Below, one piece after another: positions 1 to 64,000 of a stretch of DNA of 64,000 nt (its first letter is position 1; every line of letters starts with the position of its first letter). The translations under genes and the position numbers were made by a program. The stretch is from Gemmatimonadaceae bacterium. Lineage in GTDB: Bacteria > Gemmatimonadota > Gemmatimonadetes > Gemmatimonadales > Gemmatimonadaceae. The notes under the pieces were generated by a model. That model was not told the DNA's origin. It made no database searches and saw only the letters and a program-made list of their open reading frames with translations. The DNA is taken from NCBI GenBank assembly GCA_035606695.1, contig DATNEW010000028.1, positions 62,001 to 126,000 on the forward strand. The letters are read 5' to 3'.

Positions 1-2
1 GT

Positions 3-1031
3 GCCGGCAAAGGCGTGCGGCCGATCGAAGCGCAGATCGGTGCTTATATGGAAGCGGTGGAGCTCGCGGTCGCGGAACGATGTGCGTTGCGAGACGCCAT
101 TCAGCCCATCGATCCGCGCGACGTGTTGTCGCGAAGCTCGATGTCGGGACTCATCGATCTCTGTCCGTTGCGCGGAGTGCGGCACAATACAGCCGATTCC
201 GTCGACTGCGTCGACGCGGAAGAACTCCTCTCGGGCGCCACCGTATCTGTTCCCGCGGAGCTCGTGTTCTTTCCGTATTTGCCCTCCCAAGGCCGGCTGT
301 TCGGGAACACGACCAACGGGCTTGCGTCAGGCAGCACGGTCGCCGAAGCGACATTGCACGCGCTGCTCGAAGTGGTCGAGCGTGACGCGGTATCGTTCAT
401 GAACGTACGATCCGGCGTCCGCGGCGTTCGTCTGGACACGCTGCCCTCGACGGTCCGCGCGTTGCTCGGCGCGATCGAGTCGGCGGATTGCGAGATCGCT
501 GTGCGTGAATTGCCCAGCGAGTTCGGGCTGCCGACGTTTCACGCCGCCGTGTTCGACCGCGCGCGCATCGCGAGTCTGACCGTGGCGGCTGGCTACGGCT
601 GCCACGCCGATCCCGAAATCGCGCTGGTGCGCGCCGTGACCGAAGCATGTCAGAGCCGGCTGACCGCGATTCACGGCGGACGCGACGATCTCGATCGATG
701 CGAGGCGCGCGTCGACGCACGTCCCGCGGGCGAACATGACCGGATCGCGGAGGAACAATTCCGGCGCATGGCCGCGTGGCCGGACGTCGCGTCGTTCGAG
801 ACCGTGCGGGCATCCGTCAACGTTGGCGGCAGCGTCGATGCGGCACTCGCGCAAATCCTCGCGCATCTTCAAGCGCGCGGCGTCAACCAGGTGTGCCGCG
901 TCGCCCTTACTCTCGACGCCGACGAGATGAGCGTCGTACGCGTCATCGTGCCGACGCTCGAGTGTTTCAATCGGGACGTCGCGCGTGTCGGTCCACGTCT
1001 GCTGCGAGCGATGCATGCCCGCGTCGCGTAA
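3..1031 (+). CDS. YcaO-domain protein, 5' truncated (RiPP backbone cyclodehydratase/thioamide synthase family)
   Basis: The reading frame is open from the window edge, so the N-terminus is missing; 342 residues are visible. YcaO proteins use ATP to activate a peptide amide for attack by a side chain or by sulfide. The family signatures are present in order: a GKG segment at the very start followed by the EAVE glutamate pair, then ALLEVVERDAV and later TEACQSRL, which resemble the ATP/Mg-binding glutamate helices. The ending matches TfuA-partnered YcaO proteins and I see no PxPxP tail typical of azoline-forming ones. The next gene, a TfuA homologue, overlaps it by 17 bases. In known thioamide RiPPs and in archaeal McrA modification, YcaO+TfuA installs a thioamide. 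Family assignment is firm; the thioamide product is inferred. Confidence 0.9.
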   Translation, partial: AGKGVRPIEAQIGAYMEAVELAVAERCALRDAIQPIDPRDVLSRSSMSGLIDLCPLRGVRHNTADSVDCVDAEELLSGATVSVPAELVFFPYLPSQGRLFGNTTNGLASGSTVAEATLHALLEVVERDAVSFMNVRSGVRGVRLDTLPSTVRALLGAIESADCEIAVRELPSEFGLPTFHAAVFDRARIASLTVAAGYGCHADPEIALVRAVTEACQSRLTAIHGGRDDLDRCEARVDARPAGEHDRIAEEQFRRMAAWPDVASFETVRASVNVGGSVDAALAQILAHLQARGVNQVCRVALTLDADEMSVVRVIVPTLECFNRDVARVGPRLLRAMHARVA

Positions 1032-1737
1032 CGTCGCGTTCGTCGGCCCCACCTATGCGCCGATCGCCGACACAAGTCTCATCGAGCGCGCGGGGTTCGA
1101 GCCATGCGCGCCCGCGCGCCGCGGCGACATGGATGCGCTCGACGGTGAGCCCGGGGTGGCGGTCCTCGTGGACGGACGTTTCAACCATGCGCTCGCCGTC
1201 GGGCATGCGGAGCTGCGACGCGCGGTTGAGCGCGGATGGTCGGTCTGGGGTCTCTCGTCGATGGGCGCCATTCGCGCGTATGAATTGCGCAACCTCGGCG
1301 TTCGCGGCTTCGGTAACGTCTACGCGCACTTTCTCGCGGCGGACGACTTTCAAGACGACGAAGTGGCGCTGATGCACGCGCCCACTGCACCGTATGAAAC
1401 ATTCAGCGAGCCGCTCATACATATCCGGTACTGTCTCGCGGAGATGGTTCGTTTGGGTGAGATCGACTCCGGTGTCGCGCGACGCACGGCGGGGTATCTC
1501 AAGTCGCAATGGTTCGCGGCGCGCACACTCGACGGATTCGTGGCGGCGCTCACCACCTTCGGAGGCGACGTCGCCGCGAACTCGGCACGCGCGCACGTCG
1601 CACGCTTCGATCAATTTCGCGTCAAGACGAAGGACCTGATCGCATTCTTCGCGGAACAGCCGTGGCGCTCGACGTCGTACATCGCGACGCCGGCGCCGGC
1701 GCCGTTCTTGGACAGTCTCACCGAGGACGCTGCATGA
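1015..1737 (+). CDS. TfuA-like protein (partner of YcaO in thioamidation)
   Basis: A 240-residue protein recognisable as TfuA-like by the N-terminal FVGPT segment, DGRFNHALAVGHAELRRA, the block GLSSMGAIRAYELRNLGV, and DDEVALMH. TfuA proteins are thought to help deliver sulfur to the YcaO active site during thioamide formation. The ATG at 1015 is chosen because FVGPT starts a few residues later and upstream in-frame starts add only YcaO-overlapping sequence. It overlaps the YcaO gene by 17 bases and shares an ATGA junction with the next gene, so all are probably translated together. Assignment is by motif resemblance; biochemical role here is inferred from the pair. Confidence 0.88.
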   Translation: MPASRNVAFVGPTYAPIADTSLIERAGFEPCAPARRGDMDALDGEPGVAVLVDGRFNHALAVGHAELRRAVERGWSVWGLSSMGAIRAYELRNLGVRGFGNVYAHFLAADDFQDDEVALMHAPTAPYETFSEPLIHIRYCLAEMVRLGEIDSGVARRTAGYLKSQWFAARTLDGFVAALTTFGGDVAANSARAHVARFDQFRVKTKDLIAFFAEQPWRSTSYIATPAPAPFLDSLTEDAA

Positions 1738-2063
1738 CCTCGCAAACCAACCCGGACGCGCCAACCTCCTGGGAAGCCGGCCTCGCGCGTGGATCGATCG
1801 TGCTCGAGCTGGACGAATCCGTCCTCGACAGCGTGCAAGGCGAGCACACGGTGCTGCTCGACTACGAGCGCGGCGAGTACTACGGCCTCAATGCGGTCGC
1901 GACCGCGGTGTGGCAACAACTTCGGGCGCGGCGGCAATTTCCGGACATCGTCGCGGCTCTCACCGCCGAATACGATGTAGCCGACGAACTCGCGCGGCGC
2001 GACGTCGCGGCGTTTCTTGCCGACCTCCGCGACCGTGGCGTCGTGCGAGCGCACGCGTCATGA
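1734..2063 (+). CDS. PqqD-like RiPP recognition element protein (lasso B1)
   Basis: A 109-residue PqqD-family protein. These small winged-helix proteins bind the leader of a RiPP precursor and present it to the modifying enzymes; in split lasso systems this is protein B1. Visible signature: the strand-strand-helix segment LLDYERGEYYGLNAVATAVW (about residues 41-60), followed by a helical C-terminal half with the repeating acidic/hydrophobic pattern of the family. Its ATG overlaps the TfuA stop (ATGA), and its own stop overlaps the B2 start in the same way, as expected for a stoichiometric complex. It probably serves the leader peptidase and may also serve the YcaO; the latter is inference. 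Confidence 0.9.
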   Translation: MTSQTNPDAPTSWEAGLARGSIVLELDESVLDSVQGEHTVLLDYERGEYYGLNAVATAVWQQLRARRQFPDIVAALTAEYDVADELARRDVAAFLADLRDRGVVRAHAS

Positions 2064-2455
2064 ACGGATTGTTCGTGTTCGTTCGGTCGATGCTCCTGTT
2101 GACGCGAGTGCGCGCGGGGCTGCGGCGCACTGGTTTGCGCCCGATGGTGCAGCGGGCACGCCGCCGTCCGCTCGGCCGCGCGCGACGTGATCGCGACGCC
2201 GTCACATTTGCCCGCTCGCTCGCGACTCAGGTCGAACGAGCCGCCGCGTGCTTTCCGGGACGTGCGCGATGCCTCGAGCAATCGATCGCGCTGCTCATGC
2301 TGCTCCGCGACGCCGGCGTTGCCGCCGAGCTTCGGCTTGGCATCATCGCATTGCCGTTCACGGCGCACGCATGGGTGGAGGTAAACGGTCAGGCGATCAA
2401 CGCCGACAGCGAAACGCTCGCCACGATGCAACCGTTCCCGGAACTGCGCGGGTGA
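2060..2455 (+). CDS. Lasso peptide leader peptidase B2 (transglutaminase-like, McjB C-terminal type)
   Basis: A 131-residue protein of the B2 family, which removes the lasso leader peptide. The cysteine-protease triad can be placed: Cys71 in RCLEQSIALLMLLRDAG, His103 in FTAHAWVEVNGQ, and probably Asp116 in INADSE; the spacing resembles the McjB triad. The N-terminal 45 residues are hydrophobic then strongly basic. The gene is locked between PqqD (ATGA) and the cyclase (GTGA). The AHAWVE and RCL blocks are diagnostic for this family, so function is well supported. The expected substrate is the precursor peptide encoded on the opposite strand near 4500-4740. Confidence 0.93.
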   Translation: MNGLFVFVRSMLLLTRVRAGLRRTGLRPMVQRARRRPLGRARRDRDAVTFARSLATQVERAAACFPGRARCLEQSIALLMLLRDAGVAAELRLGIIALPFTAHAWVEVNGQAINADSETLATMQPFPELRG

Positions 2456-4143
2456 GGGGATTCCTCGCGGCGTTCGCGCCTGGTGGATCGGGAGCGGACG
2501 GACGCGCGCGCGAATGGGTGGACGATCGTCTGCGGCGCGCGCGTGGTCGCGACCAGTGGAACGCCGAGCCGCAATTCGTGACGCACGGCGATTTCGCGGC
2601 GGCGTGGTGGACCGAGCCTGGTGCCCGCGTTTCCGCGAGCCGCGTCGGCAGCATGACGATCATCGGTGACGCCCGACTCGGCGACATTTCCCTCGATCGA
2701 TTCGCCGAGTTGTATCGCGCGAACGGCGAGCGTACGCTCGATGATCTCGACGGCGAATTCGCCCTCGTACTGTACGATGACGCAGCACGTTCGGTCGTCG
2801 CCGTCCGCGACGCGTTCGGGGTCAAGCGATTGTTCTTCCGCCGCGTGGCGGAAGATGGCGCCCTGTTCGCCTCGCATCTCGACCTCCTGAGCGAGTCGAG
2901 CGTCGCCGACGGCGATTTCGCTCATTGCTATTTGACGGGCGAGCTTCCGACCGATCCAACCTGCACCGTGTGGTCGGACGTTCGAGTCGTTCCCTCGGCG
3001 ACGTCGATCTCGCTGCGGCATGGCTCGTGGCGAATGAGACGCTACTGGCAGCCGGGAGTCGCGAAGCCGGAGATTCCGCGCGGCGAGCAGGAGCAGCGCG
3101 CGGCGTTCGACGCGCATCTGCGCGCCGCGGTCACGGCATGCATCGACGCGGACGTGCCGGCGTGGTGCGAAATTTCGGGCGGTCTTGATTCCGGAACGGT
3201 GTTCGCCATCGCGCACGATGCCGGCCGCGTTGCCGGCACGTACAGTTACGTCGATGACATGCCGGGCGCGGATGAGCGGCGATTCATCAGCGCGATCGTC
3301 GGTCAGCGTCCGGTTCGCAACGATCACATCGAGGCGTCGTACCCGTGGGAGGATGACGGCGCACCGCCGCCGCTCACGGACGAGCCGCGCATCTACTACC
3401 CCTATTGGGCGCGCGATCGGTCTGCCGAGCGCATCGTGCGCGACGCGGGAGGCCGATACATCCTGAGTGGCGCGGGTTCGGACTATTATCTCTCCGGCAG
3501 CGCGGTGGTCATTGCCGACGCGCTGGCGAGCTGGCGCGTCGGCAATGCGGTCCGCGAGGCGCATGCGGTCGCCATGGCGCAGCGACGGTCGATGTGGGCG
3601 ACGCTGTGGCGGTACGGGGTGCGTCCGTGGGCGACGTCACTCGTTCGGTTCGGCGCGGACCACGACACGCACTTGCGTCGCAATTCGCGCACGTTCCTCG
3701 AGTACGCATCGACGTTGCACGAGCTGCCGCTGACCTGGCCGGCCGTGGAAAAACGATATCCATTCTTGAATCGTGCGTTGGTCGACTATGCGCTCGCGCT
3801 GCCGAGCCGCATGGTCTTTCACGACGGGCTCACGAAGCAGATGCTTCGTGGCAACGGCGCTTCGGCGCTGCTGCCGGAGATCGTTCGAGCGCGGCGGACG
3901 AAAGGGTGGATCGACGGGCGTGCGAGCTGGGCGTTGTCGCACGAACAGCGGCTCGTCGACCGACTCGTGCGCGATCCGTTGATCGCGCAGGCAGGGTGGA
4001 TTGACGGAGCGGAGCTTCGGGCGACGATTGCGCGGACGCGGACCGGGATCAGCCCGGGTGCGGTCCCCATGATGCGCGCCCTTTCGCTCGAGACCTGGCT
4101 CGCGGTGCGCACGGGACGATGGCCGCAAATCGCCCATGATTGA
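2452..4143 (+). CDS. Asparagine synthetase-like lasso cyclase (protein C)
   Basis: A 563-residue AsnB-fold protein. Lasso cyclases adenylate an Asp/Glu side chain of the core peptide and close a macrolactam with the N-terminal amine. The start is the GTG at 2452, overlapping the B2 stop, giving MRGFLAAF. There is no Cys at position 2, so the N-terminal domain cannot hydrolyse glutamine, as in lasso cyclases and unlike true AsnB. The ATP pyrophosphatase loop is SGGLDSGTVF near residue 242; GAGSDYYLSG and a C-terminal RRTKGWIDGR segment follow. Located directly after B1 and B2, so lasso cyclase is the best reading; a graspetide or house-keeping asparagine synthetase role is unlikely. Confidence 0.92.
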   Translation: MRGFLAAFAPGGSGADGRAREWVDDRLRRARGRDQWNAEPQFVTHGDFAAAWWTEPGARVSASRVGSMTIIGDARLGDISLDRFAELYRANGERTLDDLDGEFALVLYDDAARSVVAVRDAFGVKRLFFRRVAEDGALFASHLDLLSESSVADGDFAHCYLTGELPTDPTCTVWSDVRVVPSATSISLRHGSWRMRRYWQPGVAKPEIPRGEQEQRAAFDAHLRAAVTACIDADVPAWCEISGGLDSGTVFAIAHDAGRVAGTYSYVDDMPGADERRFISAIVGQRPVRNDHIEASYPWEDDGAPPPLTDEPRIYYPYWARDRSAERIVRDAGGRYILSGAGSDYYLSGSAVVIADALASWRVGNAVREAHAVAMAQRRSMWATLWRYGVRPWATSLVRFGADHDTHLRRNSRTFLEYASTLHELPLTWPAVEKRYPFLNRALVDYALALPSRMVFHDGLTKQMLRGNGASALLPEIVRARRTKGWIDGRASWALSHEQRLVDRLVRDPLIAQAGWIDGAELRATIARTRTGISPGAVPMMRALSLETWLAVRTGRWPQIAHD

Positions 4144-4192
4144 GCGATAATATCAAAACGCTCATTAACGAACAATCAACTTCAATACATGG

Positions 4193-4498
4193 TCAGCCGC
4201 CGGCGATCGCCGTGACGACGCGAATCTCGTCGCCGTCGGCGAGTGGTGCCGCCAAACCGCCCGCCAACCGTACCGGGCGGGCATTGACATACAATGCCAC
4301 AAATGGATGCGGCTGCCCGCTGGCATCGCAGAGGCGCGGCGCCAAACGCGGAAACCGGTCACGCATTTCCGACAGCGCACCCGCGACCGTATCCGCGCCG
4401 ACGACCACCGACGCAGCGGCCAGCGTCGCGAGCGACGCTGGCAACTGCACGGTGACGGAAGCCGTGGGTGTGTTGGGAGTGTTGGGAGAGTCGCTCAC
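4193..4498 (-). CDS. MoaD/ThiS-family sulfur carrier protein ending in Gly-Gly
   Basis: A 101-residue ubiquitin-like sulfur carrier candidate. The C-terminal 85 residues follow the MoaD/ThiS/CysO pattern: VTVQLPASL strand, GALSEMRDRFP helix, FVALYVNARPVR strand, LADGDEIRVVTAIAGG end. The terminal Gly-Gly is the site that is adenylated by a MoeB/ThiF-type enzyme and converted to a thiocarboxylate. The first 15 residues (Ser/Pro/Thr/Asn) are an extra tail. Start is the GTG at 4498, which overlaps the stop of the precursor peptide gene (GTGA); no ATG is available. No E1 enzyme or sulfurtransferase lies in the window. Its coupling to the precursor suggests it donates sulfur for peptide modification rather than for molybdopterin or thiamine. 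Confidence 0.85.
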   Translation of the reverse strand: MSDSPNTPNTPTASVTVQLPASLATLAAASVVVGADTVAGALSEMRDRFPRLAPRLCDASGQPHPFVALYVNARPVRLAGGLAAPLADGDEIRVVTAIAGG

Positions 4499-4737
4499 GT
4501 CTTCTTGGTGTTCTTGCCCGGCTTGCCATCCGACGGGACCCGGCCGCCGTCGCCGCCGCCACCACCGACACCCGAACCGCCGCCTTCGGTCCAGGCCAAC
4601 ATCCCGTGACATTCCATCGTATCTCCCATGGGTTCGCCCATCGTCTGCTCGACGACGTCGCCAAGATTCGTCACGGTCGGCGCCATATACGGTTTCTTGT
4701 CGCGCGAAGTCGTTTGCCCGTCGTCACGTCGTTCCAT
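4495..4737 (-). CDS. Lasso-type RiPP precursor peptide
   Basis: An 80-residue peptide with a lasso leader: Tyr17-x2-Pro20, Leu25-Gly26 and Thr32 in PYMAPTVTNLGDVVEQTM. The conserved Thr at the penultimate leader position predicts cleavage after Met33, so the core starts GEPMGDTMECHGMLAW. Gly1 of the core and Glu9 fit a nine-residue macrolactam ring. The core also holds Cys10 and His11. A Gly-rich run (about residues 52-65) and a basic tail ending in KKT follow; whether they belong to the product or are trimmed is not visible. The ATG at 4737 has AGGCGG six bases upstream. The gene faces the biosynthetic operon and is translationally coupled to the sulfur carrier. Confidence 0.88.
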   Translation of the reverse strand: MERRDDGQTTSRDKKPYMAPTVTNLGDVVEQTMGEPMGDTMECHGMLAWTEGGGSGVGGGGGDGGRVPSDGKPGKNTKKT

Positions 4738-4793
4738 GCGGCCGCCTGTGTGTGAATGGGTGAGAAAGGGACAGCGAGTAGCGTACAGCAAAT

Positions 4794-7700
4794 TCATGCG
4801 CTCATTGGCCGCAATGCGTGCTGACGAGCGGCACGCGGTGATTCGGCGCGCGCGGCCAGCGCGGCAAGAACGGCCGGAGGGTCGTAGACCTCTCGCCGAA
4901 TGTCATTCAGATAACGCCTCGCAAACTGGCGCGCCGCCGGGGTCTCGCCTGTCGCATCGAGATGCGCGGCATACACCGCCGCCGGCCAGTCGTGCCAGAA
5001 ATCAGGACGCTCGAAGTACCGACGCATGCCGTCGGCGATCATCGAAACATCGTCCTCGCGGCCGAGCCGCGTGCGCGCGTGCAGGTGGATTGCGAGCATG
5101 CGGAGACCCCACGCTGCCGCGTGATGTTCGATCGCGCGATCGAGCGACGGTGCGCGTCGAAGCGCTTCTTCCGGATCGCCGTGCCGCGCCTCGAGCTCCG
5201 CCTCGACGGTCGGCAGCACGATGTCCTTGAACATTCCGATGCCCCGCGAGCCGAGGGTCTGGATCGGACCGCGCGCTTCGTCGAGCAAGCGTCGCGTGAC
5301 CGCCGGCGCGTCCACGTCGAGGCTCATGCCGATCAACCGTTGCCGCGCGATGATCATTCCGCCAAGCGCGCCGCTGCGGGAATACAACTCAATGGCTTCG
5401 GCTAACGCCGCTCGTGCGTCAGCGAATCGTCCTGTGAGCCGGTACCCGACTCCAGCAAAGTCCAATGCTCCTGCGAGGCGGCTCGTGTCGCCCGCCGCTC
5501 GACATCGCGCCGTCAACTGTTTCGCGAGCTCGAGATATTTGTGCACGTCGCCGAACCGTCGGTGAAACAGCAGCTCGATGTTGGTTCGATCCCACTTCTC
5601 TGATTCCGTTTGTGGCTCGAGCGATCGCGCGATCGCGTAGGCATCGTGCAACAACGACGACGACTTGACCTCCGCCATCTTCGCCGTCTCCTTGGCGGCC
5701 CGGAGCCGATGACCCACCGACGCATGCTCGGCGGACGCGCACCGAAGCATCCGTTGGAGATAGACCGACCAATCGCCGCCGGCATCGACTACCGCGCGTT
5801 CGCGATCCAGCTCGAACGGATTGTGCGCGTCGTGCATCGGATCGACTTCGCGCGCCAGCTGCTCGTACCGATCGACTTCCTCGATGACTTTCGTCGGAAG
5901 ACCCGCGTGAACGAGCAGCTCGATGCGGCGGCGCCGAAGCGCGAGCGATTCGCGCGCATCCTTGACCTGACGAATGGCGCGTTCGCATGCCTCAGCCGCC
6001 GCGTCCGGAAACCCGCTTTGTGCGAGATGCTCGGCGCCGCGCTGCAGCGTGCGAAGTCCATCTTCGCCCAGTCCCGCGTTTTCCCAATGCCGCACCGTCT
6101 CCCACAACAGCGCGAGCGATGGCTGTTCAGCGAGCTCCTGCTGCATGCCTTCCGCGGCATAGCGGTGCAGCAGTCGCGCGACTTGCGGCGACACGCGCGT
6201 CAACGCCGCATCCGACCACATGCCGTGACCGACGAGGATGCCCGCGGAATCCGTCTTGAGAATTCCGGCCGCGTCCAGCTCGATGACCGCGTCGACGAAT
6301 GGCGCGCGAGGCAGTTGCGCGACGTGCTCGACGCGCGCCATCGTAGCATACGGACCGAGGATGGCGGCGACCTGCAGAATGCGCAGCGCCGACGCGCTGA
6401 GTGTGTCGAGTGAGCCGTCGAAGGCGTCCGTGAGCGAGCGCGGCGGCGCACCGGCTGACTGTCCCTGGTGCCGCGCCAACTCGATCAGGAAAAGCGGATT
6501 GCCGGCGCCGCGCGCGGCCACGTCGGCGCGTACGTGCGCGCCGAGCGGACGGCCGGACTGGGCTTCCAGATCAGCGAGTAGCGCGTCCGCGGCCTCAGTG
6601 TCGAGCGGATCGATGGCGACGACCGGAGCAACCGTCGTCAACTCGTCGTCGCCCCGGCCGGGGCGGTGCGACATCACGATCGCGACTGCGTGACTGCCCG
6701 CCCACGGGACCAGGTCTTTCCAGAACGCGACGCTGGCCGCATCCATCCACTGCGCATCGTCCACCGCGATGACCAGCGGCGACTCCCAGGTGACGGCTGC
6801 CAGAAGATCGATCAACGCGCTCATCAAGCGGCGGCGAACGAGCTGCGGACTTGGAAGATTCTCACGCTCGTGCGGCGCCGCTTCACCCGAGCCCGGCTGG
6901 AGGAAGCGGTCGATTTCGGCGAGCGCTTCGGGCGCGCATCCCGCGGCGCCGCGCATCAACCGCGCCTCGTGCGCGAGCGTCGCGACGACCGTGAGCGGCC
7001 GACGGCTGTCGCTGCGTTGACAGCGGAGCCGAATGGGACGCATGCGCGCCGCGCGGGCTTGCGCGATGGTTTCGTCGAGCAGTCGCGTCTTCCCGATGCC
7101 GGCCGGACCGACGAGCAAGAGTGCGCCGCCTTGTCCGAGTCGGGCGACGCGAAGCAGCTCGGCGAGTTGTGCCAGCGGCGCGTCCCTGCCGACGAGCCGT
7201 GGGATCGGCGAGAAGCGAGGCTCCGGCGTGCCTTTGATTCGCTGCACCAGCAACCGTCCTTCGACCTGCAGCTCGGGTCTGTCTTCGGTGGCGCGGAGGA
7301 ACGCTTCAAGTGTCTGCAGCGCCGTTTCGCGATCGCCGACCCGACAGAGACCGTCGGCCAGGCTCAACACCGCGCTCTCGTTCCAACGATCGACGCGCAG
7401 CACTGCCTCGGCGAGTGAGATCACGGTCGGCCATTGGCCATGCTCGCGCGCGACGTTCGCGCGCTCGTTCAACGTTCGCGTCGCTCTGACGCGCAGCAGC
7501 TCGCGCTGTTCGTCGAGCCACCGCTCGAACGCGGCGGAGAAGGTCGGCGCGTAGGACGGAAGCAGCGGTGCGATCTCATCCGGCGGCAGCGCCGCGACGT
7601 GATCGGTATCGATGTCGACGATCGACGCGGGCAACGAGAGCACGTCGCCCGCTTCCGTAAATGGAAGACCGAGGCGGCGCAGCTTGGCCAGGAGCCAGCG

Positions 7701-7961
7701 CAGGCGGCTGCGTTGCGTGGCCGCGTCCGCGTCCGGCCACAGGAGCAGCGCCATTTCGTCGCGCGTCCAACGTCGCCCGCGGTCGAGCGCGAACAACAGC
7801 AGCGCCGCCGTCACGACGACGGAGCGTCCGTTCAGCTCGCGGTCGTTGATGCTGGCCGCGACTCGCCCAAAGAGGGTGATCCGAAGCGACGTAGCACGGC
7901 CGTCGGAAGCGCGAGACGCGGGAATTTGTATGGACACCGAAACAGAAGTTGTGCGCCGCAC
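4794..7961 (-). CDS. BTAD/AAA transcriptional activator with C-terminal repeat region
   Basis: A 1055-residue regulator built like large SARP/MalT-type activators. Residues about 27-110 look like an OmpR-type winged helix (LRITLFGRV start; WTRDEMALLLWPDA), followed by a bacterial transcriptional activation (TPR-like) domain to about 255. An AAA ATPase follows with Walker A GPAGIGKT near residue 283 and Walker B-like PLVIAVDDAQWMD near 395. The C-terminal 550 residues are Ala/Leu/Arg-rich helical repeats, probably TPR. It ends 56 bases before the precursor start on the same strand, so it could be cotranscribed with it or activate it. The signal it senses cannot be read from sequence. Confidence 0.85.
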   Translation of the reverse strand: MRRTTSVSVSIQIPASRASDGRATSLRITLFGRVAASINDRELNGRSVVVTAALLLFALDRGRRWTRDEMALLLWPDADAATQRSRLRWLLAKLRRLGLPFTEAGDVLSLPASIVDIDTDHVAALPPDEIAPLLPSYAPTFSAAFERWLDEQRELLRVRATRTLNERANVAREHGQWPTVISLAEAVLRVDRWNESAVLSLADGLCRVGDRETALQTLEAFLRATEDRPELQVEGRLLVQRIKGTPEPRFSPIPRLVGRDAPLAQLAELLRVARLGQGGALLLVGPAGIGKTRLLDETIAQARAARMRPIRLRCQRSDSRRPLTVVATLAHEARLMRGAAGCAPEALAEIDRFLQPGSGEAAPHERENLPSPQLVRRRLMSALIDLLAAVTWESPLVIAVDDAQWMDAASVAFWKDLVPWAGSHAVAIVMSHRPGRGDDELTTVAPVVAIDPLDTEAADALLADLEAQSGRPLGAHVRADVAARGAGNPLFLIELARHQGQSAGAPPRSLTDAFDGSLDTLSASALRILQVAAILGPYATMARVEHVAQLPRAPFVDAVIELDAAGILKTDSAGILVGHGMWSDAALTRVSPQVARLLHRYAAEGMQQELAEQPSLALLWETVRHWENAGLGEDGLRTLQRGAEHLAQSGFPDAAAEACERAIRQVKDARESLALRRRRIELLVHAGLPTKVIEEVDRYEQLAREVDPMHDAHNPFELDRERAVVDAGGDWSVYLQRMLRCASAEHASVGHRLRAAKETAKMAEVKSSSLLHDAYAIARSLEPQTESEKWDRTNIELLFHRRFGDVHKYLELAKQLTARCRAAGDTSRLAGALDFAGVGYRLTGRFADARAALAEAIELYSRSGALGGMIIARQRLIGMSLDVDAPAVTRRLLDEARGPIQTLGSRGIGMFKDIVLPTVEAELEARHGDPEEALRRAPSLDRAIEHHAAAWGLRMLAIHLHARTRLGREDDVSMIADGMRRYFERPDFWHDWPAAVYAAHLDATGETPAARQFARRYLNDIRREVYDPPAVLAALAARAESPRAARQHALRPMSA

Positions 7962-8157
7962 AGCGCGACGGATGGCCTATTCTGTTGCACGGCACTACGG
8001 GCCGCAAGGACGCTGTAAACGCGCGGCGGATCGATCGCTCACGCATCGCTCACGCTTGGGACTTAGCGTACCGTGGCGCCACGTCGAGCGCGGTCCCGGC
8101 GACTCATTTCGAGCAACGCCGCCGGGGATTTCCGGTCATTTGCAACGGAGCGGCCAC

Positions 8158-8583
8158 GTGCACACTGAGTCGGCAGCAGATCCCGAGCGGCTTGCGCTGG
8201 CCAATCGGCTCATCGGAGTGATGGACCCGTCGTTCGCGCCGGACTCGATGAGCGATGTTCGATCGAGTAGTCCCGAGACGCAGGAATCCGACGCGCGCGA
8301 TGCCGATCGCCGCGTTCGCGTCAAATCCCAAACGCGAATGTTCGCCGCGAAATACCTGCCGCCGGAAGTGAGCCGGCCCATCGTCGCCAGCGCGTTCGCG
8401 GACGCGTTCGTCGCGAGTGAGCTGCGCGCGATGATCGCCTTCTATGAATCGCCTGTTGGGCGCAAGCTCGTCGGACAGAACGCCGAGATTCTGCTCGTCA
8501 TCCGGCGCGCGTTCGACAACATTCTGCAGCAGCGCCGGAGGGAGCTCGGAGAAGCCACCGTGCCGTCCCGGGAACTCGAATAG
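8158..8583 (+). CDS. DUF2059-like protein
   Basis: A 141-residue protein. The C-terminal half contains the DUF2059 hallmark FYESPVGRKLVGQNAEIL and surrounding helices. A GTG start at 8158 is preferred because GGAG lies seven bases upstream; longer in-frame extensions run into the divergent regulator's promoter region. Most family members carry a signal peptide, and this one does not from that start, so it is either cytoplasmic or the start is wrong. Function of the family is unknown. It is divergent from the lasso regulator and probably not part of that cluster. Confidence 0.7.
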   Translation: MHTESAADPERLALANRLIGVMDPSFAPDSMSDVRSSSPETQESDARDADRRVRVKSQTRMFAAKYLPPEVSRPIVASAFADAFVASELRAMIAFYESPVGRKLVGQNAEILLVIRRAFDNILQQRRRELGEATVPSRELE

Positions 8584-8906
8584 CCAGCCTCGGCCGTTCT
8601 CGACCGTTGAAGTCGGCGTTTCCGCCCTTGACGAGCCTTGCCTCCCGGGACATGCTCAGAATGTCAGGGAGAAGGATCGCATGCCGAGGCTGTCGAAATG
8701 CAGCACCGTGCCCCGTTCGTAGCATGACGAACGCGAATACGCACCCCACGCCTCTCGACGACTTCGTCGGCGACGAAACCCTGCGCGCCTGGCTGACCGT
8801 AAGCCCCGCGCATCGGCACGCTGCGCTCACGCCACAGCACCGCTGACCAGCGGCGTTCCGATTAACCGGCCGGATTCCGCGTCACGCGGAGGGAGGGGTT
8901 CTCGTT
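8584..8906. other. Intergenic region with EF-G leader
   Basis: A 323-base stretch between the DUF2059-like gene and the EF-G-like gene. I see no confident gene. A 40-codon plus-strand frame (8724-8846) lacks a Shine-Dalgarno sequence and recognisable content. The last 30 bases hold a short hairpin and a strong ribosome binding site for the downstream gene. The EF-G promoter is presumably here, but I cannot point to a clear -35/-10 pair. Confidence 0.5.
8876..8898 (+). promoter_or_regulatory. Hairpin abutting a strong ribosome binding site of the EF-G-like gene
   Basis: TCCGCG-TCA-CGCGGA (8876-8890) is a perfect 6-bp hairpin with a 3-base loop. It ends directly against the Shine-Dalgarno run GGGAGGGG (8891-8898), eight bases before the ATG at 8907. 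Such a position could influence initiation, but this is only a structural observation. Confidence 0.45.
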
Positions 8907-11015
8907 ATGAGAGAATACAAGGGATCGGAGATCCGCAACATCGCGGTGGTAGGACACGGGGCGAGCGGCAAGACCAGTCTGGTCGATGCGCTCGCCTTTG
9001 TGTCAGGCAGCGCGAAGCGGCACGGATCGGTGAGGGACGGCACCGCCCTGACCGATCACGCCGCCGAAGAAATCGAGCGCGGATTCTCGATCAACCTCGG
9101 CTGCGCCTATGCCGAGTGGCAGGACACCAAGATCAATCTCATCGACACCCCGGGGTATCTCGACTTCAACGGCGACGCGATCGCCGGTCTGGCCGCGGCC
9201 GACGGCGCGCTCGTCGTCGTGCCGGCGACGTCCGGCGTCGAAGTCGGTACGGAGCGCATGTTCCGCGAGGCGGTGAGCCGCCGCGATCCGGTGCTGTTCG
9301 TGGTGTCGATGATGGACAAGGAGCACGCCGACTTCGATCGCATCTACCAGCAGATCAAGACGCGGCTGACGAACAAGGTCATCCCCGTCGAGATCCCGAT
9401 CGGCGAAGGCCCCGACTTCCATGGCGTCATCAATCTCTTCACCAAGCGCGCGCTGCAGTTCAAGCGCGGCGTGAAGACGGGCGAGTATGAGGAAACTGAT
9501 ATACCAGAAGAAGCACAAGCGCAGTTCGACCGCTACTACGCGGAGTTGATCGAGTCGATCTCGGCGACGGACGACACGCTGCTCGAGCGCTATCTCGAGG
9601 GCGGCGACATCTCGCGCGACGACGCGATCGCCGGCATGAAGGAAGCGATGAAGCGCATGGAGCTCTTCCCGCTCTTCTGCGTCTCGAGCGAGCACAATTA
9701 CGGCACGCAGGCCGTGCTCTCGACGATCGTCGAGCTCATGCCGAACGCCTTCGAGATGGAAGAGGTGCACGCGTTCACGGGCGCCGAGGGCGACGCGACG
9801 GTCGACATTCACGCCGAGGACGACAAGCACTGCATCGCGCACGTGTTCAAGACGATGTCCGAGCCGCACGTCGGCGACGTCACCTTCTTCCGCCTGTATT
9901 CCGGCACCATCACCAACGGCGACGAGTTGTACAACGCCACGCGCGCCGGGGCGGAGAAGTTGAATCACCTCTCCGTGGCCCAGGGCAAGGAGCGCACGGA
10001 GGTACCGCGGCTGCACGCGGGCGATCTGGGCTGCGTGGCCAAGCTGCGCAACACCCATACGAACGACACCCTCTCGACGAAGCAGCATCCCGTGCGCATG
10101 CCGCTCATCACCTTCCCCGAGCCGACGATCAACATGGCGGTGCACGCCGCCAACCGCGCCGACGAGGAGAAGCTGCAATCCGGATTGCACCGGCTGCACG
10201 ACGAGGACCCCACGTTCGAGGTACACTACAACGCCGAGACGCACGAGACGATCGTCTCCGGCCTCGGCGAGCGGCACCTCGAAGTGGCGATGAGTAAACT
10301 CAAACGAAAGTTCGCCGTGACGGCCGAGCTCTCGAAGCCCAGGATCGCGTATCGCGAGACGATCAAGGCGAAAGCCGAGGGCCAGGGCAGGCACAAGAAA
10401 CAATCGGGCGGCCGCGGGCAGTTTGGCGACTGCTGGGTGCGATTCGCGCCGCTGCCGCGCGGGACTGGCTACCGCTTCGTCGATTCAATCGTCGGCGGCT
10501 CGATTCCCCGGCAGTTCATCCCCGCCGTCGACAAGGGAATTCAGGAAGCGTCGGTGCGCGGCATTCTCGCCGGCTATCCGCTCGTCGATTTCCAGGTCGA
10601 GGTGTACGACGGCTCGTATCACACCGTCGACTCGAACGAAATGTCCTTCAAGATGGCCGGCATTCTCGCGTTCAAGGGCGTTGCCGCGAGATGCAAGCCG
10701 GTGCTCCTCGAGCCACTCGATGAAATCGAAGTCACGACGCCCGACGACTACATGGGCGACGTGCTCGGCGATCTCTCATCGCGCCGCGGACACATTCTTG
10801 GCTCGGAGCCGAGTGATGCGGGCACGGTCATTCGCGCGATCGTGCCGCAGGCCGAGTTGCATGACTACGCCAGCTCCGTGTCGTCGATGACGCAGGGGCG
10901 GGCGAGGTTCCACCGCGCGTTCAAGGGATATGAGGAAGCACCGCACGAGGTGGCGCAGAAGGTGATCGAAGACCACGCCAAGGAGAAGGACGAGGAGCTG
11001 GTCGCGGCGCACTAA
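8907..11015 (+). CDS. fusA: Elongation factor G-like translational GTPase
   Basis: A 702-residue protein with the EF-G layout: GTP-binding domain, OB domain, then domains III-V. G1 is GHGASGKT (residues 16-23), switch I is around ERGFSIN, and G3 is DTPGY. The normal G4 motif NKxD is replaced by SMMD near residue 134. Domain IV has the KKQSGGRGQFGD segment typical of EF-G and the C-terminus has HILGSEP and YASSVSSMTQGRA. Length matches EF-G. It resembles the EF-G-like/FusA2 group more than canonical EF-G, so it could be a paralogue rather than the main translocase. It is monocistronic or followed by the secreted protein 15 bases downstream. Confidence 0.9.
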   Translation: MREYKGSEIRNIAVVGHGASGKTSLVDALAFVSGSAKRHGSVRDGTALTDHAAEEIERGFSINLGCAYAEWQDTKINLIDTPGYLDFNGDAIAGLAAADGALVVVPATSGVEVGTERMFREAVSRRDPVLFVVSMMDKEHADFDRIYQQIKTRLTNKVIPVEIPIGEGPDFHGVINLFTKRALQFKRGVKTGEYEETDIPEEAQAQFDRYYAELIESISATDDTLLERYLEGGDISRDDAIAGMKEAMKRMELFPLFCVSSEHNYGTQAVLSTIVELMPNAFEMEEVHAFTGAEGDATVDIHAEDDKHCIAHVFKTMSEPHVGDVTFFRLYSGTITNGDELYNATRAGAEKLNHLSVAQGKERTEVPRLHAGDLGCVAKLRNTHTNDTLSTKQHPVRMPLITFPEPTINMAVHAANRADEEKLQSGLHRLHDEDPTFEVHYNAETHETIVSGLGERHLEVAMSKLKRKFAVTAELSKPRIAYRETIKAKAEGQGRHKKQSGGRGQFGDCWVRFAPLPRGTGYRFVDSIVGGSIPRQFIPAVDKGIQEASVRGILAGYPLVDFQVEVYDGSYHTVDSNEMSFKMAGILAFKGVAARCKPVLLEPLDEIEVTTPDDYMGDVLGDLSSRRGHILGSEPSDAGTVIRAIVPQAELHDYASSVSSMTQGRARFHRAFKGYEEAPHEVAQKVIEDHAKEKDEELVAAH

Positions 11016-11030
11016 CTTCACAGGAGTCGC

Positions 11031-11948
11031 ATGGACCGGTCGTATCGCTGGGCCGCGGTGTTCGCCACGATCTTGGTGGCGGGTGCCGCGGCCCCCATCA
11101 CGCGGGTGCAGGGAGTGTCGTACACCATTCGCGGGTCGACGCATCGCGCGCGGCCCGTCCCCGCCATTCCCGACACCGGGTACACGGCGCACGTCGTCTG
11201 GGCGACGTCGCGCGGACGCATGGATATCGTGTCGGGCGCGCAGCGGCCGCTGTTCGCCGAAGGCGACTACATCCTGTTCGACAGCACCGACTATATCGTG
11301 GTGCATCCGGCGGCGCAGACGTATTCGACGCCGCCCGACATGTCGGGGATGTCGAGTGCGCCGGGCATGGATCAGATGCGCGATGCGATGAAGGTGAGCG
11401 ACATACACATGTCGCTCGATACGCTCGAGAGGGGCGTGATGATCAACGGATTTCGCACGACACACTACCGGACGCGGTCGTCGTTCACGATCACGATCGA
11501 CATGTCGGCGTTCGGCGCGGCCGCCGGATCAAATCCTCCGTCGACAACCACGGAGGCGGTCACGGATATCTGGTACGCGGACACCGTGGCGGCGACGCCA
11601 AGTCCGTTCGTGTCGACCGCGCGGGAGCTGCCGGCGATGATGGGCGCCATGAAGGAGGTCTTCGATCGTACGAAGGCGTTGCGCGCCGCAATGCCGACGC
11701 AGCTCCTGGCGGTGCGAACGACGACCATCTCGCGCGCGATCCCTGCTGGCAGCGTCGGCCCGGTCGACGGCAATTCGGAGAATGCCGCCGACATCAGCGA
11801 TTTCATACGCACGAACGTTGACGTGAGCCGGCTCGCGCTGCCGGCGAGTTACACCCTTGTGCCGATGGCCGGCACAGAGATGTTTGGCTCGCCGAAGCCG
11901 CTCGCGCCTGAAGTGCTGGCGAAGTGGCGGAGTGTGCCCAAAGAGTGA
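11031..11948 (+). CDS. Secreted protein of unknown function
   Basis: A 305-residue protein with a signal peptide (MDRSYRWAAVFATILVAGAAA) and a likely cleavage near residue 28. The mature part alternates beta-like segments such as GDYILFDSTDYIVVHPA with a methionine-rich stretch (DMSGMSSAPGMDQMRDAM). It is somewhat reminiscent of periplasmic DUF4412-type proteins, but I do not recognise it with confidence. CAGGAG lies about seven bases before the ATG. It follows the EF-G-like gene by 15 bases on the same strand. Confidence 0.7.
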   Translation: MDRSYRWAAVFATILVAGAAAPITRVQGVSYTIRGSTHRARPVPAIPDTGYTAHVVWATSRGRMDIVSGAQRPLFAEGDYILFDSTDYIVVHPAAQTYSTPPDMSGMSSAPGMDQMRDAMKVSDIHMSLDTLERGVMINGFRTTHYRTRSSFTITIDMSAFGAAAGSNPPSTTTEAVTDIWYADTVAATPSPFVSTARELPAMMGAMKEVFDRTKALRAAMPTQLLAVRTTTISRAIPAGSVGPVDGNSENAADISDFIRTNVDVSRLALPASYTLVPMAGTEMFGSPKPLAPEVLAKWRSVPKE

Positions 11949-11961
11949 GTCGGGCTGCGCG

Positions 11962-14900
11962 TCATGCTGACGCGTCAACGTGCAGAAGCATGCTTGCGAG
12001 GAGCTGTGGGTCGCGACAAACCACCAAGCCCCACACGCCCTCGCGCCCCCAGCGATTGACGGCCGAGACCCAACGGCGAGCGGCTTGGTGCTTCGCTCGA
12101 TCTTGCTCGGTTTCCTCCCCCTTGATCTCGACCAGAACGTGTGCGCCGTTCGTGAGTCGAACCACGAAATCGGGATAGTACGCGTGCGCTACCCCTAGGT
12201 ACTCGTACGGGATGGAAAGTTCCAGGTGATCGTTGCGCGCATACGCCGCGACGACGTTCGATTGCTCCAGGCGGAAGACCGCAGCCTGTTCCCAGGTGTC
12301 GGTGTCGGCTACGACCTGATCGATCTGGCTTTTCGTCGTCGCGATGCAGGGTCGAATCGTCTTGAAGCTCACGCGACTCGTGTCACCGATACGCTGCGTG
12401 CGGTTGAGCAGTGGAAGCAGTGGGAGCTCGCCCGCCGCATCGTCCGGCTCGATGGCCGCGACAAGCCGTTCGACCGTGCGTTGCGTGTAGGTCTGAAGTC
12501 CGAGCTCACGCATATCGCAACCGCGTGTCGACACGCGTGTGCCGACGTATTCGGAGACGAGGCGGAATACTTGCGGAAAGAGCTGATGCCTCGAAACAAG
12601 TGAGAGTTTCGCCGCCTTTCCCTCCGTGAGTCGGCGAACGACCTCACGCGCAATCTCGAACTCGATAGTCTGCAGATGCGTGGATTCGTAGAATGCCTGC
12701 CGGTCCTGCAACTGGAGAGCGAAGCCCCCCGCGACATCCGGTCCTCCGACCTGATGACTCACCTGCGGCTTGACGAATACCGCGGTCGGATTCCGATCCG
12801 GCTCGAGAACGATCGGTTCGATCGAGGAAATGTCCGCGCGAATGAGATTGTGGCGCAACGCGACAACGTAGCCCTCGACAACCGGGAACCGAATCATGAA
12901 CTCCGAGCGCTCGGGCAATGAGCGCACGTGATTTTTCGGGCTGTCGTCGGGAGTCGGCGCGCCGACTTCGCGACCCTTGAACGGGATGACAGAGAACGGA
13001 ATGCCATACACGTCCACGTATTCTTCGGTCAGCAGCCCCGTGCTCGGGTCGGGAGTGTAGTCCATCCGTCGCAAACCGCGGCCGACCACCTGCTCGCACA
13101 GCAGTTGGCTGCCGAACGCGCGCAAACCAAGAATATGCGTCACGTTGTTCGCGTCCCAACCTTCATTCAGCATCTGCACGCTGACCACGCACCGAATATG
13201 TTCGCCCGGCGTCCCGGGTTTCCCGACGGAGGCGACGATTTGGCGAATGCGCTCCGCCGCGTCTTTCTTACCACCGTTCGGTCCGGTTTCGGCTTGCTCG
13301 AGCTCCCGCGAATCGATACGCAGGGTGTGCTTCCTTTGCGCCGAGTTGCTGAAATACTCCGGAAAAAGAGAGCCTTGGCCGAATATCGTCTTCGTCGTGG
13401 ACTTCGGTGCTCGCCTGCTCGCGCTCTCTTCGTCCTCGTCCTCAACATCGCTCGACTCGGCGGTCACCGTTCGCTCGCCAGAGATCCGTTCGTAAAACTC
13501 CTCGGCGATATCGACGTTGTCGCAAACGACAATGAGAACGGGCGGGATGAATTCCTGGCCGGGCTTCGCCATCGCCATTCGCTCGAAGCGCTCAATCCAT
13601 TGACTCGCGAGCGTCGCGAGCGCGTCCTCGGCATTCCGCCACACGATCTCGGGTTTCGGCTTACCGCCAGGCAGCTTCTCGCCGGGGGCCAAACGCTCCG
13701 TGATGTGCCGCCACAACGCAAAATACTTGGGCTCCGGCCGACCGGTCGTGTCACTGACGGGTATTCGCGGAATCTTCACGATTCCACTTTCGATCGCATC
13801 GACCAATCCGAAGTCACTCACCAGCCAAGGGAACGGTGCTCCTTCCGTGTACCCGCTCCCATGCAGATAGAAGGGCGTCGCCGAGAGATCGATGCAGCAA
13901 TGGATACCGACGGACGCGTTGATGCGATCGAGACCCGCAATCCAAACCGTCGCCTCCTCGCGCTCCGCTCGCTCCTCGCGCGAGAATTCAGCGTCGGTCA
14001 CGCGCGCCGGCCGATAGGCGTGATGTGCCTCATCGTTGAACACGAGAATTGGACCGCGGCGCGCGAGCTCTCCGAGCACGCGCTTCGCAAAGGCATCATT
14101 GGACTCGATGCCTTTGTTCACAACCGTATAGGTCTTGCCGCCGTCGGCGTGCGGAGACTCGAGCGCGAACGCGTGCCAGTTCGTGACGAGCAGGGCGCCC
14201 TTGCGCAGCTCCGGCCAGAGGGGCGATGGAACGAGATCGAACATCTCGTAGTAGTTGCCTGGCTCATCAGGCCTGAGCACCTGAAGGCGTTCCTTGATCG
14301 TGATATTGGGACACACGATCAACGCCGCGCTGGGAAATCGATCGTTGCCAGGCACGCGGCCGCGATTGCAGAATGACCATGCGACGAGCATCGCCATGAC
14401 TACGGTTTTCCCGCTCCCCGTCGCCATCTTACACCCGTAACGGAACAACGGGGGGAGTTCAGCCTCGTTCGGCGCGTCGACCATCGAGGCGTGTCGTCCG
14501 ACGCGTTCCTCGAGCGCAAATGAGACACGTTCATCCCGGCGCAGACGCTCGTAGTCTTCCAGCGACAGCTTGGGTTTGAACCGCGGCGATCGATGTGTGC
14601 CGAGAATCTCGTTCAGGTAGATGATCGTCTCGACTGCCTCGCGCTGGCAGAAAAACAGGGGTCGCGATCGCTCCGCTCGAGTCCAGTGACGGAGCAACTG
14701 CTTTGTCACCGGCGTCGCGCCTTCCCATTCCGACTCACGCCACCGTCGAACGTCCTCGCGAAGAGCGTTTACGAGCTCGAGGGGATCGCTCTCCTCCTGC
14801 GCGATGAGCGAGAGTTGGCCTCCGCTCGTGCGTTCTGATCGAAACCAATAACTCGCCTCTCGGCGGCCTTCAGTTCGAGTCGCGGCTCCCATGTTCGTGT

Positions 14901-15030
14901 CGTAGAGCCAATGCCAGGCGGGTTCCTGATATGGGCTGCACAGAATCGGTGACGCTACCGGCTGAATCGGCAGCGGCTCTTGCCCGCGTGCCTCGGCTTC
15001 GCTCGATGTCGCGCGCTTCCTCGGTGCCAT
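11962..15030 (-). CDS. res: Type III restriction endonuclease, Res (helicase-nuclease) subunit
   Basis: A 1022-residue SF2 helicase fused to a nuclease. Walker A is MATGSGKTVVMAM near residue 207, the Walker B box is NDEAHHAYRP near 329, and the later helicase motif QVVGRGLRRMDY is present. The C-terminal segment includes DFVVRLTNGAHVLVEIKGEE, the D...ExK pattern of a PD-(D/E)XK nuclease. Res cleaves DNA after ATP-driven communication between two sites bound by Mod. It starts 11 bases after the stop of mod on the same strand. Length is typical of the family. No frameshift is seen, so the system is likely functional. Confidence 0.92.
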   Translation of the reverse strand: MAPRKRATSSEAEARGQEPLPIQPVASPILCSPYQEPAWHWLYDTNMGAATRTEGRREASYWFRSERTSGGQLSLIAQEESDPLELVNALREDVRRWRESEWEGATPVTKQLLRHWTRAERSRPLFFCQREAVETIIYLNEILGTHRSPRFKPKLSLEDYERLRRDERVSFALEERVGRHASMVDAPNEAELPPLFRYGCKMATGSGKTVVMAMLVAWSFCNRGRVPGNDRFPSAALIVCPNITIKERLQVLRPDEPGNYYEMFDLVPSPLWPELRKGALLVTNWHAFALESPHADGGKTYTVVNKGIESNDAFAKRVLGELARRGPILVFNDEAHHAYRPARVTDAEFSREERAEREEATVWIAGLDRINASVGIHCCIDLSATPFYLHGSGYTEGAPFPWLVSDFGLVDAIESGIVKIPRIPVSDTTGRPEPKYFALWRHITERLAPGEKLPGGKPKPEIVWRNAEDALATLASQWIERFERMAMAKPGQEFIPPVLIVVCDNVDIAEEFYERISGERTVTAESSDVEDEDEESASRRAPKSTTKTIFGQGSLFPEYFSNSAQRKHTLRIDSRELEQAETGPNGGKKDAAERIRQIVASVGKPGTPGEHIRCVVSVQMLNEGWDANNVTHILGLRAFGSQLLCEQVVGRGLRRMDYTPDPSTGLLTEEYVDVYGIPFSVIPFKGREVGAPTPDDSPKNHVRSLPERSEFMIRFPVVEGYVVALRHNLIRADISSIEPIVLEPDRNPTAVFVKPQVSHQVGGPDVAGGFALQLQDRQAFYESTHLQTIEFEIAREVVRRLTEGKAAKLSLVSRHQLFPQVFRLVSEYVGTRVSTRGCDMRELGLQTYTQRTVERLVAAIEPDDAAGELPLLPLLNRTQRIGDTSRVSFKTIRPCIATTKSQIDQVVADTDTWEQAAVFRLEQSNVVAAYARNDHLELSIPYEYLGVAHAYYPDFVVRLTNGAHVLVEIKGEETEQDRAKHQAARRWVSAVNRWGREGVWGLVVCRDPQLLASMLLHVDASA

Positions 15031-15041
15031 CGTGCGGCGTC

Positions 15042-18038
15042 TCAGGCTGAGCGCCGGCGGCGCTCCGGGCTGGACTCGAGCCGGTGAACCCGCATTACCT
15101 CATTGCCGCGTGGGTCAATGACCTTCACCGCGCATCGCGCATGCTCTCCTGCCTCGAACGGCAGCGAGCTCGTGCCGCTGAGTGTCGCAAATTTGTCTTC
15201 GTCGATATACCCGCCGAGTGCGCGAGCGAGCTTGTCCCACGCGGTCTTGTCCGGAAAAAAGGCTTGCGTGATGCAGAATGTTCTGCCGTCATAGTCGCTG
15301 TCGACGAACCATGCAGCGACCTTGTCTGCCCGCGTCGGGACGATTGCGTTCGCGACCGGGTCATAGATGTCGACGCCTTCCATTGCCACCGTGAAGGTGC
15401 CGTCTGCGTGGTGATCCAATCGCGTGCGCGGTGTTCCGAACACCGTGAAGATCTGCGAATTCGGCGTGTCCTTGAGAAGCCCCGTCATCTGGACGTCTGG
15501 ACGGATGTGCGCGAGGTGCGCGCGCACTCTCGGGTTCGGGTCGTCCTGGATGACCGCCTGCGCTGCGCCGTCGAAGTTGAATCCGGCGAACACGACGTCG
15601 TCGAAGCCGCGTCGAGACGCCGCATGCAACGCCTCTTCGACTTGAACGGCCGTCACCGGTCCGTGTTGAGGTCCGAAACTGACCGCGACTCGGCGGGAAC
15701 GACCATTGCCGGCATTCCACTCTCCCTCGCCGTGAAGAAACGGGTCATCGAGCGGATCCAGGCGCGAGATCTTGGCGACATGGTTATCGGGAAATCGCAC
15801 GCCATCGGCTAGCAGCAATCTGCGCATGCGATCGACATACGCCTCACCGTTAATGGCGTCCGCTTGTGTGGAATTCGGGCCGAACGTCTCGAGATCGTCC
15901 GCGGTCGATTCGATGGGAGAGTCGTCGAGTGATTCCTCGGCCGGCATCACCGCCTCGACGGTGAACGGTCCGGTGACGCGGACGACGCCGGAGACGATTT
16001 CCGGCTGATCGACGAGTTCTGCAGGCTCCGCACTCGCCGCAATGGCGGCGTCCACCTCGTCCATCTTCGCGCGCCATGCGGCGCGATAGTCGGCAAGCGC
16101 TGAGCGGAGCCCAGCCGGCCAATCGTCGTCGGCGTCAAATGGAATTTCCCATTCCCGCCATTCGGCCGCTGGCAGAAGCCAGCGGCGTCGATCGGCGTCA
16201 GAAATTGAGCGTCTTCCTTCGCGACGCTCCTTCTGGGCGAGCTTTGTCTTGAGTTGTCGGCGAAGATCGGTGGAAACCTTCTTCAGCGCCGCGTTCACTT
16301 TGGTGAGCTTCTGCGCGAGAATGGCTGCATGTTTCGTGAGGATCGGATCGAGGCCGGTATTTTGCGCGATGCTCTTGAGCGTGATATGGGGAACGGTCTT
16401 GTAGATGAAGCCGTTCGCTGGATCGCCTTCCTTATGAGTGCGCCCGCCTTCCAGTTTCGGCGGTTTGGTCTTGTATTGATCGAAGCGCGAGGTGAGCAGC
16501 CGCTGCCGCGCGATGGCGATCGCGACGCGAGAGGAGTCGATCGTGATCCAGCGTCGACCCCATTGCTCGGCGACGAATGCGGTGGTGCCGGAGCCACAGG
16601 TCGGATCGAGGACGAGATCGCCGGGCTCGGTTGTCATCAGGAGGCATCGCTCAATGACCCGCGCATTTGTTTGAACGACGTACCGCTTGTCCGGTGTTCC
16701 GGCCAGGTCATTCCAGACATTGGTCAACGCGACAGCGGGAAAATCGTCAGCGTAGCGCTTGAACCGAATACGGTTCGTCGTGTACAGCACTCGATCGGCC
16801 GCATCGACACGAGGTATGTTTCTTGGCGCGATCTTCCAGGAGTTTCCACCCGATGGGAAACTTTGGTCTCGAAGAACTACGGGATCGTTCGGGCCGGATT
16901 TGTCGCTGTAGAACGCGTTCGAACTGAAGAGTCGGTAATCAACGCCTGCCTCGAGCCCGGGTTCGAGTGCCGAAGCATTGATAACTTCACCGCTGCGCAA
17001 TTGCGCGTTGCCGAATCCATCAGCATCGGCTGGATCGCGGAACGCGTATAGCCGACGGAATCGCGCGAGCGCACCATCTCGGTCCTTGGCGTACCAGATA
17101 ATGAACTCATTGATCGGCGGAACAAAATCGCCCGATTGGCTTCCCTTCTTCGTGAAGGTGATTAGCCCGATGAAGCCGCCTTGTCCGAACACGTCATCGA
17201 GCACCGATCGCACACGGTGAAGATTCTCATCCGAGATCTGAACAAAAATGCTGCCTGAATCCGCGAGCATTTCGCGGCAGAGCATGAGGCGGTCACGCAA
17301 GTACGCGAGGTATGAGTGGACGCCAAGTGTCCACGTGTCACGGTACGCTTTGACCACTTCGGGCTCGCGAGTGAGATCGGATTCCCGGTCATCGACTCTG
17401 AGCTTGCTGACCTGGCTCTGAAAATTGCTCGCGAACTTGATCCCGTAGGGCGGATCGAGATAGATCATCTGAACTTTGCCGGCGAGATCTTCGCGCCGGG
17501 TGAGGCTCGCCATCACTTGAAGGGAATCGCCGAGGATGAGCCGGTTCGCCCAGTCGACATCATGCTGGTAGAATTGAACGGCCTCGCGATACGGCTGCTC
17601 GGGATCAGCGAATAGATCGCGCTGGACATCCTCGCGGCGCGCGGCTTTGAGTATCGCCTGTGCACTGACGCGTTCATGAATGTGAAGCGCGACCGGATCG
17701 ACGACGAACCCCTTGGCCTCGCGCTTGCCCGTCCACTCCAGCCACGGTTGCCGCTGCTGCAGCGCGTTGGCCACATGCCGAGCTTCCGTCTCAGTGAGGC
17801 GGCGCCGCGTCGCCTCGGCGAGCAATTCCGGTAGCTGGTCGGCGCCGCCGGTCGCGTCAAAGCGCAACTCGGGCGGCAAATGCGGATCGTACGCGTACGG
17901 GACTTTCGGTGTCTCACGCACACGACCTTGCGCCGCCAAACCGGCCGTTGGGTTGTTCTTGCGCGACGCATCGTAGCGAAAATCGGCAACTGGCGTTGCC
18001 GGAGTTTCACCACCTCGATTGTTGCGTCGACGCGCCAC
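15042..18038 (-). CDS. mod: Type III DNA methyltransferase, Mod subunit, long form
   Basis: A 998-residue N6-adenine methyltransferase. The catalytic motif IV DPPYGIKF (near residue 197) comes before the SAM-binding motif I DLVLDPTCGSGTTAF (near 478), the beta-class order used by type III Mod proteins. The region between them contains the target-recognition segment. The C-terminal ~450 residues extend beyond a usual Mod (about 550-650 residues), with helical Lys-rich sequence and then a beta-rich part; its role is not clear. It is first in a mod-res operon and divergent from a small DNA-binding gene 160 bases away, which may control it. Confidence 0.92.
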   Translation of the reverse strand: MARRRNNRGGETPATPVADFRYDASRKNNPTAGLAAQGRVRETPKVPYAYDPHLPPELRFDATGGADQLPELLAEATRRRLTETEARHVANALQQRQPWLEWTGKREAKGFVVDPVALHIHERVSAQAILKAARREDVQRDLFADPEQPYREAVQFYQHDVDWANRLILGDSLQVMASLTRREDLAGKVQMIYLDPPYGIKFASNFQSQVSKLRVDDRESDLTREPEVVKAYRDTWTLGVHSYLAYLRDRLMLCREMLADSGSIFVQISDENLHRVRSVLDDVFGQGGFIGLITFTKKGSQSGDFVPPINEFIIWYAKDRDGALARFRRLYAFRDPADADGFGNAQLRSGEVINASALEPGLEAGVDYRLFSSNAFYSDKSGPNDPVVLRDQSFPSGGNSWKIAPRNIPRVDAADRVLYTTNRIRFKRYADDFPAVALTNVWNDLAGTPDKRYVVQTNARVIERCLLMTTEPGDLVLDPTCGSGTTAFVAEQWGRRWITIDSSRVAIAIARQRLLTSRFDQYKTKPPKLEGGRTHKEGDPANGFIYKTVPHITLKSIAQNTGLDPILTKHAAILAQKLTKVNAALKKVSTDLRRQLKTKLAQKERREGRRSISDADRRRWLLPAAEWREWEIPFDADDDWPAGLRSALADYRAAWRAKMDEVDAAIAASAEPAELVDQPEIVSGVVRVTGPFTVEAVMPAEESLDDSPIESTADDLETFGPNSTQADAINGEAYVDRMRRLLLADGVRFPDNHVAKISRLDPLDDPFLHGEGEWNAGNGRSRRVAVSFGPQHGPVTAVQVEEALHAASRRGFDDVVFAGFNFDGAAQAVIQDDPNPRVRAHLAHIRPDVQMTGLLKDTPNSQIFTVFGTPRTRLDHHADGTFTVAMEGVDIYDPVANAIVPTRADKVAAWFVDSDYDGRTFCITQAFFPDKTAWDKLARALGGYIDEDKFATLSGTSSLPFEAGEHARCAVKVIDPRGNEVMRVHRLESSPERRRRSA

Positions 18039-18147
18039 GAACAGCCCTCGCGAATATCCCGGTCACTCGGCGAACCGCGCCGAACCGATCGTGAGACGGA
18101 TTGCGCCACACCCGGCTGGCGCGATAAGCTCCCACGTGTAATACAAA

Positions 18148-18169
18148 ATTTCGCACAAGATTTCGCACA
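18148..18169. promoter_or_regulatory. Direct repeat in the mod / HTH divergent promoter region
   Basis: ATTTCGCACA occurs twice, at 18148-18157 and 18160-18169, a 12-base spacing of about one helical turn. It lies between the divergent mod gene and the small regulator gene. Such tandem sites often bind a dimeric regulator; that role is inferred. Confidence 0.5.
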
Positions 18170-18191
18170 GAGGCTAAGCGCGTGCCGGGGG

Positions 18192-18206
18192 CCTGTCAAT
18201 GACAGG
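18192..18206. promoter_or_regulatory. Palindrome over the start codon of the small regulator
   Basis: CCTGTC-AAT-GACAGG is a perfect 6-bp inverted repeat (18192-18197 and 18201-18206). The ATG of the downstream gene is at 18199-18201, inside the palindrome. It could be an autoregulatory operator or a translation-blocking hairpin. Confidence 0.5.
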
Positions 18207-18543
18207 GGCTTCCCGGTTCTCCGTTGATGCATTGCGCGACGCGATCCGAAAGCGCGTTGCGGAGACGTCGCTCCGCGAAGTCGCGGCAGAAATCGGGCTT
18301 CCGAGCTATAGCGCGCTCAACCGATTCCTTCACGGTGACACCAAGTCGCCACATCCGCGCACGCGCACGCTGATGGCGGAGTGGTATTATCGGCGAAACG
18401 CGACGCAGCCGGGAGTTCAGCGGCAGGAAATTGAACTCGCCAAGGCGCTATTGCACGCGTGGGCCGAGGATCGCACGAAGGCCAAAACAGTGCGAGAACG
18501 TCGTCGTCGCGAAATCCGCGACGAGTTCAGCGAATCGGAGTAA
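18199..18543 (+). CDS. Small helix-turn-helix-like protein divergent from the type III R-M operon
   Basis: A 114-residue protein. Residues about 8-45 (DALRDAIRKRVAETSLREVA followed by EIGLPSYSALNRFLHG) look like an XRE-type helix-turn-helix reading operator DNA. The C-terminal half is helical and very basic/acidic (KAKTVRERRRREIRDEF). Its position, divergent from mod-res across 160 bases with repeats, suggests a control (C) protein or repressor for the restriction system, but it might belong to a separate gene set. No longer in-frame start exists with a good ribosome binding site. Confidence 0.7.
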   Translation: MTGASRFSVDALRDAIRKRVAETSLREVAAEIGLPSYSALNRFLHGDTKSPHPRTRTLMAEWYYRRNATQPGVQRQEIELAKALLHAWAEDRTKAKTVRERRRREIRDEFSESE

Positions 18544-18573
18544 CGGAGGTCACATGCGCGCTCTTGCCGCCTG

Positions 18574-18614
18574 AAAAAACGAAGGATCCCGCTCGGCATT
18601 CAGGGGATCCTTCG
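18574..18614 (-). terminator. Rho-independent terminator for the kamA gene
   Basis: CGAAGGATCCC (18580-18590) and GGGATCCTTCG (18604-18614) form an 11-bp perfect stem. On the minus strand it is followed by six T residues. It lies 34 bases beyond the kamA stop codon. Confidence 0.85.
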
Positions 18615-18647
18615 TCGCTTCGCTCGTCAGGATGACCGTGGTTACGT

Positions 18648-19826
18648 TTACGTCCCCGTGCGGCGCTTCCGAGCCACGGTCTTCTTTCTCGGCTTCGCCT
18701 TCTTCCCGATCTGAATCGGCACGACGTCGGACTTGGCGGCCGCGGCGTTGCCGCATGCCGACGCGGCGATCGCCGGCTGGCGCGGCTGCTTGTAGACGTA
18801 CCGCTCGCCCGCGTAGTTGCGGAAGATCACCTCGTCCTCGTTGATCTCCTCGACGTACTCCGGCAGAAGCGGGACCTTCCCGCCGCCGCCCGGCGCGTCG
18901 ATGACGAAGTGCGGCACCGCGAGGCCGCTCGTCCAACCGCGCAGGGCTTTCACGATCTCTAAACCCTTCTCGACGTTGGTGCGGAAATGCTCGCCGCCCG
19001 CGACCTGATCGGCCATGTAGATGTAGTACGGCCGCACGCGCGCCTTGAGCAGTTTCTGCATCAGCTCCTTCATCACGGCCGGGTCGTCGTTGACGCCCTT
19101 GAGCAGCACCGTCTGGCAGCCGAGCGGAACGCCGGCGTCGGCCAGGCGTCCGAGCGCGGCAACCGATTCAGGCGTCAGCTCCGCCGGATGATTGAAGTGC
19201 GTGTTCATGTACACCGGATGGTACTTCTTCACCATCTCGCAGAATTCCGGCGTGATGCGGCTTGGCAAGTGCGACGTGATGCGGCTGCCCAGGCGAATGA
19301 TCTCGACGTGCGGGATGTCGCGCAGGCGCTGGAAGAGATACTCCAGCCGGCGATCGGACAGCATCATCGGGTCGCCGCCCGACATGATGACGTCGCGAAT
19401 TTCCGTGTGCTCGCGAATGTACTGGAGCGCGGACTCGTACTGGTTGAGCGGGATCTTCTCCGGATCGCCGACCTTCCGGCGACGCGTGCAGAAGCGGCAG
19501 TAGGTCGCGCAGACCGGGCTCACCAGGAAGAGCACGCGATCGGGATAGCGATGCGTGATGTTCGGCACCGGCGAGTCGCCGTCTTCGTCCAGCGAGTCGA
19601 TCACGCCATCGACGATGTCCAGCTCCTGCGTCGTCGGCACGTACTGCTGCCACATCGGGTCGCCGATCTCCTTGATCGTCGACAGGGCGTTCGGCGTGAT
19701 CCGCATCTGGAAGTTGTCGAACGCCGGCTGCAATCCATCGACGTCGATGACGTCGTCGCCGAAACGTTCGGCGAGCTTGCTCAGCGTGTCGACACTCTCG
19801 TGGAGAACCTTCTGCCAGTCACTCAT
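18648..19826 (-). CDS. kamA: KamA-family radical SAM lysine 2,3-aminomutase
   Basis: A 392-residue radical SAM enzyme that would turn L-lysine into L-beta-lysine using SAM, a 4Fe-4S cluster and PLP. The cluster motif CATYCRFC is near residues 105-112. The PLP lysine lies in GGGGKVPLLP near 315. Both aspartates that hold the substrate lysine in the clostridial enzyme have counterparts (MADQVAGGEHF and VIDAPGGGGK), and the family segments THRYPDRVL and HTHFNHP-like NTHFNHPAEL are present. EpmB-type proteins lack this C-terminal region, so a free-lysine mutase is favoured. Start MSDWQKVLHE is chosen over upstream starts because those lie in repetitive intergenic DNA. The C-terminal 35 residues are a Lys/Arg-rich tail. 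Confidence 0.9.
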   Translation of the reverse strand: MSDWQKVLHESVDTLSKLAERFGDDVIDVDGLQPAFDNFQMRITPNALSTIKEIGDPMWQQYVPTTQELDIVDGVIDSLDEDGDSPVPNITHRYPDRVLFLVSPVCATYCRFCTRRRKVGDPEKIPLNQYESALQYIREHTEIRDVIMSGGDPMMLSDRRLEYLFQRLRDIPHVEIIRLGSRITSHLPSRITPEFCEMVKKYHPVYMNTHFNHPAELTPESVAALGRLADAGVPLGCQTVLLKGVNDDPAVMKELMQKLLKARVRPYYIYMADQVAGGEHFRTNVEKGLEIVKALRGWTSGLAVPHFVIDAPGGGGKVPLLPEYVEEINEDEVIFRNYAGERYVYKQPRQPAIAASACGNAAAAKSDVVPIQIGKKAKPRKKTVARKRRTGT

Positions 19827-20031
19827 GCACCGCAACTCCGCGTTCGGTTCAGGATAAGGAAATTGCATGACCTGCGAACGGCGATTGGAACGGGCGATTG
19901 GAAAAGGCGAATGGAAACCGCGAATGGAAGAACCGATTGGAAGGGGCGCTCGCCCTTTCCAATCGCTGTCTCCATTCGCCTTTTCCAATCGCTCTCGCCA
20001 TTCGCAGTTTCCATTCGCTTTTCAGCGCCTT
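19827..20031. repeat. Intergenic cluster of short inverted repeats
   Basis: The stretch from about 19875 to 20018 is made of direct and inverted copies of GCGATTGGAA/GCGAATGGAA. The central part CGATTGGAAGGGGCG near 19933 faces CGCCCTTTCCAATCG near 19949, giving a 15-base stem with one mismatch. It separates kamA from the GNAT gene, both on the minus strand. It may attenuate transcription into kamA or simply be a mobile-type intergenic repeat. Confidence 0.7.
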
Positions 20032-20559
20032 TTAGCGCGAATCATCCAGCCGCTTCGTATAAATCACGCGATCATCTCCCGGCGCGTAAAAATCCCCGAG
20101 CACCGCCGCCTCGACGTACCGCCGCGCCTCGTAAAAACGACGCGTCGGCGCATAGTCACCGCGCGACGACGTCTCGACCACGATCAATCGCGCTTCCCGC
20201 TGCCGCAGCCGCCGCTCGACTTCGTCGAGCAGCTGCGAACCGCCGCCCTCGCCCTGAAAATCCGGATGGACCGCGATCCAGTAGAGATCGTAGGTGCGAT
20301 CCGTTCCCGGTGTCGCGCCATAGCAGACGTATCCGACGAGTTGACCTTCGCGCGAGAACGACCCGACAAACTCGTAATTCGCCACGCCGTCGCCCGGATC
20401 GTACGGCGCCCGGGCCGGTCCCGCCGCGAAGGTCTCGTCGAACAACTCCAGCGCCACCGCGACCTCTTCATCGCGAAACACCGCCGTGGCGTCGAGGATT
20501 TCCCGAATACGATTGCGATGCCCTTTGGTAAGAGCGCCCAGCTTGACTGATGATGACAT
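20032..20559 (-). CDS. GNAT-family N-acetyltransferase
   Basis: A 175-residue GNAT protein. The acetyl-CoA loop is in the segment VHPDFQGEGGGSQLLDEVERR, preceded by the beta-strands of motif A (RTYDLYWIAV) and followed by FYEARRYVEAA typical of the C-terminal half. The start MSSSVKLG at 20559 leaves a 10-base gap from the upstream ATP-grasp stop. With lysine 2,3-aminomutase downstream, acetylation of beta-lysine (as by AblB/YodP) is a possible role, but this protein is shorter than AblB and the substrate cannot be read from sequence. Confidence 0.85.
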   Translation of the reverse strand: MSSSVKLGALTKGHRNRIREILDATAVFRDEEVAVALELFDETFAAGPARAPYDPGDGVANYEFVGSFSREGQLVGYVCYGATPGTDRTYDLYWIAVHPDFQGEGGGSQLLDEVERRLRQREARLIVVETSSRGDYAPTRRFYEARRYVEAAVLGDFYAPGDDRVIYTKRLDDSR

Positions 20560-20569
20560 GCGGTGATGC

Positions 20570-21637
20570 TCACTCCTGACCGACCGCAAAGAGATCGAGC
20601 TCCGGCGTCCCTTCCACCGGGTTCTCGACCCCCGACAGCTTCTGCGCCAGCAACCACTCGTCCGGCGGCGACGGCTGACGGCTGCGCGCGAGGCCCATCT
20701 CGCAGATGTTGCGGATCAGCGCGCCGTATTCGATGCCCGCCACGCGCGCCATGCGCGCCAGTCCGGCGTCCGGCGCGATGTCCGGATTCGCGTTCACCTC
20801 GAGAATCCACGGCTGACCGTTCGCATCGAGCCGCATGTCCACGCGGCCGTACCCGAATCCGCCGGAGAGCATCCACGCCTTGAGCGCGACGCGCCGGCAC
20901 TCGGCGGCGACTCTCGCCGGGAGCTTGGCCGGACAGCGCGGCATGCCGCCGATGTCGTCGATGCTCCCCGGCGCCCACTTGCTCTGATACGTGACGATGC
21001 GCCACCGCCCGCGCGGCATTTTTCCGAAATCGATCTCGGCGATCGGCAGCACCGCATCGCCGAGCACGCCGACCTGCACTTCACGCCCGTCGACGAAACG
21101 CTGAATGATCACCTCGTCCCACACGTCGAGCATCGCCCCCACGCGCTCGGCCAACTGACGCGTGTTGCGAACGACCGAGCGCTGCTCCACGCCGAGTGAG
21201 GCGTCTTCGGCTGCGGGCTTCACGATGGCCGGGTAACCGACGCTCACCAGCGGATCGCCGCGGCGAAGCGACGCGAAACGTGGAATCGGCAGTCCGTTCT
21301 TCTCGAGCAGCCCGTTGATCACCGGCTTCCGGAGACACACCGCTGTCGTGTAGCTCGACGCGCCCGTGAACGGAATCTTGAAGAGCTCGAGCACGGAGAT
21401 CACCGCCGACTCGAGCGTGGCGATGCCGTCGATCCCTTCGCACATGTTGAACGCGAGATCGAACTTTCCCTTGCGCAGCTTCTCGATCCACTTGCCGTCG
21501 TGGAAGACGGGCATGTAGCCGACTTCGTTGCCTTCAGCGACGAGCGACTGCTCGATCGCCTCGACGGTGCCGAGGATGAGCTGGTCAGGTTTCGTCGCGT
21601 AGGCAGACGCGCCGTCGAAGAGGATGGCGATCTTCAC
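20570..21637 (-). CDS. ATP-grasp ligase, D-alanine-D-alanine ligase family (second of pair)
   Basis: A 355-residue ATP-grasp protein. The N-terminal strand KIAILFDGAS is the Ddl-like start; DLAFNMCEGIDG, PFTGASSYTTAVCLRKP, YPAIVKPAAEDASLGVEQ and RVDMRLDANGQPWILEVNANP (split here as RVDMRLDANG and ILEVNANP) are the family's ATP/Mg-binding segments. The GTG start at 21637 overlaps the upstream gene's stop (GTGA). Two Ddl-like ligases in tandem, with GNAT and KamA, are not a cell-wall arrangement; I expect ligation of amino acids into a small dipeptide. Substrate unknown. Confidence 0.85.
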   Translation of the reverse strand: MKIAILFDGASAYATKPDQLILGTVEAIEQSLVAEGNEVGYMPVFHDGKWIEKLRKGKFDLAFNMCEGIDGIATLESAVISVLELFKIPFTGASSYTTAVCLRKPVINGLLEKNGLPIPRFASLRRGDPLVSVGYPAIVKPAAEDASLGVEQRSVVRNTRQLAERVGAMLDVWDEVIIQRFVDGREVQVGVLGDAVLPIAEIDFGKMPRGRWRIVTYQSKWAPGSIDDIGGMPRCPAKLPARVAAECRRVALKAWMLSGGFGYGRVDMRLDANGQPWILEVNANPDIAPDAGLARMARVAGIEYGALIRNICEMGLARSRQPSPPDEWLLAQKLSGVENPVEGTPELDLFAVGQE

Positions 21638-22773
21638 GCGGCGTTGGGCGCTGAGAGTTGGGCGCTGGGAGTACGCGCAAATTCGAGCTCGTAACGCGCC
21701 GCGGCAGCGAGTAACGCGGACTGAATCAACTGGTCGTATCCCAACCCCGCCGCCCGCGCCGCCTTCGGCAGGCACGAGTTGTCTTCCGGATTCGGCAGAA
21801 TTCCCGGCAGCGGATTCACCTCGACGATGTTCGGAATTCCCGCGGCGTCGAGCCGCACGTCGACGCGCGACCAGTCGCGGCAGCCGAGCACGCGATAGGC
21901 GCGCAGCACGACGTGCTCGATCGCCAGACGCAGGCGTGGCTCGATCGGCGCAGGGCACTCGAAGATCTCGAGCGGCTCATCCGGCGTGTCCCAGATCCAC
22001 TTCGCTTCGTAGCCATAAATCGGCAGCGCACCGGCCGGCAGCGATCCGAAGTTCATGCCGACGAGCGGCAGCACGCGGGCGTTCGCGCCGTTGCCCAGCA
22101 CGCCGCACGTGAACTCGGCGCCGGGCAGATACGACTCGACGATCACCGGCTGCGCGTACGTCGCCAGCAGAAACCGCGTCTGTTCGACCAGTTCGTTGCG
22201 TGAACGAACCAGATTCTTCTCGGTGATTCCCTTGGAGGAACCCTCCTGCACCGGCTTGACGAAGAGCGGGAAGCGCGTCGCGTCGAGCGCGAAGCGTGGA
22301 GCGCCCGAGATGAGATCGCTCAGATCGTCGTCGGATTCCACGAGGGCGTACGCCGCGTTGGGAATGCCGTGCGCGCTGAGAAAATCCTTCGTCTTCGCTT
22401 TGTGCAGGCAGAGGGAGAGCGTGAACGGATCGCTGCCCGAGTAGGGAACACCGAGGAATTCGCAGATCGCGGGGACGTGCGCCTCGCGATTGGTGCCGTA
22501 GAGGCCTTCGGCGATGTTGAAGACGATGTCGGGGCGCTCAGCGCGCAGGCGCTCGGGAAATTCTTCAGTCGCCTCGAGGCGGATTACGTCGCCGTAGTGG
22601 GAGAGCGCGGAGGCGACGGCGTCGATCGTTTCGGCGGAGTCCCACTCCGCGTAGGCGTCGCTGAGGCTCGAAGACGGGGGCTCTTCGTCGGCGCGCGGAT
22701 CGGCATCCGTCGCGCTCACCAGGCCCACAGTCGGTTCAGGTTTTTGGTTGTACGCGAACCCGATGCGCGTCAT
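21634..22773 (-). CDS. ATP-grasp ligase, D-alanine-D-alanine ligase family (first of pair)
   Basis: A 379-residue ATP-grasp protein, first gene of the set. Residues 20-40 form an acidic/Ser-rich insertion (DADPRADEEPPSSS). Family segments: FNIAEGLYGTNREAHVPAI, PYSGSDPFTLSLCLHK, PLFVKPVQEGSSKGI and RVDVRLDAAGIPNIVEVNPL. These match Ddl-like enzymes that bind ATP with the ATP-grasp fold. Its last ~14 codons are written in a short tandem DNA repeat (about 21643-21670), giving a probably unstructured tail. Stop overlaps the next gene by four bases. Substrate unknown; the paired arrangement suggests successive ligations. Confidence 0.85.
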   Translation of the reverse strand: MTRIGFAYNQKPEPTVGLVSATDADPRADEEPPSSSLSDAYAEWDSAETIDAVASALSHYGDVIRLEATEEFPERLRAERPDIVFNIAEGLYGTNREAHVPAICEFLGVPYSGSDPFTLSLCLHKAKTKDFLSAHGIPNAAYALVESDDDLSDLISGAPRFALDATRFPLFVKPVQEGSSKGITEKNLVRSRNELVEQTRFLLATYAQPVIVESYLPGAEFTCGVLGNGANARVLPLVGMNFGSLPAGALPIYGYEAKWIWDTPDEPLEIFECPAPIEPRLRLAIEHVVLRAYRVLGCRDWSRVDVRLDAAGIPNIVEVNPLPGILPNPEDNSCLPKAARAAGLGYDQLIQSALLAAAARYELEFARTPSAQLSAPNAA

Positions 22774-22950
22774 CCAACCTCTGGAATTCGTTCGCGGCGC
22801 CGTTGCCGCTCTGCATCTCGCCCTGCTTGCCGCCTGTCGTGCGTTCGACTCGCGTTGGAAATTCCTTCACGTACGCGACGGGCAAAAACAAGGCCATCTA
22901 TAGATGTCGCGCAAAATAGGATTCTGGATTTTTTCGCGCAACAATTATTT

Positions 22951-22983
22951 TCGGCCATCGCGCACTTTGTGCGCGATGGCCGA
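22951..22983. repeat. Perfect 15-bp hairpin downstream of thyX
   Basis: Arms 22951-22965 and 22969-22983 are perfectly complementary around a TTT loop. On the minus strand it lies about 50 bases past the thyX stop; no U-tract follows on that strand. It may stop transcription or protect the transcript end. Confidence 0.75.
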
Positions 22984-22984
22984 C

Positions 22985-23014
22985 ATCCTCGCGAAGCGAG
23001 GATCTGCTTTTTTT
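22985..23014 (+). terminator. Hairpin with T-tract between the ATP-grasp gene and thyX
   Basis: ATCCTCGC-GAA-GCGAGGAT (22985-23003) is a perfect 8-bp stem followed after four bases by seven T residues, reading as a terminator on the plus strand. No plus-strand gene precedes it, so it may block antisense reading or be part of a dispersed element; a similar element lies at 40796-40833. Confidence 0.6.
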
Positions 23015-23033
23015 GTTGCGATCGTTCGCGGCG

Positions 23034-23786
23034 TCAGACCTTGTGGTAAGAAATTCGCGCCGCCTCGCGACGATCCTCGCCCTGATAAATCTCGAAATCA
23101 GAGAAAAATCCCGGCGCTTCCTGCGTGAGCAGCCGCAACACCGCCACCGCGAGCCGGCGAATCTCCAGCTCCGCGCCCTCGCTCGAGCGGAGCTCGAGCA
23201 TCGTCCGCCACGCGCGCGCATTTCCCGTCACGACGATTTTCGTCTCCGTCGCATTCGGCAACACCGCACGCGCCGCCTCGCGCGCCATCTTCCGGCGATG
23301 GACCTTGTCCGCCACCCAGCCATAGCGCTCCATCAGCTGCGCCACGAGATCGACGTACGTCGCCTGCGCCTGCTCCACCTGCGCGCGCCACGTCGCCTCG
23401 AGCGCCTCGTCCGCCACGATCGCCGGCGGAATCACGAAGCTCGCCTGCGACTCGTCCACGTAGCGCTGCGACAGCTGCGAGTAGGCGAAGCCGGCACGAT
23501 GCCGGACCAGCTCATGCGTCAGCGAACGGCTCACGCCCTCGAGGAGAATCGAGTAGTTCGCATGCTCCAGCACACTCCCGTGCCCCTGCTTCTTGATGTT
23601 CTCCAGATACTCCCGCGTCTCACGCTTCGCCGGATTGTGCTGGCTCATGTAGCAGAGCCGTCCGGCAAATTCGGCCAATCGCTCGCCGTCGGTGCTCTCG
23701 CCAATCCAGCTCACGGGCAAATGCTCGGGCGTCGTGAAGCTCGGACGTGACAGCAGCGTGAGCACGGGCTCGGCGTAGTAGCGCAT
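23034..23786 (-). CDS. thyX: Flavin-dependent thymidylate synthase
   Basis: A 250-residue ThyX, which makes dTMP from dUMP with methylene-tetrahydrofolate and FAD. Recognised by KKQGHGSVLEHANYSILLEG, SRSLTHELVRHRAGFAYSQL and SQRY, the FAD/dUMP-binding region. The motif RHRx7S is here RHRAGFAYSQLS, which has eight residues between RHR and S. The C-terminal half has the NATETKIVVTGNARAWRTML segment typical of ThyX. Start MRYYAEPVLT at 23786 is chosen from the family N-terminus; upstream bases are repetitive. No thyA is present in the window. Confidence 0.93.
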   Translation of the reverse strand: MRYYAEPVLTLLSRPSFTTPEHLPVSWIGESTDGERLAEFAGRLCYMSQHNPAKRETREYLENIKKQGHGSVLEHANYSILLEGVSRSLTHELVRHRAGFAYSQLSQRYVDESQASFVIPPAIVADEALEATWRAQVEQAQATYVDLVAQLMERYGWVADKVHRRKMAREAARAVLPNATETKIVVTGNARAWRTMLELRSSEGAELEIRRLAVAVLRLLTQEAPGFFSDFEIYQGEDRREAARISYHKV

Positions 23787-23900
23787 CGGCGGGTCGGGAA
23801 TCGGTAGTCGGAAATCGGCGGGAACGACGAAGAGCGAAATCAATGACCGCGCGCGGCGGGCGACAAGCGGCAACCGCGCGTCATCGCCCGTCAGGGCGTG

Positions 23901-25520
23901 TCAGCGCGCGTCGCCCAGCAAATCGAGACGGAACCGCGAGTACGCACGCTCTCGCTCCACGCGATCCAGCGCGGCGCGCGCCGGCGCCGGCAGCGAGGGC
24001 AGCGACGGATCGTACTTGATCTCGCCGAGTGGTTGCTCGCCCGAAAGCGCCATCTTCACACCCGGATTGAGAATGCCGCGCGGATCGAACGCCCGCTTCA
24101 CCGCCGCAAAATCGCGGAGCGCCGACTCCGGCCACACGCGCGACATGAGCGGCGTGCGCAGTCGACCGTCACCGTGCTCGCCCGTCAACGTGCCCCGGAG
24201 CGAGGCGGCAAGCGCGACGACTGCGTCCAGAATGCACTCGACTTTCTGGCGCCAATCCGGCCGCGACACGTCGACGAGCGGATTCACGTGCACGTGCGCA
24301 TCGCCGGCATGACCGAAGATCACGCCTCGCGTTTCGTTCTCCGCGAGAATGCGGCGCACGCCGCGGACGTACGCGGGCAAGCTCGCCGGCGGGACGGCGC
24401 AGTCCTCGATGAACTGCATGGATCTGAGGCTCGGATCGAGCCGAGCGAGGATCGGGCTCGCGGCATGGCGCAGCTCCCAGAGCTCTGTTTCCGTCGGGCG
24501 ATCCAGCGCCAGTCGAACGTCGGTCGCGCCCGCGCTCGCAAAAATCTTCTGAATCTCGGCTGCCGCACCCGCCGCACTCGCTGCGTCACTCCCTTCGACT
24601 TCGGCGAGGAGCGCGGACTCCGTGGCCGCCGGTACATGCGTCGTCCCGCCGCCTGATGCCGCGACGTCGAGAAACGTCTTGTCGAGCAGCTCGCACGCGA
24701 CGGCGCCGCTCTCGCGCGCGCGAACCGCCGCGTCCACGGCCTGCTCGAGCGACGCGAACGCACCCAACACACTGCTCGTCGCCACGGCCGCGGGCGTCAG
24801 CAGCAACTCGATTTCGACGAAAAACACCAGCGTGCCTTCACTGCCAACGAGCAGATCGACGAGATCGCCACTCCGGCGATACTCGGCCAGCGCGTAGCCC
24901 GAAGAATCCTTGATGACTCCCGCATGGCGATCCGAGCCGAGTTCGCCCGCGATCGATGAAAGCCGCTCGATCGCGGGAATGCCCGCTGGCGACGGATGGC
25001 CACGCCGCAGCTCGGCGCGCGCTCCGTCGGCGAAGACGCAGCTCAACGCGTTCACCCATTTTCGCATCGAGCCGAAGTGCATCGAGTGCGCACCGGCGGC
25101 GTTGGTCGACGCCATGCCGCCGATCGTGCAAAATGCGCCACTCGACGGGTCGACGGGAAAGCGCAGCGCGTGCGCACGTGCCTTCGCGTCGACGTCCGCG
25201 CGCACCGCGCCTGGATGAACGCGAATGGTCCGCGCTACGACATCCACGTCCCCGATGTTGCGCCACCGGCTGAGATCGACGATCACCCCGTCGCCGATCG
25301 CGCCGCTCGGCATGCTGCTTCCCGAGCCTCGCGGAATGAGGGGAACGCCGCTCGCCGCCGCCCACGTCACGATCAGCGCGAGATCGTCGACGTCGATCGG
25401 CACCGCGATCGCCCGCGGCAGTGCGCGGCCGATCCCCGCCGCCTCGGAGTAAACCGCACGGGCGGGATCGTCGGTGCGGAAGACGCCGCGAAAGCCGGGA
25501 GGAGGAGAAATCGTGGTCAT
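23901..25520 (-). CDS. FAD-binding oxidase, glycolate/D-lactate dehydrogenase (GlcD) family
   Basis: A 539-residue flavoprotein. The N-terminal PCMH-type FAD domain has PLIPRGSGSSMPSGAIGDGV and FPVDPSSGAFCTIGGMASTN, the pyrophosphate and flavin contacts. The C-terminal FAD-oxidase_C part includes EHGDGRLRTPLMSRVWPESA and GILNPGVKM. Such enzymes oxidise 2-hydroxyacids such as D-lactate or glycolate and pass electrons to the respiratory chain. No Fe-S partner domain is attached. The gene stands alone between thyX (minus) and the divergent squalene-synthase-like gene. Exact substrate is open. Confidence 0.9.
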   Translation of the reverse strand: MTTISPPPGFRGVFRTDDPARAVYSEAAGIGRALPRAIAVPIDVDDLALIVTWAAASGVPLIPRGSGSSMPSGAIGDGVIVDLSRWRNIGDVDVVARTIRVHPGAVRADVDAKARAHALRFPVDPSSGAFCTIGGMASTNAAGAHSMHFGSMRKWVNALSCVFADGARAELRRGHPSPAGIPAIERLSSIAGELGSDRHAGVIKDSSGYALAEYRRSGDLVDLLVGSEGTLVFFVEIELLLTPAAVATSSVLGAFASLEQAVDAAVRARESGAVACELLDKTFLDVAASGGGTTHVPAATESALLAEVEGSDAASAAGAAAEIQKIFASAGATDVRLALDRPTETELWELRHAASPILARLDPSLRSMQFIEDCAVPPASLPAYVRGVRRILAENETRGVIFGHAGDAHVHVNPLVDVSRPDWRQKVECILDAVVALAASLRGTLTGEHGDGRLRTPLMSRVWPESALRDFAAVKRAFDPRGILNPGVKMALSGEQPLGEIKYDPSLPSLPAPARAALDRVERERAYSRFRLDLLGDAR

Positions 25521-25577
25521 CGATGGGTCCGTGCGGTATAGTGTAATCACGCCGAACGCCCGGGCGAGCCACGAGGG

Positions 25578-26612
25578 ATGATGACACCGCGTCAGGAGCA
25601 AGCGCAGCAGTTCTGTGACGAGATACTCCCACGCGTGTCGCGCACGTTCGCCCTCAGCATTCGACTCTTGCCGGGGACCCTTGGCGCCGCGGTTCGCGAG
25701 TCGTATCTCCTCTGCCGCATCGCCGACACGATCGAGGACGCGCCCTCACTCGCCGCGGTAGAAAAAGCCGAACTGCTCGATCTCCTCTCGGCGTCGTTCG
25801 ACGATGCGACACAACTCGCCGCGCTTGGGACACGGCTCGCGACGATCGAGGGCGACGAGGCGCACGTGCGTCTCGCGAGAAACACCGATCTCGTGTTTGC
25901 GGCCTACTTCGCGCTGCCGGCGCTCACTCGCGACCGCGTGCGCCACTGGGTGCGCGAGATGATCTCCGGCATGCGCAAGTTCGTGCTCGCGTATCCCAAG
26001 GGCATCCGGATTCAGAGTCTCGACGAGTACAAGGAGTATTGCTACTACGTCGCCGGGACCGTCGGCTATTTGCTCACGGATCTCTGGCACGAGCACGCAC
26101 CGAGCATCGGGGCGGCGCGCTACGCGGCGCTGCGACAGCGCTGCCGAGCATTCGCCGAGGCGCTCCAGACGGTGAACATTCTCAAGGACGTGGCGACTGA
26201 CGCGCGCCATGAGAATTCCATCTACATCCCCGAACAGTTGCTTCGCCGGTACGGCAGCGCTCACGCGGACATTCTCGCGGGCCAGCGCCCGGATGCGGCG
26301 CTCGAGACGCTCGTTCAGCTTGCCTGGCGCGATCTCGACGACGCGACGACGTACCTGCTGACACTGCCGCGCCGCGCCGTCGCGATTCGCCTTTTCTGCG
26401 CGCTGCCGCTCCTCTTCGCCTACGCGACCCTCCGCGATCTCACGCGAAAGCCGGGCGGAATCACGCAGAAGGGCATCGTCAAGATTTCCCGCGCCGAGGT
26501 TAAAGCGATTACCGTGTTGAGCGTGCTCGGTGTCGGAAGCAATCGCCTCATGACGCGACTCGTGTCGCGCATCCGGCTCAAACCCGTGCGACTGCCGCTC
26601 TTCACCTCCTGA
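25578..26612 (+). CDS. Squalene/phytoene synthase family protein
   Basis: A 344-residue head-to-head prenyl transferase. The first aspartate-rich motif is YLLCRIADTIEDAP (near residues 41-54) and the second is NILKDVATDARHENSIYIP (near 200-218), both needed for Mg-diphosphate binding. The spacing and the LCR..DTIED form resemble squalene synthase (farnesyl-diphosphate farnesyltransferase) more than phytoene synthase. The product would feed hopanoid, sterol or C30 carotenoid synthesis; no other such gene lies nearby. Two adjacent ATG codons (25578, 25581) could start it. Confidence 0.88.
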   Translation: MMTPRQEQAQQFCDEILPRVSRTFALSIRLLPGTLGAAVRESYLLCRIADTIEDAPSLAAVEKAELLDLLSASFDDATQLAALGTRLATIEGDEAHVRLARNTDLVFAAYFALPALTRDRVRHWVREMISGMRKFVLAYPKGIRIQSLDEYKEYCYYVAGTVGYLLTDLWHEHAPSIGAARYAALRQRCRAFAEALQTVNILKDVATDARHENSIYIPEQLLRRYGSAHADILAGQRPDAALETLVQLAWRDLDDATTYLLTLPRRAVAIRLFCALPLLFAYATLRDLTRKPGGITQKGIVKISRAEVKAITVLSVLGVGSNRLMTRLVSRIRLKPVRLPLFTS

Positions 26613-26618
26613 GCGCGA

Positions 26619-27230
26619 TCACGGCATTTCGGCGGCGAGCACGCGGGCCTCGCGAATGTCCTCGTCCACTCGCCGAGCCTGGCGATGACTCTGGATGTAC
26701 ATCGCGAGCGCGAGGATGAGCACCACGCCCATGCCCGCGACGCTCGCGGAATCATGAGGATCCTCGCGCAGCTGAATGCCGAAGGCGATCAACAGTGCCG
26801 GGAACAGCGTCAGCATGCGCAACCATAGCTGTCGGCCTATGAAGAACGCGCGATGCCGCTCGAGGAGCGCGAGGTAGGCGTCGAGCGTGGGCTGCGCATC
26901 GACTCGGGCCATGTCGGCCCGCACGCGGCTGACATGAACGTTCACCTGAAACGCCAGAGACAGCGCGCCGATCGTCGCGAGCGCCAGACCGAAACGCTCG
27001 GCGCCAGTGTCCAGCGTCGTGACGACCCATGCCGCGATCGGAAAGTAGATCGCGAGTCCGAGAATCGTGGCGTATCGCGCGCGCGTGAGGAGGCCCGCTG
27101 CTTGCCGCGCACGCGCGTCGATCTGCTCGACCGCGATCGACAAGTTTTGCGCGCGCGCTACGGGTATCGGCATCACCGGCTGCTCTTGCCACGCAGCGCG
27201 CACTTCGTCGATTTCGCGCTCACTCATCAT
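26619..27230 (-). CDS. Four-helix membrane protein, possible partner of the ECF sigma factor
   Basis: A 203-residue protein. The N-terminal ~65 residues are soluble (Gln/Arg/Ala helices), followed by four membrane segments near 70-90, 97-115, 142-162 and 172-190, then a charged helical end. AGGAGG lies 5 or 8 bases before the two possible starts (27230, 27227). It overlaps the 3' end of the sigma factor gene by 11 bases. Membrane proteins in this position are often anti-sigma factors, but no ZAS zinc motif is visible, so this role is inferred only from coupling. Confidence 0.7.
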   Translation of the reverse strand: MMSEREIDEVRAAWQEQPVMPIPVARAQNLSIAVEQIDARARQAAGLLTRARYATILGLAIYFPIAAWVVTTLDTGAERFGLALATIGALSLAFQVNVHVSRVRADMARVDAQPTLDAYLALLERHRAFFIGRQLWLRMLTLFPALLIAFGIQLREDPHDSASVAGMGVVLILALAMYIQSHRQARRVDEDIREARVLAAEMP

Positions 27231-27765
27231 ATGAACCTCCTGAACGCGCCAAACGCGCAAGCAGCTTCTTGATGCGATTGATCTTCGTCGCGACGTTCAC
27301 CGCGGTGATGCCCGTGATCTCTCCGATCGCGGCGGCGTCGCTTCCCTCGAGATAGAGAAACACGATCTGCCGATCGAGCGGCCGCAGTCGCCGAATCAGG
27401 GTGTACAAGCGCTCGACCATCAGTTGCCTGTCGACGCTCCCCTCGGTGTCGCTGTCGCCCGGCAGCATATCGATTGCCTCCAGGCCAACGAGCCGTGTCC
27501 GCAGCCGCCGATGCCGCACCACGTGTGACGCCGCAACGTTGTGCGCGACGCGATACACCCAGGTCCGAAGCGAACACCGGCCGTCGAAGCTCAGGAAGCT
27601 GCGCCACAGCGCGAGATGAATGTCCTGCAACAAGTCCTGCCGCTTGTCGAGATCATCCTCATACGAACGCGCCAGCCGGCCGAGCGCACCACCAAGCTCG
27701 GCGAGCGTCGCGTCGTACAGTTCGTCCTGGCTCTGAGTTCTCGGCGGCGTCGACGGGAGTGTCAT
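27220..27765 (-). CDS. ECF-type RNA polymerase sigma factor
   Basis: A 181-residue sigma-70 family protein. Region 2 is seen in DLDKRQDLLQDIHLALWRS followed by RTWVYRVAHNVAASHVVRHR, and region 4 in LRPLDRQIVFLYLEGSDAAA followed by IGEITGITAVNVATKINRIK. It would direct RNA polymerase to a small regulon, often in response to envelope signals. The overlapping downstream membrane protein is a candidate regulator. Its own target promoters are not apparent. Confidence 0.92.
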   Translation of the reverse strand: MTLPSTPPRTQSQDELYDATLAELGGALGRLARSYEDDLDKRQDLLQDIHLALWRSFLSFDGRCSLRTWVYRVAHNVAASHVVRHRRLRTRLVGLEAIDMLPGDSDTEGSVDRQLMVERLYTLIRRLRPLDRQIVFLYLEGSDAAAIGEITGITAVNVATKINRIKKLLARLARSGGSYDE

Positions 27766-27812
27766 GGCACTCAGATAGTCGGCCGCGCCCGGCGCTTCTT
27801 ACACCGCCGCGG

Positions 27813-28661
27813 CTAGAATCGCTTGGGCGGCAGCGGCAACGCGTTCGCCGCCGCGACGATGGCCCCGAGCAACGAATCGGCGCCGCGGCGTCCGATCTCG
27901 CCGCGCTCCAGCCGGTCGAGCAGCTGCTCGAGCGCAAGCTGCGCGCGGTTCACCACGCGCCGATGCGCCGCGCGCGACGCGATGATCCCCGCGCCCGTCA
28001 CGACAATCACCGGCGCCGCGGCGACCGCGGCCATCACGCCGATCACCAATGCTGATCCGGTCATGGCCACGCCGACCACGCCGCTGCCGACGATTTGCGT
28101 CATGCTTCGCCGGCGAAGATTCTGAAAATCCGCGTCGAGCACGACGTGCGTGCGCGAGTCATCCACGTCGATCACCGTGGCCGAGACGTCGTGCGCTTCG
28201 GCGAGCGCGTAGTCGCGTCCGCCCACGCGCAACGCCCGCTTTACTCCCGTGAACACGCCACGGTGCGCTTCCCACACGATGCGATCCGCGTGATGACGCT
28301 TGACGACGAGCAGTTCCTGCCGCTGCATCCACGCGTCGATCGCCGCGAGCACGTCCGCCGAGCGGCCGGGAACCGTTCTCGCGGCGCGTGCGCCGTTCGG
28401 GCCGAACAATCCGCCCGCGTCCTGCCCGACCTGCGCAATGGAGCCGGTACGCTCCTCGGCCAGCGCCTGCCGCAAATGTTGCGGCGACAGTCCGACTTCC
28501 TTGCCCAGTTCGATCAGTTGCTCTTCGCTGAATTCCTCGGCGTCGCCTGCGTCGGGTCCGGTTCCTTGAAGCTCAGCCGCGCGCGCCAGCACTCGCTCGA
28601 GCGACGAACGATCGAGTTTCGCGCCAGTGGGCCGGGGGGCCGGAGCATGAGAATCTGCCAT
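27813..28661 (-). CDS. Putative membrane-associated protein of unknown function
   Basis: A 282-residue protein. Residues about 15-75 are helical and acidic (EEFSEEQLIELGKEVGLSPQ looks like a small helix-turn-helix-like unit). A beta-rich middle part follows, and two hydrophobic segments near 195-235 (VGSGVVGVAMTGSALVIGVM and AAPVIVVTGAGIIASRAA). I do not recognise the family. It sits at the distal end of the minus-strand series 33844 to 27813, 34 bases after the lipoprotein gene. Confidence 0.7.
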   Translation of the reverse strand: MADSHAPAPRPTGAKLDRSSLERVLARAAELQGTGPDAGDAEEFSEEQLIELGKEVGLSPQHLRQALAEERTGSIAQVGQDAGGLFGPNGARAARTVPGRSADVLAAIDAWMQRQELLVVKRHHADRIVWEAHRGVFTGVKRALRVGGRDYALAEAHDVSATVIDVDDSRTHVVLDADFQNLRRRSMTQIVGSGVVGVAMTGSALVIGVMAAVAAAPVIVVTGAGIIASRAAHRRVVNRAQLALEQLLDRLERGEIGRRGADSLLGAIVAAANALPLPPKRF

Positions 28662-28695
28662 GATCGAATACTACGACGTGGCGCGGAATTCGGCG

Positions 28696-29814
28696 TCAGA
28701 TGCCGCCGAGTGCGCTGTCGATCGCGGCGTTGATCGCGTTGATGATGGCTGTAGGAAGCGGAAACGCCGCTTCGAACGCGGCGCGTGGGTCGCCAGTCGC
28801 GGTGCGGCCAGCGGTCGCGAGATAGTAGCGCATGTAGCTCGGCGCGAGGTCGGGAGCAACGCGCTGCAGCAGCAGCAATCCGCCGCGGACGGCGCCGTTG
28901 CCGACGTACCCGTTCGTGGCACCGGATCGCTGTTCGGCCGGTGTGGTGTTGTCGGTGATGGCCTCCTGAACGAGGCTCGCCACCGCCTCGTGCACGAAGC
29001 CGAATAGCGCATTCGGTGCGGCGTCCGGCGTGCGCGGATACTCGACCGCGATCACGTTGGTTCGATTGCTGGTGTTGATCGTACGTCCTTCGCCGCCCAA
29101 CGGCACCGAGAGAATCAATTCACCCGCGGCCTGTTGCGTGTTGTTGAGAAAGCGCGACAGCTTCGGGTAGTACTGGCCGGCCCAGAGCTGGTTGAATTGC
29201 GCGAATGCCGCGCCGCGCGTCGATTGCTGGTCCAACCAGTACGCGTGATAGAATCGCGTGCTCTCGTCCTGCAGGCTCTGCACGAACAACCGAGCCCAAT
29301 TGCGATCGGCCGGTGTCGGAAAGTTCGCGGCGAGCAGCGCGATCTCCTGCTGCATCATCGGATCGGACGCGGCGCGCGGATCACCGTTCGCGCGGATGAA
29401 CAGGTCGGTGGCGTTCACGATTTCCTGAAATGACGAGAAGTACATCGCCAGGAACTGTGCGTTGGCCAGCGATGGCGTCGTGGCGAACCGCTGCGAGAGC
29501 TGCTGGCGATTCGCGTCGAGATTCGTGACGACGTTGCGCTGCTTCTTGAGATTGGTGATTTCCTGCTTGTACCCGCGCAGGAAGAACGGCACGTGTCCGG
29601 TATCGCTCGTCAGCATCGCGAAACCGTGCAGCCAGAGATCGACGTGTTCTTCGGTACCGACACGCCATCCGCGCTGTTGCACCGCCGCGCCGGTGTTCGG
29701 CACCGCGGGCCCGGGCGCGCCTGCGCTCGTGGAGCCAGCCGTGCCCGCAGTCGGCACACAACTCGAAGCGAGGAGCGCCGACAGCATGGCGCCGGCAAAA
29801 GTACGAACGTGCAT
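28696..29814 (-). CDS. Lipoprotein of unknown function
   Basis: A 372-residue secreted protein with a lipobox: MHVRTFAGAMLSALLASSC, cysteine at residue 19. The next 25 residues are Ala/Gly/Pro/Thr-rich linker. The mature domain is mainly helical with FGFVHEAVASLVQEAI; this has an HE pair but not the HExxH of a zinc protease. The start at 29814 is chosen for the signal peptide; the longer frame adds hydrophilic residues. No family recognised. Neighbouring genes also look envelope-related. Confidence 0.7.
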   Translation of the reverse strand: MHVRTFAGAMLSALLASSCVPTAGTAGSTSAGAPGPAVPNTGAAVQQRGWRVGTEEHVDLWLHGFAMLTSDTGHVPFFLRGYKQEITNLKKQRNVVTNLDANRQQLSQRFATTPSLANAQFLAMYFSSFQEIVNATDLFIRANGDPRAASDPMMQQEIALLAANFPTPADRNWARLFVQSLQDESTRFYHAYWLDQQSTRGAAFAQFNQLWAGQYYPKLSRFLNNTQQAAGELILSVPLGGEGRTINTSNRTNVIAVEYPRTPDAAPNALFGFVHEAVASLVQEAITDNTTPAEQRSGATNGYVGNGAVRGGLLLLQRVAPDLAPSYMRYYLATAGRTATGDPRAAFEAAFPLPTAIINAINAAIDSALGGI

Positions 29815-29895
29815 GATCACATGACTCGATGCTGAAGTCCTGGCCTGAAGTACCGCAAGGCTCTCCTGCAAGAGCGGGGCGAGCCTTGGATCGGC

Positions 29896-30645
29896 TCAGC
29901 GAGCGGCCGGCCGTCCGCAGACGGGACAGAATTTCCAGCCCACCTCGAGCTCGGCGCCGCATGCCTGGCAATTCATCGTCGTCAGATTCTGCCCGCAATG
30001 CGGACAGAATGTGATCGGACGTCCGGGCGGCAGCACCTCGTCGCACGCCCGGCAGTGCTCGCCGGGCGCGGGGGTGATCGCCTTCGCGCCGGTGCGTGAG
30101 GGCATGGCCATCGACGGCACGGACGGCGTCGCCGGCGTCGAGCTCGAAGGAGTCGCTCGCGGCTCGGATGGCGCGCGCCGCGCCTGGGGCGTCTGGGGCA
30201 CCTGGGGCGCCGCGACCGTCGGTGCTTCCACGACACGCGCCGGCGGAGTAGCGGTCACGTGTCCCACCACCGGCGCCGCGAGCGGCGTCGACGTATCGTC
30301 GGGCCCCGCCTCGAGACTGCGCAGCGCGGCCGGCGCCAGCGAGACCATGGCGCTTGCGAACTTTCTAAACGCCGCCGGATCCGGATTCTTCGCCGACAAC
30401 TCGCGCTTCAACGATTCGCGCATCTGGTCGTCGACGAGCAGATAATCCCGCATGCCCGAGAGCAGCTCCGTGAGCGCGATCTCGTAATCGTCGTTCGACT
30501 CCAGCCCGAGCTCCCGACGATGCAGCCGATAGGGCAGAATCGTCGACTGCAGCGTCGCGACGTCGAACGGCTCGGTCAGATACTGCGGAAACCTGGAGCG
30601 AACCACTCGCACCAGGTGGCGGTACATGCGGTCGAGATTGTCCAT
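29896..30645 (-). CDS. Double zinc-ribbon protein
   Basis: A 249-residue protein. The N-terminal ~110 residues are helical; residues 115-190 are a Pro/Ala/Thr/Ser-rich linker; the C-terminus holds two CxxC-pair zinc ribbons (CRACDEVLPPGRPITFCPHC and CQACGAELEVGWKFCPVC). Such ribbons usually mediate protein or nucleic acid contacts. The gene follows a small membrane peptide by four bases. Function not recognised. Confidence 0.75.
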   Translation of the reverse strand: MDNLDRMYRHLVRVVRSRFPQYLTEPFDVATLQSTILPYRLHRRELGLESNDDYEIALTELLSGMRDYLLVDDQMRESLKRELSAKNPDPAAFRKFASAMVSLAPAALRSLEAGPDDTSTPLAAPVVGHVTATPPARVVEAPTVAAPQVPQTPQARRAPSEPRATPSSSTPATPSVPSMAMPSRTGAKAITPAPGEHCRACDEVLPPGRPITFCPHCGQNLTTMNCQACGAELEVGWKFCPVCGRPAAR

Positions 30646-30649
30646 GGCC

Positions 30650-30832
30650 TCACGGCTTCATTGCTTCGTTCACTCGCCTGTTGTGCTCATCCTGCGCTTC
30701 CTGAATCTTAGACGCGCCGAATTTGTCCAACGCGCGCGCGACGATGGACGGCTTTCCCGCCGACCCTTCGTCGAACCCCCAGTGATACCCCATCGCGACG
30801 CCAAGGATCAGAGCTGCCACCAACCGTCTCAT
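30650..30832 (-). CDS. Small membrane-anchored protein
   Basis: A 60-residue protein starting MRRLVAALILGVAMGYHWGF, one N-terminal hydrophobic segment, then a helical, charged tail (AQDEHNRRVNEAMKP). It lies between the RNase H-like gene (27 bases upstream) and the zinc-ribbon gene (four bases downstream), consistent with an operon. No function recognised; real gene status supported mainly by packing and signal-anchor pattern. Confidence 0.6.
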   Translation of the reverse strand: MRRLVAALILGVAMGYHWGFDEGSAGKPSIVARALDKFGASKIQEAQDEHNRRVNEAMKP

Positions 30833-30859
30833 AACACACTCCCCGTCCGCGACGCGGAC

Positions 30860-31525
30860 TCAGGTGAGCGTGGTCGGAGGCCTCACGATCGGATAGGAAC
30901 GGAGCGCCTTGAAGCCCGCGTCGTCCGGAAACGACTGCGGCTCCGCCGCTGCCATGCGCCCCTTCGCGCGCTCTGCGGCCAACCACGCATCGAACTGCGA
31001 CGCGACGATGCCGCCGGAGCTGGTCTGCTCCTTTGCCGCACGCGTCGCCAGATGATTCGCGTACTCGTTCTGCGGATGCCCTTCGTGCCCGCGCACCCAG
31101 CGCCAACAGACCTGATGTCCGCGCACGGCGTCGACGGCCTCGATCCACAATTCGAGATTAAGTATCGGCCCGTCTTTCTTCTTCCACCCGCGCGACATCC
31201 AGCCGAACACCCATTCGCTCATGCCCTTCACCAGGTACTGCGAGTCGCTGGTGAACGTCACACGAAAGCGTACGCCCTTCCGCGAGATGTTCCGGAAGGC
31301 TTCGATCACGCTCCGGAGCGCCATGCGGTTGTTCGTGGTGTCTGGCTCCGAGACCCAGTAATCCCATCGCGTGAGGTTCCCGGTCTCGAGGCTTACATAC
31401 TCGATGACGCCCGCGGCCCCGCCCGGGTTACTTCCTTCGCGGCCGTTCCCCGGGCACGACTCGTCCGCGTAGATCGCGAGCATCGGCCGCTCGGCCGTCG
31501 ATTCCGCCGGGTCGCGCTCGGTCAC
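30860..31525 (-). CDS. RNase HI-fold protein with two catalytic positions replaced
   Basis: A 221-residue protein clearly homologous to RNase HI: YADESCPGN, DTTNNRMALRSVIEAF, FTSDSQYLVKGMSEWVFGW and WRWVRGHEGHPQNEYANHLA all align with the E. coli enzyme. Of its four catalytic acids, the first (Asp21) and third (Asp94) remain, but the second (Glu in RMEL) is Ala69 and the fourth (Asp in NExxD) is Asn157. The final 60 residues are an extra tail. It starts with GTG overlapping the stop of the preceding small gene (GTGA). It may bind RNA/DNA hybrids without cutting, or be a variant enzyme; activity is uncertain. Confidence 0.85.
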   Translation of the reverse strand: MTERDPAESTAERPMLAIYADESCPGNGREGSNPGGAAGVIEYVSLETGNLTRWDYWVSEPDTTNNRMALRSVIEAFRNISRKGVRFRVTFTSDSQYLVKGMSEWVFGWMSRGWKKKDGPILNLELWIEAVDAVRGHQVCWRWVRGHEGHPQNEYANHLATRAAKEQTSSGGIVASQFDAWLAAERAKGRMAAAEPQSFPDDAGFKALRSYPIVRPPTTLT

Positions 31526-31740
31526 GGAATGGCCTCGATCCGATCGATCTCATCGAGATAGATCGTCATTTCATGCCCCGTCGTCGGATTGCGCGCCTCG
31601 ATCGCCTCGCGGCCATCGCGCACATGCAGCACCAACGGAATGAGCACATGCTCACGCCGTCCCCGCCGCTGCACCGCGACGCGCCTCCCTCGCGCGACCG
31701 CCTGCTCCAACACCTCGTACTGCGCGTGCGTCAACTGCAT
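31522..31740 (-). CDS. Small beta-rich protein of unknown function
   Basis: A 72-residue protein starting MQLTHAQYEVLEQAVARG and continuing with alternating strands (HVLIPLVLHVRDGREAIEAR, MTIYLDEIDRIEAIP). It overlaps both neighbours: its ATG shares bases with the stop of the M20 gene and its stop overlaps the GTG of the RNase H-like gene. This tight packing supports a real gene. Function not recognised. Confidence 0.7.
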   Translation of the reverse strand: MQLTHAQYEVLEQAVARGRRVAVQRRGRREHVLIPLVLHVRDGREAIEARNPTTGHEMTIYLDEIDRIEAIP

Positions 31741-32897
31741 CAGCTCTCCGTCCCTCGGCACCAATCCACCGCCAGCCGCGCCAGCACCGTCGTCGCGCGC
31801 TCGATCTCGGCGACCGGAACATATTCCTCCGCGGCGTGCGCCAGCGAAATGTCGCCCGGCCCGAAGCAGATCGCCGGAATGCCCGCCGCGTTCAACAACG
31901 CCGCATCGGTCCACGCCGTCATTCCCTCGACGCGAACCTCTTCGTCGACCCAGCGCATCGCGCGATCCAACGCCTGCACGATCGGCGCGTTCATGCTCAC
32001 ATCGCTCGGGCCCTGCGAAAACGTCGTTCGCACCGTGCCGTGAAACGTCGGCCGTCGCTCGGCGCAGGTGTTGAGTAAACTCATAATTTCCGCCTCGACC
32101 TGCTCGACGCTCTCACCGGGAATCGTCCGCCGCTCGATGCGCACCGTACACGTCTCCGGATACGTCGACATGCCCGTGCCGCCCTCGATCAACGACGCAT
32201 GCACCGACGGTCTGCCGAGCAGCCTGTGTGAGCGCGTTGCCAGCTCTCCGCCGTCGAACCGATCGAGCTCCGCGAGAAATAGCCCGGCGTGCCGAATGGC
32301 ATCCACGCCAAGATCCCACCGGCTTCCGTGCGCCGCGCGACCGGTCGTCGTCACGTCCAGCCACACGAAGCCAAGATGGCTGGGCATGATGCACAGCCGC
32401 GTCGGCTCCGTCACGATCGCCGCATCCGCACGGACGCCGCTCTCCACCAACGCGCGCGTGCCGATGCTCTCGAACTCCTCGTCCGCCACCGCCGCGATGA
32501 CGACCTCGCCCTCGATGTCATCCGCGATGCGCGCCGCCGCCGCACACATCGCGGCGACGCCGGCTTTCATGTCACACGACCCGCGTCCATAAATCAGCCC
32601 GTTCGACTCCGCGGCATCCCACGCCGCGTGCGACATGCCGTCGATGCCCACGACGTCGAGATGCCCGTTGAACATCAGACTCCGCGCGCCTGCCTTCCCG
32701 ACGCGCGCCACGACATTCGGCCGCCCCGGCACGGCCTCGTGCAGCTCGGCGCGGAATCCCCATGACACGAGCACATCGCGCAACGCGCGCGCGACCTTCG
32801 CTTCGCCCGGTCCGCCAGGCACCAGTGAAGGATTTCGTGAGTCGATGCGAACCAGTTCCCGCGTCAGCGCTGCGGCGTCGCCCCGCGCTAGGTGCAC
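31740..32897 (-). CDS. M20-family (ArgE/DapE-type) metal-dependent deacylase
   Basis: A 385-residue M20 peptidase. Metal ligands are visible in FNGHLDVVG (His, Asp), GRGSCDMKAG (Asp) and ADEEFESIG (catalytic Glu and metal Glu). The lid domain follows with GRAAHGS and STYPETCTVRIERR. ArgE/DapE-type enzymes cleave N-acyl groups or dipeptides. The GTG at 32897 is chosen: GGAG lies seven bases upstream and the codon overlaps the GHMP kinase end by ten bases. Substrate cannot be read; the sugar kinase partner does not point to amino acid synthesis. Confidence 0.87.
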   Translation of the reverse strand: MHLARGDAAALTRELVRIDSRNPSLVPGGPGEAKVARALRDVLVSWGFRAELHEAVPGRPNVVARVGKAGARSLMFNGHLDVVGIDGMSHAAWDAAESNGLIYGRGSCDMKAGVAAMCAAAARIADDIEGEVVIAAVADEEFESIGTRALVESGVRADAAIVTEPTRLCIMPSHLGFVWLDVTTTGRAAHGSRWDLGVDAIRHAGLFLAELDRFDGGELATRSHRLLGRPSVHASLIEGGTGMSTYPETCTVRIERRTIPGESVEQVEAEIMSLLNTCAERRPTFHGTVRTTFSQGPSDVSMNAPIVQALDRAMRWVDEEVRVEGMTAWTDAALLNAAGIPAICFGPGDISLAHAAEEYVPVAEIERATTVLARLAVDWCRGTES

Positions 32898-33844
32898 CGC
32901 TCCACTCCGGACTCGTCGATCGAGAAGTCGAGAATCTCTCCGAGCGGCGCGATCGCGTCGCGCACCTTCTGCACCCGATCGGCGCGCGCCATCACCAGGA
33001 CGCACCCGCCGCCCGACGCGCCAAGCGCCTTGCCGCCGAGTGCGCCGGCATCGCGCGCGCGCGCGAGGATGTCGTCGATGGTCTGCGTCGGAATCGACGG
33101 ATGCAACGACCGCTGACACTCCCACTGCTCGGCGACCAATCGTCCGAGCGCGTCGAGATCGCCCGCGACCAACGTCTCGGGCATGCGCTCCGCATTTTGG
33201 CGCATGCGCCGCAGCGCCTCGAGCACATTCGGATCCTTCTTGCGATACGCGTCGAGCACGGCGTCGATCGTGGCGCCGGAGACTCGACTCTGGCCCGTAT
33301 AGATCACGATGCACTGCCGCTCCAGGTCCTTCTTGACCTTCATCCGCAGCGCGATCGTGCGCACGTCGACGCGGCCGTTGGCGAAGCGCAGGCCGAGCGC
33401 GCCGCCGTACGCCGCGGCGTAGTGGTCCTGCCGCCCGCCAGAGATGCCGAGGTCCGAGATCTCGATGTCGCGGCTCAGTTCGGCGATCGCCGTCGGCATC
33501 ATCTTCTCGCCGCGCGATGCAGCGAGCGCGGCCACCGTCGCGACGCCGACCGCCGACGACCCGCCAAGCCCCGCGCCGATCGGAAAGTCGTTGCGAATCT
33601 CGATGTGCGCGTCGAGCATCCGAAACCGGCGCGCCGCGGCGACCGCGATCGAACGATCACCGGGGTCGGTCGCCGCCGGGCCATCCGTGCTACTGCCCAT
33701 GCGGTCCACCGTCACGGTCGCGTACCGCGAGATGGCGATGTTGCAGACGAACCCGCCCATCTCGTCCGAGTAGGGGGGTACGTCGGTCCAACCGCCTCCG
33801 AAGTCGATCCGTGTCGGCGCGCGCGTGACGATGCGTTGCGGCAA
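32888..33844 (-). CDS. GHMP-family sugar kinase
   Basis: A 318-residue GHMP kinase. The N-terminus RAPTRIDFGGGWTDVPPY is the form seen in D-glycero-D-manno-heptose 7-phosphate kinase and related L-fucose/sugar kinases, the ATP loop is GAGLGGSSAVGVA, and the C-terminal GALGGKALGASGGGCVLVM is motif 3. Starts with TTG at 33844; no clear ribosome binding site, so start is uncertain by a few residues. First gene of the minus-strand series, divergent from otsA. A role in heptose-nucleotide or exopolysaccharide sugar activation is plausible but unproven. Confidence 0.87.
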   Translation of the reverse strand: MPQRIVTRAPTRIDFGGGWTDVPPYSDEMGGFVCNIAISRYATVTVDRMGSSTDGPAATDPGDRSIAVAAARRFRMLDAHIEIRNDFPIGAGLGGSSAVGVATVAALAASRGEKMMPTAIAELSRDIEISDLGISGGRQDHYAAAYGGALGLRFANGRVDVRTIALRMKVKKDLERQCIVIYTGQSRVSGATIDAVLDAYRKKDPNVLEALRRMRQNAERMPETLVAGDLDALGRLVAEQWECQRSLHPSIPTQTIDDILARARDAGALGGKALGASGGGCVLVMARADRVQKVRDAIAPLGEILDFSIDESGVERCT

Positions 33845-33937
33845 GTGGGCTCAGGAAATGGTCGAGGTAAACATACTCTCTTGGCAGAATTCCGTCTCGC
33901 GTAACGGGCATAGCTGTTGCTGCCTGATGCATGCCCC

Positions 33938-35443
33938 ATGGTGGACATCACGCACTATCTGAACGATTGCAAGTTCATCCTCGTGTCCAACCGCGAGCCG
34001 TACGAGCACATGCGCGGCGTACAGGGGATCGAAGTCAAACAACCCGCCGGCGGATTGGTCACCGCGCTCGACCCCACCATGCGCCACACGCATGGAACGT
34101 GGGTCGCCTGGGGATCCGGCACCGCCGATCACGACGTCGCCGACGAAACGGGACGCGTCGCCGTACCGCCCCCACCCGACGAAGCCTGCTACACGCTGCG
34201 CCGCGTCTGGCTCGACGACGCCGACGTCAACGGCTACTACCACGGCTTCGCCAATCGCGCGCTGTGGCCGCTGTGCCACATGCTCATCCAGCACTTCGAG
34301 TATCGCACGGAATACTGGGAGCGGTACCGTACCGTCAATCTTCGCTTCGCCCACGCCGTGGCCGACGAAGCGGAGCGCTGCACCGGCCGCGCCATGGCCT
34401 GGATTCAGGACTACCATTTCGCGCTCGCCGCGGAGTTTCTGCGCGCCATGCGGCCGTCGCTCTTCATTCACCAGTTCTGGCACATTCCATTTCCACCGCC
34501 CGACATCCTCCGCATGCTGCCCGCCGGCACGCACGAAGCAGTGCTACGAGGACTGCTCGGCAACGACTTGATGGAATTTCAGATCGACCGCTATGCCGTG
34601 AATTTTCTCGACTGCGTCGATCGATTCATTCCCGAGGCGCGCGTCGATCACGTGCGTCAAACGGTGTCGTTCCGCGACCGCCTCGTCACCGTCGGCGCCT
34701 TCCCGATCAGCATCGACGTCGACCGCTTCGAGACCATGGCGTCGACGCCGGAAAGTGTCGCGCGCGTCGAGACGCTTCGCGGCCGCTACGCCAAAGGCGA
34801 CCGGCAGCTGGGCGTCTGTGTGGATCGGATCGACTACACGAAAGGCATTCCCGAACGCATCCGCGCGCTCGAGACCCTGTGGACCGAATTTCCCGAGCTC
34901 CGCTCGCGCTTCACCTTCATCTTCGTCTGCACGCCCTCGCGCACCGACCTGCCCGCGTACAACAATCTCGAGCGCGAAGTCACTCAATCCGTCATCGACA
35001 TCAACGCCAAATTCGGCACCGACGACTGGACGCCGATCGTGTTGATCAACGAGAACGTCGATTCCGATCTGCTCGCCGGCGTCTATCGCTCGGCCGATCT
35101 CTGCATCGTGTCGTCGCTGCAGGACGGAATGAATCTCGTGGCCAAGGAATTCGTCGCGTGCCAGCTCGACGAACGCGGCGTACTCCTCCTCAGCCGCTTC
35201 ACCGGATCGGCGGAAGAGATCGACGGCGCGCTGCTCATCAATCCGTTCAACATCGACGGATTCGTCGGCGCCATTCGCACCGCGCTCGAGATGTCGCCGG
35301 AAGAGCGCCGGCGACGGATGCATCGCATGCGCCGCCAACTTCACAACTCGACCATCTTCGACTGGCTCGACTCCATTCTCGCGCGCTCGACGGAGATCAT
35401 GTCGCAGCAGGCGGGACGCACCCGGCGCGTCGCCGCCGTCTGA
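33938..35443 (+). CDS. otsA: Trehalose-6-phosphate synthase
   Basis: A 501-residue GT20 glycosyltransferase that joins UDP-glucose (or related donor) to glucose-6-phosphate. Typical segments: ILVSNREPYEH and PAGGLVTALDP at the N-terminus, HQFWHIPFPPPDILRMLP, GVCVDRIDYTKGIPERIRAL and SLQDGMNLVAKEFVACQ. The ATG at 33938 follows an in-frame TTG that gives seven more residues; the ATG is preferred. otsB follows four bases after the stop, so the two form a trehalose synthesis operon. Confidence 0.95.
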   Translation: MVDITHYLNDCKFILVSNREPYEHMRGVQGIEVKQPAGGLVTALDPTMRHTHGTWVAWGSGTADHDVADETGRVAVPPPPDEACYTLRRVWLDDADVNGYYHGFANRALWPLCHMLIQHFEYRTEYWERYRTVNLRFAHAVADEAERCTGRAMAWIQDYHFALAAEFLRAMRPSLFIHQFWHIPFPPPDILRMLPAGTHEAVLRGLLGNDLMEFQIDRYAVNFLDCVDRFIPEARVDHVRQTVSFRDRLVTVGAFPISIDVDRFETMASTPESVARVETLRGRYAKGDRQLGVCVDRIDYTKGIPERIRALETLWTEFPELRSRFTFIFVCTPSRTDLPAYNNLEREVTQSVIDINAKFGTDDWTPIVLINENVDSDLLAGVYRSADLCIVSSLQDGMNLVAKEFVACQLDERGVLLLSRFTGSAEEIDGALLINPFNIDGFVGAIRTALEMSPEERRRRMHRMRRQLHNSTIFDWLDSILARSTEIMSQQAGRTRRVAAV

Positions 35444-35447
35444 CGGC

Positions 35448-36266
35448 ATGACGACCATCGAGGCGCTTCCCGTTCCGCCGGCCATGGCCGAGCGACTTGG
35501 CGGCCGGCCGTTGTTGCTGTTGCTCGACGTGGATGGAACGCTCTCGCCGATCGCGCCGCGTCCGGAATACGCCACCGTTCCGGCCGAGACCCAGCATGCG
35601 ATCGCGACGTTGACGTCATTGCCGAACGTGCATGTCGCGATCGTCTCCGGACGAAGCGCGAACGACGCGCGCCGCATGGTCTGCGTCGACGACGCGTGGG
35701 TCATCGGCAATCACGGCATCGAGACCGCGGCGCCCAATCAAGCGGCGACCGCGCGCGACGACGTGGCGCAGTTCGCCGATCGTATCGCACTCGCCTCCGA
35801 TCGCGCGTGCGCGATCGCCGACGCCATCGAGGGGCGAGGGGTGATCGTCGAGAACAAGGGCTGGACGCTGAGCGTGCATTATCGCCTCGCTCATCCGCGC
35901 ATCGTCCCCGATCTCACGAAGCAGATCGAGCGCATCGCCGAGGACCTGGGGCTCCGCGTCACGCGCGGAAAGGAAGTCCTCGAGGTTCGGCCGCCGGTCG
36001 ACGTCGACAAAGGGACCGCCGCCGTGGCGCTCGCCGACGCCCTGGGCGCGCTGCACGACGAGGCATCGGTTCTGTGCGCGGGCGACGATCGGACCGACGA
36101 GGACATGTTTCGCAGCTTGCGCGCGCGTCAGCCGCGCGCGGTCACCGTCCACGTCGGCGTCGAGACGAGTCTCGATCGAACGCTCGCGGAATTCAGCGTG
36201 CCTGATACGGATGCAATGCGCGAGTTGCTCGAGTGGCTCGCGCGGGAACGGAGCGGCGCGCCATAA
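35448..36266 (+). CDS. otsB: Trehalose-6-phosphate phosphatase
   Basis: A 272-residue HAD phosphatase that removes phosphate from trehalose-6-phosphate. The nucleophile motif is LLDVDGTLSPI (near residue 27-37), followed by VAIVSGRSA and the conserved DDRTDEDMF (near 212-220). Partner of otsA directly upstream. The stop codon TAA is the first three bases of a 14-base tandem repeat filling the gap to the next gene. Trehalose is commonly an osmotic and desiccation protectant. Confidence 0.95.
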   Translation: MTTIEALPVPPAMAERLGGRPLLLLLDVDGTLSPIAPRPEYATVPAETQHAIATLTSLPNVHVAIVSGRSANDARRMVCVDDAWVIGNHGIETAAPNQAATARDDVAQFADRIALASDRACAIADAIEGRGVIVENKGWTLSVHYRLAHPRIVPDLTKQIERIAEDLGLRVTRGKEVLEVRPPVDVDKGTAAVALADALGALHDEASVLCAGDDRTDEDMFRSLRARQPRAVTVHVGVETSLDRTLAEFSVPDTDAMRELLEWLARERSGAP

Positions 36267-36319
36267 AACGCGCGCCATAAAACGCGCGGCGTAAAACGCG
36301 CGGCGTAAAACGCGCGGCT
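36264..36319. repeat. Four tandem 14-base units filling the gap between convergent genes
   Basis: Units TAAAACGCGCGCCA, TAAAACGCGCGGCG, TAAAACGCGCGGCG and TAAAACGCGCGGCT run end to end (36264-36277, 36278-36291, 36292-36305, 36306-36319). The first unit supplies the otsB stop codon and the last ends inside the stop codon of the minus-strand gene. Confidence 0.9.
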
Positions 36320-37079
36320 ATCGCTTTCCTTTCTTTGCCGTCTTCGATGCCGGCGCCGGCTTGCTCGTTTTCGACGCTTTCGCCGGCGCTTTGGCCGCTA
36401 CCTTCGGCGGGGCTTTTGCCGGTGCCTTCGAAGGACCTTTCGCAGGAGCCTTCGCTGCCGGCTTGGTTGCCGGCTTGGCCGCCGGCTGGGCTGCCGTGTT
36501 CGCTGGAGCTTTCGCGGCGGGCTTCGGTGCAGACTTGAGCGGCGCCGCACTCTTCGTGGGAACCACGGGCTTCGAGTTCGCGCCGTTCGACGCCGGTGCG
36601 GCTCCCGCCGGCGGAACGATCGGCCGCGGCCCGCGAAACGGCGGTGCCGCAGCAGCGGCGGCCGCGGCTCTCGCCGCGGACTCCGCTTTCGCCGTCGCCG
36701 CCTTTTCCGCGGCGACCTTCGAGGCCGTCGGGCGCTCTCGTTCACTCACCGGACGACGCTGATGCGCCGCCTCGGCATCCCGGATGAGGCTGTCGGCTTC
36801 TTCCGGCGTCATTTGCCCGCGACGCACCATGTAGTTGACGAGATCGCGCGCGCTCTCGATGGCGAATCCGGCGATCCCGGCGCCCGCGCTGATCACGTCT
36901 TTCATCGCGGCGGCAACCTTCGTCCCCGCCTCCTGACTGATCAGCTGGGCCCGCTCCGCCAACTCGGCAACGGTGTCACGCATGTCGTTGCCGCGTCTGC
37001 CCGGTCCAGCCCCTCGGTGCGCGGCGGGCGCACCGGCTGCCGGAGGTGGTGTGGGACTGCTGTGAGGCTTGTCCACCAT
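36318..37079 (-). CDS. Phasin-like protein with histone H1-like Lys/Ala/Pro tail
   Basis: A 253-residue protein. After a Pro/Ala-rich lead, residues about 33-105 form helices (DTVAELAERAQLISQEAGTK and NYMVRRGQMTPEEADSLIRD) that resemble the phasin/PhaF-type helical domain. The C-terminal ~110 residues consist of KPAAKAPA-type repeats, strongly basic, like histone H1 tails, which bind DNA non-specifically. PhaF of pseudomonads shows the same domain pairing. A role on PHA granules or in nucleoid packing is therefore possible; homology is suggestive only. Start at 37079 is chosen for composition. Confidence 0.65.
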   Translation of the reverse strand: MVDKPHSSPTPPPAAGAPAAHRGAGPGRRGNDMRDTVAELAERAQLISQEAGTKVAAAMKDVISAGAGIAGFAIESARDLVNYMVRRGQMTPEEADSLIRDAEAAHQRRPVSERERPTASKVAAEKAATAKAESAARAAAAAAAAPPFRGPRPIVPPAGAAPASNGANSKPVVPTKSAAPLKSAPKPAAKAPANTAAQPAAKPATKPAAKAPAKGPSKAPAKAPPKVAAKAPAKASKTSKPAPASKTAKKGKR

Positions 37080-37251
37080 ATCGATAACCGGGGGATGGGC
37101 GGGGTAGGCGGTTCGTTGCGGCGGGTCGCCGGAAGTATATGATACGCAATTATGTACGCAAGCCAACGCGAGCGCGCTGGCCGAGGATGATGCGTACTGG
37201 TCTAATTAATACTAGTACTGCTACATTATAACGACATCATGACGACATTAA
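37080..37251. promoter_or_regulatory. Divergent promoter region, AT-rich
   Basis: This 172-base gap between divergent genes contains two AT-rich islands in an otherwise GC-rich region: around 37135-37155 (TATATGATACGCAATTATG) and 37200-37250 (CTAATTAATACTAGTACTGC and CATTATAACG). They are good places for promoters of the phasin-like gene and the CoA transferase; I cannot fix -35 boxes. Confidence 0.5.
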
Positions 37252-38346
37252 ATGCTTAGAGGGATCAAAGTTCTCGATCTCACGCGCGTTCTCGCGGGTC
37301 CGCTCTGCACCATGCTCCTTGGCGACCTTGGCGCAAATGTCATCAAGGTCGAGCGGCCGGAAACGGGCGACGACACTCGGGGCTGGGGACCGCCCTTCGA
37401 CGCCGAAGGGCGGAGCGCGTATTACCTGAGCATCAATCGCAACAAGCTTGGGCTCGCCGCCGACTTCGACCGGCCGCATGATCGCGCGATCATCGAAGCG
37501 CTGCTCGGCGAAGCCGACGTCGTCGTCGACAATTTTCGCCGCGGCATGCTCGAGCGCCGCGGCTTCTCGGTGGACGAATGGTGTGCGCGGCGTCCCGAGC
37601 TCGTGTGGTGCACCATCACCGGCTTTGGCCTGCACAGCGAACGGCCGGGGTACGACTTCGTCACCCAGGCAGAGTCCGGCTGGATGTCGATCACGGGAGA
37701 GGCGGACGGTGATCCCATGAAGGCCGGTCTCGCGTTCGCCGACATTTTGACCGGCAAGGACGCGGCGATCGCGATCCTCGCGGCGCTCGTGGAGCGCTTT
37801 CGCGGAGGACACGGCCGGCGGATCGTGATCTCGCTGGCCGATAGTGCGCGCGCCGCGCTCATCAACGCCGCGCAGAACGCACTGGTGAGCGGAGAGGACG
37901 GCCGGCGTTGGGGCAACGCCCATCCCAATCTCGTCCCATACCAACTCTTTAAAGCCGCGGACAGACCGATCGTGATCGCGGTCGGCAGCGATGCGCAATG
38001 GCTGGCGTGTGCGCGGGCGATCGGACTGGCCGCGCTCGCCGACGATGCGTCGCTCGCCACGAACGCCGGACGGATTGCCGCGCGTGAGCGCATCGTCGGC
38101 GAATTCTCGCGACGGATCGCGACCGCGCCGGCCGCGGTCTGGCGCGAACGACTCGACGCCGCCGGTGTACCAAATGGAATCGTGCAGTCGGTCCTGGAGT
38201 CTCTGCGGGAGACCAACGGATCGGCGCTGACCGGGATGCCGTCGAGCATTGGTGGCTCGATTCGGTTCGCTCCGCCCGGACTCGATCAGCATGGCGACGC
38301 GATTCGCCGCGACGGATGGAACACTTTTGACCGCATGATGCCGTAG
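37252..38346 (+). CDS. CaiB/BaiF family III CoA transferase
   Basis: A 364-residue protein with the family III CoA-transferase start LRGIKVLDLTRVLAGPLCTM and LGDLGANVIKVERPETGDD. Enzymes of this group move CoA between carboxylic acids. The segment FADILTGKDAAIAILAAL is in the region of the catalytic aspartate (Asp in LTGMPSSIGGS is structural). Length is slightly short of the usual 380-430. Substrate not predictable. It is the only member of its unit before the sigma factor gene, 160 bases on. Confidence 0.88.
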   Translation: MLRGIKVLDLTRVLAGPLCTMLLGDLGANVIKVERPETGDDTRGWGPPFDAEGRSAYYLSINRNKLGLAADFDRPHDRAIIEALLGEADVVVDNFRRGMLERRGFSVDEWCARRPELVWCTITGFGLHSERPGYDFVTQAESGWMSITGEADGDPMKAGLAFADILTGKDAAIAILAALVERFRGGHGRRIVISLADSARAALINAAQNALVSGEDGRRWGNAHPNLVPYQLFKAADRPIVIAVGSDAQWLACARAIGLAALADDASLATNAGRIAARERIVGEFSRRIATAPAAVWRERLDAAGVPNGIVQSVLESLRETNGSALTGMPSSIGGSIRFAPPGLDQHGDAIRRDGWNTFDRMMP

Positions 38347-38509
38347 CCGAGCTGGCTCGTGATAGGACGTTTTTTCCGAGCGTGACGCCGCGTTACTTCC
38401 CGCGCAGTCGTATCGTCTTAGTGACGTGGCGAGCCTTCTCGAGCAGCGACGTGGGTTTGGGGTCTCTAACGCCCTGTCCGAAGCGCGGAAAGTGCGTTAC
38501 TCTGTTGTC

Positions 38510-39091
38510 GTGAAGACGACGGACGCAGCCCTGCGGGCTGATCAGAACGTTGTTGATCAGGAGAATTCTGATCAACTGATCATACAGCGAGTGCTCGCCG
38601 GAAATCGCGACGCGTTCAAGATTCTCATCACGCGTTACAGCGATCCGCTCTACCGTCATGCCTTGTGTATGACGGGTAGTCCGGACGTCGCTGAAGACAT
38701 CCTGCAGCTCAGCTTCATCAAGGCGTATCAACATCTCGCCGAGGTGCGCGGGCGGTTCGACGCGTGGGTGTTCAGGATCGTCGCGAACGGTTGCAAGGAT
38801 TGGTTGAAGAACATTCGGCGGTCGCACCTCAGTTACGACGAGGACGATCAGCCGTCTGGGTACGCGACCCCGGATGAAGAGCTGGACCGGACGGAATTGC
38901 GTACGGATTTGGACCGCGCGTTGACGACGCTTCCGGCGTCCCTGCGCGAGGCGTTCGTCATGAAGCACGTCGAAGGCCGCTCGTACGAAGAGATGGCCGA
39001 TCTGCTCGGTACCACAGTCGGAGCGCTAAAGATGCGCGTACATCGCGCGCGTGAAGCCCTCCAAGCACTCTTAGAGGAAAAATACGCCTAA
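38510..39091 (+). CDS. ECF-type RNA polymerase sigma factor
   Basis: A 193-residue sigma factor. Region 2: DQLIIQRVLAGNRDAFKILI, then GSPDVAEDILQLSFIKAYQH and FDAWVFRIVANGCKDWLKNI. Region 4: TLPASLREAFVMKHVEGRSY followed by EEMADLLGTTVGALKMRVHR. The GTG at 38510 is chosen because region 2 starts about 23 residues later; a GTG at 38426 would add 28 residues without family content. Its TAA overlaps the ATG of the next gene, a membrane protein with anti-sigma layout. Confident as a sigma factor. Confidence 0.9.
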   Translation: MKTTDAALRADQNVVDQENSDQLIIQRVLAGNRDAFKILITRYSDPLYRHALCMTGSPDVAEDILQLSFIKAYQHLAEVRGRFDAWVFRIVANGCKDWLKNIRRSHLSYDEDDQPSGYATPDEELDRTELRTDLDRALTTLPASLREAFVMKHVEGRSYEEMADLLGTTVGALKMRVHRAREALQALLEEKYA

Positions 39092-39546
39092 TGGTAGACG
39101 ATCTTCGCTCCGAAGACGGCCTTGGCGGGTTTGACGGCCACCAGCATCGGGTCACGCGGAACTCCGGCAAGAAGGAGCGCCCGCTCGCCGATCGCGAAGT
39201 GCCGCTTGGCCATCAGGAACAGGAAACACGAGTGCTTGCGCCGGCAGTGCACGCGTGGTTGGATGGAGAGCTTCCGGAAGCGAGCGTGCGCAAGGGTGAA
39301 ACCGGGCGCGACGTCGAGTTCTGGAAGCAGATCAACGTCGAGGTGGAAAGCCGTCGTCGCATGCGCACGCCGGCGTACCTCGAGTCGCGCATCATGGAAG
39401 CGCTGCCCCAGACGGCTCCCGCGGTCATCACGCCGTGGTGGCGTCGCGAGTTCGTCGTCACGCCGATGGCGGCAGTCGGCACTGCAGCCGCTCTCGTCGT
39501 CGTCGCAGCCGCGGTCACCGCGGTGGTGATGGCCTTCGCGCGGTAG
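39091..39546 (+). CDS. Putative anti-sigma factor, single C-terminal membrane segment
   Basis: A 151-residue protein: a hydrophilic N-terminal ~115 residues with PAVHAWLDGELPEASV (like the anti-sigma helix) and one membrane segment at the C-terminus (VGTAAALVVVAAAVTAVVMA). It starts at the ATG overlapping the sigma stop (TAATG). No Cys/His zinc motif. Gene coupling and layout make an anti-sigma role likely, not proven. Confidence 0.75.
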   Translation: MVDDLRSEDGLGGFDGHQHRVTRNSGKKERPLADREVPLGHQEQETRVLAPAVHAWLDGELPEASVRKGETGRDVEFWKQINVEVESRRRMRTPAYLESRIMEALPQTAPAVITPWWRREFVVTPMAAVGTAAALVVVAAAVTAVVMAFAR

Positions 39547-39563
39547 CGTACCACTCGAGTGAG

Positions 39564-39594
39564 AAAAAGGGCCAGCCATTCGGCTGGCCCTTTT
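39564..39594 (+). terminator. Rho-independent terminator after the sigma/anti-sigma pair
   Basis: GGGCCAGCC-ATTC-GGCTGGCCC (39569-39590) followed by TTTT and preceded by five A residues, 18 bases after the anti-sigma stop. Confidence 0.92.
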
Positions 39595-39686
39595 GTCATT
39601 CGGTAGTCAAGCAATAACGGAACACAGTTTGCTTACCGGCCTCATCGTCGGAACAGCTGGTGTTTCGACGGTTACCCGAGGCACTC

Positions 39687-39917
39687 ATGTCACAAGCCGA
39701 ACGCTTTGCACATCTGCTTCGCGAGTTCGAGCGTGTCGGGGTCGATCCGAATACAATCAGCGCGGGCCTGGCCGTTCGAGAGCAGGACGTTCTTCGCGCG
39801 CTCGCCGCGCTTTCCGACGGTGCGGGGCCGTCGGCGTTTCTGACGCAGCTCCGCACGGTCATGACCCAGTCCGCCGGCACGGTCGAGCACGACAAGCATC
39901 GCGAATCATCACCCTGA
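39687..39917 (+). CDS. Small protein of unknown function
   Basis: A 76-residue hydrophilic protein starting MSQAERFAHLLREFERVG. Mostly helical, with DPNTISAGLAVREQDVLRAL resembling a small DNA-binding helix pair, but not enough for a call. No strong ribosome binding site. It lies between the terminator and the DUF72 gene on the same strand. Confidence 0.5.
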   Translation: MSQAERFAHLLREFERVGVDPNTISAGLAVREQDVLRALAALSDGAGPSAFLTQLRTVMTQSAGTVEHDKHRESSP

Positions 39918-39935
39918 GCCGTTTTTATTTTCGCC

Positions 39936-40784
39936 GTGACGCGAGGCGATCGTAGCAACCACCGCCCGTTCATCGGCATTTCAGGCTACGACTACCAGGG
40001 TTGGCGCGGCAGCTTCTATCCGCCCGGCGTTCCACGCCGCTCGTGGCTCGGGTTCGCCAGCCGAGTGTTCAACTCGATCGAGCTGAACGGCACGTTCTAC
40101 AGCCTCAAGTCGCCGAGCGTATTCGAGCGCTGGGCCGCCGAAGTGCCCGACGACGATTTCGTGTTCGCGATCAAGGGTGGGCGATTCATCACCCACAACC
40201 TCAAACTCCGCAACTGCGACACGGCGCTCGGCAACTTCTTCGCGAGCGGCATTCTCGCGCTCGGGCGAAAGACGGGGCCGTTCCTCTGGCAGCTGCCGGC
40301 CAGCTACCGCTTCGAGGCCGAGCGCATGGACAATTTCATGCGCATGCTCCCGCGCAGCGCGCGCGCCGCCGAAGCGGTCGCGCGGCAGCACGATCATCGC
40401 CTGCGCCGCGGCGCCCTCGTCCGCGCGGCAGAAGACGTCGCGTACCGGCACGCGTTCGAGGTTCGGCATCCGTCGTATTTCTGCGAGGAGTTCTACGACA
40501 TTCTGCGCGCGCACGACTGCGCGTTCGTCATCGCCGACACGGCGGGAAAATTCGTGTACGCCGAAGAAGTGACGGCGGATTTCGTGTACGTGCGGCTGCA
40601 TGGCTCGAGCGCGCTGTACTCGAGCGACTACACCGACGAGGAGCTTGCGCGGTGGGCCGCGAAGGTGAAGGCTTGGACGCATGGCCGGAACGCGCGTGAT
40701 GTGTTCGTGTACTTCGACAACGACGCCAAGGTTCACGCGCCGCACAACGCCATGCAACTCGCCGACCTGCTAGGACTTTCGTGA
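39936..40784 (+). CDS. DUF72-domain protein
   Basis: A 282-residue protein of the DUF72 (YecE) family, a TIM-barrel of unknown function. Recognised by ISGYDYQGWRGSFYPPG, FNSIELNGTFYSLKSPSVFE, FAIKGGRFITH and ADFVYVRLHGSS. It starts with GTG at 39936. Nothing nearby indicates its substrate. Confidence 0.9.
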   Translation: MTRGDRSNHRPFIGISGYDYQGWRGSFYPPGVPRRSWLGFASRVFNSIELNGTFYSLKSPSVFERWAAEVPDDDFVFAIKGGRFITHNLKLRNCDTALGNFFASGILALGRKTGPFLWQLPASYRFEAERMDNFMRMLPRSARAAEAVARQHDHRLRRGALVRAAEDVAYRHAFEVRHPSYFCEEFYDILRAHDCAFVIADTAGKFVYAEEVTADFVYVRLHGSSALYSSDYTDEELARWAAKVKAWTHGRNARDVFVYFDNDAKVHAPHNAMQLADLLGLS

Positions 40785-40795
40785 TCACTTTCGTG

Positions 40796-40833
40796 ATGCA
40801 AAAAAGCAGATCCTCCGTTGCGCGGAGGATGAC
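40796..40833 (+). repeat. Dispersed hairpin element, second copy
   Basis: The stretch ATGCAAAAAAGCAGATCC then TCCGTTGCGCGGAGGATGAC shares AAAAAAGCAGATCCTC and the trailing GGATG with the minus-strand copy at about 22985-23017; TCCTCCG and CGGAGGA form a 7-bp stem. It lies at the start of the LIC_10091-like gene. Confidence 0.7.
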
Positions 40834-41929
40834 ATGGCTCATCGTCGTCGCGTCGGCCGCGGCGCGCGTTGCCGGCGCGCAGCACGCGATTGACTCGAGT
40901 TTCGCCGGACTCGTTGCACGGCTGTCCGAGCCGAATGGCTACTTCGATTCGGACAACATCATCACGAACGAGGCGTCGTACCTCCAGATCGCGAGCCAGC
41001 TGCGCAAGACGGGAACGCACGGCGGCGTCTACGTCGGTGTCGGTCCGGATCAGAACTTCTCGTACATCGCACTGATCCGGCCGCGCGTGGCGTTCATGCT
41101 CGACATTCGGCGCGACAACCTGCTCGAGCACTTGCTCTTCAAGTCGTATTTCACGGTCGCGCGCAACCGCGCCGAATATTTGTGCTTGCTCCTGGGCAAG
41201 CCGGTGCCGTCCGATATCGAGCGATGGTCGTCGCGATCCGCCGCGGAGATTCTCGCGTACGTCAATCAGACGCGCACTGATTCCGCCGCCGTGATCGCGG
41301 CGCGGAAAGCGAGCAACGCGCGCATCGCGTCGTTCGGTGTGCCGCTCGACGCGCGCGACCTCGAGATGATCGACCGCTATCGCGCCGAATTCGTGGCGTC
41401 CGGACTCGAGACACGCTACTCGAGCCTCGGCCGCAACAACCGAATGGACTATCCGTCGTTCGGGCAGCTCATTCTCGCGACGGATCGCGAGGGGCGGCGG
41501 CCCGGATATCTCGCGGACGAGAATTCGTATCAGCTCGTGCGCGACATGGAGCTGCACGATCGCATCGTACCGGTCGTGGGGAACGTTGCGGGTGACAAGG
41601 CCGTGCGAGCGATCGGCGAGTACGCGTCCGAGCATCACCTGGTGGTGTCGGCATTCTACCTGTCGAACGTCGAGCAGTATTTGATGACGCGGCAGGGCGG
41701 CTTTCCCGAGTTCGCGCGCAACGTGAAGACGCTGCCGCGCGATTCGACCAGCGTCATCATCCGCAGCTATTTCGGCCGGCTGGGTACGACGCATCCGTTG
41801 TACGTGCCCGCGAGCGGCAATCTGAGCACGTCGATGATCGAGCCGATCGACTCGTTTCTTCGTCGCTACGCGGCCGGTGAGATACACACGTACTTCGATC
41901 TCGTCTTCAACGGGTTCGTGAGTCCGTAA
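40829..41929 (+). CDS. Secreted protein of the LIC_10091-like type
   Basis: A 366-residue protein. The start at 40829 gives a signal peptide (MTWLIVVASAAARVAGAQ). An earlier in-frame ATG (40796) would read through a repeated DNA element, so I prefer 40829. The mature part has FDSDNIITNEASYLQIASQL and GGVYVGVGPDQNFSYIALIR followed by AFMLDIRRDNLLEHL, resembling a conserved family of unknown function annotated as LIC_10091-like, with a Rossmann-style arrangement. Followed by an SGNH hydrolase overlapping by one base. Confidence 0.65.
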   Translation: MTWLIVVASAAARVAGAQHAIDSSFAGLVARLSEPNGYFDSDNIITNEASYLQIASQLRKTGTHGGVYVGVGPDQNFSYIALIRPRVAFMLDIRRDNLLEHLLFKSYFTVARNRAEYLCLLLGKPVPSDIERWSSRSAAEILAYVNQTRTDSAAVIAARKASNARIASFGVPLDARDLEMIDRYRAEFVASGLETRYSSLGRNNRMDYPSFGQLILATDREGRRPGYLADENSYQLVRDMELHDRIVPVVGNVAGDKAVRAIGEYASEHHLVVSAFYLSNVEQYLMTRQGGFPEFARNVKTLPRDSTSVIIRSYFGRLGTTHPLYVPASGNLSTSMIEPIDSFLRRYAAGEIHTYFDLVFNGFVSP

Positions 41930-42558
41930 TGCATCCGGGGCCGCCGCCCGTTCCGCCGGCCGAGGTTCGCATCCTCGCGCTTGGTGATTCATATACCATC
42001 GGCGAATCGGTGTCGGCCGAGGAACGCTGGCCGGTCCAGCTGGCGAAGATGCTGCGCGCGCGTGGGATTGCCGTTGCCGATCCACAGATCGTCGCGCGCA
42101 CCGGCTGGACGACGGACGAACTGTCGGCGGGCATCGACGACGCCAAGCCCAAGGGGCCGTACGACGTGGTGACGTTGCTCATCGGCGTGAACAACCAATA
42201 TCGTGGCCGCTCGATCGACGAGTACCGCGCGCAATTTCGTGCGTTGCTGGCGCGCGCGATCGAGTTTGCCGGCGGTCGAGCGTCGCGTGTGATCGTGGTG
42301 TCGATTCCGGACTGGGGCGTCGCGCCGTTCGCGGCCGGGCGCGACGCCGGCCGGATCGCGACGGAGATTGACGCCTTCAACCGCGCCAATCGCGAGGAAG
42401 CGGAGCGGAAAGGGGCGGCCTACGTCGACGTGACGGCAGTGTCGCGTCGAGCGCAGGCGGACCGCGGCCTGGTCGCTGGCGACGGGCTTCATCCGTCGGG
42501 CGCCATGTACGCCGAATGGACGAAACTCATTCTTCCCACCGTGCTTGCCGCGTTGTAA
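41929..42558 (+). CDS. SGNH/GDSL hydrolase
   Basis: A 209-residue SGNH esterase. The nucleophile block is ILALGDSYTIGESV, the Gly/Asn blocks are LLIGVNNQYRGRS, and the C-terminal catalytic Asp-His pair is in AGDGLHPSGAMYAEW. It overlaps the previous gene by one base (TAATG). Function is probably lipase/esterase on acyl or acetyl groups; no signal peptide from this start. Confidence 0.9.
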   Translation: MHPGPPPVPPAEVRILALGDSYTIGESVSAEERWPVQLAKMLRARGIAVADPQIVARTGWTTDELSAGIDDAKPKGPYDVVTLLIGVNNQYRGRSIDEYRAQFRALLARAIEFAGGRASRVIVVSIPDWGVAPFAAGRDAGRIATEIDAFNRANREEAERKGAAYVDVTAVSRRAQADRGLVAGDGLHPSGAMYAEWTKLILPTVLAAL

Positions 42559-42592
42559 TGTCTTTCATTCAATCTCCATCACGGGACTCCCT

Positions 42593-43147
42593 ATGCGTCG
42601 GTTGATCCTATTCCTTGCCGCGAGCGCCAGCGCGGGTGCGTGTGCGAGCGGCGGCGCGAGCCAGCCCGACGACACCACTCCTCGTCAGCCGGCCATCTAT
42701 CAGAGCTCTGAGACGGGAACTCTTCTTGGCGAACGCCCGCGCGCTTCGGTCGCGAGTATCGCCGCGCCGCCGGCGCAGGTGTGGCTCGCGGTCAAGAAGG
42801 TCTATGCCGACCTGGAAATTCCGTTGACGGTCGAGAATCCGGGCACGCGCCAGATCGGGAACGAGAATTTTTTCCGGTCGCGCAACTTCGCCGGTCAACC
42901 AATGAGCGCGCTCGTCGACTGCGGTTCGGGCATGACGGGTCCGAAAGCCATGACGTATCGCATCTACATGTCGCTGCTCACGAACGTGATTCCCGACGGG
43001 AAAGGCGGGACAACGGTCCAGACGACGTTCGTGCCCACAGGTCAGGACGTTGCGGGCGGGAGCACCGACCGCATTTCGTGCGGCACGTCCGGCCGCTTGG
43101 AGCAACTGTTCCTGGACCGCGTGAAATTGTTGATCGGGTCGAAGTAG
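42593..43147 (+). CDS. Lipoprotein of unknown function
   Basis: A 184-residue protein starting MRRLILFLAASASAGACASG; the lipobox cysteine is near residue 17. The rest is beta-rich (MTYRIYMSLLTNVIPDGKGG, TTVQTTFVPTGQD) and Cys appears at two later positions. No family recognised. Confidence 0.7.
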   Translation: MRRLILFLAASASAGACASGGASQPDDTTPRQPAIYQSSETGTLLGERPRASVASIAAPPAQVWLAVKKVYADLEIPLTVENPGTRQIGNENFFRSRNFAGQPMSALVDCGSGMTGPKAMTYRIYMSLLTNVIPDGKGGTTVQTTFVPTGQDVAGGSTDRISCGTSGRLEQLFLDRVKLLIGSK

Positions 43148-43158
43148 CCGGCCAGCGC

Positions 43159-44844
43159 TCAGGGCATCTGGTAGCCCGGTCCGCGCAGCGCGCGGCCGGG
43201 CTTTGCGCCGGTGTGCACACCGTCGCGAATGACCTGTACGCCGTTCACGAACACCTGGCGCACGCCAACCGATAACTGCTTGGGTTGTTCGTAGGTCGCG
43301 CGATCGCCGATCGTCGCGGGATCGAACACCACGACGTCGGCGAACATCCCCGGCGCGAGCACGCCGCGATCGTGCAGCGACAGACGCACCGCCACGGCCG
43401 ACGTCATCTTGCGAATGGCGTCCTCGAGCGGAATGACGTGCTCGTCCCGCACGTACTTGCCGAGTATGCGCGGATAGTTCCCGAACGTGCGCGGATGCAC
43501 GAGGGCGCGCACGCTGTCGGGGTCGGGGCCGCCGGCGTCGGTCCCGAACTTCATCCACGGCTGCTGCATCTGCAGCTTCACATTGTCCTCATTCATGAGA
43601 AAGTATGTCGTCTCGACACGCGAGTGTTCGCTCAGGATCAAGTCCATCGCGGCGTCGAGATAATTCTCATTCTTCATCTGCGCGATCTCCGACAACCGCT
43701 TGCCGATGTACGGCTGGTTTTGCGCCGCGCGCAGGCTCGTGATCAACACGCCGGCGGGTGTCGCGAGACCGCACATGTCCTCCCAGTCGCTCGTCGGATG
43801 CGCCACTTCCTGGTGAATGGCCGCTCGCGTGTTCACGTTCGCCAAATTATCGAACAGCTTGCCCTCGGCGGAGAACGAGGGTGGCAGGCATGACGTGAGC
43901 CCCGTCGCGCCGGCCGTATACGGATACATGTTCGCCTGAATGTCGATGCCGGCGGCGCGCGCCGAATCGATCTTGGCGATGAGACCGCGTTCCTTGGGCC
44001 AGTTGCGCGTCCCGGCGGCCTTGAGGTGATAGATCTCGGTCGGCACGCCGGATTCACGGCCGATGCGAATGACCTCGTCGATCGCCTCGAGCAAGCGATC
44101 CGCTTCGGAACGCATGTGGGTGATGTAGACGCCGCCGTACGGCGCCATGGCTTTCGATTCTTCGATCAGCTCCTCGGTGCTCGCGAACGTATTCGGCGGA
44201 TAGATCAATGCGCTCGCGAGGCCGAAGGCGCCGTCCTGCATCGCGCGCTTCACGGCCGCGCGCATCGAATCGAGCGCGGCACCAGTCGCGGCGCCCATGC
44301 GCTGCTGCATGCCGTATTGCCGGATGGTCCCCGCGCCGACGAACGAGCCGACATTTTGCGAGATGCCGTGCGCTTCCATCGCCGAGAGCCACGCGTCGAA
44401 TCCGTGCGGCGCGGCGAACCGCTTCGAGAGGTCGTCGGCGTTCGCGGACAACGTTTCCGCATTGAGCGGCGCGGGCGTCGATCCTTCGCCGAGGATGCCG
44501 GTGGTGACGCCTTGGGTGAGTTTGCCGAGCTGCCGGCCGTCGCCGGAGAGGAGCTGCGCGCCCGATTGATCCTGAATGTCGATGAAGCCGGGCGACACGA
44601 TCATGTTGCGGGCGTCGATGCGTGTGTGCGCGCTCGCGTCGCGCAACAGGCCACGCGGCTCGACCGCCGCAATGCGGTCGCCGCGAATGGCGACGTCGCC
44701 GTAGAACCATGGGGCGCCGGTACCGTCGACCACGCGGCCGTTCTCGATGATGACGTCGTAGGTACCGCGTGTGGCGGAGGGCGCGGTCACGGGCCGCGAG
44801 CACGCGGCGAGGGTAGCCGCGAAAATGACGATGCGAGTTTTCAT
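43159..44844 (-). CDS. Lipoprotein of the D-aminoacylase/amidohydrolase family
   Basis: A 561-residue amidohydrolase-fold protein with a lipoprotein signal (MKTRIVIFAATLAACS). Typical segments: VIIENGRVVDGTGAPWFYGD, HMRSEADRLLEAIDEV, YHLKAAG and FGTDAGG. D-aminoacylases cleave N-acyl D-amino acids or D-peptides. The usual HxH metal motif after PGFID is replaced here by IQDQ (SPGFIDIQDQSG), which resembles the variant subfamily with GQS at this position, so metal binding may differ. The protein would work in the periplasm next to the peptidases that follow. Confidence 0.85.
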   Translation of the reverse strand: MKTRIVIFAATLAACSRPVTAPSATRGTYDVIIENGRVVDGTGAPWFYGDVAIRGDRIAAVEPRGLLRDASAHTRIDARNMIVSPGFIDIQDQSGAQLLSGDGRQLGKLTQGVTTGILGEGSTPAPLNAETLSANADDLSKRFAAPHGFDAWLSAMEAHGISQNVGSFVGAGTIRQYGMQQRMGAATGAALDSMRAAVKRAMQDGAFGLASALIYPPNTFASTEELIEESKAMAPYGGVYITHMRSEADRLLEAIDEVIRIGRESGVPTEIYHLKAAGTRNWPKERGLIAKIDSARAAGIDIQANMYPYTAGATGLTSCLPPSFSAEGKLFDNLANVNTRAAIHQEVAHPTSDWEDMCGLATPAGVLITSLRAAQNQPYIGKRLSEIAQMKNENYLDAAMDLILSEHSRVETTYFLMNEDNVKLQMQQPWMKFGTDAGGPDPDSVRALVHPRTFGNYPRILGKYVRDEHVIPLEDAIRKMTSAVAVRLSLHDRGVLAPGMFADVVVFDPATIGDRATYEQPKQLSVGVRQVFVNGVQVIRDGVHTGAKPGRALRGPGYQMP

Positions 44845-44915
44845 GGAAGCCCAGACTACCACCGGTGCCGGCCGCTGCGCAAACGAGTACCTTGGGTTGG
44901 ACCAACCTCCAAACC

Positions 44916-47900
44916 ATGATGACTCGCCTTTTCGCTGCTTGCCTCCTGCTGCCCGCCGTTACCGTCGCGCAGTCGCCTGCCACTCTCGCGGGCCCGACGC
45001 GGCTTCTGCGCCAGCCGACGATCAGCGCCACGCAGATCGCCTTCGAGTACGGCGCCGACCTGTGGATCGTGCCACGCGAGGGCGGCGACGCACGACGTTT
45101 GACGAGCACGCCCGCCATCGAGAGCAATCCGCATTTCTCGCCCGACGGACGGTGGATCGCGTTCACCTCCAACCGCGCCGGCGTCAATGCCGTGTACGTG
45201 ATGCCCGCCGAAGGTGGCGAGCCGCACCGCATCACCTGGAGTCCCGCGGGCGAAGTCGCGCGCGGGTGGACGCCCGACGGACGCGACGTCCTGTTCTCAT
45301 CGGGCCGAATCTCGGCACCGACGACGTACACGAAGCTCTTCATGATTCCCATGCAGGGCGGGGTCGCGAAGCTCCTTCCGTCCGCCATGGGATTTCGCGG
45401 CGCGTTCTCACCTGACGGAAAACAGCTCGTCGTCGACCGCGTCGATCGCTGGGATGTCGAGTATCGCAGCTATCGCGGCGGCCAGAACACGCCGCTCACG
45501 ATCGTGAACCTCGCCGACTCGTCGGAGACACGGCTGCCGAACGAGCGCACGATGGACATCGATCCCGTGTGGATGGGCGACAAGATCTACTTCCTCTCCG
45601 ACCGTGATTGGGCGACGAACGTCTGGTCGTACGACACGCGCACCAAGGCGCTCGCGCAGCTCACGCATTTCAAGGATGCCGACGTCAAAACGATGGATGG
45701 CCGCGACGGCGCCGTCGTCTTCGAGGAAGACGGCTGGCTCTGGCTGCTCGACGCCAACAAGGGTGGCGAGCCGCGCAAGCTGGCCATCACCGTGCACGGC
45801 GATTTCCCCTGGGCCGAAACGCACTGGGAAGACGTGTCGCGCCGCATCACGTCGGCGTCGCTCGGTCCATCAGGCAAGCGCGCGCTGTTCGAGGCGCGCG
45901 GCGACATCTTTACCGTGCCGGTCTCCAAGGGTGATGCGCGCAATCTCACGCATTCGTCGGGAGCGGCGGATCATGCGCCGGTCTGGTCGCCCGACGGCAG
46001 GAACGTGGCGTGGTTCTCCGACGACGGCAGCGGCTACAAACTCGTGATCGGCAACGCCGACGGCTTGGGTCCCACGCGCTCGCTCTCGATCGGAGACGCC
46101 AAGTACGCGTGGACTCCGTCCTGGTCGCCGGACGGTTCGCGCATCGCGTTCGTCGATGACAAAACTCGCATTCGCGTGATCGACGTCGCGAACGGCCAGA
46201 TGACGGTCGCCGACATCGGCGGGTCGGCGCAGGATCGCGGGTCGATGATCCCGGAATGGTCGCCCGACTCGAAGTGGCTCGCGTACAGCAAGTCGTTCCC
46301 GAACGAATTGCGTCGCGTTGTCGTATGGTCCGTCGCCGACGGCAAGACGCACGTGCTCACGGATGCGCTTGCGAGCGCCACCGATCCGGTGTGGGATCGC
46401 AACGGCAAGTGGCTCTACTTCCTCGCGAGCACTGACCTCGGCTTGACGAGCGGTTGGGCGGATCTCAGCAGTCTCACTCGCAGCTCGACGTCCGGTGTCT
46501 ACGTTGCGCTGCTGCGCTCCGACGAACCGACGCCGTTCACGCCGCAGAGCGACGAGGAGGCCGCCGCGCGCGTGATCGGCACGAACCCTGGCGCGCCGAA
46601 CCCGGGCGCGCCGCCGCGCGCGTTGCCGCGTGCGGCGCCGGCGGCCGACACGACCGCGCGTCCCGAGAGCGACAGCGCGCGCACCGAAGCACCGCCGCGC
46701 GGCCGCGTGCCACAGGTCCGCATCGACTTCGATCGTTTCGATCGCCGCATCATCGCGCTGCCGATGCCGCTGCGCTCGTACGCGCGTTTGGTGCCGGGAC
46801 CCGCGGGAGTCCTGTTCGTCGCGGAACGCGTCGCGAATCAGCCGGGCATGACGCTGCATAAATGGGACATGGCGCGCCGGCGCGCCGAAGTGTTCGTGAG
46901 CGACATCGCGAACGTCTCCGCGTCGGATGACGGTCGCAAGCTGCTGTATGCGACGGGTCCAAACTGGAGCGTCGTCGACGCGGCGACCGTGCCGAAAGCC
47001 GGTGACGGCCGGCTCACGGTGTCGCTGCGCGCCGAGGTGAATCCGGCGATTGAATGGAAGCAGATCTTCGATGAAGCGTGGCGCATCGAGCGTGATTTCT
47101 TCTATGCGTCGAATCACCACGGCGCCGATTGGACGAAGGTGCGCGCGCGCTATGAGCCGCTCGTGCCGTACGCGCGCCATCGCACGGATCTCACGTACAT
47201 CACCGACATGGTCGGCGGCGAGCTCTCGGTCGCGCACTCGTTCGTGCGCGAGGGAGACGTGCCCGCCGTCGACAGCTCGCGCATCGGCGCGCTTGGCGCC
47301 GATCTCGTCGCGGATGGCGGACGCTGGCGCATCGCGCGCATCTACACCAGCGAGAGTTGGAATCCCGGCTTGCGCGCGCCACTCGATCAGCCAGGCGTGA
47401 AGGCCAACGTCGGCGATTACATCCTGGATGTCAATGGTCAGCCGCTGACGACCGAGGATGAACCATGGAAGGCGCTCGACGGCACCGCCGACAAGCAGAC
47501 CGTGCTGCGCCTGAACGACAAGCCGACCGCCGACGGTTCATGGAACGTGACCGTCGAACCGGTGCGCAATGAAGCACAGCTTCGCCAGCGCGCGTGGATC
47601 GAAGACAATCGCCGCAGAGTCGATTCACTGTCCGGCGGCAAGCTCGCGTATGTCTGGGTTCCGAACACGAGTGCCCCGGCGATCGCGGCGTTCGACCGCT
47701 ACTACTTCGCGCAGCAGGACAAGCAGGGCGCGGTGATCGACGAACGTTTCAACGGCGGCGGCCTGCTCGACAACTACATGGTCGACATCATGACGCGTCA
47801 TCCCGTCGGGGGTGTGACGACGACGGTGCCTGGTGCGCCGGCGACGCGTCTTCCGGCCGCGGCGCTGTTCGGTCCCAAGGTGTTGCTCGTGAATGAAATG

Positions 47901-48266
47901 GCAGGTTCGGGCGGCGATTATTTCGCGTGGGTGTTTCACCACCTGGGCGTCGGCCCCGAAGTCGGCGAACGCACGTGGGGAGGACTCGTGAACGCGGCGG
48001 TGCCGTATCCGCTCGTCGACGGCGGGTCGATCACCGCGCCGGCGCTCGCGGTGTACGGACCCGACAGCCAATTCATCGTCGAGGGCGAAGGGTTTCCGCC
48101 CGACATCGCCGTATGGCAGGACGCGCGTGATGTCGCGAAGGGTCGCGATCCGCAACTCGAGCGCGGTGTGCAAGAAGCGTTGACGTTGTTGCGAACGAAG
48201 GCGGAGAAGGCGCCGCCGCCGCCCGCGCAATTTCCTGTGCATGCACGCCGCCCGCCCGCGAACTAG
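44916..48266 (+). CDS. Tricorn-like S41-family peptidase
   Basis: A 1116-residue secreted peptidase with signal peptide MMTRLFAACLLLPAVTVAQS. The first ~550 residues are TolB/WD40-type propellers with repeated SPDGRWIAF-like blades; a second beta region and a Pro/Ala linker (near 545-600) follow. The C-terminal part has a PDZ-like region (GDYILDVNGQPLTTEDEPWK) and the S41 catalytic core (ERFNGGGLLDNYMVDIMTRH; the nucleophile Ser in EMAGSGGDYFAW). Tricorn-type proteins degrade oligopeptides. It lies divergent from the D-aminoacylase-like gene and upstream of an S9 peptidase. Confidence 0.93.
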   Translation: MMTRLFAACLLLPAVTVAQSPATLAGPTRLLRQPTISATQIAFEYGADLWIVPREGGDARRLTSTPAIESNPHFSPDGRWIAFTSNRAGVNAVYVMPAEGGEPHRITWSPAGEVARGWTPDGRDVLFSSGRISAPTTYTKLFMIPMQGGVAKLLPSAMGFRGAFSPDGKQLVVDRVDRWDVEYRSYRGGQNTPLTIVNLADSSETRLPNERTMDIDPVWMGDKIYFLSDRDWATNVWSYDTRTKALAQLTHFKDADVKTMDGRDGAVVFEEDGWLWLLDANKGGEPRKLAITVHGDFPWAETHWEDVSRRITSASLGPSGKRALFEARGDIFTVPVSKGDARNLTHSSGAADHAPVWSPDGRNVAWFSDDGSGYKLVIGNADGLGPTRSLSIGDAKYAWTPSWSPDGSRIAFVDDKTRIRVIDVANGQMTVADIGGSAQDRGSMIPEWSPDSKWLAYSKSFPNELRRVVVWSVADGKTHVLTDALASATDPVWDRNGKWLYFLASTDLGLTSGWADLSSLTRSSTSGVYVALLRSDEPTPFTPQSDEEAAARVIGTNPGAPNPGAPPRALPRAAPAADTTARPESDSARTEAPPRGRVPQVRIDFDRFDRRIIALPMPLRSYARLVPGPAGVLFVAERVANQPGMTLHKWDMARRRAEVFVSDIANVSASDDGRKLLYATGPNWSVVDAATVPKAGDGRLTVSLRAEVNPAIEWKQIFDEAWRIERDFFYASNHHGADWTKVRARYEPLVPYARHRTDLTYITDMVGGELSVAHSFVREGDVPAVDSSRIGALGADLVADGGRWRIARIYTSESWNPGLRAPLDQPGVKANVGDYILDVNGQPLTTEDEPWKALDGTADKQTVLRLNDKPTADGSWNVTVEPVRNEAQLRQRAWIEDNRRRVDSLSGGKLAYVWVPNTSAPAIAAFDRYYFAQQDKQGAVIDERFNGGGLLDNYMVDIMTRHPVGGVTTTVPGAPATRLPAAALFGPKVLLVNEMAGSGGDYFAWVFHHLGVGPEVGERTWGGLVNAAVPYPLVDGGSITAPALAVYGPDSQFIVEGEGFPPDIAVWQDARDVAKGRDPQLERGVQEALTLLRTKAEKAPPPPAQFPVHARRPPAN

Positions 48267-48362
48267 CGCGAGCGCAAAGCAACGACGGGGTGGTCGCTGG
48301 CGATCTCGCGCGTCCACGAACAAGATTCAATTCTCTCTCGCTTCTCTCTCGCTGGAGCTGTC

Positions 48363-50378
48363 ATGCGTCTCCGTCACTTCTCTGCCGCCCTGGTGCTCTC
48401 CGGCACCGTCGCCGGTGCCCAAACCGCCAAGCGACCGGTGCGCGTCGGCGACATGTATCGCGTCAAGAACGTCGGCGGGCTGGCGATCGCGCCCGACGGC
48501 AAGTGGGTCGCCTACAGCGTCACCACCACCGACTCGGCCAAGGACAAGAACGACACCGACGTCTGGATGACGACGTGGGACGGCGCGCAGACGATTCAGG
48601 TGACCTCGTCGCCGGACGGCGAGAGCGATCCCAAGTTCAGTCCCGACGGACGCTACCTGTCGTTTCTGTCGTCGCGGCAGGGCGGCAAGGGCTCGCAGCT
48701 CTGGCTGCTCGACCGTCAGGGCGGCGAGGCGCGCCGGCTGACTGATTTGAAAACTGGTATTAAAGATTACGAATGGTCACCGGATAGCCGGCGCCTGGCC
48801 CTCGTCATGACCGAGGTCGCGCCCGAGACCGACACGACGAACAAGCACCCGAAGCCGTACGTTCTCGACCGCTACCACTTCAAGAGTGACGCCGGCGGCT
48901 ATCTCGATTCGACGCACACGCACATCTATCTGTTCGACGTTGCCACGCGACGGGCCGAGCCGCTCACGCCCGGACTGTATGACGAGAGCGAGCCGACGTG
49001 GTCGCCCGACGGCAAGTGGATCGCGTTCGAGAGCACGCGCGTGCCGGGTGACGTGGACCACTCGAAGAACTCGGATGTCTTCGTCGTCGAGGCGCGCGCC
49101 GGTGCGTCGCCGCGCAAGCTCACCACGTTCGAGGGACCGGATGGCGGTCCGTTCGCGTGGAGTCCGGACGGAACACTGCTCGCGTACCTGCAGGGCAGTG
49201 AACCGCGATTCACCGCGTACAACGAAGAGCGACTCGCCGTCGTCCCGGTCGCGGGCGGCACGCCGCGCATTCTCACCGAGTCGCTCGATCGCCCGATCTC
49301 GTCGCCGCACTTCACGGCAGACGGCAAGTCGATCGTCTTCCTCTACACCGACGATCGTGCGCGCTATGTCGGAAAGATTCCAGCCGGCGGCGGCACGGTA
49401 CAGAAGCTCGTCGACGGCCGCTTTGTCATCGGGTCGATCGCGTTCGCGAACGACGGACGCATGGCGGTGATCAATGGCACCGCGTCGCGCCCGAACGAAG
49501 TGTTCGCGCTCGACAACGGCGCGCTGCGGCAACTCTCGCATCAGAACGACGCGTGGCTGTCCGAAGTGCAGCTCGCGACGACCGAAGACGTGAGCTTCAA
49601 GACGAAGGACGGCAACGAGCCGCATGGCTTGCTCGTGAAGCCCGTGGGATACGTCGCCGGCCAGAAGTATCCGCTGCTGTTGCGCATTCACGGCGGACCG
49701 AACGGGCAGGACCAGCACTCGTTCAGTCTGGAGCGCGAGCTCTTCGCGGCGAACGGCTACGCGGTGCTCAACGTCAACTATCGCGGCTCGAATGGGCGGG
49801 GCGAGAAGTATCAGCAGGCGATCTTCGCCGACTGGGGCGACAAGGAAGTCATCGACCTGCTCGCGGGTGTCGACGGGGTGATCGCCATGGGCATCGCCGA
49901 TCCGAATCGGTTGGGCATCGGCGGCTGGAGCTATGGCGGCATTCTCACCGACTACACCATCGCGACGACGAATCGCTTCAAGGCGGCGATTGCCGGCGCG
50001 GGCAGCGCGCTGCAACTCTCGATGTACGGGTCGGACCAATACATCTATCAGTATGAGAACGAGCTCGGACCGCCGTGGAAGGCGCAGGACCTGTGGATCA
50101 AACTGTCCTATCCGTTCTTCCACGCCGACCGCATCTCGACGCCGACGCTGTTCATGGGTGGCGACAAGGATTTCAACGTCCCGGTGATCGGCGGCGAGCA
50201 GATGTATCAGGCGCTGCGCAGCCTGGGCGTGCCGACGGAGATGATCGTGTATCCGAACCAGCACCACGGACTGTCGCTGCCGAGCTTCAACTACGATCGG
50301 TTACAGCGATATGTGGCGTGGTATGACCGTTTTCTAAAGAATCCGACCACGGTGCAGGCGGGCGCGGTCAAGCCGTAG
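48363..50378 (+). CDS. S9-family prolyl oligopeptidase/acylaminoacyl peptidase
   Basis: A 671-residue protein: signal peptide MRLRHFSAALVLSGTVAGAQ, beta-propeller (many WSPDGKW blades) and C-terminal alpha/beta hydrolase. Catalytic Ser lies in GIGGWSYGGILT, Asp in GGDKDFNVP and His in PNQHHGLSLPS. Such enzymes cleave dipeptides or small peptides after proline or acylated residues. The gene follows the S41 peptidase by 96 bases on the same strand. Confidence 0.92.
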   Translation: MRLRHFSAALVLSGTVAGAQTAKRPVRVGDMYRVKNVGGLAIAPDGKWVAYSVTTTDSAKDKNDTDVWMTTWDGAQTIQVTSSPDGESDPKFSPDGRYLSFLSSRQGGKGSQLWLLDRQGGEARRLTDLKTGIKDYEWSPDSRRLALVMTEVAPETDTTNKHPKPYVLDRYHFKSDAGGYLDSTHTHIYLFDVATRRAEPLTPGLYDESEPTWSPDGKWIAFESTRVPGDVDHSKNSDVFVVEARAGASPRKLTTFEGPDGGPFAWSPDGTLLAYLQGSEPRFTAYNEERLAVVPVAGGTPRILTESLDRPISSPHFTADGKSIVFLYTDDRARYVGKIPAGGGTVQKLVDGRFVIGSIAFANDGRMAVINGTASRPNEVFALDNGALRQLSHQNDAWLSEVQLATTEDVSFKTKDGNEPHGLLVKPVGYVAGQKYPLLLRIHGGPNGQDQHSFSLERELFAANGYAVLNVNYRGSNGRGEKYQQAIFADWGDKEVIDLLAGVDGVIAMGIADPNRLGIGGWSYGGILTDYTIATTNRFKAAIAGAGSALQLSMYGSDQYIYQYENELGPPWKAQDLWIKLSYPFFHADRISTPTLFMGGDKDFNVPVIGGEQMYQALRSLGVPTEMIVYPNQHHGLSLPSFNYDRLQRYVAWYDRFLKNPTTVQAGAVKP

Positions 50379-50405
50379 CTGGCCCCACTGTCGGGAGGCG
50401 CTTCA

Positions 50406-50619
50406 TTACCACGGACGAAGGTCGGACGTCCACGGACAGGCACGGAGACGGCGTTCAACCGGTGAAGTGCTGTTTTTAGGGAACTCTTAAGAAAACCCTC
50501 GGGACACTCCGTCAACGGAGTGTCCCGAGGGTTTTCTTAAAATCACTTGCAACTGCCGTCAACCGCCGTTAACGCTTTTCCGTGCCTGTCCGTGGACCTC
50601 CGAAGTTCGTCCGTGGTAA
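50406..50619. repeat. Intergenic repeat with 41-base arms, copy A
   Basis: Left arm 50406-50446 (starts TTACCACGGACGAA) and right arm 50579-50619 (ends TTCGTCCGTGGTAA) are reverse complements over 41 bases with three mismatches, both carrying CCACGGACAGGCACGGA. Related sequences occur at 56869-56992 and 59834-59944. The convergent S9 and GNAT genes flank it. Confidence 0.88.
50487..50540. terminator. Perfect 26-bp inverted repeat, bidirectional terminator
   Basis: Arms 50487-50512 and 50515-50540 match perfectly with a two-base loop. Each outer end carries an A/T tract (AAGAAAA / TTTTCTT), so transcripts from either side (S9 peptidase plus strand, GNAT minus strand) would form a stem ending in U-rich sequence. 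It lies nested inside the larger repeat. Confidence 0.9.
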
Positions 50620-50648
50620 AGCGAACGCGTCCCGATGGAGAGGCCCGT

Positions 50649-51131
50649 CTAGAGCGACAGTCTCAGAAAGCTCAACGCCACTCCGTCTCGAAAAAAATCC
50701 GGCACCCGCGCCTCCTCTCGGAATCCGTGCTCGCGCAACAACGTGAGCACGGTGCCGATCGCGGGGTCGTCCGGCATCTCCGCCAGGAGAAATTTGGCGC
50801 CGGACTCGCGGAGCGTATCACACATCGCACGCATCAAACGTCCCCCGACATCGTCCGCGCCGACGCCGGGCGCCAACACCGCCGTGTGCAACCGGGCGCC
50901 GGCCGTCGTCCCCGCGATGACCCCGAACAGCGCGAGACCCGCCACCGTTCCATCACGCGCGATCACCAGCGCACGATGCTCCCTGTCATGTCCACGCTCG
51001 GCCAATTCCAATACTTCGAGCGCGCGATCGATGTACGGCGTGACGCCGAGCGCACCCATCAACAACACGCGCGTGCCCTGAGTATCCTCGGGGAGCAACG
51101 GCCGCGGGTCGAGCGCGAAGTAGCCGGACAC
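50649..51131 (-). CDS. GNAT-family N-acetyltransferase-like protein
   Basis: A 160-residue protein. The N-terminal part lists like a GNAT (VLLMGALGVTPYIDRALEVL), the middle strand ALVIARDGTVAGLALFGVIA and the acetyl-CoA loop region VGADDVGGRLMRAMCDTLRE. The loop is less canonical than Q/RxxGxG, so the call is moderate. It begins three bases after lpdA's stop on the same strand. Confidence 0.75.
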   Translation of the reverse strand: MSGYFALDPRPLLPEDTQGTRVLLMGALGVTPYIDRALEVLELAERGHDREHRALVIARDGTVAGLALFGVIAGTTAGARLHTAVLAPGVGADDVGGRLMRAMCDTLRESGAKFLLAEMPDDPAIGTVLTLLREHGFREEARVPDFFRDGVALSFLRLSL

Positions 51132-51134
51132 GAC

Positions 51135-52547
51135 TCAGATGTGCAGCGCGCGGCCGAGGGTCGCCAGTGCAGCTTCCTTCGTGACTTCCGACAGCGTCGG
51201 ATGCGCGTGCACCGTGACGCCCAGGTCCTCCGACGATCCGCGATACTCGAACGCCAGGACCACTTCGGCGATCAGCTCGGAAACGTTGGGGCCGATCATG
51301 TGCGCGCCGAGCAGTTCGTCGGTCTTGGCGTCGGCGATGAACTTGATGAACCCCGTCGTCTCGCCCATCGAGCGCGCGCGGCCGTTCGCCGAGAACGGAA
51401 ACTTGCCCGCGCGATATTCACGGCCGCTCTCCTTCACCTGGCGTTCCGTGAGTCCGACCGCCGCGATCTCCGGCCACGTGTAGACGACGCCCGGGATCGA
51501 CTTGTAGTGCATGTGTACCTTGTGGCCCGCGATGACTTCCGCGGCGATGACGCCTTCTTCCTCCGCCTTGTGCGCCAGCATGGGACCGGGCACGCAGTCG
51601 CCGATCGCGTACACGTTCGGCAGGTTGGTGCGCATCTGATCGTCGACGAGAATCTCACCGCGCCGGCCGACGTTGAGCCCGAGCGCCTGCGCGTCGATGC
51701 CCGACGTGGCCGGCCGTCGTCCGACCGACACGAGCACGCAATCACCGGCGATGCGTTCGCTCTTGCCATCCTTCTCGACGTCGACGAACACGCCGTTGGC
51801 GGTGCGTCCGCCGTTCGTGACGCGCGTGCCGGTGCGGATGTCGAGGCCCTGCTTGCGCAGCACCTTGTCCGCTTCCTTGACGACGTCGTCATCCATGCCG
51901 GGAAGGATCGCGGGCAGCAGCTCGATGACCGTCACCTTGGCGCCAAGGCGATTCCACACCGACCCGAGCTCGAGGCCGATGACGCCGCCGCCGATCACGA
52001 TGAGATGCTTCGGCACCTCGGGAATCTCGAGCGCGCCGACGTTCGACAGGACGCGCTCCTCGTCGAACTTGAGGAAGGGCAGTTCGATCGGTACCGAACC
52101 CGTGGCGATGATGACGTTCTTCGCCTGGTAGCTCGATCCATCCGAAACGTCGACGACGTTGCCCGGCCTGAGCGTGCCTTTGCCCCTGGCCCACGTGATC
52201 TTGTTCTTCCGAAACAGGAACTCGATGCCCTTCGTGTTCTGGCCGACGACGTCGTCCTTGCGCTTGAGCATCGTCCCGAGATCGAGGCTCAAGCCGCCGA
52301 TCTTGATGCCGTGCGCGGCGGCGGAGTGTTTAGAGAACTCATAATGCTCCGTCGACTGCAGCAGTGCTTTCGACGGAATGCATCCGACGTTCACGCACGT
52401 GCCGCCGAGCGTCTTGTCCATCTCCACGCAGACGGTGTTGAGACCGAGCTGCGCGGCGCGAATCGCGGCGACGTAGCCGCCGGGACCGCCGCCGATGATG
52501 ACGACGTCGGCGGCAGTGGAAGACGATGAGGTGTTGGAGACTGCCAT
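51135..52547 (-). CDS. lpdA: Dihydrolipoyl dehydrogenase (E3)
   Basis: A 470-residue flavoprotein. The N-terminal FAD site is VVIIGGGPGGYVAAIRAAQL, the redox disulfide is LGGTCVNVGCIPSK (Cys51 and Cys56), and the C-terminal interface helix ends with VHAHPTLSEVTKEAALA (the His-Glu pair). It reoxidises dihydrolipoyl groups of the 2-oxoacid dehydrogenase complexes. The odhB gene is two genes upstream on the same strand. Confidence 0.96.
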   Translation of the reverse strand: MAVSNTSSSSTAADVVIIGGGPGGYVAAIRAAQLGLNTVCVEMDKTLGGTCVNVGCIPSKALLQSTEHYEFSKHSAAAHGIKIGGLSLDLGTMLKRKDDVVGQNTKGIEFLFRKNKITWARGKGTLRPGNVVDVSDGSSYQAKNVIIATGSVPIELPFLKFDEERVLSNVGALEIPEVPKHLIVIGGGVIGLELGSVWNRLGAKVTVIELLPAILPGMDDDVVKEADKVLRKQGLDIRTGTRVTNGGRTANGVFVDVEKDGKSERIAGDCVLVSVGRRPATSGIDAQALGLNVGRRGEILVDDQMRTNLPNVYAIGDCVPGPMLAHKAEEEGVIAAEVIAGHKVHMHYKSIPGVVYTWPEIAAVGLTERQVKESGREYRAGKFPFSANGRARSMGETTGFIKFIADAKTDELLGAHMIGPNVSELIAEVVLAFEYRGSSEDLGVTVHAHPTLSEVTKEAALATLGRALHI

Positions 52548-52609
52548 GCGAGTGTTGGTAAGGAGCGAGTCAGGCGAAACTTAATCGCGCCGACCCGCTC
52601 CCCCGGCGA

Positions 52610-53188
52610 TCAATGGGTGAACACGGAAACACCCGCCAGCAAGCCGATCACGTTGCCGGAGACGTGACTGCTCGGGGTCAGATATGTGTCGCGCAGTTCA
52701 TAGCGCATGGAGACCACGTTGCTGACCGGGACGCGCAGGCCGATCCCGCCGCCGAGCGTGACTCGGCTGAAGGATAGGTTACCCGAACGACTGTACTGCA
52801 AGCCGATCGCCGGTCGCACGAACCAGTCGGCGGACGTGCGCGTGTCGGTGAGAGCGATCGGAAGGCCAAGCTCCACCTGCGACGTCGTGACGCTGCCTCC
52901 GCCCGCGCTGGCATGCATGAAATTGCCGGCGATCTCAAAGGCGACCGGACCGCTCGTCGGGAACGCGATGCGCACCGTGCCCGTCGGAACGTTGAACGAT
53001 GTCGTGCCATCGGGCTGCGACGTAACGCCGTCGCGATGAACGGTTTGGTACGACACTTCGGCGTCCACGCCAAGCTCGAAGCCGCGGTCGCGGCTTCGCA
53101 CCTGCGCCGCGGCGGCGGACGCCGACACGATTCCCACGACGACACCCGCAACAGCCGCAACACCCGCGCGAACCAATACGCTCTGCAT
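52610..53188 (-). CDS. Outer-membrane beta-barrel-like protein
   Basis: A 192-residue protein with signal peptide MQSVLVRAGVAAVAGVVVGI followed by SASAAAAQ cleavage. The mature part has repeating amphipathic strands (GFELGVDAEVSYQTV, VTLGGGIGLRVPVSNVVSMR, DTYLTPSSHVSGNVIGLLAG), like a small outer-membrane barrel. GGAGG lies six bases before the ATG. It sits between odhB's terminator and lpdA. No specific family recognised. Confidence 0.8.
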   Translation of the reverse strand: MQSVLVRAGVAAVAGVVVGIVSASAAAAQVRSRDRGFELGVDAEVSYQTVHRDGVTSQPDGTTSFNVPTGTVRIAFPTSGPVAFEIAGNFMHASAGGGSVTTSQVELGLPIALTDTRTSADWFVRPAIGLQYSRSGNLSFSRVTLGGGIGLRVPVSNVVSMRYELRDTYLTPSSHVSGNVIGLLAGVSVFTH

Positions 53189-53210
53189 TGAAGCCTCCGG
53201 TGCGTGATCC

Positions 53211-53247
53211 AAAAAAATCCCGGGCGGCGACGTTGCCACCCGGGATT
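53211..53247 (-). terminator. Rho-independent terminator of odhB
   Basis: On the minus strand, AATCCCGGGTGGC and GCCGCCCGGGATT (53216-53228 and 53235-53247) pair with one G-T wobble and are followed by a run of T residues. It lies 19 bases after the odhB stop codon. Confidence 0.9.
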
Positions 53248-53265
53248 GCAGTACCCCGCATCGCG

Positions 53266-54543
53266 TCAATCGACCAACATCGACGCCGGATCTTCCATGA
53301 GCTCCTTCACGCGAACGAGAAAGAGCACCGCCTGCTGCCCGTCGATGATTCGGTGATCGTACGAGAGCGCGACGTACATCATCGGGCGGATCTCGACCTT
53401 GCCGTTGATCGCCACCGGGCGGTCTTGCGTCTTGTGCAGCCCGAGAATGCCGACCTGCGGATAGTTGATGATCGGCGTCGAGACGAGCGAGCCGAAGACG
53501 CCGCCGTTCGTGATCGTGAACGTGCCGCACGTGAGATCGTCCATCGCGAGCTTGCCGTCGCGCGCGCGCTTGGCGAGTGCATCGATGCCGCGCGAGACGT
53601 CGAGCATGCCCTTGCGATCGGCGTCTTTCACGTTCGGCACCACGAGCCCCGCGTCCGATGCGACCGCGATGCCCATGTTCACGTAGTGGTGATAGACGAT
53701 CGAATCGCCGTCGATTTGGGCGTTGACCGTCGGATACTGCTTGAGCGCCAGGCACGCCGCCTTCACGAAGAACGGCATGAAGGACAAGCGCACGCCGTGC
53801 TCTTTCTCGACGCGTTCCTTGAGACGCGAACGCACGGCCATGACGGCCGACATGTCGACTTCGTTGAACGTCGTGAGATGCGCCGTGGCGTGCTGTGACT
53901 CGAGCAGATGTTCGGCGATGCGCTTGCGGCGCGTCGTCATTTTTTCGCGGGTTTCGCGAGAAGCGGCGGGCGTCGAGGCGTCTGAGCGCCGGGGCGTCGG
54001 GGAGGGCGGGGCCGAAGGCGCGGGTGTCGTCGTTGGCGCAGACGGTTGCGGTGCCGGCTTGGCCGATTGCTCGATGACATCCGGCTTGCTGACGACGCCA
54101 CCACGTCCCGTTCCTTGAACCTTTGACAAATCCGCACCGGTCTCGGCTGCAACGCGTTGTGCGGCCGGCGAGGCGCGAACCTCAGTTTGCCGGGGCACAC
54201 TCGCCGGTGCAGGCGTCGGCTCGGCTTTCGCTGCGGCGGGCGCATTTGCAGTCGCCTCGACGCCTCGACGTCCCGACGCCTCGACGCCCGGCGTCGACGC
54301 CCCGACGCCCGCCTCATCAATCTCCGCCAGCAAATCATCCACCTTCACCACATCGCCTTCCGCATGCGCACGCTTCGTGAGCACGCCAGAGCTCATCGCC
54401 GGCACCTCGACGGTGATCTTGTCGGTCTCGAGCTCGACCAACGTATCGCCGGGCGCCACCGCATCGCCCTCTTTCTTCAACCAGCGCGAGACCGTGGCTT
54501 CCGTGATCGATTCGCCAAGCGGCGGAACTTTGATGGACGTCAT
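53266..54543 (-). CDS. sucB: 2-oxoglutarate dehydrogenase E2, dihydrolipoamide succinyltransferase
   Basis: A 425-residue E2 protein. The lipoyl domain (1-80) has [18 protein letters not shown] and the lipoyl lysine in [11 protein letters not shown] (Lys42). Linkers flank a peripheral-subunit-binding domain ([20 protein letters not shown]). The catalytic domain (about 195-425) ends with [16 protein letters not shown]. The ESITEAT form is typical of 2-oxoglutarate E2. Two linkers are encoded in DNA made of short GC-rich repeats (about 53955-54005 and 54250-54315). It is the central TCA-cycle subunit; E1 is not in this window. Confidence 0.95.
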
Positions 54544-54682
54544 GCGAGAAAGCCGGGAATGCTCGGGAATTGCCGAACGGGACACCAACGGGCGACCGTG
54601 GACCCGGGGCCAAAGGCCCGCCTAACTTCAGTTTGACAATATACACCGGGCTCGAATCACCTTTGCCGTTCCCGTCGTTCTC

Positions 54683-55720
54683 TTGCGCGCGCTGACGATC
54701 TCCAGTCACGGCACCCTCGATCGCGTCGACTACCGCGACGAACTGCCCATTCCAGAGTTGTCCCGGCCAACCGACGTTCGCATTCGCGTCAGCGCGGCTG
54801 CGTTGAATCACCTGGACTTGTTCGTCGTGTCCGGGCTGCCCGGCGTCAACATCACGCCGCCGTGGATCCTCGGCGCGGACGCCAGCGGCGTCATCGACCA
54901 GGTCGGCACCGACGTCTCGGGCCTTTCCGAAGGCGATCATGTCATCGTCAACCCCGGCATCAGCGATCGCACGTGCGAGTACTGCCTGGCGGGCGAACAG
55001 CCCCTCTGCCCGCGCTTTGCGCTGCTCGGCGAACATCTCCCGGGCACGATGGCCGAGTACGTCGTGGTGCCGGCGGCCAACGTGCGCGCGATCCCGGCCG
55101 GCACGTCGTCCGAGCTCGCCGCGGCATTTACGCTCGCGACACTGACGGCGTGGCGCATGCTCGTGACGCGCGCCCAGCTGCGTGCCGGTGAAGATGTGCT
55201 CATCTGGGGAATCGGCGGCGGTGTGGCACTCGCGGCGCTCCAGATCTGCAAACTGATCGGTGCGCGAGCGTGGGTCGTGTCGAGCAGCGCCGAGAAACTG
55301 CGTCGCGCCGCCGAGCTCGGGGCTCACGAGCTGCTCGATCGCACGAAGGTCGACGTCGCGCGCGCGATTCGCGATCGAACGAAAAAGCGCGGCATGGATG
55401 TCGTCGTCGACAACGTCGGCGAAGCGACGTGGAATGCATCGCTACAAGCGCTGGGCCGGCGCGGCCGCCTGGTGACGTGCGGTGCGACGTCGGGCCCGAT
55501 CGTCGAAACCGACGTGCGTCGGCTGTTCTGGAATCAGTGGTCCATCCTCGGGTCCACGATGGGGAACGATGCCGAGTTCGACGCGATCGCCGAGCACTTT
55601 CGCGCTGGGCGATTGCAGCCGGTCATCGACTGCGTGTTCAATCTCGAGCATGGCCGCGCCGCGATGGAGCGCCTGCAAAGCGCCGCGCAGTTCGGCAAGA
55701 TCGTGGTGCGCGTATCGTGA
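54683..55720 (+). CDS. Zinc-type alcohol dehydrogenase/quinone oxidoreductase (MDR family)
   Basis: A 345-residue medium-chain dehydrogenase. The N-terminus MRALTISSHGTLDRVDYRDE and the nucleotide segment VLIWGIGGGVALAALQICKL match the family. A structural-zinc-like cluster is seen in DRTCEYCLAGEQPLCPRF, but the catalytic zinc cysteine is absent (AALNHLDLF), as in quinone oxidoreductase-type members. It starts with TTG at 54683. The next gene overlaps (GTGA). Confidence 0.88.
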   Translation: MRALTISSHGTLDRVDYRDELPIPELSRPTDVRIRVSAAALNHLDLFVVSGLPGVNITPPWILGADASGVIDQVGTDVSGLSEGDHVIVNPGISDRTCEYCLAGEQPLCPRFALLGEHLPGTMAEYVVVPAANVRAIPAGTSSELAAAFTLATLTAWRMLVTRAQLRAGEDVLIWGIGGGVALAALQICKLIGARAWVVSSSAEKLRRAAELGAHELLDRTKVDVARAIRDRTKKRGMDVVVDNVGEATWNASLQALGRRGRLVTCGATSGPIVETDVRRLFWNQWSILGSTMGNDAEFDAIAEHFRAGRLQPVIDCVFNLEHGRAAMERLQSAAQFGKIVVRVS

Positions 55721-55944
55721 CCGAGGAGCACGCGCGGTACGAGCCCGCCGAGGAACGCGCCGTTCGCGACGCGTACGCCAAGGGCGACGCGCCCAAGTGT
55801 CCGCGCGACGGCACGACGCTGACGGCGCGAAGCATCGGCGGCGGATCGTTCGGGCTGGGGTACGCGCGCAAGCGGGAGTGGCTGATCTGTCCAGCGTGCC
55901 GTCGCAGCGTCATCTTCGACGTCAAGCGCGGGACGCGCACGTAG
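55717..55944 (+). CDS. Small zinc-ribbon-like protein
   Basis: A 75-residue protein with the cysteines KCPRDG and WLICPACRRS, an incomplete-looking zinc ribbon. It starts at the GTG overlapping the dehydrogenase stop (GTGA). The start VTEEHARYEP is supported by this coupling. Function not recognised. Confidence 0.65.
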   Translation: MTEEHARYEPAEERAVRDAYAKGDAPKCPRDGTTLTARSIGGGSFGLGYARKREWLICPACRRSVIFDVKRGTRT

Positions 55945-55963
55945 GGAATGGGGCGATAGATTG

Positions 55964-56818
55964 ATGCTCACCATGATCACCATGCTCACGACGTTCATGC
56001 AACAGCCGGACACGACGAACTTCAGCGACCGCTTCCAGCGCAGCCTGGGCGAAGTGTTCGGTCAAACGCTGCCCGCGCTCGTCGGCGCGTTGGTCATCCT
56101 GTTCGCGGGCTATCTCCTCGCCAAGGTGCTGGAGAAGCTCGTCGAGCGTTTGCTGCGTCGCATCCGGCTGAATCATCTGCTCGAGCGCGGCGGAGTGATC
56201 CAGGCGGTGGAGCGCTCGGGCACGCACGTGAATCCGACGCGCGTGCTGGCGAATCTCGTGTTCTGGCTGGTGATGTTCACGGTGATTCTCCTCGCCGCGA
56301 ATGCGCTGGGACTCGACTCGCTGGCGAACGTGGTGTCGACGCTGGTGAGCTATATCCCGAGCGTGATCGCGGCCATCGTGATCATTCTGGTCGGCATCGT
56401 CCTCGGCGGATTCGTCGGCGGGTTGATCGCGGCGTCGGCGGGCGGTGTGCATGGCGGCAAATCGCTCGCGCGCATCGGGCGCGGCGGCGTCCTGCTGCTG
56501 GCGATCTTCATGGCGCTGCAGGAGCTGGGGATCGCGACGGACATCGTGACGACGGCGTTCGCGATTCTGTTCGGCGCCATCGCGCTCGCGCTCGCGCTGT
56601 CGTTTGGCTTAGGCAATCGCGAGCTGGCGGGCGAGATCACGCGCGAGTGGTACGAGCGGTACAAGAGCGAGCGCGCGGAGGCGATGGCGCGCGAGGCGCA
56701 GCTCGAGGCGCAGGCGGAGGCCGAGCTGGATGCCGAGGAGCGGGCGGAGCACGAGCGCCATGTGCGGAAGCATACGCCGCCGGGCGATCAATCAGGGGAA
56801 CCGCCGCAGCCCGTTTGA
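55964..56818 (+). CDS. MscS-type transmembrane-helix protein without the beta domain
   Basis: A 284-residue membrane protein with about four hydrophobic segments: near residues 36-55 (LPALVGALVILFAGYLLAKV), 95-115, 125-160 (VSYIPSVIAAIVIILVGIVL) and 175-210. The repeated conserved helix resembles the TM repeat of small mechanosensitive channel proteins, but the cytoplasmic beta-domain of MscS is absent. A charged, coiled-coil-like tail (EAQLEAQAEAELDAEERAEH) ends it. It may be a channel or scaffold. The ATG at 55964 is chosen over a TTG three bases upstream. Confidence 0.8.
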   Translation: MLTMITMLTTFMQQPDTTNFSDRFQRSLGEVFGQTLPALVGALVILFAGYLLAKVLEKLVERLLRRIRLNHLLERGGVIQAVERSGTHVNPTRVLANLVFWLVMFTVILLAANALGLDSLANVVSTLVSYIPSVIAAIVIILVGIVLGGFVGGLIAASAGGVHGGKSLARIGRGGVLLLAIFMALQELGIATDIVTTAFAILFGAIALALALSFGLGNRELAGEITREWYERYKSERAEAMAREAQLEAQAEAELDAEERAEHERHVRKHTPPGDQSGEPPQPV

Positions 56819-56868
56819 GTCCTCGCGCTCGGAGAGGGTGTCGCGCGGGAAACGGAAAGAAAAAGGCC

Positions 56869-56992
56869 TACCACGGATGAACGCCGGACGACCACGGACA
56901 GGCACGGAGACAGCGTGAACTGCTGTCAACGGCCGTTGACGGTCAACGCCGTGTCCGTGCCTGTCCGTGCATGTCGCGGTTCACAGTCCGTG
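56869..56992. repeat. Intergenic repeat, copy B
   Basis: Carries CCACGGACAGGCACGGAGAC near 56892 and, inverted, GTCCGTGCCTGTCCGTG near 56953, with ACTGCTGTCAACGG between them. Arms are the same family as copy A (50406-50619) but with indels. It lies between the MscS-like gene and gyrA. Confidence 0.8.
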
Positions 56993-57067
56993 CTGAATTT
57001 TTTTTGGAATTCTCGAATCCATTCGAACGCGCGGAGACGATGTGGGCAGATCAGAAATGTGACCTAC

Positions 57068-57094
57068 GTAAGTTGTTGTCAATAAACAACTTAC
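57068..57094. promoter_or_regulatory. Hairpin in the gyrA 5' region
   Basis: GTAAGTTGTT (57068-57077) and AACAACTTAC (57085-57094) form a perfect 10-bp inverted repeat with a seven-base loop, in AT-rich DNA about 140 bases before the gyrA start. It is either a regulator-binding palindrome or an RNA hairpin in the leader; which one depends on the transcription start. Confidence 0.6.
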
Positions 57095-57231
57095 ATACCA
57101 GATTTTCGGTTGCTTTTCGCCCTGAATTCCGGTAGATTTCAGCGTCTCGGAACGTCTCCTTTTCGGCCCCTCACGCGTGTCGTTCATCCGCGTGCGAATA
57201 GCCGTATTCTGTCGCCGACCGCCCTCCGAAA

Positions 57232-59751
57232 ATGACTGCTCCAAACAACCGTGAACGCATTCTTCCGCGCTTGATCGACGACGAGATCAAAGAGTCGTTC
57301 ATCAACTACTCGATGTCCGTCATCGTGTCGCGTGCGCTGCCCGACGTGCGCGACGGGCTCAAGCCGGTGCATCGCCGCGTGCTGTACTCGATGTTCGACA
57401 CGGGGCTCGTTCCTGGTCGCCCGTACAAGAAATCGGCGACGGTCGTCGGCGACGTGCTTGGCAAGTATCACCCGCACGGCGACTCCAGCGTGTACGACGC
57501 GCTCGTGCGCATGGTGCAGGAATTCTCGCTGCGCTATCCGCTCATCGACGGTCAGGGCAACTACGGCTCCGTCGAAGGCGATCCGCCGGCGGCGTATCGC
57601 TACACCGAAGCGCGGTTGATGCCGATCGCCATGGAGATGGTCACGGATCTCGACAAGAACACCGTCGACTTCGTGCCCAACTTCGACGATCACGACCATG
57701 AGCCGTCGGTCTTGCCGGCGGGCATTCCGAATCTGGTCGTCAACGGTTCGTCGGGCATCGCGGTCGGCATGGCGACGAACATTCCGCCGCACAACCTGCG
57801 CGAAGTCGTCAACGCCATCGTCCATCTGATCGACAATCCGGACGCGACGTTCGGCGACATTCGCAAGCACATCAAGGGACCCGACTTTCCGACCGGCGGC
57901 TACATCTACGGCCGCGCCGGCATCAAGGATTATCAGGAGACGGGCCGCGGCCGCATCGTCATGCGCGCGCGCGCGGTGATCGAGGAGAAGGAGTCCTCGA
58001 ACAAGTCGCAGATCGTCGTCACCGAAATTCCGTATCAGGTCAACAGCGCGAAGCTCATCGAGAACATCGCGGAGCTCGTGCGCGACAAGAAGCTCGAGGG
58101 CATCTCGGACCTGCGCAACGAGTCCGACAAGGACGGCATGCGCATCGTCATCGAGCTGAAGCGCGATGCGATTCCGCGCGTGGTGCTCAATCAGCTGTAC
58201 AAGCACACCGCGATGCAGTCGACCTTCGGCGTGATCATGCTCGCGCTCGTCCCCGACGAGCGCACGCGCAGTCTCGTGCCGAAGATCATGCCGCTCAAGG
58301 AGGCGCTCGAGCACTACATCAAGCACCGCCACGAGATCATCGTCCGCCGGACGCAGTTCGATCTCGACAAGGCGCTCGAGCGCGAGCACATCCTCGAAGG
58401 CCTCAAGATCGCCGTCGACAACATCGACGAAGTGATCAAGGTCATTCGCAAGGCTGAAGACACGCCGACGGCGAATGCGCAGCTGCAGAAGCGGTTCAAG
58501 CTGTCCGAGCGGCAGGCGGAAGCGATCCTCAACATGCGGCTCGCGAAGCTCACGGGCCTCGAGATCGAAAAGCTGGAAGAGGAGCTCAAGGAAGTCCGCG
58601 GGATGATCAAGGAGCTGCGCGCGCTGCTCGAGTCGAAGGACAAGCGCATGGCCGTGCTCAAGGACGAGCTGCAGACCATCGCGAAGAAGTACGGCGACGA
58701 GCGCCGCACGGAGATCACGAGCGACGAAGGCGAGTTCACGATCGAAGACCTGATCGCCGAAGAAGAGATGGTCGTCACCATCTCCCACTCGGGCTACATC
58801 AAGCGCACGTCGGTCTCGACGTACAAGAAGCAGCGCCGCGGCGGACGCGGCAACAACGGCGCGACGTTGAAGGAAGAGGATTTCGTCGAGCATCTCTTCG
58901 TCGCGTCGACGCACGACTACGTGCTCGTGTTCACCGACGACGGCCGCTGCTTCTGGCTCAAGGTGCACGAGATCCCGCAGGCGGGCCGCGCCGCGAAAGG
59001 CAAGCCGATCATCAACATGATCAACGTGACGCCCGATACGAACGTGTCGGCGATCGTGACCGTGCGCGACTTCCCCGACGATCAGTTCCTGCTGTTCGCC
59101 ACCAAGAACGGCACGGTGAAGAAGACCGCGCTGTCACAGTATTCAAATGTGCGCACCAACGGCATCAAGGCGATCAAGATCGAGGACGACGACGAACTGA
59201 TCGACGTGCAAGTGACCACGGGCACGAACGACATCGTGCTTGCGACGCGTCACGGCCTCTCGATTCGCTTTCACGAGCAGGACGTGCGCGAGATGGGCCG
59301 CGACACCACGGGCGTGAAAGGCATCGAGCTCGGCGCCCGCGACCAGGTCGTCGGCATGGTGGTCATCAAGCGCGAAGCCAACCTGCTGGTCGTCACCGAG
59401 AAGGGACTCGGCAAGTGCTCGCCGATCGACGAATACCGCGTTCAGAAGCGCGGCGGAAAGGGGATCATCACCGTGCATCGCACCGACAAGACCGGGGACG
59501 CGGTTTCGCTCATGGAGGTCCTGCCGGACGATGAGCTCATGCTCATCACCAAACACGGCGTCGCCATCCGGATGCCGGTGAAGGGTATCCGCGTCGCGGG
59601 CCGCAACACGCAGGGCGTGAAGCTCGTCAACCTGGACAACGACGATCTGGTGATGGACGTCGCGCGGGTCGTGCCGGACGACGAGTCCGAGGCCGGCGAC
59701 GACATCGCCGAGCCGGCGACCGTGGGCCCGGAAGGGGACGACGAGGAATAG
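57232..59751 (+). CDS. gyrA: DNA gyrase subunit A
   Basis: An 839-residue type IIA topoisomerase subunit that introduces negative supercoils with GyrB. Catalytic Tyr is residue 124 in YRYTEARLM; the N-terminal SYAMSVIV-like [20 protein letters not shown] and [15 protein letters not shown] segments are typical. The GyrA box (KKQRRGGRG, near residue 533) marks it as gyrase rather than topoisomerase IV. The beta-pinwheel C-terminal domain follows; the end is acidic. Preceded by an AT-rich leader with a hairpin and followed by a terminator. Confidence 0.97.
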
Positions 59752-59771
59752 TTCAATTGCATACCGAGCGA

Positions 59772-59813
59772 AGAGGGGTCGATGTCGATAGGCATCGGCC
59801 CCTCTTTTCTTTT
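59772..59813 (+). terminator. Rho-independent terminator of gyrA
   Basis: AGAGGGGTCGATG (59772-59784) pairs with CATCGGCCCCTCT (59793-59805) with one G-T wobble and is followed by TTTCTTTT. It starts 20 bases after the gyrA stop codon. Confidence 0.92.
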
Positions 59814-59833
59814 GTCCGCGCTCAAAACAAAAG

Positions 59834-59944
59834 AACCACGGACTCATTCGGACAAGAGCGGACCGGCACGGAGACGGCGGAACTGCCGTCAACTCTTTTC
59901 CGCTGTCTCCGGCCCGTCCGTGGCTGTCCGATGTTGTCCGTGGT
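59834..59944. repeat. Intergenic repeat, copy C
   Basis: Begins ACCACGGACTCATTCGGAC and ends GTCCGATGTTGTCCGTGGT (inverted ends), with GCACGGAGACGGCGGAACTG in the middle and CCGTCAAC as in copies A and B. It follows the gyrA terminator. Confidence 0.8.
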
Positions 59945-60065
59945 AGAAGGCCCACGCGAGACACTCCGTCCCGCCAAACCGCCCCTCTGTAACACATCGT
60001 TCCCGATGTAAATCTTTCCGCCCCGCGCGTTCTCTTGTAGCTTAGGTCCCGTTTCGTAACTGCCG

Positions 60066-61349
60066 ATGTCTTCCTCAGTCCGCGCCGAACGAGAAGTGTC
60101 GCCTACCGTGCCCCTCGCGCCGTCCACGATGAGGGTCACCCAGGAGCTCCCCATGGTGTCCGTGGAGCTCGGGGAGGCGCTGCTTGCCGAGCAAGCAAAC
60201 CTCCGCTGCGAGGTGCTGCTCTGGCAACGCTGGGTGCGATATCTCGCACTCGGCGCCATGGTGCTGTTGTCGTTGGTGCTTGGCTCCAACGTACAGTCGG
60301 CGCTGTTGCCGCTCGCGCTGCTCTCGGCATCGTACGTCGGCGTCGTCATGTCGACGTCGTGGATTCTGCGCCACAAAGCGGGACGCATCGCACAGTCGTG
60401 GTTCCCGGCGCTGCTGCTTGGCACGGACGTCATCACGCTTGCCGGTCTGGTGTATCTCACCAGCCCGCCGGCGCAGTTCCATCGCATTTTGCTGTTCGGC
60501 TTCCTGTCGATGCAGCTCGGCGTGTTCTATTTCGGCCGTCGCCACGGGTTGCTCGCCGCCGGTCTCACGGGCGTCGCGTACCTGGTGTTCGCACTGCTGG
60601 TGCCGCCGTACGTGACCGGCCCGCATCCGACCGGCCTTGGCGTCGCGTTCAACTTCACGCTCTACGCGCTCATCAGCACGGTGCTCGTCTACACGTTCGG
60701 CAGCTTCCGCGAGCGAATGGATGCGCTGCGCATGTATTGCAAAGTCGTCGAACGTGGTGAAGCCGCGAGCTTGCCGCAACTCGCGGCGGAGAAGTGGCCC
60801 GACGAGCTCACGCTGCTGGCGCGCAGCTTCCAGTCGATGCACGCCCGACTCGCCGAACAAATCGGCAGCGATCCGCTCACCGGTTGCCTGAATCGGCGCG
60901 CGCTCGAGTCGCGGCTGCGTTCCGATCTGCGGCAGGCCCGGCGTCGCGGCTCGTCGGTCGCCGTCGCGGCGATCGATCTCGATCATTTCAAGGAGATCAA
61001 CGACTCCAAGGGACATCCCGTTGGAGACGTCGTGTTGCAGCAGCTCGCCGGCATCATGAAGGCGACGGCGCGCGACACGGATTCCGTTGCCCGCTTCGGC
61101 GGCGATGAATTCGTCATCGTACTGCCCGACACCGGCTGGCAGGGCGCGCTGACCTTTGCGGAACGTCTGCGCCGGCGCGTGGACGATTACACCTTCGGCC
61201 CCGCCGGTGCGCCGATTGCACTCACGATCTCCATCGGCGTGGCGCTCGGCCGCGGCAGCGATCCGATCTCGTCGGAGATGCTGATCAAGGAAGCCGACAA
61301 CGCCCTGTACAAGGCCAAGACCGCCGGACGAAACCGAGTATTCTCTTGA
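60066..61349 (+). CDS. Membrane diguanylate cyclase (GGDEF)
   Basis: A 427-residue protein making c-di-GMP. Residues about 60-215 have five or six membrane segments (such as YLALGAMVLLSLVLGSNVQS and FNFTLYALISTVLVYTFGS). The GGDEF domain is C-terminal: DPLTGCLNRRALESRL, FGGDEFVIV near residue 345, and the inhibitory RDTD site just before it. The active-site motif is intact. The downstream dehydratase gene overlaps by four bases (TTGA). Confidence 0.93.
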   Translation: MSSSVRAEREVSPTVPLAPSTMRVTQELPMVSVELGEALLAEQANLRCEVLLWQRWVRYLALGAMVLLSLVLGSNVQSALLPLALLSASYVGVVMSTSWILRHKAGRIAQSWFPALLLGTDVITLAGLVYLTSPPAQFHRILLFGFLSMQLGVFYFGRRHGLLAAGLTGVAYLVFALLVPPYVTGPHPTGLGVAFNFTLYALISTVLVYTFGSFRERMDALRMYCKVVERGEAASLPQLAAEKWPDELTLLARSFQSMHARLAEQIGSDPLTGCLNRRALESRLRSDLRQARRRGSSVAVAAIDLDHFKEINDSKGHPVGDVVLQQLAGIMKATARDTDSVARFGGDEFVIVLPDTGWQGALTFAERLRRRVDDYTFGPAGAPIALTISIGVALGRGSDPISSEMLIKEADNALYKAKTAGRNRVFS

Positions 61350-62311
61350 TCGATACACAGCTGGTCACTCTGGGCGACCTCGAGGCCGCGGCGCGCGTGT
61401 TGGCGCCCGTCGCCGTGCGCACGCCCTTGCTTCCCGCCGATCCCATCAGCGACGTCGTTGGCGCTCCGGTATGGATCAAGCCCGAGATGCTGCAGCGTGG
61501 CGGCGCGTTCAAGTTCCGCGGCGCGTACAACTTTCTCTCGCGCATGGACGCCGAGGTGCGAAAGCGCGGCGTGATCGCGCCGTCGTCGGGCAATCACGCG
61601 CAGGCGGTCGCACTCGCCGCCAAGCTGTTCGGCGTTCCGGCGACGGTCGTGATGCCGACCACCGTCACGCCCGCCAAGCGCGGCGGCGCCGAACGGTTGG
61701 GCGCGCGGGTGGTGCTCGCGGGCACCACGACGTTCGATCGTCTGAGCAAGGCCGAAGAGTTGACGCGCGAAGAAGGTCTCACGCTCGTTCCGCCGTACGA
61801 TCACCCGACGATCATCGCCGGCCAGGGCACGGTGGGTTTAGAGATTGCTGATGACCTGCCGCGCGTCGAGAACGTGCTGGTGCCGGTGGGCGGCGGTGGT
61901 TTCAGCGCCGGCGTCGCGTCGGCGATCAAGCTGCGTTTGCCGCGCGCGCGCGTGATCGGCGTCGAGCCGACGACCGCGCCGAAGCTCAGCCGCGCGCGCG
62001 CCGCCGGAAAGCCGGTGAAGATCGAACATTCAGGCGGCCTGGCCGACGGACTGCTCGCGGTCGAGATCGGAACCGTCACGTTCGCGCACCAACAGCAGTA
62101 TCTCGACGACGTCGTGCTCGTCGACGACGATGCCCTCACGCGCGCCATGCGATTGCTGCTCGATCGCATGAAGCTCGTCGTGGAACCGAGCGGCGCGATC
62201 ACGGTCGCGGCGTTGTTGGAGAAGAAGTTCGTCCCGAAGGGACCGACCGTCGCCGTGTTGAGTGGCGGTAACATCGAATGGGACGGACTTCGTGGCCTCC
62301 TCGGCGGGTGA
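61346..62311 (+). CDS. ilvA: Threonine ammonia-lyase-like PLP enzyme
   Basis: A 321-residue fold-type II PLP enzyme. The PLP lysine is Lys56 in GAFKFRGAYNFLS; the phosphate loop GGGGFSAG and the segment APSSGNHAQAVALAAKLFG are present. Catabolic or biosynthetic threonine dehydratases and serine racemases share this core; there is no C-terminal ACT-like regulatory domain, so an unregulated (catabolic) threonine/serine dehydratase or racemase is likely. The start is a TTG at 61346 overlapping the preceding stop; its unusual coupling between two GGDEF genes is noteworthy. Confidence 0.82.
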   Translation: MIDTQLVTLGDLEAAARVLAPVAVRTPLLPADPISDVVGAPVWIKPEMLQRGGAFKFRGAYNFLSRMDAEVRKRGVIAPSSGNHAQAVALAAKLFGVPATVVMPTTVTPAKRGGAERLGARVVLAGTTTFDRLSKAEELTREEGLTLVPPYDHPTIIAGQGTVGLEIADDLPRVENVLVPVGGGGFSAGVASAIKLRLPRARVIGVEPTTAPKLSRARAAGKPVKIEHSGGLADGLLAVEIGTVTFAHQQQYLDDVVLVDDDALTRAMRLLLDRMKLVVEPSGAITVAALLEKKFVPKGPTVAVLSGGNIEWDGLRGLLGG

Positions 62312-63779
62312 AACCCCGGGGCGAGTGATTGTCGCCGAGGAAGATCCGTTCGTCAGCGGCGCTCTTTCGTGGCTGTTGCGCGAGCAGGGCTACGACGTCA
62401 GCCCAGTCTCCGGGCGCGATGAGTTGTTCGCCGCGCTCACGCGTGTCCCGCCGGACCTGATCCTGCTCGACGGCGACGTCGTGCAGCGCGACGGCGCCAT
62501 TCTCGGACAACTGCGCAGCGACAACCGCTTTCACGACGTTCGCGTCATCGTTACGGCGCCGTGGGCGGCGATCGAAGACGGCGGCTCCGGCCTGCCGTGG
62601 GGCGTGGACGATTGCGTGAGCAAGCCCTATCGCGTGCCCGAGCTCCTGGGCCGTATTCGCACGCAGCTCCGCGCCAGCGGCCAACTGCGCGCGGCGCGCG
62701 CCGCGCTCAAGGACACCGCGGCCGAGCTGGAACGCGCGCGGGAGGATGCCATGAGCAACCGCCGGCTCGTGGACATTCTGCACGAGGTCACGGGCGAGCT
62801 GTCGGCCACCGAGATCTACCGCATTCTCGCGCGGCGCGTGGCGCGTGCGTTGGAGATCTCGCATTGCTCGGTCGTGCTCGCGCGGCCGGGGGATCTCGTC
62901 GGCACGGTCGCGGCAGCCCATGAGGATTCTTCAATTCACGACGTCGAGATCAGGCTGGATCAGTATCCGGAGATCACGGCGGCGCTCGAGTCGGAACGGC
63001 CCGTGCTGGTCGAGGATGCCCGGCTCCATCCGCTGTTCGCGGGCATGCGCGAACTGTGGGCGCAGGAAGGGAAATCGATCGACATTCGTTCCGTCGCGAC
63101 GATTCCGTTCTCGATCGACCGCTGGCGCGCCGGGGCGCTGTTCCTGCGCACCGATCGCAGCGAGCGCAGTCTCACGACGGAAGACGTCGATTTCGCAGAC
63201 GTCGTCATCCGCGCCGCCGTCGCCGCGATTCGCCGCGCGCAGGCGCTCGAGACGACGCGGGCCGACAATCGCCGCCTCGAGGCGCTGGCGACGACGGATC
63301 CGCTGACGCGGGTGCTCAACCGCCGAGCGCTGCTCGATCGGCTGACGGCCGAGGTCGATCGGGCGCGGCGGTTCGAGTCGGCGCTCACGCTGCTGCTGCT
63401 CGACGTCGACCACTTCAAGCAGATCAACGATACCGCGGGCCATCTGGCCGGCGACAGCGTATTGCGGCAGCTGGGCGCCCTGCTCGAGGACGCGGTGCGC
63501 AAAGTCGACGTCGTCGCGCGGTATGGCGGCGAGGAATTCGTCGTCATCCTGCCCGAGACGTCGAACGACGGCGCCACGATCTTCGCCGAGCGGTTGCGGG
63601 AGCGCATTGAAGGGCAGGCGTTCGACGTCAGCGTCGATCGGCCGGTGCATTTGACCGTGAGCATCGGAATCGCCACCTTTCCTTCCCCTCGCATCACATC
63701 GACTGAGGACTTGTTCGCGCGCGCCGACGAAGCGTTGTATCGCGCGAAGTCCGGTGGACGCAACCAGGTGCGTGCCTGA
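62292..63779 (+). CDS. Receiver-GAF-GGDEF response regulator
   Basis: A 495-residue regulator. Residues about 11-125 form a receiver domain with the acidic pair EED (16-18), phospho-acceptor Asp60 in LILLDGDVVQ and the later Lys in VSKPYR. A GAF-like domain follows (about 160-325: LHEVTGELSATEIYRILARR). The C-terminal GGDEF domain has DPLTRVLNRRALLDRL and YGGEEFVVI, with RKVD as inhibitory site before it. Output should be c-di-GMP made on phosphorylation. The GTG at 62292 is chosen; 62262 and 62325 are alternatives. The gene overlaps the dehydratase by 20 bases. Confidence 0.9.
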   Translation: MASSAGETPGRVIVAEEDPFVSGALSWLLREQGYDVSPVSGRDELFAALTRVPPDLILLDGDVVQRDGAILGQLRSDNRFHDVRVIVTAPWAAIEDGGSGLPWGVDDCVSKPYRVPELLGRIRTQLRASGQLRAARAALKDTAAELERAREDAMSNRRLVDILHEVTGELSATEIYRILARRVARALEISHCSVVLARPGDLVGTVAAAHEDSSIHDVEIRLDQYPEITAALESERPVLVEDARLHPLFAGMRELWAQEGKSIDIRSVATIPFSIDRWRAGALFLRTDRSERSLTTEDVDFADVVIRAAVAAIRRAQALETTRADNRRLEALATTDPLTRVLNRRALLDRLTAEVDRARRFESALTLLLLDVDHFKQINDTAGHLAGDSVLRQLGALLEDAVRKVDVVARYGGEEFVVILPETSNDGATIFAERLRERIEGQAFDVSVDRPVHLTVSIGIATFPSPRITSTEDLFARADEALYRAKSGGRNQVRA

Positions 63780-64000
63780 TGCCCCGTTGCCCGACCTGCG
63801 GCACGATCTATCCCGCTGACGCGCGCTTCTGTACGCGCGACGGCACCCGCCTGCTCGCGTCGGCCACGCCGGGGGCACCGGTCGCAACGGCGACCGACAC
63901 GCCCCGCTCGACGTCGGCGTTGCAGCGTGGCGAAGGTTCCGCGCCCGCGGTGACGCACGCCAGTCTCGCGGGCAAGACGTTGCAGGGCCGGTATCTCGTC
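63779..64000 (+). CDS. Zinc-ribbon protein, cut by the window edge (possible serine/threonine kinase)
   Basis: Seventy-four residues are visible before the window ends. The start MPRCPTCGTIYPADARFCTR carries a zinc ribbon (CPTC ... C) and a Ser/Thr/Ala/Pro linker follows to LAGKTLQGRYLV. The last bit resembles the beginning of a Hanks-type kinase domain (a fold often preceded by a zinc ribbon), but this is a guess from 12 residues. It overlaps the previous gene (TGATG). Confidence 0.6.
   Translation, partial: MPRCPTCGTIYPADARFCTRDGTRLLASATPGAPVATATDTPRSTSALQRGEGSAPAVTHASLAGKTLQGRYLV

Follow-up and report, generated by a model that had tools for sequence, protein, structure and literature searches.

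A candidate locus for a thioamidated lasso peptide with its own sulfur carrier in a Gemmatimonadaceae bacterium

Organization of the locus

The window studied here is a stretch of 64,000 nt from the genome of a Gemmatimonadaceae bacterium. At its beginning we find seven genes, identified by Pfam and NCBIfam matches, and next to them a gene with the domains of a regulator:

1..1031, + strand: YcaO of the thioamide-forming type, 3' part (PF02624, E=3.7e-60)
1015..1737, + strand: TfuA-like protein of 240 aa, predicted to hydrolyse a thiocarboxylate and to supply YcaO with sulfide (PF07812, E=1.4e-30)
1734..2063, + strand: lasso B1, PqqD-type precursor recognition element or RRE (PF05402, E=5e-21)
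2060..2455, + strand: lasso B2, transglutaminase-like leader peptidase (NF033537, lasso_biosyn_B2)
2452..4143, + strand: lasso C, asparagine-synthetase-like macrolactam cyclase (PF00733, E=1.7e-25)
4193..4498, - strand: CysO-like sulfur carrier of the ThiS/MoaD family, 101 aa (PF02597, E=4.8e-10)
4495..4737, - strand: lasso precursor, 80 aa (NF033521, lasso_leader_L3, and leader profile)
4794..7961, - strand: BTAD/AAA_16/TPR regulator (PF13191, E=5.7e-21; weak TOMM_kin_cyc match)

The preliminary description of this DNA had named the same seven genes at these places. Its YcaO gene is present, with only the 3' part inside the window: the full gene occupies positions 11760–13031 of the wider locus L002, in which position 12001 corresponds to window position 1. 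It starts about 240 bp upstream of the first base of the window and codes for 423 aa, counted from the first possible start.

The five enzyme genes form an overlapping run on the plus strand, as had been described. The overlap is 17 bp at the YcaO/TfuA junction and 4 bp at TfuA/B1, B1/B2 and B2/C. Convergent to this run, the precursor and the ThiS-family gene also overlap by 4 bp, and the latter has a GTG start inside its overlap with the precursor stop. This arrangement, with a carrier ending in Ala-Gly-Gly, agrees with the earlier claim of a lasso-type precursor coupled on the opposite strand to a ThiS-like gene ending in Gly-Gly. The G+C content is 66.3% in the cluster and 64.9% in the window; its evenness, together with the overlapping frames across the TfuA/B1 border, makes an assembly join at that point unlikely.

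The BTAD/AAA_16/TPR gene shares the strand of the precursor and lies directly upstream of it. It is a possible regulator of the cluster, its membership being uncertain.

Thioamidation enzymes and sulfur carrier

The YcaO protein scores best with the NCBIfam model methan_mark_1, a YcaO-related McrA-glycine thioamidation protein (241 bits, below the equivalog cut-off of 365), and reaches 111 bits with the SagD model. Its best solved relative is MJ1094 (E=1.1e-35). The residues of the ATP site (E98, E101, E204, E207, E295 and Q298) are kept in 66–67 of the 67 rows of the homologue alignment. TfuA also has the McrA-glycine thioamidation type as its best-scoring NCBIfam model, again under the equivalog cut-off, and it matches the solved TfuA 6xp8 with E=5.4e-14. 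Its Ser-Lys pair is present: S82 is found in 64 and K204 in all of the 65 homologue rows. We have thus a YcaO with an intact ATP site adjacent to a TfuA with its Ser-Lys pair, as expected of a YcaO-TfuA thioamidation system. An E1-like or ocin-ThiF partner, the mark of an azol(in)e RiPP (LAP) cluster, was found in none of the searched neighbours of YcaO.

The closest solved structures to the carrier are CysO of Mycobacterium tuberculosis (3dwg, E=2e-13) and the carrier 4n6e, ahead of MoaD-type chains. A beta-grasp match over the cut-off (PF02597) and the C-terminal AGG place it among the carriers of the ThiS/CysO type. It does not look like the MoaD of molybdopterin synthesis: neither moaE nor moaA accompanies it, and this genome encodes its MoaD on another contig (C35), in the run moaA-moaE-moaD. 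The ThiS profile finds no other CysO-like protein in the genome, and no cysM was identified adjoining the carrier gene.

An E1-type enzyme that could activate the carrier is also encoded in the genome. The only full ThiF match is a protein of 400 aa with a C-terminal rhodanese-like stretch, on a third contig (C50). It has the same architecture as MoeZ, which makes the CysO thiocarboxylate (PMC3227635). The next step has a precedent as well, which supports the earlier proposal of a sulfur carrier feeding YcaO-TfuA: PMC13185837 describes how the Ser-Lys pair of TfuA hydrolyses ThiS-COSH, the sulfide going then to YcaO, and similar statements on sulfur delivery by TfuA appear in PMC8939145 and PMC13063428.

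Lasso enzymes and precursor

The solved relatives of B1 are TbiB1 and TfuB1, both lasso RREs. B2 reaches 78 bits with lasso_biosyn_B2 (cut-off 33), and the Cys71 and His103 reported for it are both there, invariant in 44 of 44 rows of the homologue alignment. The C protein has an SGGLDS motif and is 34–35% identical over 505–518 aa to C proteins which adjoin B1/B2 in related genomes. Together the B1 RRE, the B2 Cys/His peptidase and the C cyclase make up a lasso cluster. The absence of Cys2 in C had been pointed out correctly; it is also missing from the majority of lasso C proteins in related genomes, so its absence is normal for lasso cyclases and we have dropped it as a special feature.

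The precursor matches lasso_leader_L3 exactly at the cut-off (19/19 bits). A profile which we built from the leaders of 22 related lasso precursors gives it 32.0 bits (E=2e-8), and the best of 5,000 shuffles reached 13.2 bits. Its leader, DKKPYMAPTVTNLGDVVEQT, is close to lasso leaders of the same phylum, such as MTGKKPYVAPTVTAHGGAVVRT and MDRKPYVAPTVTRHGSAVEQT in L086. The aligned relatives suggest cleavage one residue past the conserved Thr, which is then at position -2, so that the core would start with Gly1. The predicted core is GEPMGDTMECHGMLAWTEGGGSGVGGGGGDGGRVPSDGKPGKNTKKT. As expected of a lasso precursor it has an acidic residue in the appropriate region: Glu9 is the only one at positions 7–9, and a nine-residue ring Gly1-Glu9 is therefore predicted. 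The core also holds one Cys (Cys10), Ser and Thr residues, three Met, and a Met-Glu-Cys-His-Gly-Met stretch. For all 47 residues the computed monoisotopic mass is 4498.016 Da as a macrolactam and 4513.993 Da when one thioamide is added; this shift of +15.977 Da is close to the +15.995 Da of an oxidation, to which the Met residues are open.

Several features of this part of the locus speak against a thioamidated lasso product. The core is long, with 47 residues and an extended Gly-rich tail, longer than the cores of its relatives, and it has no feature marking a thioamide site. Precursor and carrier are on the strand opposite to the enzymes, and among the genes adjoining the cluster we recognized no transporter.

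Distribution in other genomes

We have looked for the same combination of genes in the phylum (395 genomes), in the family (179) and in family f6 (21), the source of the nearest lasso and YcaO relatives, as well as in thin samples of Actinomycetes (395 genomes) and Alphaproteobacteria (376). Few genomes of the phylum have TfuA (7 of 395), and many have lasso B2 (120 of 395). Lasso genes and TfuA come together only in the genome of the window, among more than 1,000 examined. No other lasso-YcaO-TfuA locus appeared in a search which included nine named loci, found by scanning contigs with one protein query and hence close relatives only, four plasmid loci, and a few Alphaproteobacterial TfuA loci with flanks read to 1.5 kb only. 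Conserved co-occurrence of the whole set, proposed beforehand as a check, was therefore not found: the set is seen once in the phylum, family, Actinomycete and Alphaproteobacterial samples. This single occurrence gives the combination no comparative conservation and is a point against a thioamidated lasso peptide.

Some partial resemblances were discarded. In L132, L135 and L136 there are PqqD-type matches at a distance of about 5 kb from TfuA, accompanied by neither B2 nor C. L024 has an asparagine synthase near its YcaO-TfuA pair; this protein contains Cys2 and comes without B1 or B2, so it is no lasso cyclase.

The distribution of the carrier is different. A CysO-like carrier is found at four of the seven TfuA loci of the phylum (L002, L023, L025 and L027), at one of the 26 Actinomycete TfuA loci read widely (L139), at one of 20 such loci in Alphaproteobacteria (L190) and at none of 24 lasso-only loci. 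It is also present beside YcaO-TfuA on plasmids of Paraburkholderia megapolitana and Pantoea ananatis, where it was detected by profile, though tblastn of ThiS against the plasmids gave no match at E 1e-5. In a tree of 68 TfuA rows the window pairs with L023 (support 100/98) within a clade of five (100/100). Four members of this clade have an adjacent carrier, a count which is not an unbiased sample since the two plasmid rows were picked as best matches. Over the whole tree the adjacent-carrier label is clustered: 1 of 500 shuffles was as low.

The carrier had been called a peptide-dedicated sulfur donor. What stands is that it fits TfuA and recurs beside YcaO-TfuA; its relatives are also found in lanthipeptide clusters, so that "YcaO-TfuA-dedicated" is the better wording.

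Comparison with known systems

The lasso half of the locus resembles five clusters of related genomes (L083, L084, L085, L086 and L087). They have the same B1-B2-C order, C proteins about 31–35% identical and precursors with a leader KKPYxxPxxTxxG...T and a core starting with Gly. However, their precursors come directly after C on the same strand, their cores are short and without Cys, and YcaO, TfuA and the carrier are all absent.

The other half has its closest relatives in L023 (genome G322): YcaO is 48% identical, TfuA 55% and the Gly-Gly-ending CysO-like carrier 41%. In contrast with the window, L023 is a cluster of the LanM type (class II lanthipeptide synthetase) with two precursor candidates, tandem YcaO genes and no lasso genes. 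L025 shares TfuA and the carrier, which is followed by a ThiF-rhodanese gene of MoeZ architecture; it differs by a LanM-type gene, a Nif11 precursor, two tandem YcaO genes and again no lasso genes. In L027, YcaO, TfuA and the carrier go with a Nif11 precursor, again in the absence of lasso genes. The plasmid operons of P. megapolitana and P. ananatis, with the order YcaO-TfuA-hypothetical-MoaD/ThiS-ThiF, belong to the same TfuA clade and have the carrier in the operon, with a ThiF activating enzyme adjoining it; unlike the window they have no lasso genes. McrA thioamidation in methanogens also uses a YcaO-TfuA pair, with ThiS-COSH as the published sulfur donor, but its substrate is a large enzyme and there is no RiPP precursor.

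Characterized YcaO-TfuA peptides comprise thioviridamide-like compounds, thiovarsolins, thiopeptides and chimeric lanthipeptides; a 2026 paper adds one more, and there is no lasso peptide among these classes (PMC13174530). A 2022 review of lasso modifications does not include thioamides (PMC9266682). In the literature that we searched, which leaves out most subscription papers, we found no lasso peptide named as thioamidated and no described peptide joining a lasso fold and a backbone thioamide. The preliminary description knew of no characterized cluster with this set of genes, which agrees with this result. It has to be qualified by a TfuA cluster of Nonomuraea solani, similar to the window in its lasso-family precursor, albusnodin-like and known by prediction only, according to the accessible part of a 2021 survey (PMC8120280). 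The description given there mentions no lasso B/C genes with a co-translated carrier. The idea of a lasso/TfuA hybrid is thus not wholly without precedent.

Alternative explanations

It is rather unlikely that the locus contains two adjacent pathways, one which makes an ordinary lasso peptide and another in which YcaO-TfuA acts on some different peptide or protein. Such neighbours do exist, since Bacillota are known to have separate RiPP pathways located beside lasso clusters (PMC13381572), and at other loci of the phylum YcaO-TfuA belongs to lanthipeptide and not to lasso clusters. However, the TfuA and B1 genes share 4 bp on the same strand, the gene of the carrier on which TfuA would draw overlaps that of the lasso precursor, and we recognized no second precursor candidate near the YcaO gene. 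The overlaps and the single precursor candidate support the earlier view of one operon, in which lasso and YcaO-TfuA enzymes share a lasso precursor and a carrier suited to TfuA. An improbable explanation is that the ThiS-like protein is simply the MoaD, the ThiS or the cysteine-forming CysO of the cell, placed here by chance. The absence of another CysO-like protein from the genome, as judged with the ThiS profile, would favour it, but MoaD has its own run of genes on another contig, cysM is not among the genes identified beside the carrier, and in other genomes relatives of the carrier are repeatedly found next to YcaO-TfuA.

YcaO enzymes form azolines in many RiPPs, and the core has Cys10 as well as Ser and Thr residues. 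That an azoline is formed here in place of a thioamide is nevertheless very improbable: beside YcaO we recognized no cyclodehydratase partner of the E1-like or ocin-ThiF type, YcaO itself fits the McrA-glycine thioamidation model better than SagD, and TfuA and the sulfur carrier would serve no purpose. We give least credit to a decayed or silent cluster. Its single occurrence would agree with decay, as would a scan for the sigma-70 consensus, the only one used, which found no promoter-like site above the shuffle level; against this, all reading frames are intact, the overlaps are preserved and the catalytic residues are in place.

Proposed pathway and origin

Lasso formation and backbone thioamidation are each a known chemistry. 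From its gene content, the locus is probably a hybrid RiPP pathway which makes a lasso peptide with one or more backbone thioamides; its most likely product would have at least one. With somewhat less confidence, we favour the view that a backbone thioamide would occur here for the first time in a lasso peptide, with the help of a carrier translationally coupled to the precursor.

The sequence itself shows which genes are present, their intact motifs, their order and overlaps, the lasso leader, and the repeated occurrence of the carrier next to YcaO-TfuA. We infer that YcaO and TfuA act on the precursor, and the place of the thioamide, the order of steps and the threading are proposed in the same sense. 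The ThiF-rhodanese protein, encoded elsewhere, would adenylate and sulfurate the C-terminal Gly-Gly of the carrier. TfuA would hydrolyse the resulting thiocarboxylate and hand the sulfide to YcaO. The latter would phosphorylate a backbone amide of the precursor, its leader probably held by B1, and sulfide would displace the phosphate to give the thioamide. B2 would then cut the leader directly after the conserved Thr-x pair, leaving a free Gly1, and C would activate Glu9 and join it to Gly1 with the tail trapped. Phosphorylation, methylation, hydroxylation and epimerization of lasso peptides act on the linear precursor, and B1 helps in the last two (PMC9266682); by analogy, thioamidation likely precedes leader removal. 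It is only speculation that a thioamide near the Met-Glu-Cys-His-Gly-Met stretch could make the lasso a soft-metal ligand.

The combination is found only here, and the sister clusters are of the lanthipeptide type or have no recognized scaffold. The locus thus looks like the union of a thioamidation cassette (YcaO, TfuA and carrier) with an ordinary cassette for a lasso peptide (precursor, B1, B2 and C). Family f6, which holds L023, is also the source of the nearest lasso C proteins; this would fit an assembly from that pool.

If the product is as proposed, a thioamide would alter the hydrogen bonding and the protease resistance of an already robust scaffold. Apart from the product, the genome context ties TfuA to a CysO-like carrier in several phyla. 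The physiological sulfur route of peptide thioamidation thus becomes directly testable in a small operon.

TfuA loci with other gene sets

Three loci, and two plasmid loci of the same TfuA clade as the window, have the following features:
L025:2311-16773, LanM-type gene, Nif11 precursor, two YcaO genes, TfuA, alcohol dehydrogenase, CysO-like carrier, ThiF-rhodanese
L023:297-8478, LanM-type gene, two precursor candidates, tandem YcaO, TfuA, CysO-like carrier
L024:7268-13348, two YcaO genes and TfuA, adjoining asparagine synthase
L192:6721-10831 (Paraburkholderia megapolitana) and L193:6765-10812 (Pantoea ananatis), plasmid YcaO, TfuA, hypothetical protein, MoaD/ThiS carrier, ThiF

L025 apparently has the whole sulfur relay for thioamidation within a single locus. 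L023 is a candidate for a thioamidated lanthipeptide; its two precursor candidates are near-identical, with Cys-rich cores at their ends. The L024 locus has no lasso B1/B2, and its asparagine synthase has Cys2 intact. The carrier of the Pantoea plasmid has no annotation: it was detected by profile.

Genes upstream of the window

A gene pair and a single gene precede the YcaO gene in L002, the contig region of the window:
L002:6507-9469, two M16-type peptidase-like genes with a 4-bp overlap, assigned by eye
L002:10993-11640, coding-like gene for a 215-residue protein, immediately ahead of YcaO

The 215-residue protein matches no family. The peptidase-like pair is found about 2.3 kb ahead of the YcaO gene: it might process the product or be unrelated.

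Follow-up and report, generated by a model that had tools for sequence, protein, structure and literature searches.

According to the passages cited here, McrA thioamidation in methanogens involves a YcaO and TfuA pair (eLife 2017, PMC5589413; Liu et al. 2021, as cited by others), and such a pair is also present in the window, the whole 64,000-nt stretch of Gemmatimonadaceae DNA analysed. In several genomes moaD, moeB and thiF are reported to lie near the pair (PMC5589413). The methanogen substrate is a large enzyme subunit, whereas that of the window is a predicted lasso precursor. Archaeal TfuA is described, in passages citing Liu et al. 2021, as hydrolysing thiocarboxylated ThiS to sulfide for its YcaO (PMC8153245, PMC13063428, PMC8939145). 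Use of thiocarboxylated carriers by bacterial TfuA is termed an open question in the relevant passage of PMC8153245; the locus provides a bacterial case for asking whether a RiPP TfuA takes sulfur from such carriers as archaeal TfuA does.

The Pseudomonas 'YcaO cluster' (PMC8719888) comprises a precursor, YcaO, TfuA, an unknown protein, a ubiquitin-like protein, an E1/ThiF-like protein, an MFS protein and a methyltransferase. The gene order of loci L025, L028 and L030 of the present collection agrees with it. Like the window, it holds YcaO, TfuA and a ubiquitin-like carrier together; unlike the window, it includes an E1 and lacks lasso genes. A 256-aa protein, conserved among the Pseudomonas clusters and without a Pfam match, is encoded between TfuA and carrier (L028, 10644-11411). 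In actinobacterial TfuA RiPP clusters a ThiS-like gene has already been reported (RiPPER Network 18, PMC6511847; Malit 2021 Fig. 5, PMC8120280), and the cited parts of these papers describe the clusters without mention of a lasso B1-B2-C set. The TfuA cluster of Nonomuraea solani, as presented in the cited part of PMC8120280, has an albusnodin-like lasso precursor with TfuA, as in the window; the precursor family differs from that of the window, and a carrier is not mentioned there. The phrase 'thioamidated lasso' occurred in no paper in a full-text literature search. Carrier, TfuA and YcaO are already known together; their union with a complete lasso set is new as far as these searches reach. 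The cluster is a lead to a testable thioamidated lasso peptide.

Gene content of the cluster

Judged by its sequence, the locus encodes a lasso-peptide pathway: precursor, B1, B2 and cyclase are all present, joined by YcaO and TfuA, the enzyme pair behind backbone thioamides, in which sulfur replaces an oxygen of the peptide backbone. YcaO, TfuA, B1, B2 and the cyclase lie on the plus strand; precursor and carrier converge on them from the minus strand. The in-house gene caller is unreliable at high GC and served as a guide only.

YcaO (1-1031, plus strand) is represented by its C-terminal 342 aa (Pfam YcaO, 205.8 bits). The gene starts upstream of the window, the full ORF being 423 aa (L006, 11760-13031), and is the sole YcaO of the genome. 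Against the nearest NCBIfam model, TIGR03266 (McrA-glycine thioamidation YcaO), it scores 190 bits and does not reach the cut-off of 365. TfuA, the YcaO thioamidation partner (1015-1737, plus strand), is of the short form, 240 aa (Pfam TfuA, 106 bits; solved homologue 6xp8, 5e-14). The two genes are adjacent, share 17 nt and exceed both Pfam cut-offs; their scores are below the NCBIfam cut-offs of characterised archaeal families. Ser82 and Lys204 of TfuA are invariant across 88 TfuA sequences, of which the GTDB share is the best 80 of 475 relatives, and are kept in the window protein; their retention fits a Ser-Lys hydrolase. The published archaeal enzyme reportedly has a Ser-Lys pair, to which these two residues may correspond.

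B1, a PqqD-type peptide recognition element (1734-2063, plus strand; Pfam PqqD, 75.2 bits, cut-off 23.4), matches the lasso PqqD models of NCBIfam, in each case under the cut-off. B2, a leader peptidase of transglutaminase fold (2060-2455, plus strand), scores 78 bits against NF033537 (cut-off 33). Cyclase C (2452-4143, plus strand) is asparagine-synthetase-like, with a GTG start and an SGGLDS motif, and exceeds the Pfam Asn_synthase cut-off (90.9 bits). It reaches 343.6 bits against a model built from the lasso cyclases of the phylum and 123.7 bits, below the cut-off of 525, against the NCBIfam lasso cyclase NF033535 (an exception model).

The lasso precursor (4495-4737, minus strand), 80 aa, has the leader KPYMAPTVTNLGDVVEQTM, the predicted core GEPMGDTMECHGMLAWTE... 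and a Gly-rich C-terminus. The leader is of the YxxP...G...T type, as are those of other lasso precursors in the phylum, and barely reaches NF033521 lasso_leader_L3 (19.0 bits, cut-off 19). The predicted core begins GEPMGDTME, a start that would permit a Gly1-Glu9 ring. Beyond the predicted ring the precursor has a long Gly- and Lys-rich tail (window, 4495-4610) of unusual Gly content. Lasso precursors of the phylum at L163 and L171 end in DGG...K-rich stretches. Upstream of the precursor lies an AAA_16/TPR regulator-like gene (4794-7961, minus strand; Pfam AAA_16, 76 bits, weak BTAD), of uncertain cluster membership. Past the cluster are genes for an elongation factor G paralogue (window, 8907-11015) and for a large, type III restriction-like protein with a ResIII domain (window, 11962-15030).

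Junction of precursor and carrier

The GTGA overlap noted at 4490-4500 is present. In direct reading of the minus strand, 5'-AAGACGTGAGCGAC-3', the precursor stop TGA occupies 4497-4495 and GTG, the start of the carrier, 4498-4496, giving a 4-nt overlap at 4495-4498. GTG 4498 is the likely carrier start, because the sole other in-frame start before the first CysO-aligning residue, ATG 4612, would add 38 residues that are an out-of-frame reading of the precursor gene.

The overlap is ordinary, compact operon packing and the default junction of the cluster, because 4-nt NTGA overlaps occur at three further junctions (TfuA/B1, ATGA, 1734-1737; B1/B2, ATGA, 2060-2063; B2/C, GTGA, 2452-2455) and in-frame NTGA overlaps join 33 of 81 adjacent lasso-gene pairs at 60 lasso loci of the phylum outside this genome. 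These like junctions and this base rate do not support the original prediction in its view of the overlap as the strongest argument for a role of the carrier on the peptide. By itself the overlap is of little importance.

The prediction had further supposed that the overlap sets precursor and carrier stoichiometry. As a functional device it would couple translation and fix a 1:1 ratio, the two proteins being partners; the overlap is real, and termination-reinitiation is able to couple translation. Such coupling is nonetheless very unlikely, being at odds with the frequency of the same junction in the cluster and in the lasso operons of the phylum and with its absence elsewhere: conservation of the overlap had been proposed as a check, and at the 18 other carrier-holding TfuA loci examined no precursor-carrier overlap was found, TfuA or unrelated genes overlapping instead. 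The gene 5' of the carrier is TfuA itself, with a 4-nt overlap, in archaeal L044 and L052, whereas the carrier gene of the window is convergent to TfuA. In that upstream place Pseudomonas and Rouxiella have a gene for a ~256-aa protein without assigned family and Burkholderia a transporter-like gene; the remaining loci have no close gene there. The published partner of the carrier, moreover, is TfuA and not the precursor, and RNA structure at the junction is not unusual (z +1.84). Promoter and terminator scans gave no signal at the junction. Stoichiometric coupling was rejected on the base rate and the non-conservation, which make it unlikely only.

Identity and distribution of the carrier

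The carrier (4193-4498, minus strand) is a CysO/ThiS-type protein of 101 aa ending in IAGG (Pfam ThiS, 40.3 bits). Among solved structures its sequence is closest to the CysO proteins of M. tuberculosis (3dwg, 2e-13) and Amycolatopsis. The AlphaFold model (pLDDT 91.6) has a beta-grasp fold with C-terminal GG, of the CysO/SAMP1 type as modelled; CysO ranks first and SAMP1 second by structure in the PDB. The SAMP1 equivalog of NCBIfam, NF041918, is not reached (39.5, cut-off 60). A plasmid search with the carrier as query gave no match.

The best matches in sequence and fold, M. tuberculosis CysO and the BexX/CysO carrier of Amycolatopsis, have the same GG tail and feed cysteine or 2-thiosugar synthesis. 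As M. tuberculosis CysO leads in both sequence and structure, the window carrier might likewise deliver sulfur for CysO-dependent synthesis of cysteine, or for some other thiol product, instead of for the peptide. This role is quite improbable: neither CysM nor a JAB protease was found among the cluster proteins scanned, and carriers of the same type adjoin TfuA in unrelated phyla.

A general molybdopterin or thiamine carrier, standing beside the cluster by chance, is highly improbable. The protein does belong to the broad ThiS/MoaD Pfam family, and its E1 is presumably shared, but it misses the cut-offs of archaeal MoaD TIGR01687 (28.5, cut-off 49.5) and ThiS TIGR01683 (13.3, cut-off 37.45). 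Neither synthesis requires it, because the genome has a separate MoaA-MoaE-MoaD operon (contig 35) and no ThiG above cut-off; the general role was rejected on these grounds. The MoaD of that operon is the one further ThiS-family gene of the genome. A second ThiS gene, raised originally as an objection, thus exists, but as MoaD in its own operon and not in the role of the carrier.

Carrier distribution was compared between 87 TfuA loci, of which GTDB genomes supplied 80, the phylum sample 6 and the window 1, and 60 lasso loci of the phylum, all without YcaO and TfuA. The GTDB profile search used a wider TfuA alignment, a two-sequence alignment having given no matches. ThiS/CysO-type carriers are present at 19 of the 87 TfuA loci, 80 of which are the best 80 of 475 relatives, and at 0 of the 60 TfuA-free lasso loci (Fisher p 2e-5), locus lengths being unequal and some short TfuA contigs lowering the count on the TfuA side. 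Within the phylum the counts are 5/7 and 0/60 (p 2e-6). A local carrier is not obligatory for TfuA loci, because 68 of the 87 (with the same best 80 of 475) are without one in the stretch examined. Lasso clusters with a precursor and no carrier had been named as weighing against a peptide role; 60 such clusters exist, and they do not contradict it because YcaO and TfuA are missing there too. Together with the published archaeal TfuA-ThiS chemistry, the separate MoaD and the lack of a ThiG above cut-off, this distribution makes it very probable that the ThiS-like protein acts in the peptide pathway, as the original prediction held.

The nearest phylum relative of the window TfuA is at L021 (TfuA 54%, YcaO 47-48%, nearest carrier 41%). 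This locus has LanM and two YcaO genes instead of lasso genes, and retains the carrier. By these sequence comparisons the carrier tracks YcaO-TfuA and not peptide class, because the nearest TfuA and a carrier are paired there with LanM. At L021 (3600-8478) TfuA, the two YcaO genes and the carrier lie beside LanM, together with a pair of short, Cys-rich and nearly identical ORFs (...FCCDGTKVCCC...). The short ORFs are apparent precursors, and a thioamidated lanthipeptide cluster is possible. Nif11-type leader precursors are encoded at L016 (13193-13549) and L019 (10978-11253), TfuA loci also with carrier and E1.

Proposed route of sulfur

The favoured reading, held to be likely, is that the lasso-peptide cluster carries its own module for backbone thioamidation, with the CysO-type carrier as sulfur source. 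The carrier probably feeds sulfur to the thioamidation step. An E1 would adenylate its C-terminal GlyGly and load sulfur as thiocarboxylate. TfuA would hydrolyse the thiocarboxylate and hand sulfide to YcaO. YcaO with ATP would activate an amide of the lasso precursor, at a presumed position, and insert sulfur; co-location is what points to its action on this precursor. B1 and B2 would take off the leader, and C would close the ring, predicted as Gly1-Glu9. That the product is a thioamidated lasso peptide, drawing sulfur from a dedicated protein carrier and combining two RiPP chemistries, is put at about an even chance.

The same genes might instead be divided between two pathways, YcaO-TfuA and the carrier acting on a second, unseen peptide with the lasso genes as an independent neighbour. 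No other TfuA locus examined (80 being the best 80 of 475) has a full lasso set, as this division would have it. TfuA, B1, B2 and C, however, form one same-strand run of overlapping genes, and the sole precursor-like gene seen overlaps the carrier, so that a second peptide is unlikely. A TfuA search of 179 family genomes and of class and phylum samples found no second lasso-TfuA cluster.

Against the favoured single-pathway reading stands the cluster's lack of its own E1, whereas most bacterial relatives have one. A MoeB/ThiF-like E1 had been looked for upstream of YcaO; none is present within ~12 kb, and none in the cluster. The genome has a single full-length E1, a MoeB-rhodanese encoded on contig 50, apart from the cluster; it is most likely the enzyme that would load the carrier. 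An E1 is at the same locus in 10 of 12 bacterial carrier loci (from TfuA loci including the best 80 of 475 relatives), the exceptions being the window and L021. The carrier adjoins E1 in Burkholderia, Pseudomonas and Rouxiella, an arrangement on record for Pseudomonas (PMC8719888). L018 (1-906) groups MoeB with a JAB protease and with a carrier whose sequence ends in GGAR, ~8 kb from TfuA; by analogy, the two residues past GG and the JAB protease suggest carrier processing as in QbsE-type systems.
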